From Ignavibacteriales bacterium (GTDB lineage: Bacteria; Bacteroidota; Ignavibacteria; Ignavibacteriales; Melioribacteraceae), in assembly GCA_026390795.1 (NCBI GenBank), contig JAPLFG010000004.1:62001-126000 (forward strand): a stretch of DNA of 64,000 nt. The letters run 5' to 3'. The position numbers and the translations under genes are program-made. Under the pieces are notes generated by a model, which did not search any database, had not been told where the DNA came from, and saw only the letters and a list, made by a program, of their open reading frames with translations. Shown one piece after another: positions 1 through 64,000 of the stretch; within the stretch, counting starts at the first letter, position 1; every line of letters starts with the position of its first letter.

Positions 1-421
1 TTCTTGGACCACCGGATTCACGACGTCTATCAAGATTATCGTTCACACCCATAATATGAATCGGAAAATTATCGAGAGCTTCAACTCTGTGGCTTATAGC
101 ATAGGATTTTTCGTTTACAACCTCTGAAGAACGCTGGAATTCTAATTTGTAGCCAAGGTTTTCAAGTAAAGGAATGATCCAGAATTTTCTTGTCTCTTCA
201 ACACCGCTCTGGTTATCAGTTAATTTTTCTGTCCTACGTTTGAAGATATTCCACTGATCTTTAGCATCAGCCCATGCGCGCGCAATATCATCTTTTACCT
301 TGAATGATCGGTCGAAACCAAAGTCAGAAGGATTCTGCCCGCGAACATCAGCAGAATCAAGCTTTTCGAATAGCTCGGGTGAAATTATATTTCCTTCAAC
401 ACGTATAGAAGATGTTTTCAT
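1..421 (-). CDS. Eco57I/PglX-type adenine DNA methylase, N-terminal part (gene runs off the left edge)
   Basis: The minus strand is open from an ATG at 421 to the window edge, giving about 140 residues that begin MKTSSIRVEGNIISPELF and include a RAWADAKDQWNIFKRR helix and a KFWIIPLLENLGY segment. AGGA lies five bases before the ATG. Segments like these are typical of the N-terminal region of large Eco57I/PglX-type N6-adenine methylases (DrmMI in class 1 DISARM); the catalytic NPPY motif would lie outside the window. The gene is last in a minus-strand run behind the fused helicase, the SNF2 helicase and the Fic gene, but a 215-base spacer with repeats separates it from Fic, so it may have its own promoter. 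The methylase assignment rests on N-terminal resemblance and context and is an inference. Confidence 0.6.
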   Translation of the reverse strand, partial: MKTSSIRVEGNIISPELFEKLDSADVRGQNPSDFGFDRSFKVKDDIARAWADAKDQWNIFKRRTEKLTDNQSGVEETRKFWIIPLLENLGYKLEFQRSSEVVNEKSYAISHRVEALDNFPIHIMGVNDNLDRRRESGGPR

Positions 422-458
422 GAAATCCTAAAAAAGAATAGCATACTGTTTATATGGG

Positions 459-530
459 TATGCACAATTAATCCAATTTTTTAAGCATATCTTATTTTGT
501 ATGCACAAATTTTTCGATTTTTTGTGCATA
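459..530. promoter_or_regulatory. Operator-like cluster of TATGCACAA sites upstream of the methylase gene
   Basis: TATGCACAAA at 500-509 is repeated as a perfect inverted copy at 521-530 with an 11-base spacer. A third copy of the core, TATGCACAA, lies at 459-467, 41 bases from the start of the second. The cluster sits just upstream (minus-strand sense) of the methylase start at 421, where a promoter would be expected. A palindrome with a phased half site suggests binding by a dimeric regulator; which protein binds is unknown. Confidence 0.5.
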
Positions 531-575
531 TGTTTTAAAATAATGTGAGTCGTGCAGACACACAGCTATAACAAC

Positions 576-635
576 GTGTGTCATTTTTTAATAAAATGAC
601 ACATATGCCGTTATTGATGTGTCTAACTGACACAT
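576..635. repeat. Two tandem GTGTC/GACAC hairpins between the Fic and methylase genes
   Basis: GTGTCATTTT at 578-587 pairs perfectly with 593-602 over a 5-base loop, and ATGTGTC at 617-623 pairs perfectly with 629-635 over another 5-base loop. Both right arms share TGACACAT (597-604 and 628-635). The pair lies just after the Fic stop in the minus sense. It could terminate or attenuate the operon transcript, or be a protein-binding site; no clear U tract follows on the minus strand. Confidence 0.45.
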
Positions 636-636
636 G

Positions 637-1728
637 TTATTTTTTGCCCTTAAACAAATTGTAGATTTTATTATTTATAAAAACAACATCACTTCCAATT
701 TTTTTGCTGGATAGGATTTCCAATTTTTCTAATTCGCGGAGATATATGCCCGCAGCTTTTCTGGCGGCTAGACCACTTTCAACAATAGTAGCAATTCTGC
801 AATACGGATCATTAAAGAGTATCTCAACCAATTCTTTAGTATAAATCTTCGGTAACTTTTCTTTAACCTCAATAACAGTATCATCCAATATTTTTTTTAT
901 CTTTTTAATTTTTGCCGAAGTATCGATTGCTGTAGATTCGATTGCATCGAGCATATATAGAACCCACTGTTCCCAATTTTGGTTATAAGTAACCTCGCGT
1001 AAGAAACGGTAGTAGTCAGATTTGTTTTTGATTATGAAGCTGCTCAAATACAAAATTGGGAGGTCGAGTAATTCATTTAGGGCCAGGTAAAGAACGTTAA
1101 TTATTCTGCCGGTTCTACCGTTTCCATCATAGAAAGGATGGATAGATTCAAACTGGTAGTGAAGGACAGCCATTTTTACAAGAGGATCGATACCGTTCGA
1201 AGAGTTTAAATAATCTTCAAAGTTTTTTAACAATGAACGAATATTAGATTCGCCAACAGGGGGAGTATAAATGACTTCTTTGGTTATCTCATTTTGTAAA
1301 ACTGTACCGGGCAGTTTTCTTATGCCGGCATTAGTTTCCACAAGTTCGGCTTGAATATCAATTATCATGTTTGTGGAAAGAAATCCTTTGCGTTTTACAT
1401 CTGAAAATCCTTTCCAAAGAGCTTTACGATAATTAAGAACTTCTTTTGTAGAAGGATCGATCTTCAGTGAAGAAATTGCCAAAGCTTCGTAAAGTTTATC
1501 TCTTGTTGTGATGACGTTTTCTATAGCTGAACTGTCTCTTGCTTCTTCAAGAACGAGTGTATTAAGTAAAATGTTTTGATTAGGAATTAGAGCGGCAACG
1601 CCTTTGAGTTCTGCCAAAGCCTTATTAGCGGAGATTGCTTTTTTTAGTATCAATTTTGATTCAACCTCTGCTTTCGGAGGTAGAAGAGGCAAATCATTAT
1701 ATGGTCGATCTTTAATAAATTTTTTCAT
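637..1728 (-). CDS. Fic domain protein (class II, with C-terminal winged helix)
   Basis: This 363-residue protein has the Fic active-site motif HPFYDGNGRTGR at residues 197-208, which transfers AMP or a related nucleotide moiety to target hydroxyls. A flap-like QNEITKEVIYTPP segment lies near 145-157. An N-terminal S-x3-E-N motif (residues 66-71, SSAIEN) matches the inhibitory helix of class II Fic proteins, so it should be auto-inhibited. The last 70 residues look like a winged helix-turn-helix. The ATG at 1728 is preferred; a TTG at 1740, right after the upstream stop, would add four residues. It lies 12 bases behind the SNF2 helicase gene and appears co-transcribed with the defence operon. 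Its target is unknown. Confidence 0.88.
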   Translation of the reverse strand: MKKFIKDRPYNDLPLLPPKAEVESKLILKKAISANKALAELKGVAALIPNQNILLNTLVLEEARDSSAIENVITTRDKLYEALAISSLKIDPSTKEVLNYRKALWKGFSDVKRKGFLSTNMIIDIQAELVETNAGIRKLPGTVLQNEITKEVIYTPPVGESNIRSLLKNFEDYLNSSNGIDPLVKMAVLHYQFESIHPFYDGNGRTGRIINVLYLALNELLDLPILYLSSFIIKNKSDYYRFLREVTYNQNWEQWVLYMLDAIESTAIDTSAKIKKIKKILDDTVIEVKEKLPKIYTKELVEILFNDPYCRIATIVESGLAARKAAGIYLRELEKLEILSSKKIGSDVVFINNKIYNLFKGKK

Positions 1729-1740
1729 TTTGATACCCAA

Positions 1741-4548
1741 TTATAATTGCGGTATAATTATATAAATTCCTAAAACATCCGGAGGTAAAACCGGCTCTAT
1801 TAATTGATATTTACTTCCGCCAACTAATTTTCTGAATCGTTCATGAGCTTCTATCAATTTATTCGATCTCTCGCGTACAATATCTGTAAGAACATCTTGA
1901 GATTTTTTTATTGTTTCTATTTCTCGATCAAACAAAAACTCTTGTCTTGGTCTTTCATAATCTGATGATGGGACCAATTCTGCCAGTAAAGTTTTACATT
2001 TTTCATGCGTAATAAATTTTCTTTCGCTGATATTGTTTTCATATCCCCAAAGTATCATCTCTTCAGCTACAAGCTGTTTGCCGTCACTTTTATCTGAAAT
2101 AATATTTCTTACGCGAATTTGAATGATAGTTGTTTTTGTTTTGATATTCTTTGAAGGAATAACCGAAGCCCTTGCGGCAATTGGTTTATGTCCGTTGCCG
2201 ACCAAGGATTTATTAAGGATGTAATGCGAAAGCTGCTCTACGAATAAACAGTTTCTACCGATATAAAGGAACTCTTCCGGTGTCGGTGATTCAAAAGTAA
2301 TCAGCACTTCATCTCGATAATTAAAAATTGATTTGAAGATTGGATTCAGGTTTGTTGTGTATAATCTGTAGCCAGATTTATAAGGAATGATTTGTCCGCC
2401 AAGATTAGTTACGGCTTCAACCACAAATTGTTTAACCGCAACCGGATTACCCACAGCTTCATCAACCTCTTTAAGATCCTTTTCTATTTCACTTGCCTTA
2501 ACTGAATGTTGAGCAAAAATGCTGCGGGTTATTTTATCCCGTTCACTCGCTTTCTCATAAGCATTAGTGACTTGTACTTCTCCTGTTTCAATATCTTGGT
2601 CATCAAATCCAAGTTCCATCTGGTTATCAATCTTTACTGCATTCGGATTTAGTATCACCGCATTTAGTAAGCTATCAAGAATGCTTTGGCTGTCTTCCGG
2701 GAAAGGAACAGAAATACCAGTTTGTTTTCTAATTTCACGAGCTTTACGAAGAAGTATTTTTAATACAACCGAATCAATTGGATTATCTTTACCCCATAAG
2801 AGATAAGCTTTAACAACTGGCTCGGTCTGACCAAAGCGATCTACACGCCCTTCCCTTTGTTCTAAACGATTCGGATTCCAGGGTAAATCGTAATGCAGAA
2901 CTGCATTAAAAAACTTTTGTAGATTAACACCTTCACTTAAACAATCCGTTGAAATAAGAACATGATGTTTGTTCTTTGAGATTTCTAATTCATCTATTTT
3001 TTCTCGGCGTTGTTCATCAACCATCTCTCCGGTTATAACAAGCATGTCTGTATTTTTAGGAAGTTTCTCTTTGAAATACTCGCCAAGATATTTTGCCGTC
3101 TCGATGAAGCGGCAAAAGATAACCGGGTTGAATCCCTCTTTAAGCCATTGCAAAGAAACCTTCAAAGCCTCGGCTGCTTTATTGTCCTTAACATTTTCAA
3201 GTTTATCGGCAAGTTCACGTAGAAATTTGGTCTCGGTTTTTTTTAATTCAGATTTATCGATAATTTCAATAGGCAATGCATCAGATTCTGTTCCTTCAGT
3301 ATCGGCAACCGGGTTTTGAATCACTTCATTTTCAAACGCCTCTTCACTTATATTCAATGCTTTTTTTGAAAGCATTTCAATTCCGGCAGATGGGCTAGAC
3401 ATCACACCACGTAAAAGAGAAAGGATGGCGAAGTAACGAAATTTTTTCTTTGATGAGGATTGCAGATCAGAAGTATTCACCTTACGCGCAAAGGTTAACA
3501 AGTCGTTTAGAATTATTTTGTAGTCTTCCGATAAATTGTATTCAACTTCTTTAGAATCGCGCTGTGGGAATTCTGTTTTCTCCAGCCACTGCTCTACATC
3601 TGCCCTTCTTCTAATTATAAGATGATCGGCAACTTCTTTTCTTTTAGACAGAGTTGAAGTGACCAAATCAATAGTTTCGAACTCATTCTTTAATAAGCCC
3701 AGCAATGATTGAAACTCGGCTTGTTTACCGCTGTGAGGTGTTGCGGTCATCATTATAAGATGCTGATTTGATTTTGCAGCAATAGCATGAACAAGATGAT
3801 GCCTTTGCTGCTGTTTAACACTCTGACCATCCGGTTTAGCACAAGTATGGGCTTCATCAACAATTATTAATTCAGGACACTCATTTAAGAAAATTTCTCT
3901 CTTAGGTCCGGATTTTATAAAATCTATAGACACAACCTGATATGGATATTCACGAAAAATAGATCCATCCCCTTGAATTTTTCTATCAAGCTGAGCTGCC
4001 GTGCTTGAACGAATAATCACCGCATCAAGGGAAAACTTATCTTTTAATTCTTGCTGCCATTGTTCACAAAGGTGGGGCAGACATACAACAGCAAAACGTT
4101 TTATCTCGCCACGGTCCAATAGTTCTCTTACAATGAGTAAGGCTTCGATTGTCTTTCCAACGCCTACATCATCGGCAATCAACAAACGAACAAAATCTTG
4201 TTTAAGTGACATAACCAACGGAACAAGTTGATACGATCTTGGACGGAAAGAAAGTTTACCCATACAACGGAATGGACCAGACACATTTCTGAAAGAAAGT
4301 CTGGCAGCATTGTAAAGGAGGTTCGCTGTTGTATAATTGCCAATATCTTTACTTGCTGGATATGGGAATTCAGCACAAGTTGGAATTTCATCACCAAAAG
4401 CTAAAGGCAAGAATATTCCAGTTGTTTCTTCGTCTGATCCTCCAAGTGGTTTAACCACAAGAAGATCCTTATCGCTTGAAGGCATTACAACCCATTCACG
4501 GTTTCGTAATTTAACCAGCGAACCGGGCTGAAAAGTTTGTTGAGTCAT
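1741..4548 (-). CDS. SNF2/RapA-type helicase, DrmD-like
   Basis: This 935-residue SF2 ATPase has an N-terminal Tudor-like segment (about 5-50), Walker A ADDVGVGKT (125-133), DEAH (231-234), a TATPHSG motif III, and a C-terminal helicase lobe with the motif VI run RLEQREGRVDRFGQT. The layout is that of RapA/HepA-like SNF2 proteins, which in class 1 DISARM is DrmD. Such proteins translocate on duplex DNA and remodel bound proteins. Its ATG follows the TAG stop of the large helicase gene with no gap (4549/4548), which suggests translational coupling. The assignment to SNF2 is secure; the DISARM-type role is inferred from its neighbours. Confidence 0.88.
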   Translation of the reverse strand: MTQQTFQPGSLVKLRNREWVVMPSSDKDLLVVKPLGGSDEETTGIFLPLAFGDEIPTCAEFPYPASKDIGNYTTANLLYNAARLSFRNVSGPFRCMGKLSFRPRSYQLVPLVMSLKQDFVRLLIADDVGVGKTIEALLIVRELLDRGEIKRFAVVCLPHLCEQWQQELKDKFSLDAVIIRSSTAAQLDRKIQGDGSIFREYPYQVVSIDFIKSGPKREIFLNECPELIIVDEAHTCAKPDGQSVKQQQRHHLVHAIAAKSNQHLIMMTATPHSGKQAEFQSLLGLLKNEFETIDLVTSTLSKRKEVADHLIIRRRADVEQWLEKTEFPQRDSKEVEYNLSEDYKIILNDLLTFARKVNTSDLQSSSKKKFRYFAILSLLRGVMSSPSAGIEMLSKKALNISEEAFENEVIQNPVADTEGTESDALPIEIIDKSELKKTETKFLRELADKLENVKDNKAAEALKVSLQWLKEGFNPVIFCRFIETAKYLGEYFKEKLPKNTDMLVITGEMVDEQRREKIDELEISKNKHHVLISTDCLSEGVNLQKFFNAVLHYDLPWNPNRLEQREGRVDRFGQTEPVVKAYLLWGKDNPIDSVVLKILLRKAREIRKQTGISVPFPEDSQSILDSLLNAVILNPNAVKIDNQMELGFDDQDIETGEVQVTNAYEKASERDKITRSIFAQHSVKASEIEKDLKEVDEAVGNPVAVKQFVVEAVTNLGGQIIPYKSGYRLYTTNLNPIFKSIFNYRDEVLITFESPTPEEFLYIGRNCLFVEQLSHYILNKSLVGNGHKPIAARASVIPSKNIKTKTTIIQIRVRNIISDKSDGKQLVAEEMILWGYENNISERKFITHEKCKTLLAELVPSSDYERPRQEFLFDREIETIKKSQDVLTDIVRERSNKLIEAHERFRKLVGGSKYQLIEPVLPPDVLGIYIIIPQL

Positions 4549-7500
4549 CTATTTTACTTTTATGAAAATATCGCTACGTTTTTTAATTAAGTCGTCCAAT
4601 GAATCTTTGTAATAGTAAACAATAACATCATAGCCGGCATTTAATAATGCTTCCCTTTTAAGTGCATCTTGCTTTTTAATTATAGGATCATCATGTGGAG
4701 TTCCGTCACAAAAGACACATGCATTTTCTTTTTCGTAAAAGAAATCGGGTTTAACATAAATGCCAGGAATTTCGACTTGTGTCTTATCTGGAAGTTTAAG
4801 TCCGTTGTTACACAAGTAATCTAAGAACTTTCTTTCGGTTGATGAGTGAGGATCAATTCTTTCTTCAAGATATTTATATTGTTCATCAAAAGTTTTGAAA
4901 TCAGGATTAGTAGAAATTTCAAACTGACAAGACAATAATTTTTCCAAAGGCTGCTTAATAAGCTGCCTATCAATCCTCATGTGATCGCGTTGGTTATAGT
5001 AGCTCAGCAAATCCGAATAAGTTGCCGGACCGATACCAGGTTTTGTATCTTCCCCATTTTCGTAATAACAAATTTTGTAAGCTTCTTGAATTATTGTTTT
5101 AAATAAGTCAACTTTTTCAACCACCTGAGATAGAACTCCAAGACTTCCTTCAGCAGCTTCATAGATGAAAATATTGGGCCATTCTGGTTTACCCATTACT
5201 TCAACACCTATTTCGTTTGATTCAACCTGAAAAACATTTTCGATTGCGCGTTTCATAGCATACTGCAATGTGATTATGCTATCAGCTACAAAGCCTTCAT
5301 TAAAAGCAAGAGCTTTCAAAGGATGAATATACAAAGCATCGGCAGTATCCGTCGTGAATAGACGAACTCTTCTAATGTTATTTTGATCTTGCGTTTTATC
5401 TTCTAGAATAGATTCTTTTTTCCAGAATCCGGTTTTCATATTAATCAGAAATCCTGGTTCTTTTCTGATCCGCCATCTCTCATTAATCTTAATAAGTGTT
5501 GCTGCGGGAATGTATCTTATTTTTAGTAGCTGGTCCTTCCCATCATTCACAAATACAGTTCTAATCCTTTTAAGTCCACCTTCGACAGTGAAAAACGTTT
5601 TAATATCGAATCCCAACGATAATCTTTCTTCTTCTTCGCAATTTATTCTTTCCATTTGCATTGTGCGGTTTTCTGCCATTGGAAGAAGATCGGTATATAG
5701 TTCTCTTTCATCATCAGTGTTAAGCAATGAATCAGTAAATGGACAAAACTCAAGATTGTAATCATCCTTCATAAATGCGTAACCGCTAGACTTACTGACT
5801 TTAATCTTCTCAATTTTATTCTCAGTATCACTCAGTAGAGTCTGAATGATCTTGTATTTATTTCCGTCATGATAAATAATATTTCCAGGGCCAAATTCAC
5901 GTAAAGCAAGAAATCTTGCACGGGAGATAAATTCGCCCTCTTCCCCTTTGGGTACAAATGCACGCAATGGCAATCTTGTAAAATTATATCCAGGAAGAAA
6001 TCCTTCCGACGCAAAATAACGATAGGGATAAAACTCTGAAAGTTGTGTGTTTTTTTGTGAGTCCGAATCAGTATTCTTTAGAAGGTCAAGCTGTCTGTTT
6101 GCTTGTTTTTGTTCAATGTAAGCTTTTCTTTTATCTTCCGAAGTATTGGATAATATCGGATCATTAATGATCTGCTGTGCATTGTAAAGTTGCCTTGTTG
6201 CTGATTTGAATAATTCTCGCCAACGGTCTAATGCTTTATTAAAGGCTCTCGGGGCATCGTTGATTTGTCTTGTTATCCATTCATCAGAGAACCAACTACA
6301 CTTCTCCTCCAGATTGGGAAGAAGATCTTGAATAGCTTTTTTATAAACTGAGTGGATGAGCTTTTGTCTTACCATAGATAAGTTTAATTTCTCCACGACC
6401 TCATCTTTTAGAGGTAATTCATCAGGTTTCTCCATTACGATCATATTGGCTAAGGAATCATTAAGAGAGCCAAGTCCAACCTCTGAAAGATAGATTGCGT
6501 TCAAATGAGAGCAGAGTAATTCCTCGTTATAAAGATCTAATCTTGGTGCAGAAACCGCTCCAGCAACCATGTCTGTAGGATGATTAAAAAAGTGCTTGTC
6601 GTGAGGAGAATAATTTGAACAGAATGTAAAGATTAATGCAGCCTGACCGCTTCTTCCGGCACGCCCGCCCCTCTGTGCATAATTAGATGGGTTAGGCGGT
6701 ACATTTCTAAGGTGGACAATATTGAGCGTGGAAATATCTATTCCCAATTCCATTGTTGGTGAACAATTCAGAAGAGAGATTTCTCCATTACGGAAGCGTT
6801 CTTCCCTATCCTTTCTAACATCATTTTTGATTTGAGCAGTATGTTCCCTTGCTTCAAGTGTTTTCAATTGATCGAATCTTTGTAAATAAAATGATTGGAA
6901 AAAATGATTCGGCTTTGGTGTAAAATTCTTATAAGAAAGGATTCTAACTTTATCAGGTAGAATATTTTTACCATCTCCAACTTTCCAAATAATAGAATCA
7001 ACTTTAAGACGGTAGAGTTTTATTTTTTTGTCTTTTGAATTAATCTCTTTGACAGTTAGCCAGTTAGCTTTCTCAAGTTTATCGAGAAGTTTGTGAACAT
7101 AATCGTTATAAATACCAGATAAGTCATAATTATATTTTTTAGCTATGGATTTGAGATACTTTCCGAAGTAGCTCTGAGGACCGAGACTTACGGTATAAAG
7201 TTTTTGATTGTATGATTTGTAGGCTTCAACACGCATGAAGCTTGGTTCATCAATTTTCTCGTCTTTATCTAAACCCCATTCAGGTTTAATTTTTTCTCGA
7301 AATGTATTTTGCAACCGCTCAATTTCATTACTTTCAAGAAGCGAATAAGATAAAGAGTAATTCCTTCTGAAGTAATCAAGAATCTGCTGAATGAAATCCC
7401 TTCTCTCATCTAAATTCATATCTTTAACAATAGGCGTATCTTTCCAAAAATCTTCGACGCTGAGGGTATCGTCAATAAATTTATATTTTATCTCAAGAAG

Positions 7501-9678
7501 AGCGCACTGCTCAAGATTCGGGAGTACTACGCGCCAACCTCTTTTAAGATCTGTCAATAATCGGTACATGATATAGTTTTTGAAAGCTTTATTATTTTCA
7601 TCGGCTTGAAATGGGAGCGGAGAATATTGTTTAGCATAAATTTCTTGTGAAAGATTTAGAGTTTCAAAAACAGAACTTGCAATCGTGGAATAATCAAGTG
7701 TACCTTGTTCAGAATTCTTTAATGCATAGTAAATTGCCGAACGGAGGCGACCAATTTTGATAAAATCATTAAAGTGTCCGGCTTGTAATGCTGCATCCTG
7801 CCGATTATCGGTAAAGCTAAGTATTTTTTGTTCAGAGACATCCACTGCGGCATCGTGAAGTGATTTAATTATAGAGAAAGAAAGTACTGTTGTTGAAGTA
7901 CTTCTTCCTTCTGTTCCAAGTTTAGCAAGTTTTGTACTCTCTGAAGTTTTTCTGTCGTAGAATGCACCACCTGTTGGATCGAATAGTAACGGAGCTGCTA
8001 TATACCAACCGTTTAATGGTAAACTGTCATCTTTATCAGAAAAAATTCCATATTCGTTAAAATATATTTTTTGCGGAATTCTATCTTTATATTCTTTAAC
8101 TACAGCTATATCCCCACTTTTAGATTGCTTAACCCATGAATCAGGCAAATTCCCAATCTGACTTTCATCCCAAATTAATTCAGAATCATCAGCAGTAATG
8201 ATGTAACCTTGTTCAAAACTTTCTTCCTCTTCTTCTGAGATTTTATGATTGAACTCTCGTGGTTCAAGAATGCTCTCTGATAGATTCTTCCTCACACAAA
8301 TAAATTCATGTCCGGATATACGACTAAATACAACCGGATAAATTGGCTTCTTCTCATTCTTCTCATCTTTAATGAAGCTAGATGGATCAAGAGTTATCAC
8401 ACGATTTTCTTTCGCATCAAGAGTTATATAAACAGAGCCAGTTTGGCTGATGAATTGATGTAATTTAAAAGGTAAAATTGGTTTTCTGTCAGAGTCTTTT
8501 TCATTATTTAAGTAATTAGCCCATTTCAAAAGTCTCATTAATTGAAGCAAGCATATTTCAATATTCTCATTTGTTTTCTCGGACAGCGCTTGAGCGATTG
8601 ATCTCAAATTGAGTGGTTTCCGTCTTATGAGTACACCATCATTCTTAGTTAATGCAATCTCGTTTTCAATCCAGCTTGCTAAGGGATGATTTAATAATTC
8701 ATCATACGGAGCGGTACTATTTATTTCATCCTGTAGGGAGTTTTGAAGTTGAGATAAAGATTGTTCAGAATAGCCTAATGAATTGATAAGTTTTTCATCA
8801 ATTATCTGTTCGCTTGTAAAAGGTTTTCCAAAAATTCTGGTAGCAACTTCAGCTACTTTGTTTTTCTGCTCATTGTATGATTCTCCTGAAATCATTGTGG
8901 CAGATGTGCCAATACAAACCAAAGAACTTTTAGCCAATGATCTGATTCTGCGTATGAGTAACGAAACATCCGAACCTTGTCTTCCACGATATGTATGCAG
9001 TTCGTCAAATACAAGAAATCGTAAATTATCCGAAATAGAATTTTTAATTTCGTTTTCAGCCAACCGAGTAATTATTAATTCCAGCATCATATAGTTAGTC
9101 AGCAAAATATCCGGAGGATTAGATTTAATTTCTTCTCGCTCGGCTTTCCCCTCTTGACCAGTATATTGTTTATAAGTAATTGGGAAAGGCAATCCAGAAT
9201 TAGTCTCGTACTTTTGTTTCCATTTGTCCAACTCTAACGTTTGAGAATTAATGAGGGCGTTCATCGGATAAACGATTAAAGCTTTTACCCCGCGACCACT
9301 TTGTTTTGATTTGAAGAGATGGTTGAATACCGTTCCCATGAAAGTAAGAGATTTACCTGAGCCGGTTCCTGAAGTAACAATAAAATCTTTATCTGCTGTC
9401 CCAAGTCTTAGTGCTTCTACTTGATGTTTATAAAGCTGGTATCCCTTAAACATATGGATCATTTCACTTACGACAGTTCCTTGCTGAGATAGAGATTCGA
9501 TTGAGTCTGATTTTTCATAAGATGGATTAAATTGGATAAGAGGATCTGGCCAAAGCTTTTGTGAGCTTAATTGCTCTTTTACAAATGATCGAATTTTTTC
9601 ATCTTTAATATCAATAAAGGAATTGATATAGTCGGAATATTCGTTTATTACATTTTGGTGAAATTGAAAAATGTTCAT
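4549..9678 (-). CDS. DEAD-box helicase with MZB/DUF1998-like region and C-terminal Vsr/DUF559-like nuclease
   Basis: This 1,709-residue protein has a Q-motif (about 80-90), Walker A TSGTGSGKS (102-110), DELH (225-228), and a C-lobe with ELGIDISTLNIVHLRNVPP followed by QRGGRAGRSGQ near 975-1030. An MZB-like region near 1,480-1,600 keeps YEAAEGSLGVL and DLLSYYNQRDH, but has no CxxC cluster before that block. The last 100 residues (ERKF, KPDFFY, CVFCDGTPHD, GYDVIVYYY) match the Vsr/DUF559 endonuclease fold. The ATG at 9678 has AGGGG five bases upstream and is preferred over an extension to 9717. It is first in the operon. It resembles DISARM DrmA and DrmB joined in one chain with an added nuclease; that equivalence is an inference. 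Confidence 0.85.
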   Translation of the reverse strand: MNIFQFHQNVINEYSDYINSFIDIKDEKIRSFVKEQLSSQKLWPDPLIQFNPSYEKSDSIESLSQQGTVVSEMIHMFKGYQLYKHQVEALRLGTADKDFIVTSGTGSGKSLTFMGTVFNHLFKSKQSGRGVKALIVYPMNALINSQTLELDKWKQKYETNSGLPFPITYKQYTGQEGKAEREEIKSNPPDILLTNYMMLELIITRLAENEIKNSISDNLRFLVFDELHTYRGRQGSDVSLLIRRIRSLAKSSLVCIGTSATMISGESYNEQKNKVAEVATRIFGKPFTSEQIIDEKLINSLGYSEQSLSQLQNSLQDEINSTAPYDELLNHPLASWIENEIALTKNDGVLIRRKPLNLRSIAQALSEKTNENIEICLLQLMRLLKWANYLNNEKDSDRKPILPFKLHQFISQTGSVYITLDAKENRVITLDPSSFIKDEKNEKKPIYPVVFSRISGHEFICVRKNLSESILEPREFNHKISEEEEESFEQGYIITADDSELIWDESQIGNLPDSWVKQSKSGDIAVVKEYKDRIPQKIYFNEYGIFSDKDDSLPLNGWYIAAPLLFDPTGGAFYDRKTSESTKLAKLGTEGRSTSTTVLSFSIIKSLHDAAVDVSEQKILSFTDNRQDAALQAGHFNDFIKIGRLRSAIYYALKNSEQGTLDYSTIASSVFETLNLSQEIYAKQYSPLPFQADENNKAFKNYIMYRLLTDLKRGWRVVLPNLEQCALLEIKYKFIDDTLSVEDFWKDTPIVKDMNLDERRDFIQQILDYFRRNYSLSYSLLESNEIERLQNTFREKIKPEWGLDKDEKIDEPSFMRVEAYKSYNQKLYTVSLGPQSYFGKYLKSIAKKYNYDLSGIYNDYVHKLLDKLEKANWLTVKEINSKDKKIKLYRLKVDSIIWKVGDGKNILPDKVRILSYKNFTPKPNHFFQSFYLQRFDQLKTLEAREHTAQIKNDVRKDREERFRNGEISLLNCSPTMELGIDISTLNIVHLRNVPPNPSNYAQRGGRAGRSGQAALIFTFCSNYSPHDKHFFNHPTDMVAGAVSAPRLDLYNEELLCSHLNAIYLSEVGLGSLNDSLANMIVMEKPDELPLKDEVVEKLNLSMVRQKLIHSVYKKAIQDLLPNLEEKCSWFSDEWITRQINDAPRAFNKALDRWRELFKSATRQLYNAQQIINDPILSNTSEDKRKAYIEQKQANRQLDLLKNTDSDSQKNTQLSEFYPYRYFASEGFLPGYNFTRLPLRAFVPKGEEGEFISRARFLALREFGPGNIIYHDGNKYKIIQTLLSDTENKIEKIKVSKSSGYAFMKDDYNLEFCPFTDSLLNTDDERELYTDLLPMAENRTMQMERINCEEEERLSLGFDIKTFFTVEGGLKRIRTVFVNDGKDQLLKIRYIPAATLIKINERWRIRKEPGFLINMKTGFWKKESILEDKTQDQNNIRRVRLFTTDTADALYIHPLKALAFNEGFVADSIITLQYAMKRAIENVFQVESNEIGVEVMGKPEWPNIFIYEAAEGSLGVLSQVVEKVDLFKTIIQEAYKICYYENGEDTKPGIGPATYSDLLSYYNQRDHMRIDRQLIKQPLEKLLSCQFEISTNPDFKTFDEQYKYLEERIDPHSSTERKFLDYLCNNGLKLPDKTQVEIPGIYVKPDFFYEKENACVFCDGTPHDDPIIKKQDALKREALLNAGYDVIVYYYKDSLDDLIKKRSDIFIKVK

Positions 9679-10088
9679 TAATTCCCCTACCCAATAAATC
9701 AATTTACAAATAATCAATATAATTTAATGAAAATATCTCTGAGAATTGTTTTACAAGTCATTATTAACAAATATTTTATAAGCCTTTTAGTATGCAAGTA
9801 TTATAATTTAATTTCAGATTAGAAATCCGATAATAATGAGATCTAAATCCAATCTATAAGTGTACCCTCTATTCCTGACTCTGCTATAATCTTCATGTGC
9901 GGAGGTTTTGCTTGATTAAACATCCAAATTTGATTTTTCCCCATAATTGAAGTACTCGCTATACTATTTGTGTTGTGTTTTCACATCTATTTCAAAATAA
10001 TACCATATAGATAATATTTAAATATTTTATAGTTGAATTATATTTCATTTATTAGTATATTAAGATTGAAAAACAAAAGGATTTATAT
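9679..10088. other. Divergent intergenic region between the defence operon and a + strand gene
   Basis: These 410 bases separate the leftward defence operon from a rightward gene. They are very AT-rich and must hold at least two promoters. The only clear sites are the AGGGG ribosome binding site of the helicase gene next to 9678 and AAAAGGA at 10075-10081 for the rightward gene. No further ORF, tRNA or strong hairpin was seen. Confidence 0.4.
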
Positions 10089-10886
10089 TTGCCAAAAAAT
10101 CGTAATAGTAGAAATACCTCGAAGAAGCATACCTCAAAAGACAGAAAATTAAATCAGAAAAAAGACGAAACCGAATTCAAACTCAAGGTTCTTTTAGAGT
10201 TTGATGATTACGATTTAGTAAACACTCCAATAGATTATGAAGACGCAGATCAATTTGGTCTTGGGATGTTGCTAATGCACAAGCTAATTGACGATGATTT
10301 TAAGCTCACCCCTGCTGGCGAGAAAGCATTCATTAAAACAGTGCAAGAAACTATAGCAAACAGAAATAAAGGTGAGAAAGATTTATACCTCGACTCGAAT
10401 GCATCTCTTCTCAAATATTTTTGCGAAACAAAAAGAAAGGAAATTATGGTTTACATGAAACAAGCATTAATTGAATACTATGCAGATACCGCAAACGGGA
10501 GGCAAAAGGAGGAGTACGTTTGTGAAGGAGTAAACGCTTTATTAGATAATTGGGTCGTTGAAGATCAGGGAATCGGACTTTATAAACTAACAGGTAGATT
10601 TTGGGAAGTGTTATATCCAATCTTAAAAAAATACGCACCTATAAAGTTAGTGGAGTATGAAAAGCTAGTTGGAGAATTTGAGGTTTTTAATGAACGGGTG
10701 AAGAAGCTAGTTGATTATGATGACGAACTCTGCAATTGGATAGCATCTATCCTTAATTATAATTCGAGATTTTCCTTTGCGAGCCCTAACGATGTTGACC
10801 TTGTAAATGATCCAGTCACAGACGATGATATCGCTTACCTACCAAATCAGGAGATTGATACAAATGCTTATTTGGGACGAGAATGA
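10089..10886 (+). CDS. Hypothetical protein with basic N-terminus, beside the defence operon
   Basis: This 265-residue protein is not recognised. The start is TTG at 10089, eight bases after AAAAGG, and no better start lies nearby. The first 28 residues are rich in Lys, Arg, Ser and Asn. The rest is mixed alpha-helical; segments such as KLIDDDFKLTPAGEKAF and LLDNWVVEDQGIGLYKLTGRF resemble the wings of winged-helix folds, and the C-terminus is acidic. It has no signal peptide or membrane segment. It is transcribed away from the helicase operon and could be a regulator or accessory protein of it, but no motif shows this. Confidence 0.6.
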   Translation: MPKNRNSRNTSKKHTSKDRKLNQKKDETEFKLKVLLEFDDYDLVNTPIDYEDADQFGLGMLLMHKLIDDDFKLTPAGEKAFIKTVQETIANRNKGEKDLYLDSNASLLKYFCETKRKEIMVYMKQALIEYYADTANGRQKEEYVCEGVNALLDNWVVEDQGIGLYKLTGRFWEVLYPILKKYAPIKLVEYEKLVGEFEVFNERVKKLVDYDDELCNWIASILNYNSRFSFASPNDVDLVNDPVTDDDIAYLPNQEIDTNAYLGRE

Positions 10887-10911
10887 TTCGCTCCGAGTGA
10901 GTTAAAAAATC

Positions 10912-11220
10912 TTAGTTGTAGTTAGCATCAAGAATATGTTGTACTTCTTTATTGTTAAAATTGTAATTGAATATTCCTAACCTTTTAATTGTGTATTTCA
11001 GTCTGAATTCCAGGTCAAAGGAAGTGCCTCTTTTTCGAGCTATCGTTCCGTTTACTACTCCCTCCTCACTCGCAAGCGCTAAGTGAGTGATATTTTCTTT
11101 GATTTTGCCCAGAATTTCAATCTTTCTGTTTCCTGCAAAATACTCTGCAAATGATAAACTTCGCCTTTCAGTTATTGTTCCGTTCCATTTAGCCCGTTCC
11201 ATTTTCTGTTCCATTTGCAA
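10912..11220 (-). CDS. Small hypothetical protein, doubtful
   Basis: A 102-codon frame (TTG at 11220, or the ATG codons just inside it) encodes a basic protein containing GNRKIEILGKIKENITHLAL and EFRLKYTIKRLGIFNYNF. It matches no family I recognise. The first codons contain three near copies of ATGGAAC, and no clear ribosome binding site is visible. It is convergent with the gene ending at 10886. It may be a small real gene or the remnant of a longer one. Confidence 0.35.
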   Translation of the reverse strand: MQMEQKMERAKWNGTITERRSLSFAEYFAGNRKIEILGKIKENITHLALASEEGVVNGTIARKRGTSFDLEFRLKYTIKRLGIFNYNFNNKEVQHILDANYN

Positions 11221-11527
11221 TTTTTTAGATTAAGATGGTTTTGGATTTGATATTTCACGCCCACGTTTCAAATTAATGGATATTATATAATAGGTTCTCT
11301 TGTACAACCAGTTCATTCGATCGAAAGCAATAACCGGCAGATTCCCTAAAAAGAGGGACCGAGTGAAAACTATTTTTTTGAATTTCCTTTCTATAGATGA
11401 ATAATGAATAGCGATAGGGGTTTGCGTCTACTAGATTTGAATTGTTTTTCACTTTTTAGACATAATTAAATTATAGATTTCTGATATATTTAATATTAGT
11501 TTATTGTAAAAAATAAATGGGTTAGTT
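11221..11527. other. AT-rich intergenic region, nothing recognised
   Basis: About 300 bases separate two oppositely directed small genes. No tRNA, repeat or strong hairpin was recognised. Promoters for both flanking genes would be expected here. Confidence 0.3.
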
Positions 11528-11929
11528 ATGAATAAAGAATATCGTCATCACCTTGAAAATTTGGATAAGGTTTTAAATTTTCTTCAATTTCATCAAGAGA
11601 ATTATGAATCTATTAAACACATTTTAGATGTTAACGGAATCTATTCTTATATAACAGATTGCGAAGAGGTTGCAGGTGAGCTTAAGGATAAAGGATATAT
11701 CTCTATTAATAGGGATACTGTAAGTTTCGATGTTAAAATTCTTCCGAAAGGATTAACATTTTTAAGAAGCGGAGGTTATATAGGAGAACTTGATAAACAA
11801 GAGAAACAAGAAGAACTAAATAGTAAAGTTGCGAGATCAACTATCTACGCTAATAAAGCTAACATTATTTTTGCTATTATTAACCTGATATTCTTTTTGG
11901 TCAATATTTATCTTAGTATTATAAAATAA
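11528..11929 (+). CDS. Small tail-anchored hypothetical protein
   Basis: This 133-residue protein starts at an ATG with only a weak upstream site. Residues 1-80 are soluble and look like a small helical or winged-helix unit (ITDCEEVAGELKDKGYISI, then VKILPKGLTFLRSGGY). A charged linker follows, and one hydrophobic helix near 107-130 (NIIFAIINLIFFLVNIYL) ends at the C-terminus, as in tail-anchored proteins. The family is not recognised. Its place inside a defence-rich island suggests an accessory role, but nothing in the sequence proves one. Confidence 0.55.
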   Translation: MNKEYRHHLENLDKVLNFLQFHQENYESIKHILDVNGIYSYITDCEEVAGELKDKGYISINRDTVSFDVKILPKGLTFLRSGGYIGELDKQEKQEELNSKVARSTIYANKANIIFAIINLIFFLVNIYLSIIK

Positions 11930-12490
11930 TAATCCTAAAGGTTCAAACAGAGGTTCATCGACTCTTTTGCGCTAATTATTATTTAATGAAATGTTATTTA
12001 TAACTGAAATGTCAAATCTTCCAAGTTGGGCTTCTATAAGTTGATCAGGAGGGAAGAATTCGAAAAGTGTACGGATACAATATATTATGCCATCGATTCA
12101 TAACTAGGTTATTCATTCCACAACGAGATTGCTTTCGAAATTCAGTTTTAACGCTCAAAAAGTACCACTCAACTCGATTTTTCAGTACGAACTAAACTTG
12201 TCTTATAATTTTTACTTTGCTTGCAAACTCTTGATGGAAAACACCATCATAACTGCAATAGATATTCTCGCGTCGAATTTTTACTTATAGCGATCGATAA
12301 AGCGTCATTCAAAAAAAACTTAATATCATCCGCAGGTTTTATATTAATCAATAAACCCATAAACACCACAAATACCGTTTTAAAAACAGCGCCTGGTTAA
12401 TTTGCTAGTTATATGTTAAAAATATTATTGATAGACTTAGGTCAAAACATATACACATATTTTATAATTATATTTTCAAATCATGGTGCT
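11930..12490. other. 561-base gene-free stretch with an attC-like spacer at its right end
   Basis: No convincing coding frame lies here; short frames lack ribosome binding sites and family resemblance. In the minus sense, ATATAACTAGC at about 12404-12414 followed by TTAACCAGGCGC resembles the ends of the other spacers found after each gene at 13.4, 14.7, 15.6 and 16.1 kb. GATGG/CCATC at about 12233-12249 forms a weak hairpin. The remainder looks like decayed intergenic DNA. Confidence 0.35.
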
Positions 12491-13417
12491 TTATTCAAAG
12501 TAGATATCATCAATATATATAGTACAACCTTTATGATTCAGATCTGCAGAAGCTACCCAACAGAAACCACCAATGACATGGCTAAGGTCTTTCCCTTTTA
12601 GATTAATAGTATATTTTTCCCATCCTGTAGTTAAAGTTAAAACATCAGTTGAATATGGTCCTTTCATGGAATCTTTATGTTTGCCATTAATACCTCCTGT
12701 TTTAAATTCAACTTTTTCACCACCTTGTTGGCCTCTCGCCCAGAATGTTAATTTCTCTGCACCAGTTAGATCACGCGCTTCCTCCGAATCACCCCAATTC
12801 CCATCAGGGTATTGCCAGTAGATCCCTGCCCAACCCTCATTGTTTGAACTTTTTGCTGAATAGCTGATTTGAATACAAGAGTTTCCAGTATGTGACGTCC
12901 CAGTAAACCTTGCGTTGAGCCTAACATCATCTTGATCCCCCATGAAACCAGATGGATAAAAAAGATCCGTTAGTTTAATCGGTTCTAATTGAGGAGTTGA
13001 AGTTACATTAACAATAAGATTACATTTTTTTTCTTTACCATCCGCACCAATACCTTTAATTAAAAGAGTATATGTTCTGGGAACAATGTCTTTTTTTAGA
13101 TTTATAGTCATTATAGAAGTAAATGATGGTTCAGCTTTCATTGATTGAACAGAAAATGATGCAGTAATCCCAGAATTTTCCGTAGAAGTGCTTAGGTATA
13201 CTGGATATTCATAATCATTCAAGGCAATAATATTTACTGAAGCTGGGATACTTCCCCCTTGTTGAACTGAAATCTCAATTGGATTTACAGAAATACTAAA
13301 ACTTCCTTCTGGCCGCTGGCGAAGTATTACTGTAACAATAATTGCTGCAATAGCAACAATGACTGTAGAAATACTAATGTTTTTTTGGGTGAAAAAATTT
13401 CGTTTTATTTCGGACAT
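12491..13417 (-). CDS. Membrane-anchored protein with Ig-like and CBM11-like domains
   Basis: This 308-residue protein has a short cytoplasmic N-terminus and one membrane helix (about 14-32). A beta-rich Ig-like region follows (about 38-140, with the NPIEISVQQGGS and SFTSIMTINLKKDI strands). The C-terminal jelly-roll (about 150-308) contains WAGIYWQYPDGNWGDSEEA, KLTFWARGQQGGEKVEF and CTIYIDDIYFE, the pattern of galactose-binding/CBM11-like carbohydrate modules. It probably faces the periplasm and binds a glycan. GGAG lies seven bases before the ATG. It is the last gene in the minus-strand single-file array; why a lectin-like protein sits there is unclear. Confidence 0.7.
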   Translation of the reverse strand: MSEIKRNFFTQKNISISTVIVAIAAIIVTVILRQRPEGSFSISVNPIEISVQQGGSIPASVNIIALNDYEYPVYLSTSTENSGITASFSVQSMKAEPSFTSIMTINLKKDIVPRTYTLLIKGIGADGKEKKCNLIVNVTSTPQLEPIKLTDLFYPSGFMGDQDDVRLNARFTGTSHTGNSCIQISYSAKSSNNEGWAGIYWQYPDGNWGDSEEARDLTGAEKLTFWARGQQGGEKVEFKTGGINGKHKDSMKGPYSTDVLTLTTGWEKYTINLKGKDLSHVIGGFCWVASADLNHKGCTIYIDDIYFE

Positions 13418-13663
13418 ATCATTGCTCCAATACTTTTATACAACCTAAAAATTTATATTTTCTATAACACATAACGGAGTAGCCGTTTACTAGCAACGCA
13501 GAATAACTATGCCAATTAACCGCAATAATTCAATATTTATAAAAATATTTCTTAGAACAAACTACCCAAAAGAGCAACGTAATTTTGCATAAGTTATTTA
13601 ATAATTTCACAAAGACACACTGAAAACGCTGTCCATGTTTAGCAGGTTGTTATAAGATAGCAC
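13418..13663 (-). repeat. attC-like spacer between the Macro-TIR and CBM11-like genes
   Basis: In the minus sense the spacer begins, 12 bases after the Macro-TIR stop, with TATAACAACCTGCTAAAC and ends near the next start with GCTAGTAAACGGC and CCGTTATGTG. The nonamer TAACAACCT (13644-13652) also occurs at the end of the membrane-protein gene (15697-15705). The layout suggests a cassette boundary, but no exact RYYYAAC/GTTRRRY pair was found here, so the attC reading is tentative. Confidence 0.3.
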
Positions 13664-14680
13664 TCATATAAATATAGGTGGACTACCTATTGGTGGTGCT
13701 AACTCAACATTGAATAATTCTTTGAGAATCTTATCTTTAAAATTGTCTTCTAGAAATGAATCTGAACAATGCAAACAGTATTTTGTTCTTAAATACAATG
13801 GCAACCCATCATCGATTTTTTCTGAACGAACAACTACCAAATACTTATTATCGGTTGCTGGTATTCTTGACATATCTCCTTGGATAATCATTGTTTCCCA
13901 ACCAACTCCGCCATGCCTACCATCAGCACGTTGAGCATATTGTTCGTCAGAAATAATAATAACTCTGTTAGCCATCTGAAGTTCATTACACATCCATTGT
14001 GGTAGATCCATACCCGGTCTTAAATGCCATATATCTAATCGAGCATCTAATCCATTTTCTCTCAAACATGTAGCTAATGATTTAATCCAATTTTGATGGG
14101 AAATACTGGTAGAAGTATAACTTATAAATACTCTTAGTGGTGGCTTATTACTTCCAAAATTTTTTCTTGTGATACTAGGATCTTCAGACGATAATAGGTT
14201 GTAAAAATTTTCTTTTAATCGTTCGTAAACATTTTCGTGTAAAACATTAATAACCAAAGTTGAATCAGGTTCTGCTTTTGATACAAATCCTCGATATAGG
14301 TTTTCAACAACAGTCTCACTTTGCAATCCACCCGCTCCCGCGCCTAGTAAAGGAGAAGAAATTAAACGTATTGAAGATTTTTCTCTTGTGAATTCTCCAA
14401 TTTTTTTCCCAATATTATTTATTGCTTCAGAATCAGACGTATTACCCTTAACAGAAGCCGCAAAAGCAACATATTGAGCAATATTTTCGGCCCCTTCAAA
14501 TGGTAAAAATAAAACATCGCCCAGTTTCAGTCTTTCATTAGGAAACGGAATGTTAAAATGCTGAAGATAGTTTGCCACAAATTTGGTTATTGTTCCACCA
14601 GTTGAACATGGTAATACTATTAAATCGCTCGGGCCATCAAATAAATCCCCGAGCCTTAATTTTATACGAGCTTTATTCAT
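13664..14680 (-). CDS. Macro domain fused to TIR/SEFIR domain, candidate NAD-linked immune effector
   Basis: Residues 1-165 form a Macro-like ADP-ribose-binding fold, with DLIVLPCSTGG (19-29) and SPLLGAGAGGLQ (109-120), the latter like the phosphate-binding loop. Residues 181-330 are a TIR/SEFIR domain: RVFISYTSTS (183-192), LDIWHLRPGMDLPQWM (215-230), RVIIISDEQYAQRADGRHGG (239-258) and GVGWE, with E262 placed like the catalytic glutamate of TIR NADases. Bacterial TIR domains often consume NAD or make cyclic ADP-ribose signals in antiphage defence, and Macro domains bind such products. AAGGTG precedes the ATG by five bases. It lies alone between two attC-like spacers, so it is probably self-contained. 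The domain calls are firm; the function is inferred. Confidence 0.78.
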   Translation of the reverse strand: MNKARIKLRLGDLFDGPSDLIVLPCSTGGTITKFVANYLQHFNIPFPNERLKLGDVLFLPFEGAENIAQYVAFAASVKGNTSDSEAINNIGKKIGEFTREKSSIRLISSPLLGAGAGGLQSETVVENLYRGFVSKAEPDSTLVINVLHENVYERLKENFYNLLSSEDPSITRKNFGSNKPPLRVFISYTSTSISHQNWIKSLATCLRENGLDARLDIWHLRPGMDLPQWMCNELQMANRVIIISDEQYAQRADGRHGGVGWETMIIQGDMSRIPATDNKYLVVVRSEKIDDGLPLYLRTKYCLHCSDSFLEDNFKDKILKELFNVELAPPIGSPPIFI

Positions 14681-14892
14681 TGTATCACCTTATAACGGCG
14701 TTGCGCCTAACACGTCGCCCAAAACAATAGTGTCGTTTTTGTCAACGCAATTTTATTTAATAAATCAGTTTTGTAAACACAATCAATTTTACACCGAAAA
14801 CTTAAACTCAAATACCAAACCCTATTGCGACTCAATTAGACCGCATCGAAGACGCAGCTGCCAATGAGACGCGGGTTAAGCTTTATATCTCT
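14681..14892 (-). repeat. attC-like spacer before the Macro-TIR gene
   Basis: In the minus sense, GCTTAAC (14881-14875, fits RYYYAAC) follows the small zinc-finger gene and GTTAGGC (14711-14705, fits GTTRRRY) lies 24 bases before the Macro-TIR start. Inside, CCGCGTC can pair with GATGCGG, and GCAGCTGC is palindromic. The span of 177 bases is long for an attC site, but the ordered boxes at both ends are the best-matched pair in the array. Confidence 0.4.
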
Positions 14893-15060
14893 TTAATCAT
14901 GACCTTTTCCATGACATGCTCCACACTTCGTAACTCCAGAACCATGACAGTTACTGCATTGGCTTGAGGATGTCAATATACCCCCACCAACGCGACCAGA
15001 ACCTTTACATTTCGGACACTTCGTAGAACCCTTTCCATCACAAGTTTTGCATGTTGCCAT
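14893..15060 (-). CDS. Tiny DnaJ-type zinc-finger protein (four CxxCxGxG-type motifs)
   Basis: This 55-residue protein consists almost only of four motifs: CKTCDGKG, CPKCKGSG, CSNCHGSG and CGACHGKG, the arrangement of the two-zinc central domain of DnaJ, without J or C-terminal domains. The ATG at 15060 is chosen because GGAG precedes it; an upstream frame to 15108 lacks a good site. Stand-alone modules of this kind could bind unfolded protein or a partner chaperone. It lies 24 bases short of an attC-like box. Confidence 0.75.
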   Translation of the reverse strand: MATCKTCDGKGSTKCPKCKGSGRVGGGILTSSSQCSNCHGSGVTKCGACHGKGHD

Positions 15061-15089
15061 AATAATCTCCATTATTTTTGTGTTTTCAG

Positions 15090-15145
15090 AACTCAATAGA
15101 TATTTCACAATGGATAGATTCCTTTCATTAAGAATCTATTGAGTT
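15090..15145. repeat. Perfect 12-bp inverted repeat upstream of the zinc-finger gene
   Basis: AACTCAATAGAT at 15090-15101 is matched by its exact reverse complement at 15134-15145, with a 32-base spacer. A second inverted pair, TTAATTCC at 15148-15155 and GGAATTAA at 15167-15174, lies beside it. Together they fill the space between the decayed zinc-ribbon gene and the zinc-finger gene, and may terminate transcription or bind a regulator. Confidence 0.5.
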
Positions 15146-15306
15146 AATTAATTCCAGCAAATTTGTGGAATTAAAGTAACATTTAGTTAACTGTAACTAT
15201 TTGAATTAAAATTAAACAATCTGATTTCGTATATTTGTTCCAACAACTATGGGTTAGAATAGTTGTGCTGAAAATAGTCACGTATTCACTAGATAGACGA
15301 TTTATG

Positions 15307-15488
15307 TCATTCTTTTCTGAGTGCGGTTCGTAATTGGACTTGCTCATATTGGACACTCCATTTACTCTCTCCAAATGAATCGAAACGACTGAGTAACACA
15401 TCCAAAAAATCACCACAATGTCTATTTTTTTTGCGATATTGAAAATCTTTTCCTCACAAAATGGATACGGTTTGAATTGTTGAGCCAT
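15307..15488 (-). pseudogene. Decayed zinc-ribbon protein gene (frameshift in a run of eight A)
   Basis: The frame starts MAQQFKPYPFCEEKIFNIAKK, the usual opening of zinc-ribbon proteins (CPFC-x-E-x-I-x3-A-x-KC-R-x-CG), with the first cysteine changed to Tyr. After the eight-A run the expected second knuckle continues in another frame as RHCGDFLDVLLSRFDSFG and ends at TGA 15309-15307. The original frame instead runs on as an unrelated sequence to 15183. Both a lost cysteine and a frameshift point to decay rather than a sequencing slip alone. Confidence 0.65.
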
Positions 15489-15601
15489 TTCAACTTCCTA
15501 CAATTATCATCGACCGAACGCAGTTGTTTTTAATCCGCCTCCCAGCACAGCAATCCAGCTTTGAAAACAAATGCCAATGATTTATAAAATACTTTTTTTT
15601 A

Positions 15602-15705
15602 TAACCTACTTCAATGAGCAACTAACTTATACAAACTCATATTGATAATTATATAATTGCCGCAACGTTCAAAGCGGTCGGCATGAAGAACGGGTTAGGT
15701 TGTTA
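15602..15705 (-). repeat. attC-like spacer after the small membrane-protein gene
   Basis: In the minus sense the spacer starts in the stop codon with TAACAACCTAACCCG, containing ACCTAAC (15700-15694, fits RYYYAAC). A hairpin TGCCG/CGGCA lies near 15661-15682, and the spacer closes with GTAGGTTAT near 15602. The same TAACAACCT nonamer follows the Macro-TIR gene. No exact GTTRRRY box was found at the far end. Confidence 0.35.
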
Positions 15706-16083
15706 TTTTTTTAAATGATCAAAATAAAATGAAATTATTCCAAGAATTGACGAAACTAAACTTATAAATGAAAAAATTGTTTGAAAAAAACCAGAAAATT
15801 TGGAACTGCTATAATTTGTAGACCTAAATATAAATTTATAAATCATTGAAAATATTGAAAGAATTCCTAGTGCAATTAATCCACCGATAAAAAGAAAATT
15901 TAAAAACTGATCCCAATTTTTGGGCATTGAAGAATAGATATCGTAATAGAGGGCGAAAGTCACTAAAACTGAAATTGATAATGGTAATGCAGTAATATTT
16001 AGTTTCTTTTCTACATATATAGCATATAAATATAATGACCAGAAGATATTGACTAACCATATAATTAATGTCAAGGCGATCAT
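15703..16083 (-). CDS. Small multi-pass membrane protein, unknown function
   Basis: The preferred ATG at 16083 gives 126 residues with four hydrophobic stretches (MIALTLIIWLVNIFWSLYLY; ITALPLSISVLVTFALYY; FLNFLFIGGLIALGILSIF; IFSFISLVSSILGIISFYF) and short polar loops. AGGA lies eight bases before this ATG; a TTG at 16137 would add 18 residues. The family is not recognised. It is one of a row of minus-strand genes each followed by an attC-like spacer. A four-helix membrane protein next to defence-type genes could be a pore-like effector, but no motif shows it. Confidence 0.55.
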   Translation of the reverse strand: MIALTLIIWLVNIFWSLYLYAIYVEKKLNITALPLSISVLVTFALYYDIYSSMPKNWDQFLNFLFIGGLIALGILSIFSMIYKFIFRSTNYSSSKFSGFFQTIFSFISLVSSILGIISFYFDHLKK

Positions 16084-16136
16084 GGAAAATGTCCTATACA
16101 ATTCATAAAAAGATAATTTACAAATTAATAATGGCA

Positions 16137-16230
16137 ACCTAACGGTGTGGCGATTAATCGGACGCCAAAACGTTTCCGCTGCAAATACGACGACCTATTT
16201 CAGCGTTCTATTTGAGAAGCATGTTATACA
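16137..16230 (-). repeat. attC-like spacer between the possible nuclease and membrane-protein genes
   Basis: In the minus sense TATAACATGCTTCTCAAA follows the upstream gene, and GTTAGGT (16143-16137, fits GTTRRRY) precedes the next. Between them, CGCTGAAATA pairs with TATTTGCAGCG with one unpaired C, and TGGCG pairs with CGCCA. A bulged base on one arm is a feature of folded attC sites. The length, about 94 bases, fits the usual attC range. Confidence 0.4.
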
Positions 16231-16241
16231 ATATCCATTAA

Positions 16242-17012
16242 TTATTCTGTGATAACAATAAATTCAGAATTAAAAAAATTCCTTGAAAGGTATCCAATTT
16301 GTCTTAATGGATTAAAATCTTGTAGCTTATTCAAAGAATCAATTTGAAAATTTTCATCAAATTTATAATTGCTTATAACATTCTGCTTAATTGCTTGAGC
16401 AAATGCATTTAGATTTTGAGGAGTATATTCTTTTTTTCTTTCCTTGAAAATATTTTGAATTATGGATAAAAAATCATCAGACTTTTCAAAATATTCACGA
16501 ATCTTAATGGGTTTACTAAAACGATATACTGGTGCACCAAACTTATAACTAATAGAATGTTCATCGTCATCCCGGATTTCACCGATTTCAAGTGGTGATA
16601 TCGCAATTGAATTATGAACAATAGTATTGGATAAATAATAATTATTTAATTCACTAGCATCGAAAAATATTGGGGCGACATAGAAAACTAATTCTCCACT
16701 CCTTTCAAGGTCCAACAACATTCTATGTTGATTTGAAAATCTTGGAGCTCTTAAATAAAATCTATATAAAGGTGGGTCAAAACAGCCTTCTTGGGTTTCA
16801 TAACAAGTTCTGCGAACCATCAAATGAGCTAACTTAAATTGGAGAAATAAAAACATACCGGAAAAATTAAGTTTTAGATCATATCCTCCATCGGTTCCTT
16901 CTTCTCTCAATGAAGGGAAAGTCGGTGCAGCAGAAACCTTATATGGTAAATAATTAATTAGTTGTTCTGTAACTGCATAACCATATGAAAATTCTGAAAT
17001 GACAGGTCTCAA
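16242..17012 (-). CDS. Hypothetical protein, possible PD-(D/E)XK nuclease fold
   Basis: This 256-residue protein starts at TTG 17012, nine bases after AGGA. Near the N-terminus it has EEGTDGGYDLKL followed by LFLQFK, so D45 and the Q58-x-K60 pair could form the D...QxK core of a restriction-nuclease-like fold. The middle (RRTCYETQEGCFDPPLYRFY, FYVAPIFFDASELN) is conserved-looking but unassigned, and the C-terminal 80 residues are helical. No signal peptide or membrane helix is visible. It is the first gene of the single-file minus-strand array. The nuclease reading is a hypothesis from one motif. Confidence 0.5.
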   Translation of the reverse strand: MRPVISEFSYGYAVTEQLINYLPYKVSAAPTFPSLREEGTDGGYDLKLNFSGMFLFLQFKLAHLMVRRTCYETQEGCFDPPLYRFYLRAPRFSNQHRMLLDLERSGELVFYVAPIFFDASELNNYYLSNTIVHNSIAISPLEIGEIRDDDEHSISYKFGAPVYRFSKPIKIREYFEKSDDFLSIIQNIFKERKKEYTPQNLNAFAQAIKQNVISNYKFDENFQIDSLNKLQDFNPLRQIGYLSRNFFNSEFIVITE

Positions 17013-17660
17013 TTTTATAATTCCTATTGTATAACTTGTACTTATGTGAATTAGCTATTCATTAAGAGAACTTAAGCATGTCTTCATCTGCGTAAGTACG
17101 TACCGATTTCTTCCAAATTTTTCATTTTCGTCGAATTTTAAAATAGGTCCATCATAAACTTTCCTATCTTTTTCAAGAATATTCAAATTTTCACTATATG
17201 GAGTGATAAAATTGAATTAAACGAGAAAAAGAAATAATGAATTCTATTATATAAAAGTCTAACGACTGATATTTCGCGTGTAGTTACTAGAGAAGATATT
17301 TGGAATTTGTTGCCCCATTCTGGGTTTACTTTTGTTTTGAGTGTAAATTATGAATGGAGAATGTTATTGTCAACTTAAACCTTTAGAGCCATCATCAGAA
17401 ATCTTCTTGGCTCGACTGTTGGGCACTCACCTCTTTCCTTCAACAAAGTCAGATATTGATTAAAATATAGTAATGACAAAATAAGTGATTACTTTGATTT
17501 CGGATCTTTATCTTATTTAGCTAATTCAGTATATTGAAAGTGAGAAAGGCTCTGTACCAAAAGTAGCCAAATTTATTTCGGACTACAGAAATATTTGGAG
17601 ATTGGTATTTTGGAGCGATTTTTTTAATGTTCATTAAAATTATGCCGTGTAGGAATTTGG
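17013..17660. other. Gene-poor stretch at the island boundary
   Basis: About 650 bases with no convincing gene on either strand. Short in-frame fragments lack starts and ribosome binding sites. The region leads into the CCATACAAA repeats beside the tRNA gene and may be the eroded edge of an integrated element, including the place where an integrase gene would be expected but is not found. Confidence 0.4.
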
Positions 17661-17661
17661 A

Positions 17662-17693
17662 GTCCATACAAAAGTCCATACAAACTCCATACA
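17662..17693. repeat. Tandem GTCCATACAAA repeats next to the tRNA gene
   Basis: GTCCATACAAA occurs at 17662-17672 and 17674-17684, followed by a variant CTCCATACA at 17685-17693, so three near copies lie at 11-12 base spacing. Short direct repeats of this type beside the 3' end of a tRNA gene are typical arm-type binding sites of tyrosine integrases. Confidence 0.55.
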
Positions 17694-17737
17694 TTCAGCC
17701 TGAGAATCATCGGGATTCTTGAAAGTCCTAAAAAGCG

Positions 17738-17770
17738 AAAAGCCCGAATCCTTAACGAATTCGAGCTTTT
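17738..17770 (-). terminator. Terminator hairpin downstream of tRNA-CAU
   Basis: AAAAGCCCGAATCC (17738-17751) pairs with GAATTCGAGCTTTT (17757-17770) around a five-base loop with minor mismatches. In the minus sense it follows the tRNA directly, and the T-rich tail continues into GCTTTTT. Confidence 0.6.
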
Positions 17771-17774
17771 GATG

Positions 17775-17848
17775 TGGGCCCTGAAGGACTTGAACCTCCG
17801 ACCCGCTGATTATGAGTCAGCTGCTCTAACCAACTGAGCTAAGAGCCC
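17775..17848 (-). tRNA. tRNA with CAU anticodon (Met elongator or Ile2)
   Basis: The 74-base minus-strand sequence folds as a cloverleaf: acceptor GGGCTCT with AGGGCCC (one G-U), D-loop region TTAGCTCAGTTGGTTAGAGC, anticodon stem-loop GCTGA-CTCATAA-TCAGC, and a T-arm with GGTTCAAGTCC. CCA is not encoded. A CAU anticodon fits elongator Met or lysidine-modified Ile2 and cannot be told apart by eye; initiator tRNA is unlikely because there are no three G-C pairs in the anticodon stem. Its 3' end faces the accessory island. Confidence 0.9.
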
Positions 17849-17962
17849 TAATTTTTTTTACTTATTATTAACGCGATGCAAAAATAGTGCTTTGATAAAA
17901 TGAATGCAAATAATCCTAAAAGAAAACCCTTTTAACGCGAGGATTTTCTTTTTAGAATTTAT

Positions 17963-23501
<5,539 letters not shown>

Positions 23502-23518
23502 AACATTTATTATGAAAG

Positions 23519-24457
23519 TTATTTTAATTTCGCGGAAAAATAATTTATGGTTTCTTTAAGCCCTTTTATCAGGTCATATTCCGGCATGAAGTGAAGTTTT
23601 GCTTTAGTCTTTTCAATTGAAGCAAGACTATGTTTGATATCTCCCGGTCTCTCTTTTTCATAAACAATTTGGCTCTTACTTCCAGTTTCCATTATAACAA
23701 GCTTAGCAATATCATTAATAGAAATAGCGTTACCAGTCGCCACATTGAAGACACCGTTAACATATTCGTTCTTTGCCGCAAGAATATTTGCTTTTACTAC
23801 ATCAGTAACAAAAATAAAATCGCGTGTTTGTGTTCCGTCACCAAAAATTGTTATTTCTTCATTCTTCAACGCTTTTTCAACAAAGATCGGAACAGCTGCA
23901 GCATATTGACTCTTCGGATCTTGCCGGGGACCAAAGACATTAAAATACCTCAATGAAATCGCTCCTAAACAGTCATTTCGATTATAAAGTTTTAGAAGTT
24001 CTTCTCCTTCAAGTTTAGTTGCACCGTAAGGAGATTTTGGATCGGGCTCAAGATCAACTGTTTTAGGCGAAATTGGATTTTCGCCATAGATTGCTGCAGA
24101 ACTGCTCAACACAATTTTTTTTATACCGAATTCTTTTGAAGCATCGAGAACGTTTATCAAACCATTCACATTTATCTCGAAACATTCTTCCGGTTTATCA
24201 ATTGATTCCGGCACAGAAACAAGTGCGGCAAGATGATGAACATAATCGGTATTCTGTAAAACTTTGAAGACAAGATCGCGGTCGGTGATACTTCCTTTAT
24301 GAAAAATCACGGATGGAAATATTTCTACGTTAGATAAATATCCGCTCCGTAAATTATCAATAATGTGAACTTCGGCATCTTCGGAAAGCCATTGTTCGAC
24401 AATATGACTGCCGATAAATCCGGCTCCGCCGGTTACTACAACTTTAGTTCGCTTCAT
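23519..24457 (-). CDS. NAD-dependent sugar-nucleotide epimerase, GalE-like
   Basis: This 312-residue short-chain dehydrogenase has the NAD-binding motif TGGAGFIGS (9-17), a YGATK (Y-x3-K) catalytic pair near 144-148, and an SSSAAIYGE segment. It should interconvert UDP-glucose and UDP-galactose or the N-acetyl forms. Within this operon, next to a galactokinase-like kinase and a nucleotidyltransferase, a UDP-galactose 4-epimerase role is the best fit, although the sequence alone could also be a UDP-GlcNAc 4-epimerase. It overlaps no neighbour and lies four bases after the nucleotidyltransferase stop. Confidence 0.82.
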   Translation of the reverse strand: MKRTKVVVTGGAGFIGSHIVEQWLSEDAEVHIIDNLRSGYLSNVEIFPSVIFHKGSITDRDLVFKVLQNTDYVHHLAALVSVPESIDKPEECFEINVNGLINVLDASKEFGIKKIVLSSSAAIYGENPISPKTVDLEPDPKSPYGATKLEGEELLKLYNRNDCLGAISLRYFNVFGPRQDPKSQYAAAVPIFVEKALKNEEITIFGDGTQTRDFIFVTDVVKANILAAKNEYVNGVFNVATGNAISINDIAKLVIMETGSKSQIVYEKERPGDIKHSLASIEKTKAKLHFMPEYDLIKGLKETINYFSAKLK

Positions 24458-24461
24458 TTCG

Positions 24462-25322
24462 TCATAAAGAGAAATTGTGATAATGAATTTCTAAATATTT
24501 TTTCACTGTTAAAATATCATTTTTACTAGTTAAATCCGGTACGTGTTCTCTTAATGGATAGCATAAAAGAGATTTTGGGGTTTCAGCAATCATCAATTTG
24601 ATCGCCGCAGGCAATTCTTTTTCTTGACGCACCGGATGAAGCGGCACTGTTTCAAGAAACGGAAAAATCATATCATAATTGAACCGAAAGAGATTCATGC
24701 TCACGCCGATAAAACCATTCTTCTCTTTTACAGATTTGATTTCTTCTTCAGTAGGTTTTTCAATTATGTCTAACAGAAATCCTTGATCATCTTTTTTGGT
24801 AAGCGCAAATTTTCTTATCCGTTCTTTCTCTACTTCCAATCCATCGCGGTCATAGTCAATCATTGCGTTCATATACTTAGACTCAAGCATTAATTTAAGT
24901 GCTTGTATTGAGTAAAGATTATCACTATTGCACATTGTGAAAGACGCGCTATTCCATTCCAATTTTGATTTGAGAGTTTGATAAAGAGCATCTGCAGTAC
25001 CAAGTGGTTTTTCTCTACCGGTTGGTATTATCTGAACCGCAAATGAAATGTTCAATCCTTCAATTGAATGTTTGCTGTAATGTTCTTTTATCGAATTATC
25101 GCGTTCGCTTATTACAATAACAATTTCGGCATAACCCGCTTCACGCGCATTAAAAAGAAGATAATCCAAAAACGGACGTTCATCTCTACCGATTCGTATC
25201 ATTCCTTTCGATTTGTTCTCAGCATCGTCAATAAGTTTTAAATCAACTTGATTTTCCGGAAGTGTGGAATTTTTCATTCGAGATGAGACACCGCCGGCTA
25301 ATATGACTAATTTTCCTTTCAT
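24462..25322 (-). CDS. Sugar-1-phosphate nucleotidyltransferase
   Basis: This 286-residue protein has a Rossmann-like NTP_transferase fold. The nucleotide loop appears as LAGGVSSRMKNS near the N-terminus, with IGRDERPFLDYLLFNAREAG, PLGTADALYQTL and MCNSDNLYS (metal-binding Asp) following. It should join a sugar-1-phosphate to a nucleoside triphosphate with release of pyrophosphate. Between the GHMP kinase (adjacent, no gap) and the GalE-like epimerase it most likely makes UDP-galactose (or UDP-GalNAc/GlcNAc), doing the job of GalT. Substrate and nucleotide are inferred from context only. Confidence 0.75.
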   Translation of the reverse strand: MKGKLVILAGGVSSRMKNSTLPENQVDLKLIDDAENKSKGMIRIGRDERPFLDYLLFNAREAGYAEIVIVISERDNSIKEHYSKHSIEGLNISFAVQIIPTGREKPLGTADALYQTLKSKLEWNSASFTMCNSDNLYSIQALKLMLESKYMNAMIDYDRDGLEVEKERIRKFALTKKDDQGFLLDIIEKPTEEEIKSVKEKNGFIGVSMNLFRFNYDMIFPFLETVPLHPVRQEKELPAAIKLMIAETPKSLLCYPLREHVPDLTSKNDILTVKKYLEIHYHNFSL

Positions 25323-26414
25323 TTATTTTCCATTAACTGATTCTTCACGTGTACCTTCATCAGAATATACGATCCATGCCTCATTAGAAATCTTCTTTAC
25401 TTCATCTAAAACTTTTTCCGGATTTTCCGGAGCATAAGCGAACATACAGCCGCCGCCGCCGGAACCATTTATCTTTGCGCCATAAGCACCAGCGGTAAGA
25501 ACCGCATCAATCATTTTATCAATTTTTGGCGTGGATATTTTTAGAACATCTCTCAAAACTTTTTGATGTTCGTTCATTAATCTTCCAAGCCTGCGTTCAT
25601 CAAATTTATCGGCAGACAAAAGTTTATCGGCTTCAAAAGTTATATCTCTATTTTGTATTGTTCCTTCTAATAATTCCATCTGCTCTTCAGTTAATTCATC
25701 TTTGTATCTGTGCAATTCATCTAAAGAGATTGTCTGAAGTGAAAAATCCGAATGTTTCTCCATCAGTTCTCTAGATATATTAATGACACCTCTCTTAACT
25801 CTTGCGAGAATAAATTTTGTGTCTTTCGCTTCGGTTGAATTGCCAAGCACAAAAGCGCCAAGTTTTGTATTTATTTTTTTCAAAATTATTTCCGGAAATG
25901 ATTCAAGCCAAATTATTCCGCCGACTGCCGTAGAATAATGGTCCATCATCCCGCCGGGTTCAGAAAATTCAAGCACTTCCGCACTGTAAGCCAATTCCGA
26001 AATTTTTTCAGGCTCAAGTATTTTATACTGATCGCTCATCCTTGATAGAAAATTAATCCAACTGATTATCAGTGCGGATGAACTTGATGTTCCCGCATTG
26101 ATTGGGATTTCACCTTTTACTATGCAGTCAAATCCTTTGGAAAAAGAGAAACCATTTTTCAACATTACATTCACACTGCTGCGGAAATAATCTCTCTCAA
26201 AAATATAATTTAACTTTTCACCTATGATAAACGATTCGGATGAATTTAAATCCGGCAGATCAATATTTACTTGCGAATCGTTCCGTTCTGTACCTTCAAT
26301 CGAAATTCGTTTTGAGATTGCACTAGCGATGATTGGCAGTCCAAGATAATCTTGATGTTCGCCAAAAAGACAAACTCTTCCGGGTGTAGATATTTTGATT
26401 TTTCTTTTGTCCAT
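25323..26414 (-). CDS. GHMP kinase, galactokinase-like
   Basis: This 363-residue kinase has the galactokinase-style N-terminal motif GRVCLFGEHQDY (12-23), the ATP-binding loop PINAGTSSSSALI, and the C-terminal motif KINGSGGGGCMFAY. These are the three GHMP kinase motifs in order. It should phosphorylate a sugar at C1, most likely galactose given the secreted beta-galactosidase in the same operon. The sugar-recognition part differs from E. coli GalK, so a related sugar such as GalNAc or fucose is possible. It begins three bases after the symporter stop and abuts the nucleotidyltransferase gene. Confidence 0.82.
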   Translation of the reverse strand: MDKRKIKISTPGRVCLFGEHQDYLGLPIIASAISKRISIEGTERNDSQVNIDLPDLNSSESFIIGEKLNYIFERDYFRSSVNVMLKNGFSFSKGFDCIVKGEIPINAGTSSSSALIISWINFLSRMSDQYKILEPEKISELAYSAEVLEFSEPGGMMDHYSTAVGGIIWLESFPEIILKKINTKLGAFVLGNSTEAKDTKFILARVKRGVINISRELMEKHSDFSLQTISLDELHRYKDELTEEQMELLEGTIQNRDITFEADKLLSADKFDERRLGRLMNEHQKVLRDVLKISTPKIDKMIDAVLTAGAYGAKINGSGGGGCMFAYAPENPEKVLDEVKKISNEAWIVYSDEGTREESVNGK

Positions 26415-26417
26415 ATT

Positions 26418-28067
26418 TTAATCTGTATACGACCTAAATAAACCACCGATGAAATAAAGTATCATCCCTCCCACAGCAATATACGATGCAGCACTCGAAC
26501 CGGTGCTTCCAAGAAAAACTCCGATCAAAAATATCACAAGACCGGAAAAGAAAACGAATAAACTCAATTTTCCTTTTGCTGTTTTAGGTATGATGTTATA
26601 AACATCACCGCTTTTAATCTCTTCATCACTTGTTTTCTTAGCACGCCAAATCGAATCAAGTTTTTCATTGTTTGCATCTTCTTTAGTAATAAAACTTATC
26701 AACGGTGTAAAGAGAAGTGTAACACCGGCGGTGATAAATGTTGTTGTGTTGAAATCATATTTCAAAATAAATGTACCGATGATGCCTGATATTGCACCGA
26801 GAGTATATCCGCTAATAGCTCCTTTCCAGTTGATCCTTCTCCATAACAATCCGTAAACAACGGCTATGATGAACAAAGGCATATCCATAATTGCTATTAT
26901 TGTTAGATATGCATTCACCGCTCCGCCAAGAACCGGTACCAGATAAGCGAACAAAATCATACCGATACCTGAGATGATTGTAACTATACGCGCTACAAAT
27001 AAAATATCTTTTTGAGTAGCGTTACGTTTCAAAACATTTTCGAATATATCGCTCGTGAATATTGTTGCGACTCCATTTAAGTTTCCGGAAATAGTTGAGA
27101 GCTGAGAAGATAGAAGTCCAACAACTATCAATCCCAAAACAATATTAGGAATCAAAGTTGAAATGAGAAGCGGAACTGCTGAATCTGCATTTACTAAGTT
27201 TGGATAAAGAACCCGCGATGCAAGTCCCGGTAGAATCCACAAAAGTGCAAAAGGCGTTGTCACAATTCCCGCAAGAACTAATCCCTTTGAAACTGACTTT
27301 GTGCTTTCAGCACCGAACGCACGCTGCAGCAAACCTTGATCCACGCTCGCCCATTCTATACCAAGTAAAAAAATTGCAATAATGAAGCGCCAATCATAAG
27401 TTCCATGAGATTTGATTAAAGTCATGTGCCCTTCCGGAAGCTTTGATATCAATCCGGGCCACCAGCCGACAGCACTCATTGCCATCGGTAAAAGGATTAA
27501 CGCTCCGCCAAGCATTAATACAAATTGAATTACATCCGTAAACGCCACAGACCACATTCCTCCCAACATTGTATAGATAATTACAACAACTGAAAAAATT
27601 AAAACCCAAGCGGTAAATGAGTTTAATCCGGTTATAGTTTGAGAAGCGATTGCAGCAGTATATAAAACAACGCCGAGCCAAAATGTTAAACGTACAACCC
27701 AAATTATTGCAACGAATGTTCTAACACCTTTACTATACCGCATTTCAAGAAATTCAGGTATAGTTCTTATTCTAAGACGGCGGAAGATTGGAATTATAAA
27801 TAATCCGGAAAGGACCATAGCCATATTTCCGGTCCATGTTTGCCAGATTATTTGAATTCCCTCTTTGTAAGCAATTCCCGCTTGACCAACAAAGCTGTAA
27901 AGATTTACATTAGTTGCAGCAAGAACCGCAGCGAGAATGAATGGAGTCAGTTGTCTTCCGGCAAGATAGAAATCATCCGAATTACCGACCCATTTATAAA
28001 AAATTGATCCGATCCAAAACATACCGGCGATAAAAACGAAGACGATAATGTAGTCGGCATAATTCAA
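26418..28067 (-). CDS. Sodium/solute symporter, SSS family
   Basis: This 549-residue protein has about 14 membrane segments and the SSS opening (DYIIVFVFIAGMFWIGSIFY, SDDFYLAGRQLTPFILAA, AATNVNLYSFVGQAG). It should import a sugar with sodium across the inner membrane. The start is TTG at 28067, close behind GAGAGGG; no in-frame ATG lies nearby. Its place at the head of the operon with galactokinase-like and GalE-like genes points to galactose or a related monosaccharide. A 42-codon membrane peptide gene lies 18 bases upstream. Confidence 0.88.
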   Translation of the reverse strand: MNYADYIIVFVFIAGMFWIGSIFYKWVGNSDDFYLAGRQLTPFILAAVLAATNVNLYSFVGQAGIAYKEGIQIIWQTWTGNMAMVLSGLFIIPIFRRLRIRTIPEFLEMRYSKGVRTFVAIIWVVRLTFWLGVVLYTAAIASQTITGLNSFTAWVLIFSVVVIIYTMLGGMWSVAFTDVIQFVLMLGGALILLPMAMSAVGWWPGLISKLPEGHMTLIKSHGTYDWRFIIAIFLLGIEWASVDQGLLQRAFGAESTKSVSKGLVLAGIVTTPFALLWILPGLASRVLYPNLVNADSAVPLLISTLIPNIVLGLIVVGLLSSQLSTISGNLNGVATIFTSDIFENVLKRNATQKDILFVARIVTIISGIGMILFAYLVPVLGGAVNAYLTIIAIMDMPLFIIAVVYGLLWRRINWKGAISGYTLGAISGIIGTFILKYDFNTTTFITAGVTLLFTPLISFITKEDANNEKLDSIWRAKKTSDEEIKSGDVYNIIPKTAKGKLSLFVFFSGLVIFLIGVFLGSTGSSAASYIAVGGMILYFIGGLFRSYTD

Positions 28068-28085
28068 TTTACCCTCTCAAGAAAA

Positions 28086-28214
28086 TTAGATTTTGTTTTG
28101 ATTTTGTTTTTGTCGAAGAAGTTGTTTGAATTCCCGGACCGGTATCATAATCCAGACTATCAGAATTATAAAACCAATTAGCCAGATACTCCACGTTATC
28201 CAGTCAAAATACAT
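28086..28214 (-). CDS. 42-residue membrane peptide upstream of the symporter
   Basis: An ATG at 28214, preceded by AGGAG with eight bases of spacing, opens a 42-codon frame: MYFDWITWSIWLIGFIILI, then VWIMIPVREFKQLLRQKQ and a short polar end. It has one membrane helix and a basic tail. It is the first frame of the sugar operon. Tiny accessory subunits next to SSS transporters are known in other bacteria, so it may stabilise or regulate the symporter. The coding potential is judged from the strong ribosome binding site, the frame and the position. Confidence 0.68.
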   Translation of the reverse strand: MYFDWITWSIWLIGFIILIVWIMIPVREFKQLLRQKQNQNKI

Positions 28215-28538
28215 GAGGGTTTCTCCTAAAGATAAAAAATTGAATCAATAATAAACCCATTTTTACTTTAAGTAAAGAATGAAATCTAAAGGACATCACA
28301 ACTTCAGCCGGATTGACGTGTTTTCTAGGTCACTTTGAATAAAATCCAACTTGACAATGCAAGCGCGAAGATCTAAATTCTATACAAGTTTGTTCGATAA
28401 TATATTATCTATTGTCCACATATTGTCGATGTTGTATTTAGTTTGGATAGTAGCTCCTCGGTTATTATAGTTTATATATATACATATATAGATTCTTTTC
28501 CATTTCTAGAATTATACATAATATATCGAGGAGGCAGT
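28215..28538. other. Divergent promoter region between the sugar operon and the T9SS protein gene
   Basis: These 324 bases separate the leftward sugar operon from the rightward secreted-protein gene. CTTTA/TAAAG (about 28267-28278) is a short palindrome on the operon side. TTGACA occurs near 28353 in the plus sense, and TATATA-rich DNA precedes the GGAGG at about 28530. No gene was recognised here. Confidence 0.35.
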
Positions 28539-31500
28539 ATGTTCAAAACTTCTACCAAATTAATCCTATTTACATTTTCCTTATTCTATTTATTTACAAC
28601 AACTAATTATTTAGCACAAAGAACTAGATCAGCAATACCGGAAAGTATTTTAAAGCAAGATAAATTTACCTTCCCGGAAATGAGGAATTCATTTCTTACA
28701 CCAAAAGAAACAAATGGAAATTTTTCCACAACAGTTTATACTTTTGCGTCCATTGCAGTTTTTTCATATTTCGATAACACACAAATTTCAGTGTATGATG
28801 CAAATGGGACTTTAAAAGAATCTAAAACTCTGGGAGTAGATTCATATTATAATTTTACTTCAGGGATCTCCACTGGGATCTATCGTGTTGTTGGTAATAA
28901 AACTTATACTGTACTTGTGGGTGATGCCTTCGATACGAGACAATATTATGGTGGAGTAGATGGTTATTATGCAGTTGATGAAGCAGGCCGAGGCTTATCA
29001 ACAAAATTGAATACTTACATGACAAAATCTTACGATGGCGGAGAAGACTTTATTGTTTTCTCCTACAATGATAATACAGGATTTACCGTCAAGGATCTTA
29101 CAAGTGGTAATATTCTTGCAGCCGGAACATTAAATACCGGAGAACACTATTCGTTTAAAAATTCTAATACTGTACCTTATTCTAAATTTTTGCAAGTAAT
29201 CGGCACTAAACCGATCTCTGCTTTATCCTATGCGGATCAAGATTATTATGTACCTTCAAGTAATGGATCGTTTGTTGGTACTTCATTTTATGGATACTCT
29301 GCCTACGTAGGCAGTTGGGATAACAGTATAGTTGTAACGTCATACGCAGATAATAATACAGTTACAGTTAAAAACTCTTCCACAGGTGCAGTTATAAAAA
29401 CTTACACTATACAAAAAGGTCAAGTAAAAGCAGAAAATATAAATACTCCAACATTTTGGACAGTGACATCAACCGGTCCTGTCTCTGCAGCTAATATACC
29501 TTTTACTTACACTACATCTGCTTATCAATATATGACCAGAGCGATAGATGAAAACGGGAAGGGATTTGGAAAATTATTTTATGTACCTACTATCGGAAGC
29601 CGAATAGATATATTCTCATTTGATAATGCCAACACCATTAAAATTACGGAGCTTGGATCATATGATGTATTTCCTTACACAAATTCAACAGTAAAGTATC
29701 AAGGGGCTTTGGAAGAGGGTAAAAATTATACTTTTACCTCCGCTACAGGTCGCTATGTTTACAAAATAGAAGCAACGGGTAATGTTTCCGTACTCCAAAG
29801 CAATAGTGGCGCCGGTGCCGATTTTATGCCTCTCGCTTATTCTCTAGATTATCCCGACTTAGCAATATCAACAGCAGATATTGCATACAACAAAGCCGAT
29901 ACAGATATAAATGCCGGTGATAATATAACAGTTACAGTAACAGTTCATAATTACGGGAATGTGGCAGCATCAAATGTTAATTGTGTTGCGTATGACGGAG
30001 ATCCTGATGCGGGAGGTAATGCACCAATTATTGGAAGCGGCGTACTTTCTTCTATTTCTGTTAACGGAACGAATACATTCTATTTTACTTATAAAGTTCC
30101 AACGAGTCCGGAGTACCGAAACATTGTTGTGAAAGTTGATCCGGCTAATCTAATTACAGAATCAAATGAATCAAATAACAAAGCATCAAGAAGTATTAAA
30201 CCAAATGTTGAATTGCAGCCACCGTTAGCTGTTTCAATTACGACTCCATCGAGTTTATTGTTGCAAAGCGGTACTTTAACACCTAATCCTTTCACTGTCC
30301 ACTTAGATATATTTAATACAGGTACAGTTTCCGCTACTAATGTTAGCGTTAAATTAGATTTATTCAATGGATTAACTTTAGCTTCAGGTACTTTGACTCA
30401 AAGCGTTGGAACTATTTTATCAAATAAAACTGCTACTGTTGATTTTTCAGTAAGAGCAAATGCAAGCAATTCAGGATTTAATTTATATAAATTAACAATC
30501 AGTGCGACAGGTTTAACAGATAAAGTAATCAACAAAGCTGTTAATGTACCGGATGCAATTTCACCAACGGCACCAACAAACTTTACCGGTCAATTAACAG
30601 GAACCGGCTCGGCTACATTTAACTGGACAAAAAACACAGAACCAGATTTATCCGGTTACTATTTTTATTACAGCATCGACGGAACTAATTGGACCGCAAC
30701 AGGAGCTTCTCAAGGGAACTCCCCTATTCTTGTTATAAATGCAAATTCAATTACGCTCACAAATTTACCCGGCGGAAAAAATTATTGGTTTATGGTTAAG
30801 GCGTTCGATACTTCCAACAATATAAGTTCTGCTTCTACAATTGTGCAACTTTCGATTTCAGGCCAGACTTCTACACAAACATTGTTCTACGGTGACAAAG
30901 GTATAACATGGACAGTAACACCATCAGATCCTCCTGTTCCAGGCGAAATTCCCGGCTACGTTTTCGGGCCGAATAAATATGGTGACTTAGGTAAATACCA
31001 GCGCTTCGATTTTAACGGAACTGGCAACTTAGCAGAAGTAAAAATTTATTTTGCGGCGAAAACAATTACAGGCGCTGCAGATAATTTTAATCTGGTTGTT
31101 AGAAGTGTTGGCACCAACGGTGCACCAAACACACTACTTTACTCACAAGCTTATTCAACCAACGTGATTGATATCAGCAATAAAGGCGTTGTGTTTAATT
31201 CATTCACAATTTCTCCACAAGTTTTCTTTAGCGGTTCTTTTTTTGTTGGCCTGGAATGGGCAAGTAGTTTTGATGATCAGTTTGGAATTATTGCTGATAC
31301 AGTAGGACAAGGAAATAACCAAAGAAGAGCATGGGAAAAATGGTCTGACGAAAGTTTAAAAGACGTATATCTTGAATGGGGTGATAAACATTTTGATCTC
31401 GATCTTTGGATAGCAGCTGTTATTAATGTTTTAACTGATGTTAAGGAAAATGGTAATTCAATTCCGTCTCAGTATACTTTATTCCAGAATTATCCAAACC

Positions 31501-31730
31501 CATTTAATCCTACGACAAGAATCCGATATTTAATTCCTACAGGTTCATTCGTACAGTTGAAAATATTTGATGTTCTTGGCAATGAAGTTGCATCGCTTGT
31601 TAAAGCCCAGCAACCCGCAGGATATCATGAAGTAGAATTTAACGCGGCAAATTTATCAAGCGGAATTTATTTCTACAGATTGCAGACGGATAATTATTCG
31701 GTAAGTAAGAAGCTTATATTGATGAAGTAA
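28539..31730 (+). CDS. Secreted multidomain protein with CARDB, FN3 and type IX sorting domains
   Basis: The ATG at 28539 with GGAGG seven bases upstream is chosen over a 32-codon extension; it gives 1,063 residues starting with a signal peptide (MFKTSTKLILFTFSLFYLF). Residues 50-435 are repeats of beta-rich units (SYADNNTVTV, FSYNDNTGFTV). A CARDB domain follows at about 439-550, an FN3 domain at about 677-773, a beta-sandwich region, and the C-terminal sorting domain at about 980-1063 with FQNYPNPFNP and SSGIYFYRLQTDNYSVSKKL. It should cross the outer membrane by the type IX system and be attached to or released from the cell surface. The substrate or partner is unknown. A strong terminator follows. 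Confidence 0.88.
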   Translation: MFKTSTKLILFTFSLFYLFTTTNYLAQRTRSAIPESILKQDKFTFPEMRNSFLTPKETNGNFSTTVYTFASIAVFSYFDNTQISVYDANGTLKESKTLGVDSYYNFTSGISTGIYRVVGNKTYTVLVGDAFDTRQYYGGVDGYYAVDEAGRGLSTKLNTYMTKSYDGGEDFIVFSYNDNTGFTVKDLTSGNILAAGTLNTGEHYSFKNSNTVPYSKFLQVIGTKPISALSYADQDYYVPSSNGSFVGTSFYGYSAYVGSWDNSIVVTSYADNNTVTVKNSSTGAVIKTYTIQKGQVKAENINTPTFWTVTSTGPVSAANIPFTYTTSAYQYMTRAIDENGKGFGKLFYVPTIGSRIDIFSFDNANTIKITELGSYDVFPYTNSTVKYQGALEEGKNYTFTSATGRYVYKIEATGNVSVLQSNSGAGADFMPLAYSLDYPDLAISTADIAYNKADTDINAGDNITVTVTVHNYGNVAASNVNCVAYDGDPDAGGNAPIIGSGVLSSISVNGTNTFYFTYKVPTSPEYRNIVVKVDPANLITESNESNNKASRSIKPNVELQPPLAVSITTPSSLLLQSGTLTPNPFTVHLDIFNTGTVSATNVSVKLDLFNGLTLASGTLTQSVGTILSNKTATVDFSVRANASNSGFNLYKLTISATGLTDKVINKAVNVPDAISPTAPTNFTGQLTGTGSATFNWTKNTEPDLSGYYFYYSIDGTNWTATGASQGNSPILVINANSITLTNLPGGKNYWFMVKAFDTSNNISSASTIVQLSISGQTSTQTLFYGDKGITWTVTPSDPPVPGEIPGYVFGPNKYGDLGKYQRFDFNGTGNLAEVKIYFAAKTITGAADNFNLVVRSVGTNGAPNTLLYSQAYSTNVIDISNKGVVFNSFTISPQVFFSGSFFVGLEWASSFDDQFGIIADTVGQGNNQRRAWEKWSDESLKDVYLEWGDKHFDLDLWIAAVINVLTDVKENGNSIPSQYTLFQNYPNPFNPTTRIRYLIPTGSFVQLKIFDVLGNEVASLVKAQQPAGYHEVEFNAANLSSGIYFYRLQTDNYSVSKKLILMK

Positions 31731-31733
31731 ATT

Positions 31734-31761
31734 AAAAAAGCCCCGCACGCGGGGCTTTTTT
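31734..31761. terminator. Bidirectional GC-rich terminator
   Basis: AAAAAAGCCCCGC and GCGGGGCTTTTTT form a near-perfect hairpin four bases after the stop at 31730. The A and T tracts on the two sides allow it to serve the secreted-protein gene and the convergent aminotransferase gene. Confidence 0.9.
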
Positions 31762-31813
31762 ATGAATAGTGTTTCTTTTCATTTTCATGCAAACAGGATG
31801 TTTACATTTCAAT

Positions 31814-32989
31814 TTAGTTAGAACTTTCCTTAATAAATTCTGCAATTGTATCTACGACAAATTTAATCTGCTCATCGCTCAATTCCGGGTAGATCGGCAG
31901 AGCGATTGAACTACTTGCCGCGCTATTAGAAACCGGATAATCTTCATCTTTGCATTTCAAGTATGAAAAACATTCTTGACGGTGAAATGGAACCGGATAA
32001 TAGATTTCGCAGCCAATCTCTTTCTTTCTCAAATAGTCAATTAATGAATCCCGATTCTCTACTCTAATAATATACTGATTGTAAATATGGTGATTCTTAA
32101 ATCCGGAAGTTTTATAAACGGCTTTTGGCAGCAGGACTTTATTATTAGAATCAAAAACCAAAATTCCTTCTTCGGTTGCCAGACCGGCAGCTACAAAATA
32201 TTTTGAATACGAATCGGCATTTTCTCTTCTTTTTGCAGACCATGAATCGAGATGCGGCAGTTTAACTCTTAGCACAGCAGCTTGAAGAGCATCCAATCTA
32301 AAATTACCGCCCATCATTTTATGATAGTACTTTGGCTCCATTCCGTGAACACGCTGAATACGCATCTTCTCACCGAGCGCTTCATTATTGGTTGTTACAA
32401 TTCCACCGTCGCCAAATCCGCCAAGATTTTTACTCGGGAAAAATGAAAAACATCCAATATCTCCAATTGTACCTACAAATTTTCCGTTTTTGTATTGAAC
32501 GCCGATAGCTTGAGCAGCATCTTCAACAACGAACAGATTATTTTTATTTGCAATTTTCATTATCTCATTCATCCGCGCACTTTGACCGTAAAGGTGAACG
32601 GGGATTATTGCTTTAGTCTTCGATGTTATTTTTTCTTCGATCTTATTCGAATCAATATTAAATGTTACAGGATCACAGTCAACAAATACAGGCACAGCAT
32701 TCAAACGAGCAACAACTCCAGCGGTAGCAAAGAATGAATAAGTCGGAACAATTACTTCATCGCCGGGCTGAATTTCGAGTGCCATTAAAGCTAGCAAAAG
32801 AGCATCGGTACCGGATGAAACACCTACAGCTTTTTTACATCCAAGGTAGTTACAAATTTCTTCTTCCAGTTTTGCAACATCGGGACCCATAATAAAATAT
32901 TGCGAATCAATAACGCGCTGCACAGCTTCATCAATTTCTTTTTTTAACGATTGGTATTGCGGTTTTAAATCTAACAACGGGACTTTCAT
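31814..32989 (-). CDS. DegT/DnrJ/EryC1-type PLP aminotransferase, WbpE-like
   Basis: This 391-residue enzyme has the sugar-aminotransferase signatures GVSSGTDALLLALMAL, VEDAAQAIG, and FFPSKNLGGFGDGG, with the PLP lysine near 188. It transfers an amino group to C3 or C4 of a keto-sugar nucleotide. The two genes just upstream encode WbpD-like and WbpB-like enzymes, so amination at C3 of a UDP-N-acetyl-glucosaminuronic acid is most likely. The start overlaps the acetyltransferase stop by one base (TAATG), a sign of coupling. Confidence 0.88.
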   Translation of the reverse strand: MKVPLLDLKPQYQSLKKEIDEAVQRVIDSQYFIMGPDVAKLEEEICNYLGCKKAVGVSSGTDALLLALMALEIQPGDEVIVPTYSFFATAGVVARLNAVPVFVDCDPVTFNIDSNKIEEKITSKTKAIIPVHLYGQSARMNEIMKIANKNNLFVVEDAAQAIGVQYKNGKFVGTIGDIGCFSFFPSKNLGGFGDGGIVTTNNEALGEKMRIQRVHGMEPKYYHKMMGGNFRLDALQAAVLRVKLPHLDSWSAKRRENADSYSKYFVAAGLATEEGILVFDSNNKVLLPKAVYKTSGFKNHHIYNQYIIRVENRDSLIDYLRKKEIGCEIYYPVPFHRQECFSYLKCKDEDYPVSNSAASSSIALPIYPELSDEQIKFVVDTIAEFIKESSN

Positions 32990-33564
32990 TACACCTCCGT
33001 AACAATATTTTTTTCTAGTTTATATTTTTTATTTGACTTACTACAATATGCTATTCCATCTTTATCAAAAATTAATTTCTGTCCTGCTTCGCTCAACCAT
33101 CCAACGTGTCTAGCGGGATTGCCAACTACCAAAGCGTAATCCGGAACATTTTTAGTAACTACTGCACCGGCGCCAATGAAAGCAAATTTTCCGATTGTGT
33201 GTCCGCATACAATTGTAGAATTAGCACCAAGCGAAGCGCCCTCTTTCACCAAAGTTTTGATGTAGTATTTAGAACCGACTTGCGGATACTTGCTTCTCGG
33301 ATCGATGATATTTGTAAATACCATTGAAGGACCGCAAAAAACATAATCTTCTAATATCACTCCTTCATAAACAGAAACATTATTTTGTATCTTGACAAAA
33401 TTTCCAATAACAACATTGGAACCAACATTTACATTTTGTCCAAGTACACAATTTGTCCCGATTCTTGCACCGGATTGTACATGTGAGAAATGCCAAATTT
33501 TTGTTCCTTCGCCAATCTCAACATTTTCATCAACATATGCGGATTCATGTTTAAAATAATTCAT
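32989..33564 (-). CDS. Left-handed beta-helix N-acetyltransferase, WbpD/WlbB-like
   Basis: This 191-residue protein is built from hexapeptide repeats (VEIGEGTKIWHFSHV, ARIGTNCVLGQNVNVG, VVIGNFVKIQNNVSV) and ends with VVTKNVPDYALVVGNPARHVG, typical of WbpD/WlbB. It should acetylate the 3-amino group of the aminated UDP-sugar to give UDP-2,3-diacetamido-2,3-dideoxyglucuronate, a building block of surface glycans. It lies five bases after the oxidoreductase and is coupled to the aminotransferase. Confidence 0.88.
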   Translation of the reverse strand: MNYFKHESAYVDENVEIGEGTKIWHFSHVQSGARIGTNCVLGQNVNVGSNVVIGNFVKIQNNVSVYEGVILEDYVFCGPSMVFTNIIDPRSKYPQVGSKYYIKTLVKEGASLGANSTIVCGHTIGKFAFIGAGAVVTKNVPDYALVVGNPARHVGWLSEAGQKLIFDKDGIAYCSKSNKKYKLEKNIVTEV

Positions 33565-33568
33565 AACC

Positions 33569-34513
33569 TCATCTCACTTTACTAAGTAATGGATGAATTA
33601 AATTTTTATTCTCAGACACTTTCGCGAATCGGATATTGTAAACTGCTTCGATGGACGGTCTTGCATCGATAATACCTAGTCCCCTTCCGCTTAAAATTTC
33701 TCCATAAACTTTTGTATGAAGATCAGAGAATCCGTCTGTAAATTCGATCTCTTTATCATCAACAATTATAGAGCGGTATGTGGGTTTATTCTGTAATTTG
33801 ATTTCTTTTGGCAAATCATTTTCGTCAATAGATAAATACCAGACTACATTAGCGTTCTGCAATTCTAACAATCCGGACATTTTATTTTGATTGGAAAGAT
33901 GCACTTCACTATTTACAACTCCGCCAAACAGCCAGATTAAAAGATCGAAAAGATGAATACCGATATTAGTTGCAACACCGCCGCTCTTCTCTTCATCCCC
34001 TTTCCAAGAGTAGTGATACCAATTACCGCGCGAAGCAATATAAGTTAGTTCGACTTTATGTTTTTTGTCCGATGAATTTTTGATCTCTTTTTTCAATGAA
34101 ATTAAAGACGGATGATTTCTCAATTGCATCACTGTATAAACTTTTTTACCGGTTTTACTTTCCAATTCTTCAAGTAAATCAAGATTCTGCGGAAATAAGA
34201 CTAAGGGTTTTTCGCATATTACATCGGCACCGATATTTAGACCTAACCTTATTTGAGAATCATGTATATGATTGGGAGAACAGACAGTTAAAAAATCAAT
34301 TTTAGTTTCTGAATGCAGAGCAAGCTTTGCAAGATATCGTTCAAATCGTTCATATCCGGTAAAATAATTTGCATGCGGAAAGAAATGATCCAGCACACCG
34401 ACAGAATCATGCGGATCAAAACATGCGGTTAGTTCATTACCCGTCTCTTTTATTGCTTTAAGATGACGCGGGGCTACATAACCGGCGGCACCTGTTAATC
34501 CGAATCTTTTCAT
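33569..34513 (-). CDS. Gfo/Idh/MocA oxidoreductase, WbpB/WlbA-like
   Basis: This 314-residue NAD-binding protein opens FGLTGAAGYVAPRHLKAIKE and has CSPNHIHDSQIRLGL and ADVICEKPLVL, the Lys of EKP being catalytic in this family. The opening and length match WlbA/WbpB, which oxidises C3 of UDP-N-acetylglucosaminuronic acid. It is first in a compact three-gene operon with WbpD-like and WbpE-like genes. The UDP-GlcNAc 6-dehydrogenase (WbpA) needed to make its substrate is not in this window. Confidence 0.88.
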   Translation of the reverse strand: MKRFGLTGAAGYVAPRHLKAIKETGNELTACFDPHDSVGVLDHFFPHANYFTGYERFERYLAKLALHSETKIDFLTVCSPNHIHDSQIRLGLNIGADVICEKPLVLFPQNLDLLEELESKTGKKVYTVMQLRNHPSLISLKKEIKNSSDKKHKVELTYIASRGNWYHYSWKGDEEKSGGVATNIGIHLFDLLIWLFGGVVNSEVHLSNQNKMSGLLELQNANVVWYLSIDENDLPKEIKLQNKPTYRSIIVDDKEIEFTDGFSDLHTKVYGEILSGRGLGIIDARPSIEAVYNIRFAKVSENKNLIHPLLSKVR

Positions 34514-34621
34514 TCTGATATTAATCGATAAATTTTACTGACAAATTTAGCAAATAGTGTTTGAATAACTATACTGATTTAGATTAAATTGCGAACCGAC
34601 TACAACTAATACGGAGTAATT

Positions 34622-35884
34622 GTGAGCATCTCTTCCGAAGTCCAAAAAATTAAAACTGGTTTTCTTCCTTCTTTCTGGGTTGCTAATGGAATGGAATTGT
34701 TTGAACGGCTTGCCTACTACGGTCAGCAAATTGTTTTTATGATTTATATGCGCAATAAACTCGGCTTCACCGAATCAGAAGCCGGACAACTCTCCGGTAT
34801 GTTCGGAGGACTAATTTATTTACTTCCGATCTTAGGTGGAACTTTAGCAGATAAATGGGGATTCAGACGCGCATTCAGCATTGCATTTTCAATTTTAGGA
34901 CTCGGATATTTTTTAATCGGTTCGGTTGGAATGAGCGCTTTCGCGGGAATCTATGGCGGCTTCTCTCAATACTGGCTGTTGATGGCATTTCTTGTTTTCA
35001 CTGCATTAGGAGGATCGTTTATTAAACCCTCTGTATTGGGTACAGTTGCAGTTACTTCGAAAGAAGAGACTAAATCACTCGGATTTGCAATTTATTATTG
35101 GCTGGTTAATGCCGGCGCAATGATAGGTCCAACAATCGCCTATTTTGTAAGAGATAGATTTGGTAACGAATTTGTTTATATCGTTTCTTCAGTCAGCTGT
35201 TTCGCGATGCTGGTTGTAAATCTAATATTGTACAAAGATGTTAAGGTAAAAGGAAATGAAGTTGTTGAATCTCTCGGAAAAAAGATTACAAATCTATTTG
35301 TTGTTCTCGGCAATTTTAGATTTATGATCTTTCTTCTAATTTATTCACTTTACTGGATAATTTTTTGGCAGGAATTTATAATCGTTCCTTACTATATAAC
35401 TGATTATATCAGCAAAAGCGCCCCATATGAAATTGTACAGTCCTGGGCAGGTGCCGGTGCTATCATTCTATTACAAATTCCTCTTAACAGATTAACAAAA
35501 CACCTCCCGACATCTAAAGCAATTCTTGTTGGTTTCGCGCTCTCAAGTTTAATTTGGGTAATAATTGGAATATCACCAAGCATCCCCACCATTGCTGCAG
35601 GTATAGTAGCATTCGCGATTGGAGAGATGATTCAAGCACCCAGATACTATGAATACATTTCCGAAATTGCTCCGGCAGGTCAACAAGGATTATATCAAGG
35701 ATATGCTTTTTTACCGATTGCAATTGCACGCTTTGCAGGTGATCCGTTTGGTGGATGGATTTATCAAACAGCTAAAGCCGCCGGTAAACCAAGCATGATC
35801 TGGTTTTCTATGATTGGAATTGGATTTTTAGCTACCGCTCTTATGTGGTTATACAATAGAACATTGGTTGAGAAGAAAAAATAA
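34622..35884 (+). CDS. POT/MFS-type peptide transporter
   Basis: This 420-residue protein has about 12 membrane helices and the POT-family signature ELFERLAYYG in the first helix, with LGGTLADKWGFRRAF and GGSFIKPSVLGTVA after it. It probably imports di- or tripeptides with protons; the substrate is inferred from the family. The start is GTG at 34622, five bases after CGGAG. It is divergent from the sugar-nucleotide operon. It is shorter than most POT transporters (about 450-500). Confidence 0.8.
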   Translation: MSISSEVQKIKTGFLPSFWVANGMELFERLAYYGQQIVFMIYMRNKLGFTESEAGQLSGMFGGLIYLLPILGGTLADKWGFRRAFSIAFSILGLGYFLIGSVGMSAFAGIYGGFSQYWLLMAFLVFTALGGSFIKPSVLGTVAVTSKEETKSLGFAIYYWLVNAGAMIGPTIAYFVRDRFGNEFVYIVSSVSCFAMLVVNLILYKDVKVKGNEVVESLGKKITNLFVVLGNFRFMIFLLIYSLYWIIFWQEFIIVPYYITDYISKSAPYEIVQSWAGAGAIILLQIPLNRLTKHLPTSKAILVGFALSSLIWVIIGISPSIPTIAAGIVAFAIGEMIQAPRYYEYISEIAPAGQQGLYQGYAFLPIAIARFAGDPFGGWIYQTAKAAGKPSMIWFSMIGIGFLATALMWLYNRTLVEKKK

Positions 35885-35896
35885 TGATTGTTAGAG

Positions 35897-35988
35897 ACCT
35901 CTGAAATATTAAAAAGTCATTCACATTCAGGTGCGAACGGGAATCTAGTAGAACTAAATTAGATCCCCCAAAAAAAATTTTCAGAGGT
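35897..35988. repeat. Long-armed palindromic element, probably a decayed dispersed repeat
   Basis: ACCTCTGAAA at 35897-35906 is matched exactly in inverted form at 35979-35988, enclosing GTCATTC and a GGGAATCT/AGATCCCC pair. The nested layout resembles mobile palindromic repeats found between genes in related bacteria. It lies between the transporter and cydA and could form a hairpin in RNA. Confidence 0.45.
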
Positions 35989-36100
35989 TGCTATTCAACT
36001 CCATGAAAATGCGAAATTAGTATTCGGAAAAAAATTAAGATTAGTTTTTTTCCAAACTGTTTCTTAAAATGAATAAAGAAATTTTAACCCGGATATAAAC

Positions 36101-37480
36101 ATGTCAGTAGAATTATTATCAAGAATTCAATTCGCATTTACAATTGCATTCCATTATATCTATCCTCCGCTCAGCATCGGATTAGGAGTGGCTCTTGTAT
36201 TAATGGAAGGACTTTACTTAAAAACTAAAAACCCAATCTTTCAGCAGATGACAAAATTTTGGGTGCGTGTTTTTGCATTAACATTTGCATTAGGAGTCGC
36301 CACCGGAATTGTAATGGAGTTCGAGTTTGGTACTAACTGGGCTACATACTCAAGATATGTCGGCGATGTTTTTGGAAGTGCATTAGCAGCCGAAGGAATT
36401 TTTGCATTCTTTCTTGAATCCGGTTTTTTAGCTGTCCTAGTATTCGGTTGGAATAAAGTTTCTCCTAAAATGCATTTCTTTTCTACAATAATGGTTGCGT
36501 TGGGTGCTATGTTGAGTGCTGTTTGGATTGTGGTTGCAAATTCATGGCAGCAGACTCCAGCCGGGTTTCATATTGTTGGTGAAGGTATAAATGCCCGTGC
36601 CGAGATAACCAACTTTTGGCAAATGGTATTTAACCCATCTTCAATGGAAAGATTAATGCATACTCTATCCGGTGCATGGCTTTCAGGTTCATTTTTAATT
36701 TTGAGTGTTTCGGCATATTATCTTTTAAGGAATAAGCATACCGATTTCGCAATCAGATCGTTTAAAGTCGGTTTGGGTATTGCAATTTTTGCGTCTTTGT
36801 TTCAATTAGTTTCCGGGCATAGCAGTGCTGTAGGCGTTAGCAAAAATCAACCGGCAAAATTAGCGGCTTATGAAGCTCACTTCGATTCGAATAAAGTTGC
36901 TGATATGTATTTATTCGGCTGGGTAAATGAGAAAAATCAAAAAGTAAATTTTGGTGTAGCAATTCCCGGCTTTCTAAGCTATTTGGTACATGGTGATTTC
37001 AATACTCCGATAAAAGGATTAAATGCATTTAAGAAAAATGAGATTCCTCCGGTTAATTTTGTATTTCAAACTTATCATCTGATGGTTGCAATAGGATTTA
37101 CTCTAATCGGGTTGAGTGTGCTCGGTTTATTTTATTTATGGAGAGGAACTCTCTTCCAAAAGAAATGGCTTTTAAAAATATTTGTTCTTTCTGTTCTACT
37201 GCCTCAGGCAGCAAACCAATTAGGCTGGTTTTCTGCTGAAGTCGGCAGACAGCCCTGGATTGTTCAAGGATTACTTAGAACATCGGACGCGCTTTCAAAA
37301 GCAGTAGAAGCAAATCAAGTTATCTTTTCTTTAATACTTTTTTCGATAATCTATGCTCTGCTTCTTGTCCTTTTCCTCTATCTACTTAACGAGAAGATTC
37401 AACACGGTCCAATGGAAGCAGATTTAGTAACATCAGAATATGAAAAACAAAAAATGATATTTTCCAAAAACCAAAAGTGA
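36101..37480 (+). CDS. cydA: Cytochrome bd oxidase subunit I
   Basis: This 459-residue membrane protein has the CydA signature [17 protein letters not shown] with a haem-ligand His, [20 protein letters not shown], and the [16 protein letters not shown] block near the haem-binding region. It reduces oxygen to water with electrons from quinol. The length fits the short Q-loop form. It forms an operon with cydB four bases downstream. High-affinity bd oxidase suits life at low oxygen. Confidence 0.95.
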
Positions 37481-37484
37481 AAAA

Positions 37485-38513
37485 ATGGAATTCAATTTTG
37501 ATCTAAATAGTATTTGGTTCATTCTGATTGGTGTTCTTTTAACCGGTTATGCAATATTGGATGGTTTCGATCTTGGAGTCGGAGCTTTGCATTTATTCAT
37601 GAAGGGAGATACTAACAGAAGAATTTTGATAAACTCAATTGGTCCAGTTTGGGATGGTAATGAAGTATGGCTTGTAACCGGCGGCGGTGCGTTATTTGCC
37701 GCTTTCCCGCATGTTTATGCAACTGTATTTTCCGGTTTTTATACTGCGTTCATGATTCTTCTTTTTGTATTAATCTTTAGAGCAGTTGCTATTGAGTTTA
37801 GAAGCAAGCAAACTATGCAATGGTGGAGAACAGCTTGGGATACGGCGTTTTCAATATCAAGTATCTTGATTGCATTTTTGATGGGTGTAGCTATCGGAAA
37901 TATTATTACAGGTATCCCGGTTGGGAGCGATAAAGAATTTGCCGGAACATTTTTGGGTTTAATTACTCCATTTACAGTTATGGTAGGTATTACAACAGTT
38001 TCACTTTTCATGATGCATGGCGCTATTTATCTAATGATGAAAACCGAAGGCGAGGTTCAGACAATTGTTAGAAACTGGACCAACAACACAATAATATTCT
38101 TTGCGATCTGCTACATTTCTACAACAATGGCAACATTAATTTATTACCCGGAAATGGTTCAGCCATTTAAAACCCATCCTTGGTTATTCATACTTGCATT
38201 ATTAAATATGCTTGCAGTTGCAAATATTCCCCGCTCAATTCATCTCGGAAAAGAGTTCAAAGCATTTTTGTCATCCGCTGCGAGCATTGCTGCATTATTA
38301 GCTTTATTCGCAATTGGCTTGTATCCGAATATTGTCAAATCTACGATTGATCCGGCATATCATTTAAATATTTATAATGCTTCTTCATCTCAAGAAACAT
38401 TGAAGATAATGCTGATCATCGCGCTAATCGGTGTGCCGTTCGTTCTAACGTACACAGTCAGCATCTACTGGATTTTTAGAGGAAAGGTGAAGATCGATTC
38501 AATGAGTTATTGA
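37485..38513 (+). CDS. cydB: Cytochrome bd oxidase subunit II
   Basis: This 342-residue membrane protein has the CydB opening WFILIGVLLTGYAILDGFD, INSIGPVWDGNEVWLV and FPHVYATVFSGFY. It pairs with CydA in the bd oxidase. No small CydX-like frame was seen after it in the 65 bases before the convergent sthA gene. Confidence 0.95.
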   Translation: MEFNFDLNSIWFILIGVLLTGYAILDGFDLGVGALHLFMKGDTNRRILINSIGPVWDGNEVWLVTGGGALFAAFPHVYATVFSGFYTAFMILLFVLIFRAVAIEFRSKQTMQWWRTAWDTAFSISSILIAFLMGVAIGNIITGIPVGSDKEFAGTFLGLITPFTVMVGITTVSLFMMHGAIYLMMKTEGEVQTIVRNWTNNTIIFFAICYISTTMATLIYYPEMVQPFKTHPWLFILALLNMLAVANIPRSIHLGKEFKAFLSSAASIAALLALFAIGLYPNIVKSTIDPAYHLNIYNASSSQETLKIMLIIALIGVPFVLTYTVSIYWIFRGKVKIDSMSY

Positions 38514-38522
38514 AAAATCGGT

Positions 38523-38546
38523 GTCATTTATTCATTGACAAATGAC
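38523..38546. terminator. Weak hairpin between convergent cydB and sthA
   Basis: GTCATTT (38523-38529) pairs with AAATGAC (38540-38546) around a 10-base loop. It lies between two convergent genes and could end either transcript, though the stem is AT-rich and no clear T run follows. Confidence 0.3.
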
Positions 38547-38578
38547 TATTGCTTACAACTAATATTTTAGTTCACGGT

Positions 38579-39970
38579 TTATTTACCGCCGGATTGTCTG
38601 CTCATTTCAACGCGGTTAAATCCGTTAAGTGCCGCAACTCGATATGCTTCTGCCATTGTAGGATAATTAAACGTACTGTTGATGAAATACATCAGCGTAT
38701 TACCTTCTCCTTTCTGAGACATGATTGCCTGTCCGATGTGAATAATCTCAGATGCTTCGTAACCAAAACAATGAATGCCGAGAATCTGCAATGTCTCTCT
38801 GTGAAAAAGTATTTTTAACATGCCGACTGTTCTTCCTGTAATCTGCGCTCTTGCAAGATGACGGAAGAAAGAATGACCGACTTCATACGGAATTTTCTTT
38901 TCAGTTAATTCTCTTTCATTAAGTCCAACCGAACTAATTTCAGGAATGGTATAAATTCCCGTAGGAATATCTTCGGCTTTCAAGGTTGTCTTTTCACCAA
39001 ATATCAAATGTCTTGCTGCAAACCTTCCTTGATCATAAGCCGCGCTTGCAAGACTCGGATACCCGATAACATCACCCACTGCAAAAATATTTGGAACCGT
39101 TGATTGATAAAATTCATTGACCGGGATTGATCCTCTGGAATTAATTTCAATATTTAATTCTTCCAGTCCCATATTTTGAGTATTGCCTGTTCTTCCTTGC
39201 GCCCATAATAAGTAATCGCTTCTAATTTGTTTATTGGACTTAAGAAAAATAGTTACGCCTTTATCATCCGCTTCAACTTTTTCATATTCTTCGCCATGAC
39301 GAACCAGAACTCCGTTCTCTCTTAAATGATAAGCAAGCGCATCAATTATTTCATCATCAAGAAAAGATAGAAGTTGGTTGCGCGTATTAATCAAATTGAC
39401 TTTTACACTCAGACCTCTAAATATCGAAGCGTATTCGCACCCTATAACTCCGGCACCGTAAATTGTTAACGTCTTAGGATTATCTTGAATTTTTAAAAGT
39501 TTGTCGCTGTCAACAATTCTAGGATGAGTAAAATCCACATCTGGTGTATGATATGGTCTCGAACCGGTTGCAATAATAAATGAATCTGCAAAGTAAATCT
39601 TTTTCAATCCGGATGATTCTGTAACTTCAACCGAGTTTGAATTTAGAAATTTGGCTCTCCCGATAATTAGATCTACACAATTTCTGGTATAAAAACCATG
39701 CCTTAATTCAACTTGACTATTTATAACCGATGCGGTTTGTTTCAACAGTTCTTGATAAGTAGCGCCTTCAAATTTATTACTATCATATAATATCTGGCTG
39801 GCATGTCTAAGCGCTTTACTTGGAATAGTTCCTTTATGAGTGTTGCTTCCTCCTACGAGCGAAAATTCTTCGCACACTGCAACTTTTTTTCCCTCTTTAG
39901 CGCAAGTCATTGCAGCGCCTTCACCGCCGGGACCGCTTCCAATAATTATAACATCGTATTTATTTTCCAT
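38579..39970 (-). CDS. sthA: Soluble pyridine nucleotide transhydrogenase-like flavoprotein
   Basis: This 463-residue FAD enzyme begins [17 protein letters not shown] and carries [16 protein letters not shown], where the two redox cysteines of lipoamide dehydrogenases are absent, as is typical of SthA. A NAD-binding motif ([15 protein letters not shown]) and a C-terminal dimerisation domain with [17 protein letters not shown] follow. It should move hydride between NADH and NADP+. The gene stands alone and is convergent with cydB. Confidence 0.88.
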
Positions 39971-40020
39971 AATGATTATACCGATCAGAATAGTGAATAA
40001 TTAAACCAGTGTTACTCAGC

Positions 40021-40959
40021 TCAATCAAATTTTAAAATAACAGACTTTCTTTCTCGTTCGGAAAGTTCGTCGGATTTGCTTGTTGACTTAAATAAATCAA
40101 ATAAATTGTTTACTGGTTCTTCTTTTTCTTCAACTGAATTCAAGTTTTGCGTGTCATTATTTATTTTAATTGCGCTGGCGGATTCCTTATTTATTGCGTC
40201 CTTAATAATTTGATTATCTGCGTTCGGAATCCCTAGAGCTTGTTTCAAGAGGTCAATTATTTCTTCTCTAAATACCTGTACATTAGCCGCATCCGGAGTT
40301 TTGGGCATTGATAAATTTTGTTTGCCAAGATTTATATCCTCGGCAATCTTGTCAACATTAGTTATTGCTTCAACTTTCGGATTCCGGTCTTCAATTGTTC
40401 TCATTTTAATTTCATCGGCATCTTTTGAAACTTTGTGAGCATCTGCTTCTTCTTCAATGAATGAATCATCAAATGCGAAAATCGCATCGGCATAGATTTT
40501 ATCATTCTGACTTTGAGCTTCAACGGCTTTAAGATCAAAGCTATACACTTCGGCAAAATTCGGTTCAGTTTCCTTTTTAGTTAGAGACGTTAACCCAACT
40601 TGTTGAATCTTGAAACGGAATTCAGACGGATCTAAATCGAAACGAAGATGCCGTAAATCTTTAATTGCAAAAACCGGGTCGAAATAGATCAGTTCTATCT
40701 TTCCGTTAATTTGTATGAAGTAGCCATACTTAGTTGAATATGCATCAAGACTGTTAACGTTTGTAAGAAGGCGATAGATAATTAGGTTTTTCGGTGAAGG
40801 ATCTTTTATAAAAGCACAAACATCAAAGTAACTAATACGCCTTGGGCTTTTAATCTTTTCATTTTTATAAATTATCTTAAAGCTATCATTAAAGTTGAAC
40901 ATGTTTTGAGAGTAGATCAAAACATCATTTTTACGAAGATCTAGAGTTTCTAAAAGCAT
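40021..40959 (-). CDS. Hypothetical protein with a long charged linker
   Basis: This 312-residue protein is not recognised. Residues 1-140 look folded and beta-rich (RISYFDVCAFIKDPSPKNLI, KYGYFIQINGKIELIYFDPV). Residues 150-300 are rich in Asp, Glu, Asn and Lys with short helices (VFREEIIDLLKQALGI) and look largely disordered. No signal peptide or membrane segment is seen. It lies between sthA and a four-helix bundle gene with no functional clue. Confidence 0.6.
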   Translation of the reverse strand: MLLETLDLRKNDVLIYSQNMFNFNDSFKIIYKNEKIKSPRRISYFDVCAFIKDPSPKNLIIYRLLTNVNSLDAYSTKYGYFIQINGKIELIYFDPVFAIKDLRHLRFDLDPSEFRFKIQQVGLTSLTKKETEPNFAEVYSFDLKAVEAQSQNDKIYADAIFAFDDSFIEEEADAHKVSKDADEIKMRTIEDRNPKVEAITNVDKIAEDINLGKQNLSMPKTPDAANVQVFREEIIDLLKQALGIPNADNQIIKDAINKESASAIKINNDTQNLNSVEEKEEPVNNLFDLFKSTSKSDELSERERKSVILKFD

Positions 40960-40984
40960 TATAATAGTGTTTAGTTTTGAGTGA

Positions 40985-41305
40985 TCAGTTTTTATTGTTT
41001 TGCGTTAATATTAGATTATTCTTAGTACTTTTTACAATTGCAGTTAGCATTTTTATTAATGCATTAATATCAATCAAATATTTTTCGTAATCATATTTCA
41101 CAAATTGACTTTTATGTAATAGTTTCAACCAATAATCATTCTCTCTTGCTTCCTTTGCAGCTATAGACATTTTATTCAAAAAATCTTTTTTTGAAGCCGC
41201 CGCCTGAGCTTCATTAACATTTACTCCGATACTCGTAGCAGTTTTTAATAACTGTTTAGATATAATAAATTCTGAATTTCTTATTAGTTCTTTATACAAT
41301 TCCAT
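40985..41305 (-). CDS. Four-helix bundle protein (rRNA intervening-sequence type), start uncertain
   Basis: The ATG at 41305 gives 106 residues with the four-helix bundle pattern (ISKQLLKTATSIGVNVNEAQ, KKDFLNKMSIAAKEARENDY). The frame stays open upstream as IIEDGKGRVTEKGFNFALEI, which is the normal N-terminal helix of this family, back to ATA-ATC at 41365-41360, behind a strong GGGAGG. So either translation starts at a rare AUA/AUC codon or an ATG has been lost and the ATG at 41305 gives a truncated protein. The function of this family is unknown. Confidence 0.72.
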   Translation of the reverse strand: MELYKELIRNSEFIISKQLLKTATSIGVNVNEAQAAASKKDFLNKMSIAAKEARENDYWLKLLHKSQFVKYDYEKYLIDINALIKMLTAIVKSTKNNLILTQNNKN

Positions 41306-41434
41306 TATTTCTAAGGCAAAATTAAAACCCTTCTCAGTTACTCTACCTTTCCCATCTTCGATTATTTTGCCTCCCGCTAAAAACAGATAACCATAATCTT
41401 ATCTATGATCTCTAACAACTAAAAACTGCTCTCA

Positions 41435-43999
41435 TTACGCCCAACGGATTAATCCAAGTTCAAATTGATTGATCAGCAATGGATGCTTAGGCAGCAAGCG
41501 CAATGTAAATCCAAATTGACCGGTGTCTTTGCAATTTATCTCGCCGCGGTAAATATATTTTGTTGATTTACTTTTCTTAATTACATGAGACATATTGACT
41601 TTCAATTTTGTACCGTCAACTCCATCGTCAACTTTACCAAAATAGATCTGAACATCAACATCATCAGGAGTCAAGTCTCCTAATTCTACTTCGGCGAGTA
41701 TAGGATATTTCAGACCTACTTTGAGGTCGCCATTCTTTTCTTCTTCAGAGATACTTAAAAATTTTACTTTATCCCAATTTGCATATAAGCGGTTTTTCCA
41801 TTGAGAAAAGGCTTTTCCCTTTTCCCAATTATTTTCCATCAATGCCATCCGTTTCTCACGGGATGCAAAATAGAATTTAGTAGCATACTGCTCAACCATT
41901 CTGTGAGAATTATAAATCGGTCCTAATTTCTTCATCGAATTTTTCATCATGGAAATCCAATTGCGCGGAAGCTTATCCTCCCCTCTATTATAAAAGAGTG
42001 GAACAAGTTCTTTTTCGATTCCTTCATAAATTAATCTTGATTCAACCTCATCCTGGTAATCAAGATTATCATATTCTTCTCTATTACCAATTCTCCAACC
42101 GACTTCTGGTGTAAATGCTTCATCCCACCATCCATCCATTACACTAAGATTCAAACCTCCGTTAGCAATTACCTTCATACCAGAAGTCCCGCTTGCTTCG
42201 AGCGGTCTTCTTGGATTGTTCAACCAGACATCGCATCCTTCAACCATATACCGTGCGATGTTCATATCATAATTTTCAAGGAATACAATTTTTTTTCTTA
42301 AATGCGGTTCTTTTGAAATCGCAATGACTTCTTGAATAAGTTTTTTCCCTTCGTCATCTTTTGGATGCGCTTTACCGGCAAAAATTAACTGAACCGGGAA
42401 ATTAGGATTGCCTAAAATACTCGCCAAACGTTCGATATCACGTGCAATTAGTGTTGCGCGTTTATATGTAGCGAAGCGTCGGGCAAAACCAATTGTTAAT
42501 GCCTGCACGTCAAGAACTTCCTTTGCAGAAGCGAGTTCTGAAGCCGAGCCCCCGCGTTCAATAATTTGTTTTGTTAATCTGCTGCGCGCGAATGCAACAA
42601 GTCTTTCTCTCCTTCTTTCATGAGTACGCCACAATTCTTCATCCGGGATTTCATCAATGTTTTTCCATGATTCGGGATCTGCAGGATTCTGCATAAATTT
42701 TTCACCGAGATATCTGTATAACAATTCCTGCATATCATTTGAAAGATGTGATCGTGTATGCACTCCGTTGGTAATATAGTCAATTGGAATTTCATCGAAA
42801 GGAATATCTACAAATCCAGCCATCCACATTTTTTTAGAAACTTTACCGTGAAGTTTACTAACACCGTTAACAAAACCCGCCATATTCATTGCAAGATGTG
42901 CCATATTGAAATTAGTAACCGGTTTATCTTTAAGAATTGTGCCCAATGAATAGAAAGTTCTATCGTTAATTTGCAATTCATTTCGATAATAATTACCAAA
43001 ATATTTTTCTATGAGATCATTTGGGAAAATATCGATTCCCGCAGGCACCGGAGTATGTGTAGTGAATACATTGGAATAAAAATTAATGTCTTTCGCCTCC
43101 GTAAAATTCAATCCATGACTTTTAATTAGATAACGAATTCTTTCTAACGAGAGAAATGCTGAGTGTCCTTCATTCATGTGACAAACCAAAGGGTCCATTT
43201 TCATTGCGTGAAGTGCTCGTATTCCACCGACTCCCAGAACAATTTCTTGCTGCATACGGGTCTCAACATTTCCGCCATAAAGAGAACGGGTAATTTTTCT
43301 ATCATCTTCAGAATTTTCCGGAACATTGGTGTCAAGTAAGAATAATGGGATTCGGCCAACCTGAATTTTCCAAACCTGCACAATCACTTTTCTACCGGGA
43401 AAATCCATTTCAATTTTTAACGGAGTGTTTTCGAAATTAGTTACAAGTGCCATCGGCTGATTAAAAAAGTCTGTTAATTCATATCGTTCTTGCTGCCATC
43501 CATCGTTGGTTAAATATTGTTGGAAATAACCTTCCTTGTAACAAAGTCCTACAGCAACAAGCGGCAATCCAAGATCACTTGCAGATTTTAGATGATCTCC
43601 GGCAAGAACGCCGAGTCCACCTGAATAAACCTGCAAACATTCCGTAAGACCAAATTCAGCGGAGAAATAAGCAATAAACTTATCACCTTCAAACGAATAA
43701 TTTTTTTGATACCAGCTTCGTTCTTCCATGTAAACATTAAGGTGAACATAAACACGGTTCATATGAGAAATAAAACTATCATCGGCAGCAACTTCATTCA
43801 ATCTTTCTTGGCTAATCTTACCTAACATAAGAACAGGATTGTGGTGGGTTTCTTCCCATAATTTGCGGTCGAGTCTTCTAAATAATTCTATTGCATCGTG
43901 GTTCCAGCTCCAAGACAGGTTGTATACAATTTCGCGTAAAGATTCTAATTTTTCCGGAAGTGACGGGACAACATTGAACCTGCCGATAAAATTTACCAT
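41435..43999 (-). CDS. glgP: Alpha-glucan phosphorylase, GlgP/DUF3417 type
   Basis: This 854-residue enzyme has the N-terminal DUF3417 domain (LREIVYNLSWSWNHDAIELF), YFSAEFGLTECLQVYSGGLG, and the PLP site EASGTSGMKVIANGGLNLS with the cofactor Lys. It releases glucose-1-phosphate from the non-reducing ends of glycogen or maltodextrin. The type is the short alpha-glucan phosphorylase rather than the E. coli GlgP type. It is monocistronic as far as can be seen. Confidence 0.93.
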   Translation of the reverse strand: MVNFIGRFNVVPSLPEKLESLREIVYNLSWSWNHDAIELFRRLDRKLWEETHHNPVLMLGKISQERLNEVAADDSFISHMNRVYVHLNVYMEERSWYQKNYSFEGDKFIAYFSAEFGLTECLQVYSGGLGVLAGDHLKSASDLGLPLVAVGLCYKEGYFQQYLTNDGWQQERYELTDFFNQPMALVTNFENTPLKIEMDFPGRKVIVQVWKIQVGRIPLFLLDTNVPENSEDDRKITRSLYGGNVETRMQQEIVLGVGGIRALHAMKMDPLVCHMNEGHSAFLSLERIRYLIKSHGLNFTEAKDINFYSNVFTTHTPVPAGIDIFPNDLIEKYFGNYYRNELQINDRTFYSLGTILKDKPVTNFNMAHLAMNMAGFVNGVSKLHGKVSKKMWMAGFVDIPFDEIPIDYITNGVHTRSHLSNDMQELLYRYLGEKFMQNPADPESWKNIDEIPDEELWRTHERRRERLVAFARSRLTKQIIERGGSASELASAKEVLDVQALTIGFARRFATYKRATLIARDIERLASILGNPNFPVQLIFAGKAHPKDDEGKKLIQEVIAISKEPHLRKKIVFLENYDMNIARYMVEGCDVWLNNPRRPLEASGTSGMKVIANGGLNLSVMDGWWDEAFTPEVGWRIGNREEYDNLDYQDEVESRLIYEGIEKELVPLFYNRGEDKLPRNWISMMKNSMKKLGPIYNSHRMVEQYATKFYFASREKRMALMENNWEKGKAFSQWKNRLYANWDKVKFLSISEEEKNGDLKVGLKYPILAEVELGDLTPDDVDVQIYFGKVDDGVDGTKLKVNMSHVIKKSKSTKYIYRGEINCKDTGQFGFTLRLLPKHPLLINQFELGLIRWA

Positions 44000-44209
44000 T
44001 TACAACTCCATTTTTGTAAGGATTCATTTGCCTAACAAAGTTAACATATTTTTTAATTGTTCAAAAGACAAGATAAAATTGGAAATTTTTGCGGGAACAA
44101 ATCTTCCCATTTCATAATTAAAGCAAGAGTAAGTTAAAAAAGTTATTTACAGTTTTTCAGGTATTAATAATTTGTTAAATTTGATTTACAACAAAATAGT
44201 TTGCGTGCG

Positions 44210-44830
44210 ATGAATTACATATTAAGTTTTCTGATAGGTTATATTATTGGTTCTCTTCCAACGGCGTATTTAATTATGAAACGGTTTTTAAATATCGATA
44301 TAAGAACAACCGGCTCAGGAAATGTGGGAGCTTTGAATTCATTCGAAGTTTCTAAATCAAAAATGATTGGATTGACAGTATTTATAATTGATTTACTTAA
44401 GGGGTTAACGGCTGTACTTCTTACAAAATTATTAATCGGAGATGAATTTATTTTTGTGATGATCTCATTGAATGCGGCAGTTCTGGCCCATTGTTTTTCG
44501 CCTTGGATAAATTTCAAAGGCGGAAGAGGAATAGCAACAGCCGGCGGAGGCGCGTTATTTATTTCTATCCCGATGCTTCTCCTCTGGGCATTGATCTGGT
44601 TAATCTCATTCGGGTATCCTAGGAATATTCACATCGCTAATGTCATCGCATCAATTTTGACTGCCTTAATCTCCTTTACTTCAGCATTTCTGTTAAATCA
44701 GTTTTCATTTCCTCATGCTGTAAATAATTTACAATTTAGCATTTATGTCAGCTTGTTGATGCTGATTATTTTAACCAAATATTATGTTCCAATGAAGGAA
44801 TTGATTCTTAAAGTAAATAATAAAAATTAA
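44210..44830 (+). CDS. plsY: Acyl-phosphate:glycerol-3-phosphate acyltransferase
   Basis: This 206-residue membrane enzyme has the PlsY motifs IGSLPTAYLI, GSGNVGALNSF (GSGNxGAxN-like) and FKGGRGIATAGGG. It makes lysophosphatidic acid from acyl phosphate and glycerol-3-phosphate, the first step of membrane lipid synthesis. The ATG at 44210 is preferred to a TTG three codons earlier. It is followed by the HtrA gene 11 bases later. Confidence 0.92.
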   Translation: MNYILSFLIGYIIGSLPTAYLIMKRFLNIDIRTTGSGNVGALNSFEVSKSKMIGLTVFIIDLLKGLTAVLLTKLLIGDEFIFVMISLNAAVLAHCFSPWINFKGGRGIATAGGGALFISIPMLLLWALIWLISFGYPRNIHIANVIASILTALISFTSAFLLNQFSFPHAVNNLQFSIYVSLLMLIILTKYYVPMKELILKVNNKN

Positions 44831-44841
44831 GGGTACTAAAA

Positions 44842-46011
44842 ATGAATAGAGTAAAAACAATAATTTTATCTTCTGCAATAACGTTAATAGTTGCCACCGT
44901 TATTTTTTCGATGGTAATAAAAAATGATTCAAATAATTCATCGGCTGCATTAAGTTCATTATTAAATCCGACTCTTCAAAGACAAGCTATTGCCGGCGAT
45001 ATTCTTAATGAACGCCAGAATATAATTACTAAAACTGTTGCGCAAGTAAGCCCGGCAGTTGTTGGAATTAGTGTTACCGAAATCAGGCAAATTAGAGAAT
45101 TATACAACTTGGATCCGTTTTGGCGACAATTCTTTGGCGATAGAGTATATAATCAACAAATTAAAAGTTTGGGTTCAGGGGCAATCATATCACCTGATGG
45201 ATACATTATAACAAATGATCATGTTGCCGGAAATGCTGTAGAAGCAATTGTTACATTAACAGACGGCAGTCAGTACAATGCAAAAGTGATTGGGACTGAT
45301 CACACATCAGATATCTGTCTTCTTAAAATTGAGGCTAAGAATCTTCCGTATATCAAATTCGGCAACTCAGACGATATAATGATTGGTGAATGGGTTATTG
45401 CATTCGGAAATCCGTTCGGTTTATTCGACATTAACGACAAACCTACTGTTACGGTAGGTGTTGTGAGTGCTAACGGAATGAATCTCGGATCAGCAGATAA
45501 CAGATATTATGTGAATATGCTGCAAACCGACGCCGCAATCAATAGCGGTAACAGCGGTGGACCGCTTGTTAATTCTCTTGGAGAACTTATTGGAATGAAT
45601 ACTTTAATTTACACAGCTCAAGGTTCTTCCGGAAATGTTGGAGTGAGTTTCGCAATCCCAATAAATAAAATAAGTCGCGTTACAAAAGAATTGAAAGAAA
45701 AAGGGAAAGTGGAAAGAGATTTTTGGACCGGATTAAAAATACTAACAATCAATGATCAACTCTCAAAAACTTATAAGCTAAGTTCTTCCCGCGGGGTAAT
45801 AATAACAGAAGTTCAGCGCAATTCGCCGGCACAAAAAGCCGGTTTACAGCCTGGAGATATTGTTATTGGTGTAAATTCATTTAGAGTTAATGATGATATT
45901 ACTCTCGGAGGTATAATTCAGGAATTTAGAACGGGAGACACGATAGATGTTAAAATTTTGCGTGATAACAAACAGTTAACAATTAAAATGAAACTGGAGA
46001 AGATGAAATGA
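44842..46011 (+). CDS. HtrA/Deg-type serine protease with PDZ domain
   Basis: This 389-residue protein has an N-terminal membrane anchor (about 7-26), a trypsin-like domain with H127 (NDHVAG), D157 (TSDICLLKIE) and S238 (NSGNSGGPL), and one C-terminal PDZ domain (about 290-385; QPGDIVIGVNSFRVNDD). It degrades or senses misfolded envelope proteins. One PDZ domain and a membrane anchor make it closer to DegS or HtrA of Gram-positives than to DegP. The stop overlaps the purB start by four bases (ATGA). Confidence 0.9.
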   Translation: MNRVKTIILSSAITLIVATVIFSMVIKNDSNNSSAALSSLLNPTLQRQAIAGDILNERQNIITKTVAQVSPAVVGISVTEIRQIRELYNLDPFWRQFFGDRVYNQQIKSLGSGAIISPDGYIITNDHVAGNAVEAIVTLTDGSQYNAKVIGTDHTSDICLLKIEAKNLPYIKFGNSDDIMIGEWVIAFGNPFGLFDINDKPTVTVGVVSANGMNLGSADNRYYVNMLQTDAAINSGNSGGPLVNSLGELIGMNTLIYTAQGSSGNVGVSFAIPINKISRVTKELKEKGKVERDFWTGLKILTINDQLSKTYKLSSSRGVIITEVQRNSPAQKAGLQPGDIVIGVNSFRVNDDITLGGIIQEFRTGDTIDVKILRDNKQLTIKMKLEKMK

Positions 46012-47309
46012 TTGAACGCTACACTTTGCCCGAGATGGGAAAAATTTGGAACGATCAATTTAAATTGGAAACGTGGTTAAAGATTGAGATTCTCGCATGT
46101 GAAGCTAGAGCAGAAATGGGTGAAGTGTCTAAAGATGATTGGGAACTGATTAAGTCTAAAGCCGATTTTAATCTGAAGCGTGTTCTTGAAATTGAAGAAA
46201 CCACCAAACATGATGTGATAGCATTTCTAACAAACGTCGCCGAATATGTCGGTCCAGCGTCACGACATATTCATTACGGAATGACTTCATCGGATGTTCT
46301 TGATACAGCACTCGCCTATCAAATGAAATCTGCCGGTGAATTACTTCTGAAAAAATTAACCGAATTAAAGAATGTTTTGCAAAGAAGAGCTGTTGAACAT
46401 AAGAAAACTATTTGTGTTGGAAGAAGTCATGGAATTCACGCCGAAGCGTATTCCATGGGATTAAAGTTCGCACTCTGGTTTGAGGAAGCTAAAAGAAATA
46501 TATCCCGTTTGGAAAATGCTGTACAATCGATAAGCACGGGCAAAATTTCCGGAGCGGTTGGAACATTTGAACATCTTTCTCCTAAAGTGGAAGAATATGT
46601 TTGTTCTAAACTTGGTTTGAAACCGGAACCGGTTGCTACTCAAGTTGTTCAGAGAGACCGTCATGCAGAATTTTTAACAGTAATCGCAATCATCGGTTCT
46701 TCACTTGAAAAAATTGCGATTGAAGTCCGTCATTTGCAAAGAACCGAAGTGCTTGAAGCGGAAGAATATTTTTCGAAAGGACAAAAAGGCTCTTCCGCAA
46801 TGCCGCATAAAAGGAATCCGATTGTGAGCGAAAGAATTACCGGTATTTCTCGATTGTTACGAAGTAATTCAATGGCTGCTCTGGAGAATGTTGCGCTCTG
46901 GCATGAACGAGATATTTCGCATTCTTCAGTTGAACGTATCATAATTCCGGATAGTTGTATTGCACTTGATTATGCTTTGAACCTTGCCATAAAACTTGTT
47001 GATAGACTGATCATCTATCCAGAGAACATGATAAAAAATCTAAATCTAACCAGAGGATTAATTTTCTCTCAGGCAGTTCTCCTGAAGCTGACGGAGAAAG
47101 GAATGACACGAGAAGATGCTTATGAGATAGTTCAAAAATCTGCCATGGTTGTTTGGGGAGATCAATCGAAGAATTTGAAGGATGAGCTCTCAAAATCAGC
47201 GAAGGTGAAAAACTTTTTCGATCAACAAGATTTAGATGACATGTTCGATAACGGCAAGCTTCTTAAAAATATAGACTATATCTTTGCCCGTTCGGTTGAT
47301 CTCCAATAA
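46008..47309 (+). CDS. purB: Adenylosuccinate lyase
   Basis: This 433-residue enzyme of the fumarase/aspartase superfamily has TTKHDVIAFLTNVAEYVG, HYGMTSSDVLDTALAYQM and the signature SSAMPHKRNPI. It cleaves SAICAR and adenylosuccinate in purine synthesis. It overlaps the HtrA stop. Other purine genes (purS, purQ) lie 11 kb away. Confidence 0.95.
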   Translation: MIERYTLPEMGKIWNDQFKLETWLKIEILACEARAEMGEVSKDDWELIKSKADFNLKRVLEIEETTKHDVIAFLTNVAEYVGPASRHIHYGMTSSDVLDTALAYQMKSAGELLLKKLTELKNVLQRRAVEHKKTICVGRSHGIHAEAYSMGLKFALWFEEAKRNISRLENAVQSISTGKISGAVGTFEHLSPKVEEYVCSKLGLKPEPVATQVVQRDRHAEFLTVIAIIGSSLEKIAIEVRHLQRTEVLEAEEYFSKGQKGSSAMPHKRNPIVSERITGISRLLRSNSMAALENVALWHERDISHSSVERIIIPDSCIALDYALNLAIKLVDRLIIYPENMIKNLNLTRGLIFSQAVLLKLTEKGMTREDAYEIVQKSAMVVWGDQSKNLKDELSKSAKVKNFFDQQDLDDMFDNGKLLKNIDYIFARSVDLQ

Positions 47310-47398
47310 AAAATTAGCTTCCCTTCTATAAAGTTAAATTCAGAGCATTAGTCTTTATACCGCATTTTCTTTGAATTACTTGATATTTCAAAAGAATA

Positions 47399-47425
47399 TT
47401 GACAAATCAAACTTCTTCCCTTATA

Positions 47426-47427
<2 letters not shown>
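47399..47427 (+). promoter_or_regulatory. Sigma-70-like promoter of groES-groEL
   Basis: TTGACA at 47399-47404 is followed after 17 bases by TATATT at 47422-47427. The -10 box touches the first arm of the CIRCE operator, so a bound repressor would block RNA polymerase. Confidence 0.75.
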
Positions 47428-47777
<350 letters not shown>

Positions 47778-47792
47778 AAAAAGTTTGATTAA

Positions 47793-49445
<1,653 letters not shown>

Positions 49446-49470
49446 TAGTAGAATTAAATTCCAAAAGTTA

Positions 49471-49504
49471 AAAAGAATCCCGCAATCGCGGGATTCTTTT
49501 TTTT
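49471..49504 (+). terminator. Rho-independent terminator after groEL
   Basis: GAATCCCGC pairs with GCGGGATTC around AATC, flanked by AAAA and a run of eight T. It lies 26 bases after the groEL stop. Confidence 0.92.
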
Positions 49505-49534
49505 ATAAATATTTGTATTGAAATTCTGGTTTAA

Positions 49535-50470
49535 TTATTCCTTTTTGAAATAAGCGATTGTAATTTTAAGCCCTTCTTCCCTACTCACTTTTGGCTCCCA
49601 CCCTAAAATTTCTTTTGCACGTGTAATATCGGGTTGGCGAACCTTCGGATCATCAACCGGTAATTCCTGGTAAATAATTTTACTTTTTGAATTTGTTAAA
49701 CGGATAACTTCATTTGCAAAATCTTCAATCGTAATTTCGTGAGGATTACCAATATTAACAGGCATATTCTCATTCGATAATAATAATTTGAAGATCCCGT
49801 CGATCAGATCACTTACATAACAAAAACTTCTAGTCTGAGAACCGTCACCAAAAACAGTCAGATCTTGGCCATTGAGAGCTTGTGAAATGAATGCAGGAAG
49901 CGCACGTCCATCATCTAGACGCATTCTTGTTCCGTAAGTATTGAATATTCTTACTATTCGTGTATCAAGTCCATGGTAGCGATGATAAGCCATTGTAAGC
50001 GCTTCTGCAAATCGTTTCGCTTCGTCATAAACTCCGCGAGGACCAACCGGATTTACATTACCCCAATAATCTTCACTCTGCGGGTGAATTAAGGGATCGC
50101 CATAAACCTCCGACGTACTTGCTAACAAGAATGTTGCTCCTTTTTCTTTGGCTAATCCCAAAGCCTTATGTGTTCCAAGAGATCCAACTTTCAAAGTTTG
50201 AATTGGATATTTGAGATAATCAATTGGGCTTGCTGGTGAAGCAAAGTGAAGAATAAAATTTATTTCACCCGGGATATGGAGATAATTTGTAACGTCGATT
50301 TTTAGGAATTGGAAATTTTCGTTTGCAATTAGATGCTGTATATTTTCAATACGGCCTGTTAATAGGTTATCAAGACAAATTACTTTCATTCCTTCTTTAA
50401 TTAATCGATCACAAAGATGAGACCCTAAAAAGCCGGCACCGCCGGTAACAACAGCAATTTTATTTTTCAT
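49535..50470 (-). CDS. UDP-glucuronate decarboxylase (UDP-xylose synthase)-like
   Basis: This 311-residue short-chain dehydrogenase has [51 protein letters not shown] and [11 protein letters not shown] (Y-x3-K), the pattern of UDP-glucuronate decarboxylase rather than GalE. It would make UDP-xylose for surface glycans. The ATG at 50470 is preferred to an adjacent TTG. It follows the Wzc-like kinase gene and is part of a capsule or exopolysaccharide operon. Confidence 0.88.
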
Positions 50471-50474
50471 CAAT

Positions 50475-52712
50475 TTATGCTTTTATTCGGGTTTTCTTTG
50501 AACTTGTAGTTGGTCTTGAATAATAATAATAATATTTATAGTAAGATCCGTAGCCGCTTCTGTATGTAAAATTATTCAACACCACACCGATAAATGAAGA
50601 ACGGTCATGACTCAATAATTGGACCGCCTTTTCCATCAGTTCGATCTCCGTATTATTAGCAGATACAACAAGTAAAGTACCATCAACCATACTCGACATT
50701 ATTTCCGAATCGGTTACTGCAATTACGGGCGGAGAATCAATAATCACATAATCATATTCATTTTTTAATTTCTCAAGAAAAGATTCCATCTGTGTTGAGC
50801 CCAAAATTTCAGAAGGATTTGGTGGAATAGTTCCTGCGGTTATGAAATCGAGATTATTAATTTCGGACTTTCTGAGAATCTCGCTAAACGAGGCTTGACC
50901 GAAGAAGTAATCAGAGAATCCTGGGAATCTCTTTTGATTAAATACAGTATGAATTCTTGGTTTTCTTAAATCTGCATCAATAATAATTGTTTTAAAATTT
51001 GCCTGGGCAAAACTTCCTGCAAGATTTATTGAGGTTGTTGTTTTACCTTCTTGTGATGTGGCAGAGGTAACCAATATAGTTTTGAGAGCTTCTTTATCAA
51101 GTTTAGAGAATTTAATTCTAGTCCTTAGAGCACGGTAAGCTTCACTTGCGCTCGCATCTGGTTTTTTGGCAACAATAAATTCAAAATCCTTATTCCCCGA
51201 TTCCACACCCTCGATCTGAGGTACCCATGCAAGAACATTAATATTTCTGTTCGAAATATCTTCAGGTGTTTTTACTGTATTATCCAAATAGTTTTTAACA
51301 AAAGCAAAACCAACTCCCATTCCAATTCCCAGGATCAATCCAATTAAAACAATTAACAACCGGTTTGGTTTTGCAGGAGAAAGAGGGACCAATCCAGCAT
51401 CAATAATTAATGCATTTCCGGGAACTGACTGTTCGTTAATAATTGCTTCTTGATAACGTTCCTCTACCTGAAGATAAAGTTTTTCATTTGCAGATTGCTC
51501 TCTCTGCAATCTTGCGAGATCAATTGTACTTGTAGGAAGTTGATTCATCTTTTTATCATAATCGCCAACGATCTCATTCATTTTTTTATAGGAGGCGGAA
51601 AGGGCTTGATATTTTACTTCTTCATCCAATACTTTTCTTGTTAAGTCTTTTATTTCTTCAGGAGTTGATGCAAGAACACCGGCACGAAAAACCGATAACT
51701 GACTATTTAGTTTGTCTCTTAACTCGCTAATATTAGCATCGGCTTCTTTAACCAATTTTTGAGAATTGCTGTTCGGGTTGGCCATTGCCCTATCTCTTTG
51801 AATCGTTAAAGCGCCAATCTGTTCTTGTAATTTTTTGATGTATGGCTCGGTTGCTAAATTTTCTATATATGCAGTTAAAGTTGGATCCCGTTTTTTCAAC
51901 TCATCTTTATAATTGTTAAGCGTTTTTTCAGAGATGGTCATATCAATTTTGGCTGCGTTCATTTTAGCCTGAATATCCGACGATTCCGTGATTAGAGCTT
52001 TAGCTTGTTCCGGCAATTGCACAATACCGCGTTGTTCTTGAAAATTTTTCATCGTTTCTTCAACGTTGGCTAAGGATGCTAATTTTTCGTCCCGTTGTCC
52101 TGCAAGAAAATTTTTGATTACGGTTAACTGTTGTCTATTATAAGCAAGATTGATCTCCTTGTAGGCTGAAGCATAACTATTCGCCATTACTGCCGCTTCA
52201 TAAGGTGAAGTGGATTCTGCAGAAATTTCAACAATATCTAGTCCGCGTTTTTGATCAATTGACACTCTTGAAGTTAACATCTTCACAATTGATTCAACTG
52301 GTTCAAGTACAAGTGAACCTGACTTGGAAGTTAAGTTTTCATCAATAATAAGAGCATAGTTCTTTTTGTTAGAACTTATTTTAAAACTATCTATTAGAGA
52401 ATTACTAACTCTTTCCTTAAGATGGTGACTTTTTAATACTTCAATTTCATTTGCAATGAAACGGTCGCTTCCAAAATCTTGAAACTCGGGAATAAGAGAA
52501 CCAGAGAGAATATTCCCTTGCGGTTTTGATAATTTAATGACAGTAGTTGATTTATAAATGTTAGGTGCATTGACCGCATATATTATAGCAACTAACAATC
52601 CAGTTAAACTTATCAATAGAATCGGTACAAAATTTAATCGAACCAAATTAATATAGTCTCGGAGTGTATGAGACTCTTGTAATATTGGGGAACTCGTTTG
52701 GTTATTTATCAC
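50475..52712 (-). CDS. Wzc-like polysaccharide co-polymerase and tyrosine autokinase
   Basis: This 745-residue inner-membrane protein has an N-terminal Wzz domain with two membrane helices (about 30-55 and 435-460), a periplasmic coiled-coil region, and a C-terminal BY-kinase with Walker [20 protein letters not shown], Walker A' [13 protein letters not shown] and Walker [11 protein letters not shown]. The tail [12 protein letters not shown] is a tyrosine cluster for autophosphorylation. It sets chain length and drives export of capsule or exopolysaccharide. It lies 12 bases after the SLBB protein gene. Confidence 0.92.
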
Positions 52713-52724
52713 AATATGCTCCTC

Positions 52725-53249
52725 TTATTTTCTAACAATATTAAGGACTAGGATTGATAAAGAAATCAGAACACTGAAAACTGACATCCAAATGCTAAAG
52801 TGATCTCGAAAATAAAGTCTCGGCTCGCCCGGCACAACCAAAATATCACCGGCTTCTAATTTTGGAACTTTTCTAAATTTTGAATCCAATTTTGTTTCAT
52901 AAAGAAGATCGTTATATGTAAATTTTATCATTGATTGTGTTGAATCATCGTTAATACGGTAGATTCTCAGATCCTCAAGATCGGCAGCATCAGTAGGACC
53001 GCCTGCGTAGGATAAAAGATCCGCCACAGTTGAATAACTAGGTACAGTATATTTCCCGGTAAATTTAACCCATCCCCAAACCGATACTTTCACGTTTACT
53101 GCTTCCGGATCGGAATAATTATAATATCCTCCTTGGGGATTAATTCTGCTCCCCAATACGTCAGCACCCAGTTCATAATCCTTAACTTGAGCAGCTAATG
53201 AAATATATCCTAAAATGAATATGATAAAAATTCGGATGTTAATTTTCAT
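52725..53249 (-). CDS. Short SLBB-domain polysaccharide export protein
   Basis: This 174-residue protein has a signal peptide (MKINIRIFIIFILGYISLAA), an SLBB-like domain (VSVWGWVKFTGKYTVP, TVADLLSYAGGPTDAADLED), a KLEAGDILVVPGEP segment and a C-terminal membrane helix (IWMSVFSVLISLSILVLNIV). It lacks the usual N-terminal Poly_export domain of Wza, so it is either a reduced export protein or a partner of a separate outer-membrane channel. It is encoded directly upstream of the Wzc-like kinase. Confidence 0.8.
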   Translation of the reverse strand: MKINIRIFIIFILGYISLAAQVKDYELGADVLGSRINPQGGYYNYSDPEAVNVKVSVWGWVKFTGKYTVPSYSTVADLLSYAGGPTDAADLEDLRIYRINDDSTQSMIKFTYNDLLYETKLDSKFRKVPKLEAGDILVVPGEPRLYFRDHFSIWMSVFSVLISLSILVLNIVRK

Positions 53250-53269
53250 GAATACTTTCCCTTATTAAA

Positions 53270-54139
53270 TTATTTGTCCTGAAGTAAATTAGAAAGTTTG
53301 GACGAAGATATAAAACTTCCAATAAATCCTAATGAGACTCCGATCACAGGAATCAGAATATCAAGGAAGTCCAAATACATTATAAATTTAATGTTATAAT
53401 AGATTTTAGTCAATAAAATCAATATACCATGAAAAAGAAATAAAGTGAATAATGATGAGATTAGTCCGATGAACAGACCGTTAATTATCAACGGTATTTT
53501 CATGGTTTTTTCTAAGGCACCAACCAACTTCATAGTTACATAGAGATTCCGGTTCCCGTACATCTGAATTTTATTGTTACTATAAACAAGATAAATTGAT
53601 AAAAGTATTAAAATCACAGATAATATATAAATAATGTACTTGAAAGATTTAAGAAAATTAAGAATCCGCAGAACAGTTTTATAATCATAAACCACATCGG
53701 ACACACCCTTTAATTTCTTAAATTGGTCTGTGAACTTTTCAATGTTCATTTCATCTAGAGACTCTGGTTGAAACTTTACAACTAAAGAGTTCGGCAAAGG
53801 GTTCTGATCAATTACTTTTCTAAAATCTTCTCCTGTTTCCGCCAAAAATTTTTTTACTGCATCATTCTTACTGATAAACAGCACCGATTGAACTTCATGG
53901 ATTTGTGTTATACTTGATCGAATGTTTTCAATATCCGATGAGTTAAGCGAATCTTCCAAATAAACATTGACTTCAATTGACCGCTTGACTTGGTTGCTAA
54001 GCGTATTCGTACTGAATACAAGGAAAAAAGATACCGTCGTTAATGAAACCGCAATCGTTGTAATAGTAATTGTAACAATTGTGGCGAAGGATGATTTCCG
54101 GAATATTCTTAAAGTTTCTTTTAGATAAAATAGTATCAT
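53270..54139 (-). CDS. ftsX: FtsX-like permease of the FtsEX complex
   Basis: This 289-residue protein has four membrane helices in the FtsX layout (one N-terminal, large external domain, three C-terminal) and NLYVTMKLVGALEKTMKIPL, the FtsX C-terminal motif. It transmits FtsE ATPase signals to periplasmic cell-wall hydrolases at division. It begins six bases after a lipoprotein gene. FtsE is not next to it. Confidence 0.85.
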   Translation of the reverse strand: MILFYLKETLRIFRKSSFATIVTITITTIAVSLTTVSFFLVFSTNTLSNQVKRSIEVNVYLEDSLNSSDIENIRSSITQIHEVQSVLFISKNDAVKKFLAETGEDFRKVIDQNPLPNSLVVKFQPESLDEMNIEKFTDQFKKLKGVSDVVYDYKTVLRILNFLKSFKYIIYILSVILILLSIYLVYSNNKIQMYGNRNLYVTMKLVGALEKTMKIPLIINGLFIGLISSLFTLFLFHGILILLTKIYYNIKFIMYLDFLDILIPVIGVSLGFIGSFISSSKLSNLLQDK

Positions 54140-54145
54140 GAATTC

Positions 54146-54640
54146 CTAAAAATTAGATTCATCAACCCAGCGAAGGATTTTCCATTTATTATTTATTTTG
54201 ATGAGCGTTAGATTCACTCTACCGTCAATATAAATAATATCAGTCGGGTTAAATGTTATTGTTAAATTAAAACTTCTGACAATGCGTGATGAATCATCCG
54301 TCATGGAATTTATATTATTCCATACCAGATCCAAGCGCTGCGTGTTTTGGAACAATCCGCTGCTAACTTTCATTTCTTCATCTCTCCCCCATGAAATATC
54401 AGCTCCAATATCATAATCTCTGTAATTAAAAGTAAAATTTTTATTCAGAAGCTGACTATAAATTAGTGTATCCTTAAAAGCATACGCATATTGGAAATTT
54501 TGGAAGACTCCATCCACATTTAGTTGATCACTAATTAATCCTTTTGCTTCTCCAAGTGTGTCGTCAATCTTTGGTGCAAAAGGATTTACACAACTATTAA
54601 GAGTAAATAAGACTATTCCGCTAAAAAGAATTAGCTTAAT
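54146..54640 (-). CDS. Lipoprotein of unknown function, apparent AUU start
   Basis: The usual start codons give only 123 residues from GTG 54517, without a signal peptide. The frame stays open upstream for 41 codons encoding a clear lipoprotein signal (KLILFSGIVLFTLNSC, lipobox LNSC) up to ATT at 54640. GGGAGG lies four bases before that ATT, and the ATT overlaps the preceding gene's stop (ATTAA). No ATG, GTG or TTG exists in this stretch, so AUU initiation of a 164-residue lipoprotein is the best reading. The mature part ends LTLIKINNKWKILRWVDE, like scaffolds with a nuclear-transport-factor-2-type fold. Confidence 0.7.
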   Translation of the reverse strand: MKLILFSGIVLFTLNSCVNPFAPKIDDTLGEAKGLISDQLNVDGVFQNFQYAYAFKDTLIYSQLLNKNFTFNYRDYDIGADISWGRDEEMKVSSGLFQNTQRLDLVWNNINSMTDDSSRIVRSFNLTITFNPTDIIYIDGRVNLTLIKINNKWKILRWVDESNF

Positions 54641-55208
54641 ATAGCCTCCCTTTTAATTCGCTCCAACTTTGAAAATTACTTTTTTTAAAATCATCCATTT
54701 CAACAATCATCCATTGGTTTCTCGAATCTAGCGATATCTTAAACTGCATTGTTCCTTGAAATTCACCGCTGATTGTCTGGTCGTTTGCGGAAAGATTCAA
54801 ATTGTAATCGAATTGATAGACTGCGCTGTCGCCAAACTGTGTGTTGAATTGATTTGATAAATCGAGTGTGATGGAATTCCCTTGTTTGGCGATTGTCTTT
54901 TGATTTTTGAAGTACTGCCGCTCAGATTCTAAATTCCAGTTAGTTAATACCGGAAATTGAGATGTTGAACCCGATGAAGGTATATACCTGAATTTTTTTT
55001 TGGAGTAAGAAGAATCAACAAAACATTGCATGTAATTTTCTAAAACTTTCTCTTCAATAGAAGATTTTAAGTTCTGAAACAATATGTCCGGTGTAGTTGC
55101 CGGAATATTACTATTCGCAATCGTATCCGGAAGTTCGGCATTTCTGGTAGTCAACAAATCGCAAGAAGTTAAAATCAAAAGAAACAAAAAATAGATATTT
55201 TTTTTCAT
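54636..55208 (-). CDS. Lipoprotein of unknown function
   Basis: This 190-residue protein starts with a lipoprotein signal (KNIYFLFLLILTSC, lipobox LTSC). The mature part is mixed alpha/beta and ends with QWMIVEMDDFKKSNFQSW, similar in layout to the next lipoprotein (a short C-terminal strand pair with conserved W). The two may be paralogues. It overlaps the methyltransferase stop by four bases and ends at the start of the AUU lipoprotein. Confidence 0.75.
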   Translation of the reverse strand: MKKNIYFLFLLILTSCDLLTTRNAELPDTIANSNIPATTPDILFQNLKSSIEEKVLENYMQCFVDSSYSKKKFRYIPSSGSTSQFPVLTNWNLESERQYFKNQKTIAKQGNSITLDLSNQFNTQFGDSAVYQFDYNLNLSANDQTISGEFQGTMQFKISLDSRNQWMIVEMDDFKKSNFQSWSELKGRLY

Positions 55209-55939
55209 CGCTTAAAAAAAAGAATTAATCTATGAGATGTATTTTCATTGAATTCCGAACCATTATAATCACCAAAGAATTTCTCAATTGTAAATCCAAT
55301 TTTCTCAAACTCAGAGATTATCTTTTCCTTGGAATATAGTTGGACGGATTCCAGATAAGTATCTTTTGTTGTTCCATTTTGAATTAGAATTTCTTTTACT
55401 ACCCGTCCATTCTCAATTCTTCGCAGTTCTACAACTCTTTTATTCCCAGTTTCGTTAATTGTTTCCGGTACCAGGTTCTTTATAACATAATCCGAATTCA
55501 AATAATCTAGAACATAATAGCTTTTTTCATTTAGCAAATTATATGCTGTTTTTGCAAAACGAAAGTTTTCATCATCGCTAGTAAAGTAACCAAAACTTGT
55601 GAATAAATTTAGGATCAGATCAAATTTTTTCTGCAAACATATTTTTCTAATGTCCGCGCAAAATAAATCAACTTCAATTTTTTGCAGTGCAGAATCTGAT
55701 TTAGCTTTTTTAAGAAGAGATTTACTTAAATCGAATCCCGTAACAGCAAATCCTCTTAATGCAAGGTTTATTGAATGTCTTCCGGCTCCGCATGCCGCAT
55801 CAAGAATTGAAGCATTTTTGTTTAAACGTGTTACTTTGATAATTAATTCTAATAACTTTTGTGCGTCATCGGTATCTCGATGTTGATAAACATCCAGATA
55901 TTCTTCGGAACTGAACCAATCCTTAAACCATTCTTTCAT
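55205..55939 (-). CDS. Class I SAM-dependent methyltransferase
   Basis: This 244-residue enzyme has motif I ILDAACGAGRHS (45-56), an acidic GFDLSK motif II region and DLILNLFTSFGYF. It transfers methyl groups from SAM to an unknown acceptor. It overlaps recR upstream and the lipoprotein downstream by four bases each, so it belongs to a tight operon, but the operon does not reveal a substrate. Confidence 0.82.
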   Translation of the reverse strand: MKEWFKDWFSSEEYLDVYQHRDTDDAQKLLELIIKVTRLNKNASILDAACGAGRHSINLALRGFAVTGFDLSKSLLKKAKSDSALQKIEVDLFCADIRKICLQKKFDLILNLFTSFGYFTSDDENFRFAKTAYNLLNEKSYYVLDYLNSDYVIKNLVPETINETGNKRVVELRRIENGRVVKEILIQNGTTKDTYLESVQLYSKEKIISEFEKIGFTIEKFFGDYNGSEFNENTSHRLILFFKR

Positions 55940-56535
55940 TGTACTGATATTCTACCAATAAATGCACGTCCTATTGTTGCCGAATCTGCAAATTCCAAAT
56001 CTCCGCCAATAGGAAGTCCCCGTGCGATCCTTGAGACTTTTATATTCAAGTTTTTCAACGTATTCATCAAATAAACAGAAGTTGCATCGCCTTCTGAATT
56101 TGGGTTAAGTGCTAGAATAATTTCTTTCACCTCGTTCGTTTGTAATCGCAAAAGTAATTCTCTTATTTTAAGAGAATCAATCATAACTCCGGCTAATGGA
56201 TTTAATACTCCGCCAAGAACGTGATACACTCCGTTGTACTCATTCGTCCTTTCAATCGCAATCACATCGCTTGCATCTTCTACTACACACATCAATGAAC
56301 GATTCCGTTTTTGGCTTGTACAAATTTCACATTTTTCTTCGGTCGCAATGTTGAAACAAACTTCACAAAATCTAATTTTTTCTTTCAATTCGATAAGTGA
56401 TTTGACTAAAGCATCAACGGTTTGAGATTCACTTTTCAAAATATGGAGAGCAAGCCGTTGTGCAGTTTTATTCCCTATGGAAGGAAGCTTGCTTAATTCA
56501 TCTATTGCCTTTTGTAACGGTTCGGCTATCAGCAT
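55936..56535 (-). CDS. recR: Recombination protein RecR
   Basis: This 199-residue protein has the helix-hairpin-helix LSKLPSIGNKTAQRLALH, a four-cysteine zinc finger (CEVCFNIATEEKCEIC) and a Toprim domain (LMCVVEDASDVIAIER, ILALNPNSEGDAT). It works with RecF and RecO at gapped DNA. It follows ybaB with no gap, the usual ybaB-recR pairing. Confidence 0.96.
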   Translation of the reverse strand: MLIAEPLQKAIDELSKLPSIGNKTAQRLALHILKSESQTVDALVKSLIELKEKIRFCEVCFNIATEEKCEICTSQKRNRSLMCVVEDASDVIAIERTNEYNGVYHVLGGVLNPLAGVMIDSLKIRELLLRLQTNEVKEIILALNPNSEGDATSVYLMNTLKNLNIKVSRIARGLPIGGDLEFADSATIGRAFIGRISVQ

Positions 56536-56862
56536 TTAAAACCCCGGAATGTTCATGCCCGGAGGGAGCATTCCTTTAGTAACGCTACCCAATTCATCTT
56601 CTGCCATCTTACCGGCAGCTTGCAAAGCTTTATTTACTGCTGCAACAACTAAGTCTTCAAGCATTTCTCTATCGCCGCTTTTCGCAATTTCTTCATCAAT
56701 TGAAAGGGATACTAGTTCTTTTTTCCCGTTAGCAGTAGCTTTAACCATACCGCCGCCGCTCTCTTCAGTAACAGTTTTATTTTCCAATTCAGATTGTATT
56801 TTTGCCATGTCAGCCTGCATTTTCTGCACTTGCTTCATCATGTCGTTCATATTCAATTTCAT
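56536..56862 (-). CDS. Nucleoid-associated protein YbaB/EbfC
   Basis: This 108-residue protein starts MKLNMNDMMKQVQKMQADMA and has VTEESGGGMVKATANGKKEL, the YbaB/EbfC pattern. It binds DNA as a dimer and is nearly always beside recR. The ATG at 56862 is chosen because GGAGG lies four bases before it; upstream starts give an unusual extension. Confidence 0.93.
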   Translation of the reverse strand: MKLNMNDMMKQVQKMQADMAKIQSELENKTVTEESGGGMVKATANGKKELVSLSIDEEIAKSGDREMLEDLVVAAVNKALQAAGKMAEDELGSVTKGMLPPGMNIPGF

Positions 56863-57042
56863 TAATCCTCCGAGATTAAATTTGATTTTCGAGTTGTCGG
56901 TATTGAGTGATTTTCTTTCTTGATTTGTTGGTTCGAAAGTTAGCAAAAAAAAGTTTCACAAGAAATTGAAGAGATAAAATATTACATTTGCACCGTCTTT
57001 AAAAGACAAGTTTTATAGTGATTGCTCACAAACATTTTCTAT

Positions 57043-57690
57043 ATGATTACAAAGTATGGGCTAACTACATTTTTATTTTGTGCGGGATTTTCTCTTGTAC
57101 TAATTATAGGTTCATTATTAATTCAAAACGGATGGATCAAATACCCACTTTTGGTTTTTTCTATTGCTTTCCTTCTTTTTTCATTAAATTTTTTCCGTGA
57201 CCCGGAACGAACACCTCCAAATAAAAAAAATGTAGTTCTTTCTCCCGCCGATGGAAAAATTGTTATTGTAAAAGATGTTTTCGAAGGAGAATATATAAAA
57301 GGTAAAGCAACACAAATTTCTATTTTTATGTCTCCTCTTAATGTGCATGTTAACCGAATTCCGATTGACGGCAAAATTGATTATCTCAAATACGTTGCCG
57401 GAGAATATTTAGTTGCATTTCATGAGAAAGCAGATAAACGAAATGAGCGTACTGAGATTGGAATTTTAAGCAGTCATGGAAAAGTATTTTTTACACAAGT
57501 AGCCGGTTTTATTGCCAGACGAATCGTTTGTGATTTGAAAATTGGCGACTCCGTTAAGATGGGAAATCGTTTCGGTATGATAAAATTCGGAAGCCGTTCA
57601 GATGTTGTTGTTCCAGCTAACTGGAAGTTAAAAGTTAAACTTGGCGATGAAGTTACAGCCGGCGAGACAATTCTTTTCGAGATTGAATAA
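57043..57690 (+). CDS. psd: Phosphatidylserine decarboxylase
   Basis: This enzyme of about 215 residues makes phosphatidylethanolamine. It has LNFFRDPERTPP, VLSPADGKIVIV, SIFMSPLNVHVNRIPIDG, and KFGSRSDVVVP, where the Gly-Ser near 183 is the self-cleavage site that forms the pyruvoyl group. It is of the short PSD-A type. The start is ATG 57043; TTG 57022 would add seven residues. Its stop overlaps the pssA start by one base. Confidence 0.92.
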   Translation: MITKYGLTTFLFCAGFSLVLIIGSLLIQNGWIKYPLLVFSIAFLLFSLNFFRDPERTPPNKKNVVLSPADGKIVIVKDVFEGEYIKGKATQISIFMSPLNVHVNRIPIDGKIDYLKYVAGEYLVAFHEKADKRNERTEIGILSSHGKVFFTQVAGFIARRIVCDLKIGDSVKMGNRFGMIKFGSRSDVVVPANWKLKVKLGDEVTAGETILFEIE

Positions 57691-58448
57691 TGAAAAAATA
57701 CTTATTTCAGAAATCATTTATTGCAAATACGGTTACAACATTTAATGTTTTGTGCGGATTCCTTTCAATTGTGTTTGCATCTCAACCAAATTTCCGGCTC
57801 GCTGCCATAATGATTATTGCCGCGGCTATTTTTGATATGCTTGACGGGATCGTTGCCAGGTTACTTGGAACTTCAAGCCGTTTTGGTGTTGAACTTGATT
57901 CTCTCTCCGATGTAGTAAGTTTTGGAGCGGCGCCGGCTTTCTTAATCTATAAAGCATACGCCTTTCAATTTGGCGGCTGGGGAATTTTGTTGAGTTCATT
58001 GTTACTGATTTTTGGTGCGTTAAGACTAGCACGCTTTAATATTCAAGTCGAAGATTTGAATACAAAAGGTGACTTCAAAGGATTACCGATACCTATGCAA
58101 GCTTTAACAATTGCACTGTTCGTCTTATCCTTTCATCACGACGGGAAAATCATAGAACCTTATGATGATTTTGTTATTCCAATAGTTCTATTACTCTCTC
58201 TCTTAATGGTAAGTAAAATCCGTTATAATGCTTTGCCAAAACTTCGTGATAAAAATTTCAGAGATAAATTCTTTCTGTTTGCCATATTGATAGGTGTGCT
58301 GATATTAGCTCTTCTTACAAATGGTGAAATTTTATTCTACGTTATTTTTGGAATTGTAATATTTGGAATTCTTCGAAAGATATATTTGTTAATTGTGAAC
58401 AAAAAAGACGAGAACGGGAAAAAAACAGTGGAGAATAACGGTGTATAA
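57690..58448 (+). CDS. pssA: CDP-diacylglycerol-serine O-phosphatidyltransferase
   Basis: This 252-residue membrane enzyme has the CDP-alcohol phosphotransferase motif DGIVARLLGTSSRFGVELDS followed by LSD. It makes phosphatidylserine, the substrate of the psd product encoded directly before it. Eight bases at its end overlap the purS start. Confidence 0.92.
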   Translation: MKKYLFQKSFIANTVTTFNVLCGFLSIVFASQPNFRLAAIMIIAAAIFDMLDGIVARLLGTSSRFGVELDSLSDVVSFGAAPAFLIYKAYAFQFGGWGILLSSLLLIFGALRLARFNIQVEDLNTKGDFKGLPIPMQALTIALFVLSFHHDGKIIEPYDDFVIPIVLLLSLLMVSKIRYNALPKLRDKNFRDKFFLFAILIGVLILALLTNGEILFYVIFGIVIFGILRKIYLLIVNKKDENGKKTVENNGV

Positions 58449-58692
58449 AGCAACTGTCATAGTAAAACGACGACCAAAAATTTTAGATCCTGAAGGAAAA
58501 GCTGTTGAGCAAGGCGCTAAACTACTCGGATTTAATAATGTGAAAAAAACCCGTATAGGCAAATACATTGAGTTTTTTGTTGATGCAAGCGATAAAACTG
58601 TTGCTGAAAAAGAAGTGCGTGAATACAGCGAGAAACTCCTTTCAAATCCAATAATGGAAGATTTTGAATTCACCTTGGAAGAAGTGAAATGA
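58441..58692 (+). CDS. purS: FGAM synthase subunit PurS
   Basis: This 83-residue protein has [19 protein letters not shown] and the short PurS fold. It bridges PurL and PurQ. The start is GTG at 58441, inside the end of pssA, and its stop overlaps purQ by four bases. PurL is not in this window. Confidence 0.95.
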
Positions 58693-59384
58693 AACCGAAA
58701 TTCGGAGTTGTTGTTTTCCCCGGTTCTAATTGCGATCACGATGCCTACTATGCTGTCAAAAAAATATTAGGTTACCAATCGGAATTCCTTTGGCATAAAG
58801 AGAAAGATTTAAAAGGGAGTGATGTTATAATTCTTCCCGGAGGATTTTCTTACGGAGATTATCTGCGTACAGGTGCTATTGCAAGGTTCTCACCAATAAT
58901 GGAAGCAGTTTATAAATTCGCAGAAAAAGGCGGTATTGTAATTGGGATTTGTAATGGCTTTCAAATTTTACTTGAATTAGGTCTTTTGCCAGGTGTAATG
59001 ATTAGGAACGAATCATTAAAATTTGTTTGCAAAGATGTCTATTTGAAAGTTGAGCACAATGATAATATTTTCACAAAATCTGTCCATCAAAAAGTTTTGA
59101 AAATTCCCGTTGCACACGGAGACGGCAATTATTTTGCAGATGAGAATACGCTGAAAGAACTCGAAACAAATAAGCAAGTGCTATTCCGTTACGTTTCACC
59201 GGAGGGTAATTCCGGTAGCGAATTCAACCCTAATGGTTCTCTAGGGAACATTGCCGGTATTATAAATAGAAAGAAAAATGTTATGGGTCTTATGCCGCAT
59301 CCCGAACGATGCTGTGACCCTATACTCGGGAACACCGACGGAGCTTTGTTGTTCAAATCAGTAGCAGAAAATTATTTAAACTGA
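58689..59384 (+). CDS. purQ: FGAM synthase glutaminase subunit PurQ
   Basis: This 231-residue class I glutamine amidotransferase has [37 protein letters not shown], the nucleophile in [17 protein letters not shown], and [12 protein letters not shown] with the catalytic His and Glu. It supplies ammonia to PurL. Confidence 0.96.
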
Positions 59385-59492
59385 TTATGTCATTCTGATC
59401 TATAAAAGCTTCATAACGATAAAGCTGTTCATTTCTTCAAATGACTAAATCAGAGTTCGTATTCAAGAGTAAAAATATATATTGAGGTTAAC

Positions 59493-59684
59493 ATGGGCAA
59501 TCTTGGAGCTGGAGAAATACTTTTAATTGTACTAGTAGTTTTAATTCTTTTCGGATCGAAAAAAATTCCTGAACTTGCTCAAGGTATCGGCAAAGGAATG
59601 AGAGAGTTCAAAAAAGCTTTGAACGATGTTCAAGAAGACATTAAAATTACAGACAAACCAGAATCAAAAGAAGAGAAAAAATAA
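59493..59684 (+). CDS. tatA: Twin-arginine translocase subunit TatA
   Basis: This 63-residue protein has a short N-terminal membrane helix ([20 protein letters not shown]), the [20 protein letters not shown] hinge and amphipathic helix, and a charged tail. It forms the Tat pore. No tatC is nearby. Confidence 0.9.
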
Positions 59685-59721
59685 ATTCATAATCTTCTCA
59701 CTATTTTTCCGGTGATTTCAT

Positions 59722-61140
59722 TTGCTTAAGTACAAAAATCACTCAGAAAAAATTTCTTTGATCAAAGAAGGTAAACTTTCTTTGCATGAGAATGTTTCTT
59801 TCTTTCTAAACAAGATCAAGGAAAATTCAAATCTGAACGCTTTTAATTTTGTCTTTGATGACTGCCTTAGTCAGACTTCATCTATTGAACAGAAGATTAA
59901 AAACGGTTCAGCGGGCAAACTTGCTGGAATGGTCGTTGCAGTTAAAGATGTTCTTGCAATTAAAGATCGCCCGATGACATGCTCTTCGAAAATTCTGAGA
60001 GATTTCGTTTCCATCTACAATTCAACTGCAGTTCAAAAATTAATTGATGAAGACGCAATCATAATTGGTAAAACTAACTGTGACGAATTTGCAATGGGTT
60101 CTTCGAATGAAAACTCAGCATTCGGAGCTGTACTAAATCCGGCCGACACATCACGTGTCTCTGGCGGATCCAGTGGTGGTTCTGCAGTTGCTGTTGCTGC
60201 AATTCTTTGTGACGCATCACTAGGAACAGATACCGGCGGGTCAATCCGTCAGCCGGCAGCATTTTGCGGCATATATGGATTGAAACCATCCTATGGAAGA
60301 GTTTCCCGTTACGGTTTAACTGCGTTTGCTTCATCGTTTGATACAATCGGAACATTTGCAAGAAACATAGAAGACATTGCTCTTGTTCTCTCCGGTATAT
60401 CAGGTTATGATGAAAATGATTCTACAAGTTTTAGAATTGATGTCCCGGATATGCTCACTAACCTGAACTCAACTAAAAAATTCAGAATTGGTTTACCACA
60501 AGAATATTTTGCAAAAGGATTGAATGAAGAAATACGAAGTGCGATTTTCGAAAAAGTAGAATCTCTTAAGGAACATGGTTTCGAAATTAAAGAGATTGAA
60601 CTTCCTCATACCGAATATTCAATAGCGACGTATTATATTTTAACTACTGCCGAAGCATCATCAAACCTTGCACGTTTTGACGGTACCCGTTACGGGTTCA
60701 GATCAACAGAAGATAATAATCTGCTTAACATGTATGTTAATTCACGATCGGAAGGTTTCGGCAGTGAAGTAAAGAGAAGAATAATGCTTGGTACCTACGT
60801 CCTATCATCCGGCTATTATGATGCATATTATAGAAAAGCTCAGAAAGTACGACGGTTGTTAAAACAAGATTTTGATAAAGCGTTTGAAAAAGTCGATCTA
60901 ATTCTGACACCAACAACTCCAACAACTGCATTTAAGATTGGTGAAAAAACCAGCGATCCTCTTGAAATGTATCTTGGCGACATTTATACTACATCTGCAA
61001 ACCTCGCCGGTATTCCGGGAATAAATATTCCGATCGGTAAAGACAAACATGGTTTACCAATTGGTATGCAGGTAATGGCAAATCAATTTGATGAGTTAAG
61101 TTTACTGATGCTAAGCAAATATTTACAAAAATCGAGTTGA
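59722..61140 (+). CDS. gatA: Glutamyl-tRNA(Gln) amidotransferase subunit A
   Basis: This 472-residue amidase-signature enzyme has AVKDVLAIKD (catalytic Lys), RVSGGSSGGSAVAVAA, and GTDTGGSIRQPAAFCGI (catalytic Ser pair). With GatB and GatC it amidates Glu-tRNA(Gln). The start is TTG at 59722, seven bases after GGTG; no ATG fits. GatB and GatC are not adjacent. Confidence 0.93.
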   Translation: MLKYKNHSEKISLIKEGKLSLHENVSFFLNKIKENSNLNAFNFVFDDCLSQTSSIEQKIKNGSAGKLAGMVVAVKDVLAIKDRPMTCSSKILRDFVSIYNSTAVQKLIDEDAIIIGKTNCDEFAMGSSNENSAFGAVLNPADTSRVSGGSSGGSAVAVAAILCDASLGTDTGGSIRQPAAFCGIYGLKPSYGRVSRYGLTAFASSFDTIGTFARNIEDIALVLSGISGYDENDSTSFRIDVPDMLTNLNSTKKFRIGLPQEYFAKGLNEEIRSAIFEKVESLKEHGFEIKEIELPHTEYSIATYYILTTAEASSNLARFDGTRYGFRSTEDNNLLNMYVNSRSEGFGSEVKRRIMLGTYVLSSGYYDAYYRKAQKVRRLLKQDFDKAFEKVDLILTPTTPTTAFKIGEKTSDPLEMYLGDIYTTSANLAGIPGINIPIGKDKHGLPIGMQVMANQFDELSLLMLSKYLQKSS

Positions 61141-61148
61141 ATTAAATC

Positions 61149-61484
61149 CTAATTTGCAGAGTAAACAACTTTTCCTTCTTTCACATAACTTACAATCATT
61201 CGTGTTTCGTTTTCGTATTCGTCAATGGTGAGATTTATAAAATCAACAGGTATATCGAATCTATTTATGGTTTCTAATTCAATGTCTCTTAATAATTTTC
61301 CTCTTTCTAAAGGATTTTTATTCACGAAATCATTGGAGACTATTGCAATATCAATATCGCTATCACTATTTGGATCACCATTATAATATGAACCAAACAA
61401 TATTACTTTATACACACTGATTCTTTTTTTGGATAGCTTTTCAGAAATAAAATCTAATATTTCTGAAACATTTCTTTTAACCAC
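61149..61484 (-). CDS. MNT-type nucleotidyltransferase (HEPN/MNT partner)
   Basis: This 111-residue minimal nucleotidyltransferase has the GS-x(n)-DxD site KVILFGSYYNGDPNSDSDID followed by IAIVS. The start is GTG 61484, seven bases after GAGG, inside the end of the HEPN gene (31-base overlap). Such proteins act as the antitoxin of HEPN/MNT pairs, AMPylating the HEPN partner. It is convergent with gatA. Confidence 0.85.
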   Translation of the reverse strand: MVKRNVSEILDFISEKLSKKRISVYKVILFGSYYNGDPNSDSDIDIAIVSNDFVNKNPLERGKLLRDIELETINRFDIPVDFINLTIDEYENETRMIVSYVKEGKVVYSAN

Positions 61485-61843
61485 TTTAAAACCTCGATAG
61501 AATTAATAATCATTGAATCCGTAATTTCTTTACTAAATGAAGAAAGCATGTTTTTTAACGATTCTGGGTACCTTGTTGGAACACTTAAATCATCAATATC
61601 AAATATAATTTCTTTGATTCGGTCACTAGGATCAAGATTAATTTTTTGCACTAAATATTTCAAATGATGAGTTTTAGGCGGAATCTCCTTTCGCACTTTC
61701 CAGAATAATCCTTTCAAACCTTTTTCAATAGCAAGGTGAACCATGAACACTGCATAAAAGTATCTTCCGCTTTCAAACATCACTTTTGCAGTTTCAAGAT
61801 CGTAATCAGCCTGAAGCAGCCACTCTTCTGGATTTTCTGCCAT
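61454..61843 (-). CDS. HEPN domain protein (partner of MNT)
   Basis: This 129-residue helical protein has the HEPN pattern (EWLLQADYDLETAKVMFE, YAVFMVHLAIEKGLKGLF) and a late LSVPTRYPE motif. The RX4-6H motif of RNase-type HEPN toxins was not found; the closest is an Arg eight residues before the HH pair. So it may be a non-nuclease HEPN. The ATG at 61843 is preferred to a TTG 10 codons earlier. Confidence 0.82.
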   Translation of the reverse strand: MAENPEEWLLQADYDLETAKVMFESGRYFYAVFMVHLAIEKGLKGLFWKVRKEIPPKTHHLKYLVQKINLDPSDRIKEIIFDIDDLSVPTRYPESLKNMLSSFSKEITDSMIINSIEVLKWLKEMFQKY

Positions 61844-61978
61844 ATCGCTTTTTTCTTTTGATATAAATAACAAACTTTACTGACATTCTCAATAAATTGG
61901 ATTTTTCACAAGTATATTTCCTCATCCTTTCTTAATTTTGGCAAGTCAATTTTTAGAATCAACTATCAAGGAAAAAAG

Positions 61979-62959
61979 ATGAGTATACTACTGGACAAAA
62001 AAACCCGCGTGGTTGTTCAAGGAATTACCGGCGGTGAAGGTTCATTCCACACAAAACAGATGATCGAATACGGGACAAACGTTGTTGCAGGTGTAACACC
62101 AGGCAAAGGTGGTCTTAATTTTGAAGATACAAACGTTCCGATCTTTAATACTCTTGCAGATGCAGTTAAAGCTACAAAAGCAGAAGCTTCGGCAATTTTT
62201 GTTCCCCCTTCCTTTGCTGCAGATGCAATTCTTGAAGCGGCCAATGCGGGAATTAAATTAGTAGTCTGCATCACCGAAGGAATTCCTACCAAAGATATGA
62301 TAGCAGTATATAATCTTATTAAAGAAAAAAATATCCGTTTGGTTGGTCCAAATTGTCCCGGTGTAATTTCACCCGGCAAAGCAAAAATCGGAATCATGCC
62401 CGGGTTCATTCATAAGCAAGGTAAAATTGGAGTGGTATCTCGCAGCGGTACTTTAACATATGAAGCGGTTAAACAATTAACCGATCTTGGAATTGGACAA
62501 TCGACTTGCGTTGGTATTGGCGGTGATCCGATTATTGGATCAAGATTTATCGATGTGATAAAATTATTCAACGAAGATTCCGGTACAGAAGGAATTATTA
62601 TGATCGGAGAAATCGGCGGCAGTGCGGAAGAAGAAGCTGCAGATTTTATTAAGAAATATGTTAAGAAACCTGTAGTTGGATTTATTGCCGGAAGAACAGC
62701 TCCTCCAGGACGTCGTATGGGTCATGCTGGTGCAATAATTTCGGGTGGGAAAGGAACAGCGATTGAAAAAATGGCAGCAATGAAGAAAGCCGGAATCCAT
62801 GTAGTTGAAAGTCCCGCAGAAATTGGTATTACTATGAAAAGAGCATTGGATAAGGGGAAGAAAAAAGTCGTGAAGAAAGTACCAAATAAGAAAAAAACAG
62901 TTAAGAAAGTTTCTGTAAAAAAAGTATCATCAAAGAAAAAGATATCCAAGAAAAAATAA
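61979..62959 (+). CDS. sucD: Succinyl-CoA ligase alpha subunit with lysine-rich tail
   Basis: This 326-residue protein has [40 protein letters not shown] and [17 protein letters not shown] with the phosphohistidine. The catalytic part ends near residue 290, as in other SucD. The last 35 residues are an unusual tail of Lys, Val and Ser ([20 protein letters not shown], then [13 protein letters not shown]), like histone H1-type tails. No frame change explains it. SucD makes ATP or GTP in the TCA cycle. It lies 16 bases before ndk. Confidence 0.93.
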
Positions 62960-62975
62960 ATAGAGGAGCTAGAGA

Positions 62976-63407
62976 TTGAATAATAGAACACTTGCTATTC
63001 TTAAACCAGATTGTGTTAAGAAAAATTTAATAGGTAAGGTTATTACACAAATTCAAAATGCCGGCTTTAAAGTGAGCGCGTTAAAGATGGTAAAGCTGAC
63101 TGAAGATTCTGTAAAAGGATTTTACGAGATTCATAAAGAACGCCCTTTCTTTAATGATCTGATTGCATATATGACATCGGGTCCATGCGTTCCGATAGCT
63201 CTTGAAAAAGATAATGCTGTGGAAGACTTCCGTAAGCTTATTGGCGCCACTGATCCGGTCAAAGCATTGGAAGGAACAATCAGAAAATTATATGCAGATA
63301 GTATTCAAGAAAATATTGTGCACGGTTCAGATTCGGATGAGAATGCAGCTAATGAGATATTGCACTTCTTCTCACGTAAAGAACTTCTTGAAATTAACGG
63401 TTTCTAA
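62976..63407 (+). CDS. ndk: Nucleoside diphosphate kinase
   Basis: This 143-residue enzyme has [20 protein letters not shown] and [11 protein letters not shown] with the catalytic His. It balances nucleoside triphosphates. The start is TTG 62976, eight bases after GAGGAG. A terminator follows. Confidence 0.95.
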
Positions 63408-63418
63408 TTTTTTTATTA

Positions 63419-63444
63419 CTCTCCCCTTTTTAAGGGGAGTTTTT
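63419..63444 (+). terminator. Rho-independent terminator after ndk
   Basis: CTCCCCTT (63421-63428) pairs with AAGGGGAG (63432-63439) around three T, followed by a T run. Confidence 0.88.
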
Positions 63445-63464
63445 CAATAATCAGAGAGAATTAA

Positions 63465-64000
63465 ATGACTAGTAAAATTTTTAAAATAGTATCGGTTGTG
63501 CTCGCAATTACAATTATGATTGGCTGCGGTAAAAAGGAAACGATCCCGAACGCAGCTTCGATCAATGTTAATAATCTAAAAAGCATTGATATGAGCGGAC
63601 AAAAAGTTTATTTGAAGTATCAATTCAAGAAAGACCAAAAGCTTCGTTATAAATTAACCACAATTTCTAATTCGGTTCAGACTATCAAAGTAGATTCTCT
63701 TATGAAATCGAATTCCGATCAATCACTTACGTACATTTTTGATTTAGAGGTTGTTGATGTTGACAAGGATAATATAGCCGAACTCGTAATTAATATCTCT
63801 TCCATCAATTTTAACGGTATAAGCAATGGACAGAAATTAAATTACGATTCCAAAGCAAAGCTATCCAAAGAGGACAAAGACAAATTTGCGGAATTTGAAA
63901 CAGTTGTAAACTCGCCATATCGCGTTCGTGTAAACCAGAAAGGTGAAATATTAGAAGTAACTCGAATTGATAAAATGGCAGATAAAATGATCAGTCTTAG
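63465..64000 (+). CDS. Lipoprotein of unknown function, 3' end outside the window
   Basis: An ATG at 63465, nine bases after AGAGAG, opens a frame that reaches the window end (178 codons seen). It has a lipoprotein signal (IVSVVLAITIMIGCGKK, lipobox MIGC) and a beta-rich mature part (YLKYQFKKDQKLRYKLTT, AELVINISSINFNG, YRVRVNQKGEILEVTRIDK). The pattern resembles DUF6263-type bacterial lipoproteins. It is cut by the window edge. Confidence 0.75.
   Translation, partial: MTSKIFKIVSVVLAITIMIGCGKKETIPNAASINVNNLKSIDMSGQKVYLKYQFKKDQKLRYKLTTISNSVQTIKVDSLMKSNSDQSLTYIFDLEVVDVDKDNIAELVINISSINFNGISNGQKLNYDSKAKLSKEDKDKFAEFETVVNSPYRVRVNQKGEILEVTRIDKMADKMISL

Follow-up and report, generated by a model that had tools for sequence, protein, structure and literature searches.

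A lipoprotein gene whose frame opens at ATT

Where does translation begin in a gene whose export signal precedes every standard start codon of its reading frame? The question is raised by P0001, a gene on the minus strand of the window, by which we mean the whole 64,000-nucleotide stretch of DNA that was analysed. A preliminary description had placed the lipoprotein signal of this gene upstream of the first standard start, and this holds, since that start, GTG at 54517, comes after the lipobox Cys and the conserved NPFAP motif. The same description had the frame opening at ATT and overlapping the previous stop as ATTAA, which is exactly what the sequence reads, and an ATG at 54640, named there as a finding that would overturn the claim, is absent, ATT being read at that place. 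The GGGAGG said to lie directly before ATT is present but not adjacent, standing 4 nt away. The features of the locus are as follows.

53270..54139, minus strand: ftsX, the next gene, with an ATG start 6 nt past the P0001 stop (Pfam FtsX_ECD 6.2e-19, FtsX 4e-8)
54146..54640, minus strand: P0001, lipoprotein gene, 164 codons plus stop when counted from ATT (homologues in 91 of the 96 related genomes)
54515..54517, minus strand: GTG, first standard start of the P0001 frame, lying within the conserved domain (Shine-Dalgarno weak, -2.3)
54590..54592, minus strand: codon of the lipobox Cys, residue 17, ahead of the conserved NPFAP (25-row alignment)
54593..54640, minus strand: lipoprotein signal peptide of P0001 (residue composition across 63 ATT-overlap loci)
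54638..54640, minus strand: ATT, the putative start codon, its third base also opening the upstream stop (sequence)
54645..54650, minus strand: GGGAGG Shine-Dalgarno with a 4-nt spacer, within the KGR codons of P0002 (duplex -11.5 kcal/mol)
54653..54655, minus strand: in-frame TAA that bars any earlier start of P0001 (sequence)
54636..55208, minus strand: P0002, upstream lipoprotein gene with an ATG start and a TAA stop at 54636-54638 (related to P0001)
55205..55939, minus strand: methyltransferase-domain gene with an ATGA overlap with P0002 (sequence and Pfam)

On the minus strand the junction of the two lipoprotein genes reads ...AAA GGG AGG CTA TAT TAA G..., with CTAT as the spacer between GGGAGG and ATT. 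The ATT of P0001 (54640-54638) and the TAA of P0002 (54638-54636) have one base in common, and P0001 opens as ATT AAG CTA ATT CTT in the +1 frame relative to P0002. No ATG, GTG or TTG is found in the P0001 frame between the TAA at 54655-54653 and the GTG at 54517. Read from ATT, the N-terminus is IKLILFSGIVLFTLNSC followed by VNPFAP, a lipoprotein signal with its Cys at codon 17 (54592-54590), and residues C17, N19, P20, F21 and P23 are invariant in the 25-row alignment of P0001.

The P0001 protein matched SnoaL_3 (PF13474) at 21 bits, below the curated cut-off of 22, and its structural model is NTF2-like (pLDDT 81), with best structure matches at E ~1e-6 that include 2rgq, 3hx8 and 4q53. The P0002 model is likewise NTF2-like (pLDDT 88), and a profile comparison of P0002 with P0001 in hhalign gave a probability of 97.2 and an E-value of 3e-11; the two are probably tandem paralogues. 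The ftsX product scored 4e-42 against NCBIfam FtsX_Gneg, under the cut-off of that model, and from gene position we would hazard a guess at an envelope role near FtsX.

The start codon across the order

Homologues of P0001 occur in 91 of 96 related genomes, for which the order was inferred to be Ignavibacteriales. Loci were obtained from 90 of the 91 (genome G065 is missing), and one of them (L115) is cut by a contig end, leaving 89 readable loci. The preliminary description had proposed comparing the start codon in relatives, and this comparison bore out the ATT: it shares its third base with the P0002 stop in 63 of the 89 readable loci, from 42 of 56 genera and all three families, with the proviso that in 12 of the 63 the open frame also offers a standard codon further upstream as a possible start. 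Counting positions at least 11 codons ahead of the Cys, the open frame of 52 of the 89 loci contains no ATG, GTG or TTG.

Over all 89 loci the start was labelled AUU, AUC or AUA (AUH) in 72, UUG in 8 (as TTGA), AUG in 5 and unclear in 4. Nine of the 72 AUH labels were assigned by eye, outside the strict ATT-overlap rule, and four of these nine (L108, L149, L158 and L164) are ambiguous, with an upstream standard codon at which translation could start. Upstream standard codons are thus present in 16 of the 72 AUH loci, and AUH is the first possible start in 56 of the 89. Relatives with another start and no signal had been named as evidence against the claim; other starts do occur (ATG in 5/89, TTG in 8/89), but the signal is kept. 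At the five AUG loci (L106, L110, L111, L118 and L153) the two genes share no bases. At the eight others (L028, L030, L113, L120, L121, L131, L161 and L162) a TTG in another frame overlaps TGA as TTGA, and five of the eight carry TATTGA, one substitution away from TATTAA. UUG and AUG are scattered among the AUH rows of the protein tree, which is unrooted and has 12 of 85 branches well supported (starred), and the three states require at least 9 changes.

Neighbouring genes in the same loci start conventionally, as read by a script that prefers ATG near the expected place and hence favours ATG: the ftsX starts are ATG in 88 and GTG in 1 of 89, and those of P0002 are ATG in 78, TTG in 4, GTG in 2 and none in 1 (n=85). 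The residues encoded behind ATT have the composition of a signal peptide throughout the 63 ATT-overlap loci, with K or R among residues 2-6 in 61, D and E absent in 61, the last 12 signal residues hydrophobic or small in all 63 and a mean of 16 codons from ATT to the Cys.

We give next to no credence to a start at GTG 54517 or to ATT being a sequencing error for ATG. The GTG is indeed the first standard start in frame, but it follows the lipobox and NPFAP and has a Shine-Dalgarno of -2.3, while an error is contradicted by the recurrence of the same ATT in assemblies of other species; we rejected both on the strength of conservation. As judged from the aligned loci, translation of P0001 very probably starts at AUU, and this start is conserved across an order and not an error.

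The junction could also be read as a site where P0002 is fused to P0001. In the release-factor gene prfB, a Shine-Dalgarno-like element lies ahead of a programmed +1 frameshift. With GGGAGG placed three bases ahead of TAT TAA, the junction looks like this arrangement, and the two genes stand in a +1 relation in 72 of 85 loci. A frameshift of this type at TAT TAA is nevertheless highly improbable: the frame relation is inconstant (72, 10 and 3 of the 85 loci), separate ATG or TTG starts are present in 13 of 89 loci, immediately behind the junction lies a hydrophobic lipobox signal, which is intelligible only as the beginning of a protein, and the Tyr tRNA should re-pair poorly with AUU. The inconstant frame and the signal peptide led us to reject it.

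Contrast with homologues outside the order

The set from outside the order comprised all 34 homologues found in other orders of the class and 6 of 39 from elsewhere in the phylum. A standard start at least 11 codons before the Cys is available in every one of them (34/34 and 6/6, respectively). Of the 34 other-order loci, 26 have a P0002 homologue upstream, and 10 show the pair overlapping with a standard start (8 ATGA or GTGA, 2 TGATG); closeness of the two genes is therefore not confined to the order with AUU. One of the 26 outside-order loci with a P0002 homologue, L248, also has an ATT overlapping the stop of the upstream gene, but 39-40 codons ahead of the Cys and with standard codons nearer to the Cys than the ATT, so such an overlap can arise by chance.

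The last codon of P0002 differs in parallel. Within the order, 65 of 85 loci encode a C-terminal Tyr (63 TAT, 2 TAC), versus 0 of 26 other-order homologues, and the TATT junction is therefore a feature of the order; genes ending in TAT make up 2.1% of the genome sample. The Tyr is kept though its distance to the KGR motif varies, and the TATT context of the start codon may be what drives this end of P0002 (54636-54641). A U precedes the ATT at position -1 in 57 of the 63 ATT loci, which may be a mere reflection of the Tyr codon ending P0002. Another reading would be that the U at -1 extends the pairing of the start codon with the initiator tRNA; nothing relevant to this idea turned up in the literature, among the matches listed.

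Conservation of the AUU can partly reflect the constraint of the overlap, because an ATG at that base would destroy the P0002 stop. At slightly under even odds, in our estimate, the AUU is a real start devoid of regulatory meaning, a frozen by-product of the one-base overlap that is tolerated since re-initiating ribosomes need little help; this would be compatible with the core reading of an AUU start. The third-base T is forced by the P0002 stop, the five AUG loci are those in which the genes share no bases, and other orders with similarly close genes use ATGA or GTGA, all of which speaks for it. Three loci that lack a standard alternative count against it: at L006 the codon is ATA, in a place where an ATG would still yield a TGA stop, and at L157 and L159 it is ATT with the stop downstream and hence unforced. 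This unforced AUH evidence is thin, amounting to 3 loci, with L108, L149, L158 and L164 being ambiguous on account of their upstream standard codon.

Shine-Dalgarno pairing and possible selection on the DNA

The 16S tail of the genome is the usual GGATCACCTCCTTT. Its pairing ahead of P0001 was estimated to -11.5 kcal/mol, and only 1.5% of 338 genome genes have a stronger one. The 51 ATT loci lacking a standard codon upstream averaged -8.9 kcal/mol and the 12 ATT loci with one -5.3 kcal/mol. The mean was -5.8 kcal/mol for the 8 UUG loci and -5.6 for the 5 AUG loci, for which the P0002 stop and not the ATG served as reference point, one of these stops being doubtful. The 338 genome genes averaged -4.8 kcal/mol, with starts that had been picked with a pairing bonus. 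Pairing is at -7 or below in 36 of the 51 ATT loci and weaker than -7 in 15. A rank test of Shine-Dalgarno strength in 51 versus 34 loci yielded p 1e-7 with kinship ignored; a pairwise test of strength against AUU on well-supported branches had only 3 usable pairs to draw on.

The codons of P0002 beneath the Shine-Dalgarno are rare ones: GGG accounts for 29 of 48 Gly codons and AGG for 24 of 33 Arg codons, compared with 9.2% of Gly and 7.7% of Arg in the genome sample. Folding of the start region gave no sign of regulatory RNA structure (window fold z = -0.11). A Shine-Dalgarno this strong is an argument for P0001 output being maintained, a point against the AUU being a frozen by-product of the overlap.

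Other candidates in the genome

We scanned for coding signal upstream of the first standard start. P0001 ranked first among 341 genes in 464 kb and again in a widened scan of 977 genes in 1.27 Mb (45 codons, score 23.95). Second in the widened scan was infC (23.92), whose locus L194 had been added deliberately as a positive control, and next came C3:69264 (21.8) and a four-helix-bundle gene of the window (17.7). A genome-wide habit of AUU starts was not seen in the 977-gene scan, where only 7 genes combined AUH, a Shine-Dalgarno of -8 or below and an extension score of at least 4. Three of the seven have a standard start within two codons after the AUH; the remaining four are P0001, infC, a P-loop NTPase gene and the four-helix-bundle gene.

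The four-helix-bundle gene (TIGR02436; window 40985-41398, minus strand) has GGGAGG followed by ATA ATC, and its first standard start is ATG 41305. Its close relatives L301, L302 and L303 carry ATG at that place, so that on this comparison it is probably a private loss of ATG, unlike P0001. The P-loop NTPase or kinase-like gene (L273:3835-4431, minus strand, equal to G000:C3 343835-344431) has ATC/ATT behind GGGAGG (-11.5), comes after a 352-codon open frame at L273 and is nearly absent from relatives, with 3 weak matches among 56 other genomes. The high-ranking extensions at C3:69264, C3:66646 and C3:677528 (minus strand), and also at C3:331964, have no strong Shine-Dalgarno at an AUH codon. 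For those of G000:C3 near 69264, 66646 and 677528 (minus strand), a pseudogene, a frameshift or a start of another kind may be the explanation.

The infC gene of the same genome (L194; G000:C4 near 15245-15448) has ATT behind GCGAGG. We read the infC starts of the lineage by eye in the 27 loci displayable of 30 given, and 26 of the 27 have ATC (20) or ATT (6) at the expected place. The infC at L175 reads TTG ATA. The preliminary description had noted that AUU starts often serve self-regulation, which is true of infC, whose product is IF3, but finds no support in P0001: its product is a SnoaL_3/NTF2-like lipoprotein, not an initiation factor.

Proposed coupled re-initiation at AUU

According to excerpts of PMC6728339, ATGA and TGATG pairs with a Shine-Dalgarno inside the upstream gene are established cases of termination-reinitiation. 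By the criterion of an overlapping stop and start with an upstream Shine-Dalgarno, P0002 and P0001 form such a pair, if AUU is accepted as a start. Ribosomes ending P0002 at the overlapping stop would be held by GGGAGG and would re-initiate two bases back on the AUU, with initiator tRNA. P0001 would then be supplied by the ribosomes that had made P0002, in a fraction of its amount, and the weakness of the AUU would fix a yield of the second lipoprotein that is low and coupled to the first. An AUU with a strong Shine-Dalgarno in S. aureus gives ~10% of the AUG output in poor medium, in the excerpted text of PMC13009471.

The whole reading, an AUU start with low, coupled re-initiation after P0002, has in our estimate a probability of about three in four; the start comes from sequence comparison, and we infer the coupling and the low output from PMC6728339, PMC5472188, PMC2268962 and PMC13009471. 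Taken separately, it is likely that re-initiating ribosomes use the AUU of P0001. That the weakness of the AUU start has been selected for is a proposition to which we would grant not quite an even chance.

A further explanation is that the AUU places the lipoprotein under IF3, as in infC or sigR, and makes its abundance depend on growth state. IF3 represses starts other than ATG, GTG and TTG, and the GTC of sigR fixes a protein ratio (both from the portion of PMC5472188 available); an excess of IF3 lowers re-initiation lacking a Shine-Dalgarno (PMC2268962, in extract); and the infC of the lineage itself reads ATT or ATC. We consider control of this kind unlikely, as there is no reason yet for the lipoprotein to follow IF3 and the Shine-Dalgarno of P0001 is strong, a case for which the effect is not described in the extract of PMC2268962.

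More tentatively than coupled re-initiation itself, we suggest that ATTAR might be a dedicated stop-and-restart signal order-wide, in which a strong, close Shine-Dalgarno holds the ribosomes and the two lipoproteins are made in a fixed, unequal ratio, although we would sooner bet against this. If true, ATTAR would stand as a separate coupling signal beside ATGA and TGATG.

Relation to known systems

Conserved non-standard starts with strong Shine-Dalgarnos are already known from infC, sigR, cvfC1 and ccpN. Like the AUU or AUC of infC, which is ATT in the same genome, the start of P0001 is a lineage-conserved, non-standard AUH with a Shine-Dalgarno; unlike infC, P0001 encodes a lipoprotein and not IF3, has no self-feedback, and its start overlaps the upstream stop. 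The cvfC1 (AUU) and ccpN (AUA) genes of S. aureus are similar in having conserved non-standard starts with extended, start-proximal Shine-Dalgarnos, but they are other genes from another phylum, and no stop overlap is mentioned in the excerpts of PMC13009471. In Streptomyces sigR a rare GTC start sets the ratio of two products, SigR and RsrA; this start differs in codon and in belonging to a sigma factor, again with no stop overlap mentioned in the available portion of PMC5472188. The AUU start of Borrelia bbe22/pncA was missed by annotation and its N-terminus is needed, but this is an enzyme from one organism, for which the abstract of PMC13398362 describes neither an overlap nor conservation of the start.

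The closest likeness in layout is to the ATGA and TGATG termination-reinitiation pairs, which have the stop/start overlap and a Shine-Dalgarno inside the upstream gene (excerpts of PMC6728339 and PMC12548453), whereas P0001 starts with AUU, as ATTAR. Neither "AUU" nor "ATT" occurs in the text of PMC6728339, and "AUU" is absent from PMC12548453. We found no description of the ATTAR form of stop overlap, its order-wide breadth or the lipoprotein pair in the open-licence literature, among the matches listed, and the P0001 start is absent from the titles and abstract openings of open-licence literature on start codons in Ignavibacteria, among the matches listed.

The AUU start of P0001 is a real feature and possibly a useful one, an AUU that overlaps a stop and is held in one gene across 42 genera. 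It offers a natural test in many species of the choice of start by re-initiating ribosomes and of compensation by the Shine-Dalgarno. Gene callers that accept only ATG, GTG and TTG would miss the signal peptide and thereby misplace P0001, an envelope lipoprotein.
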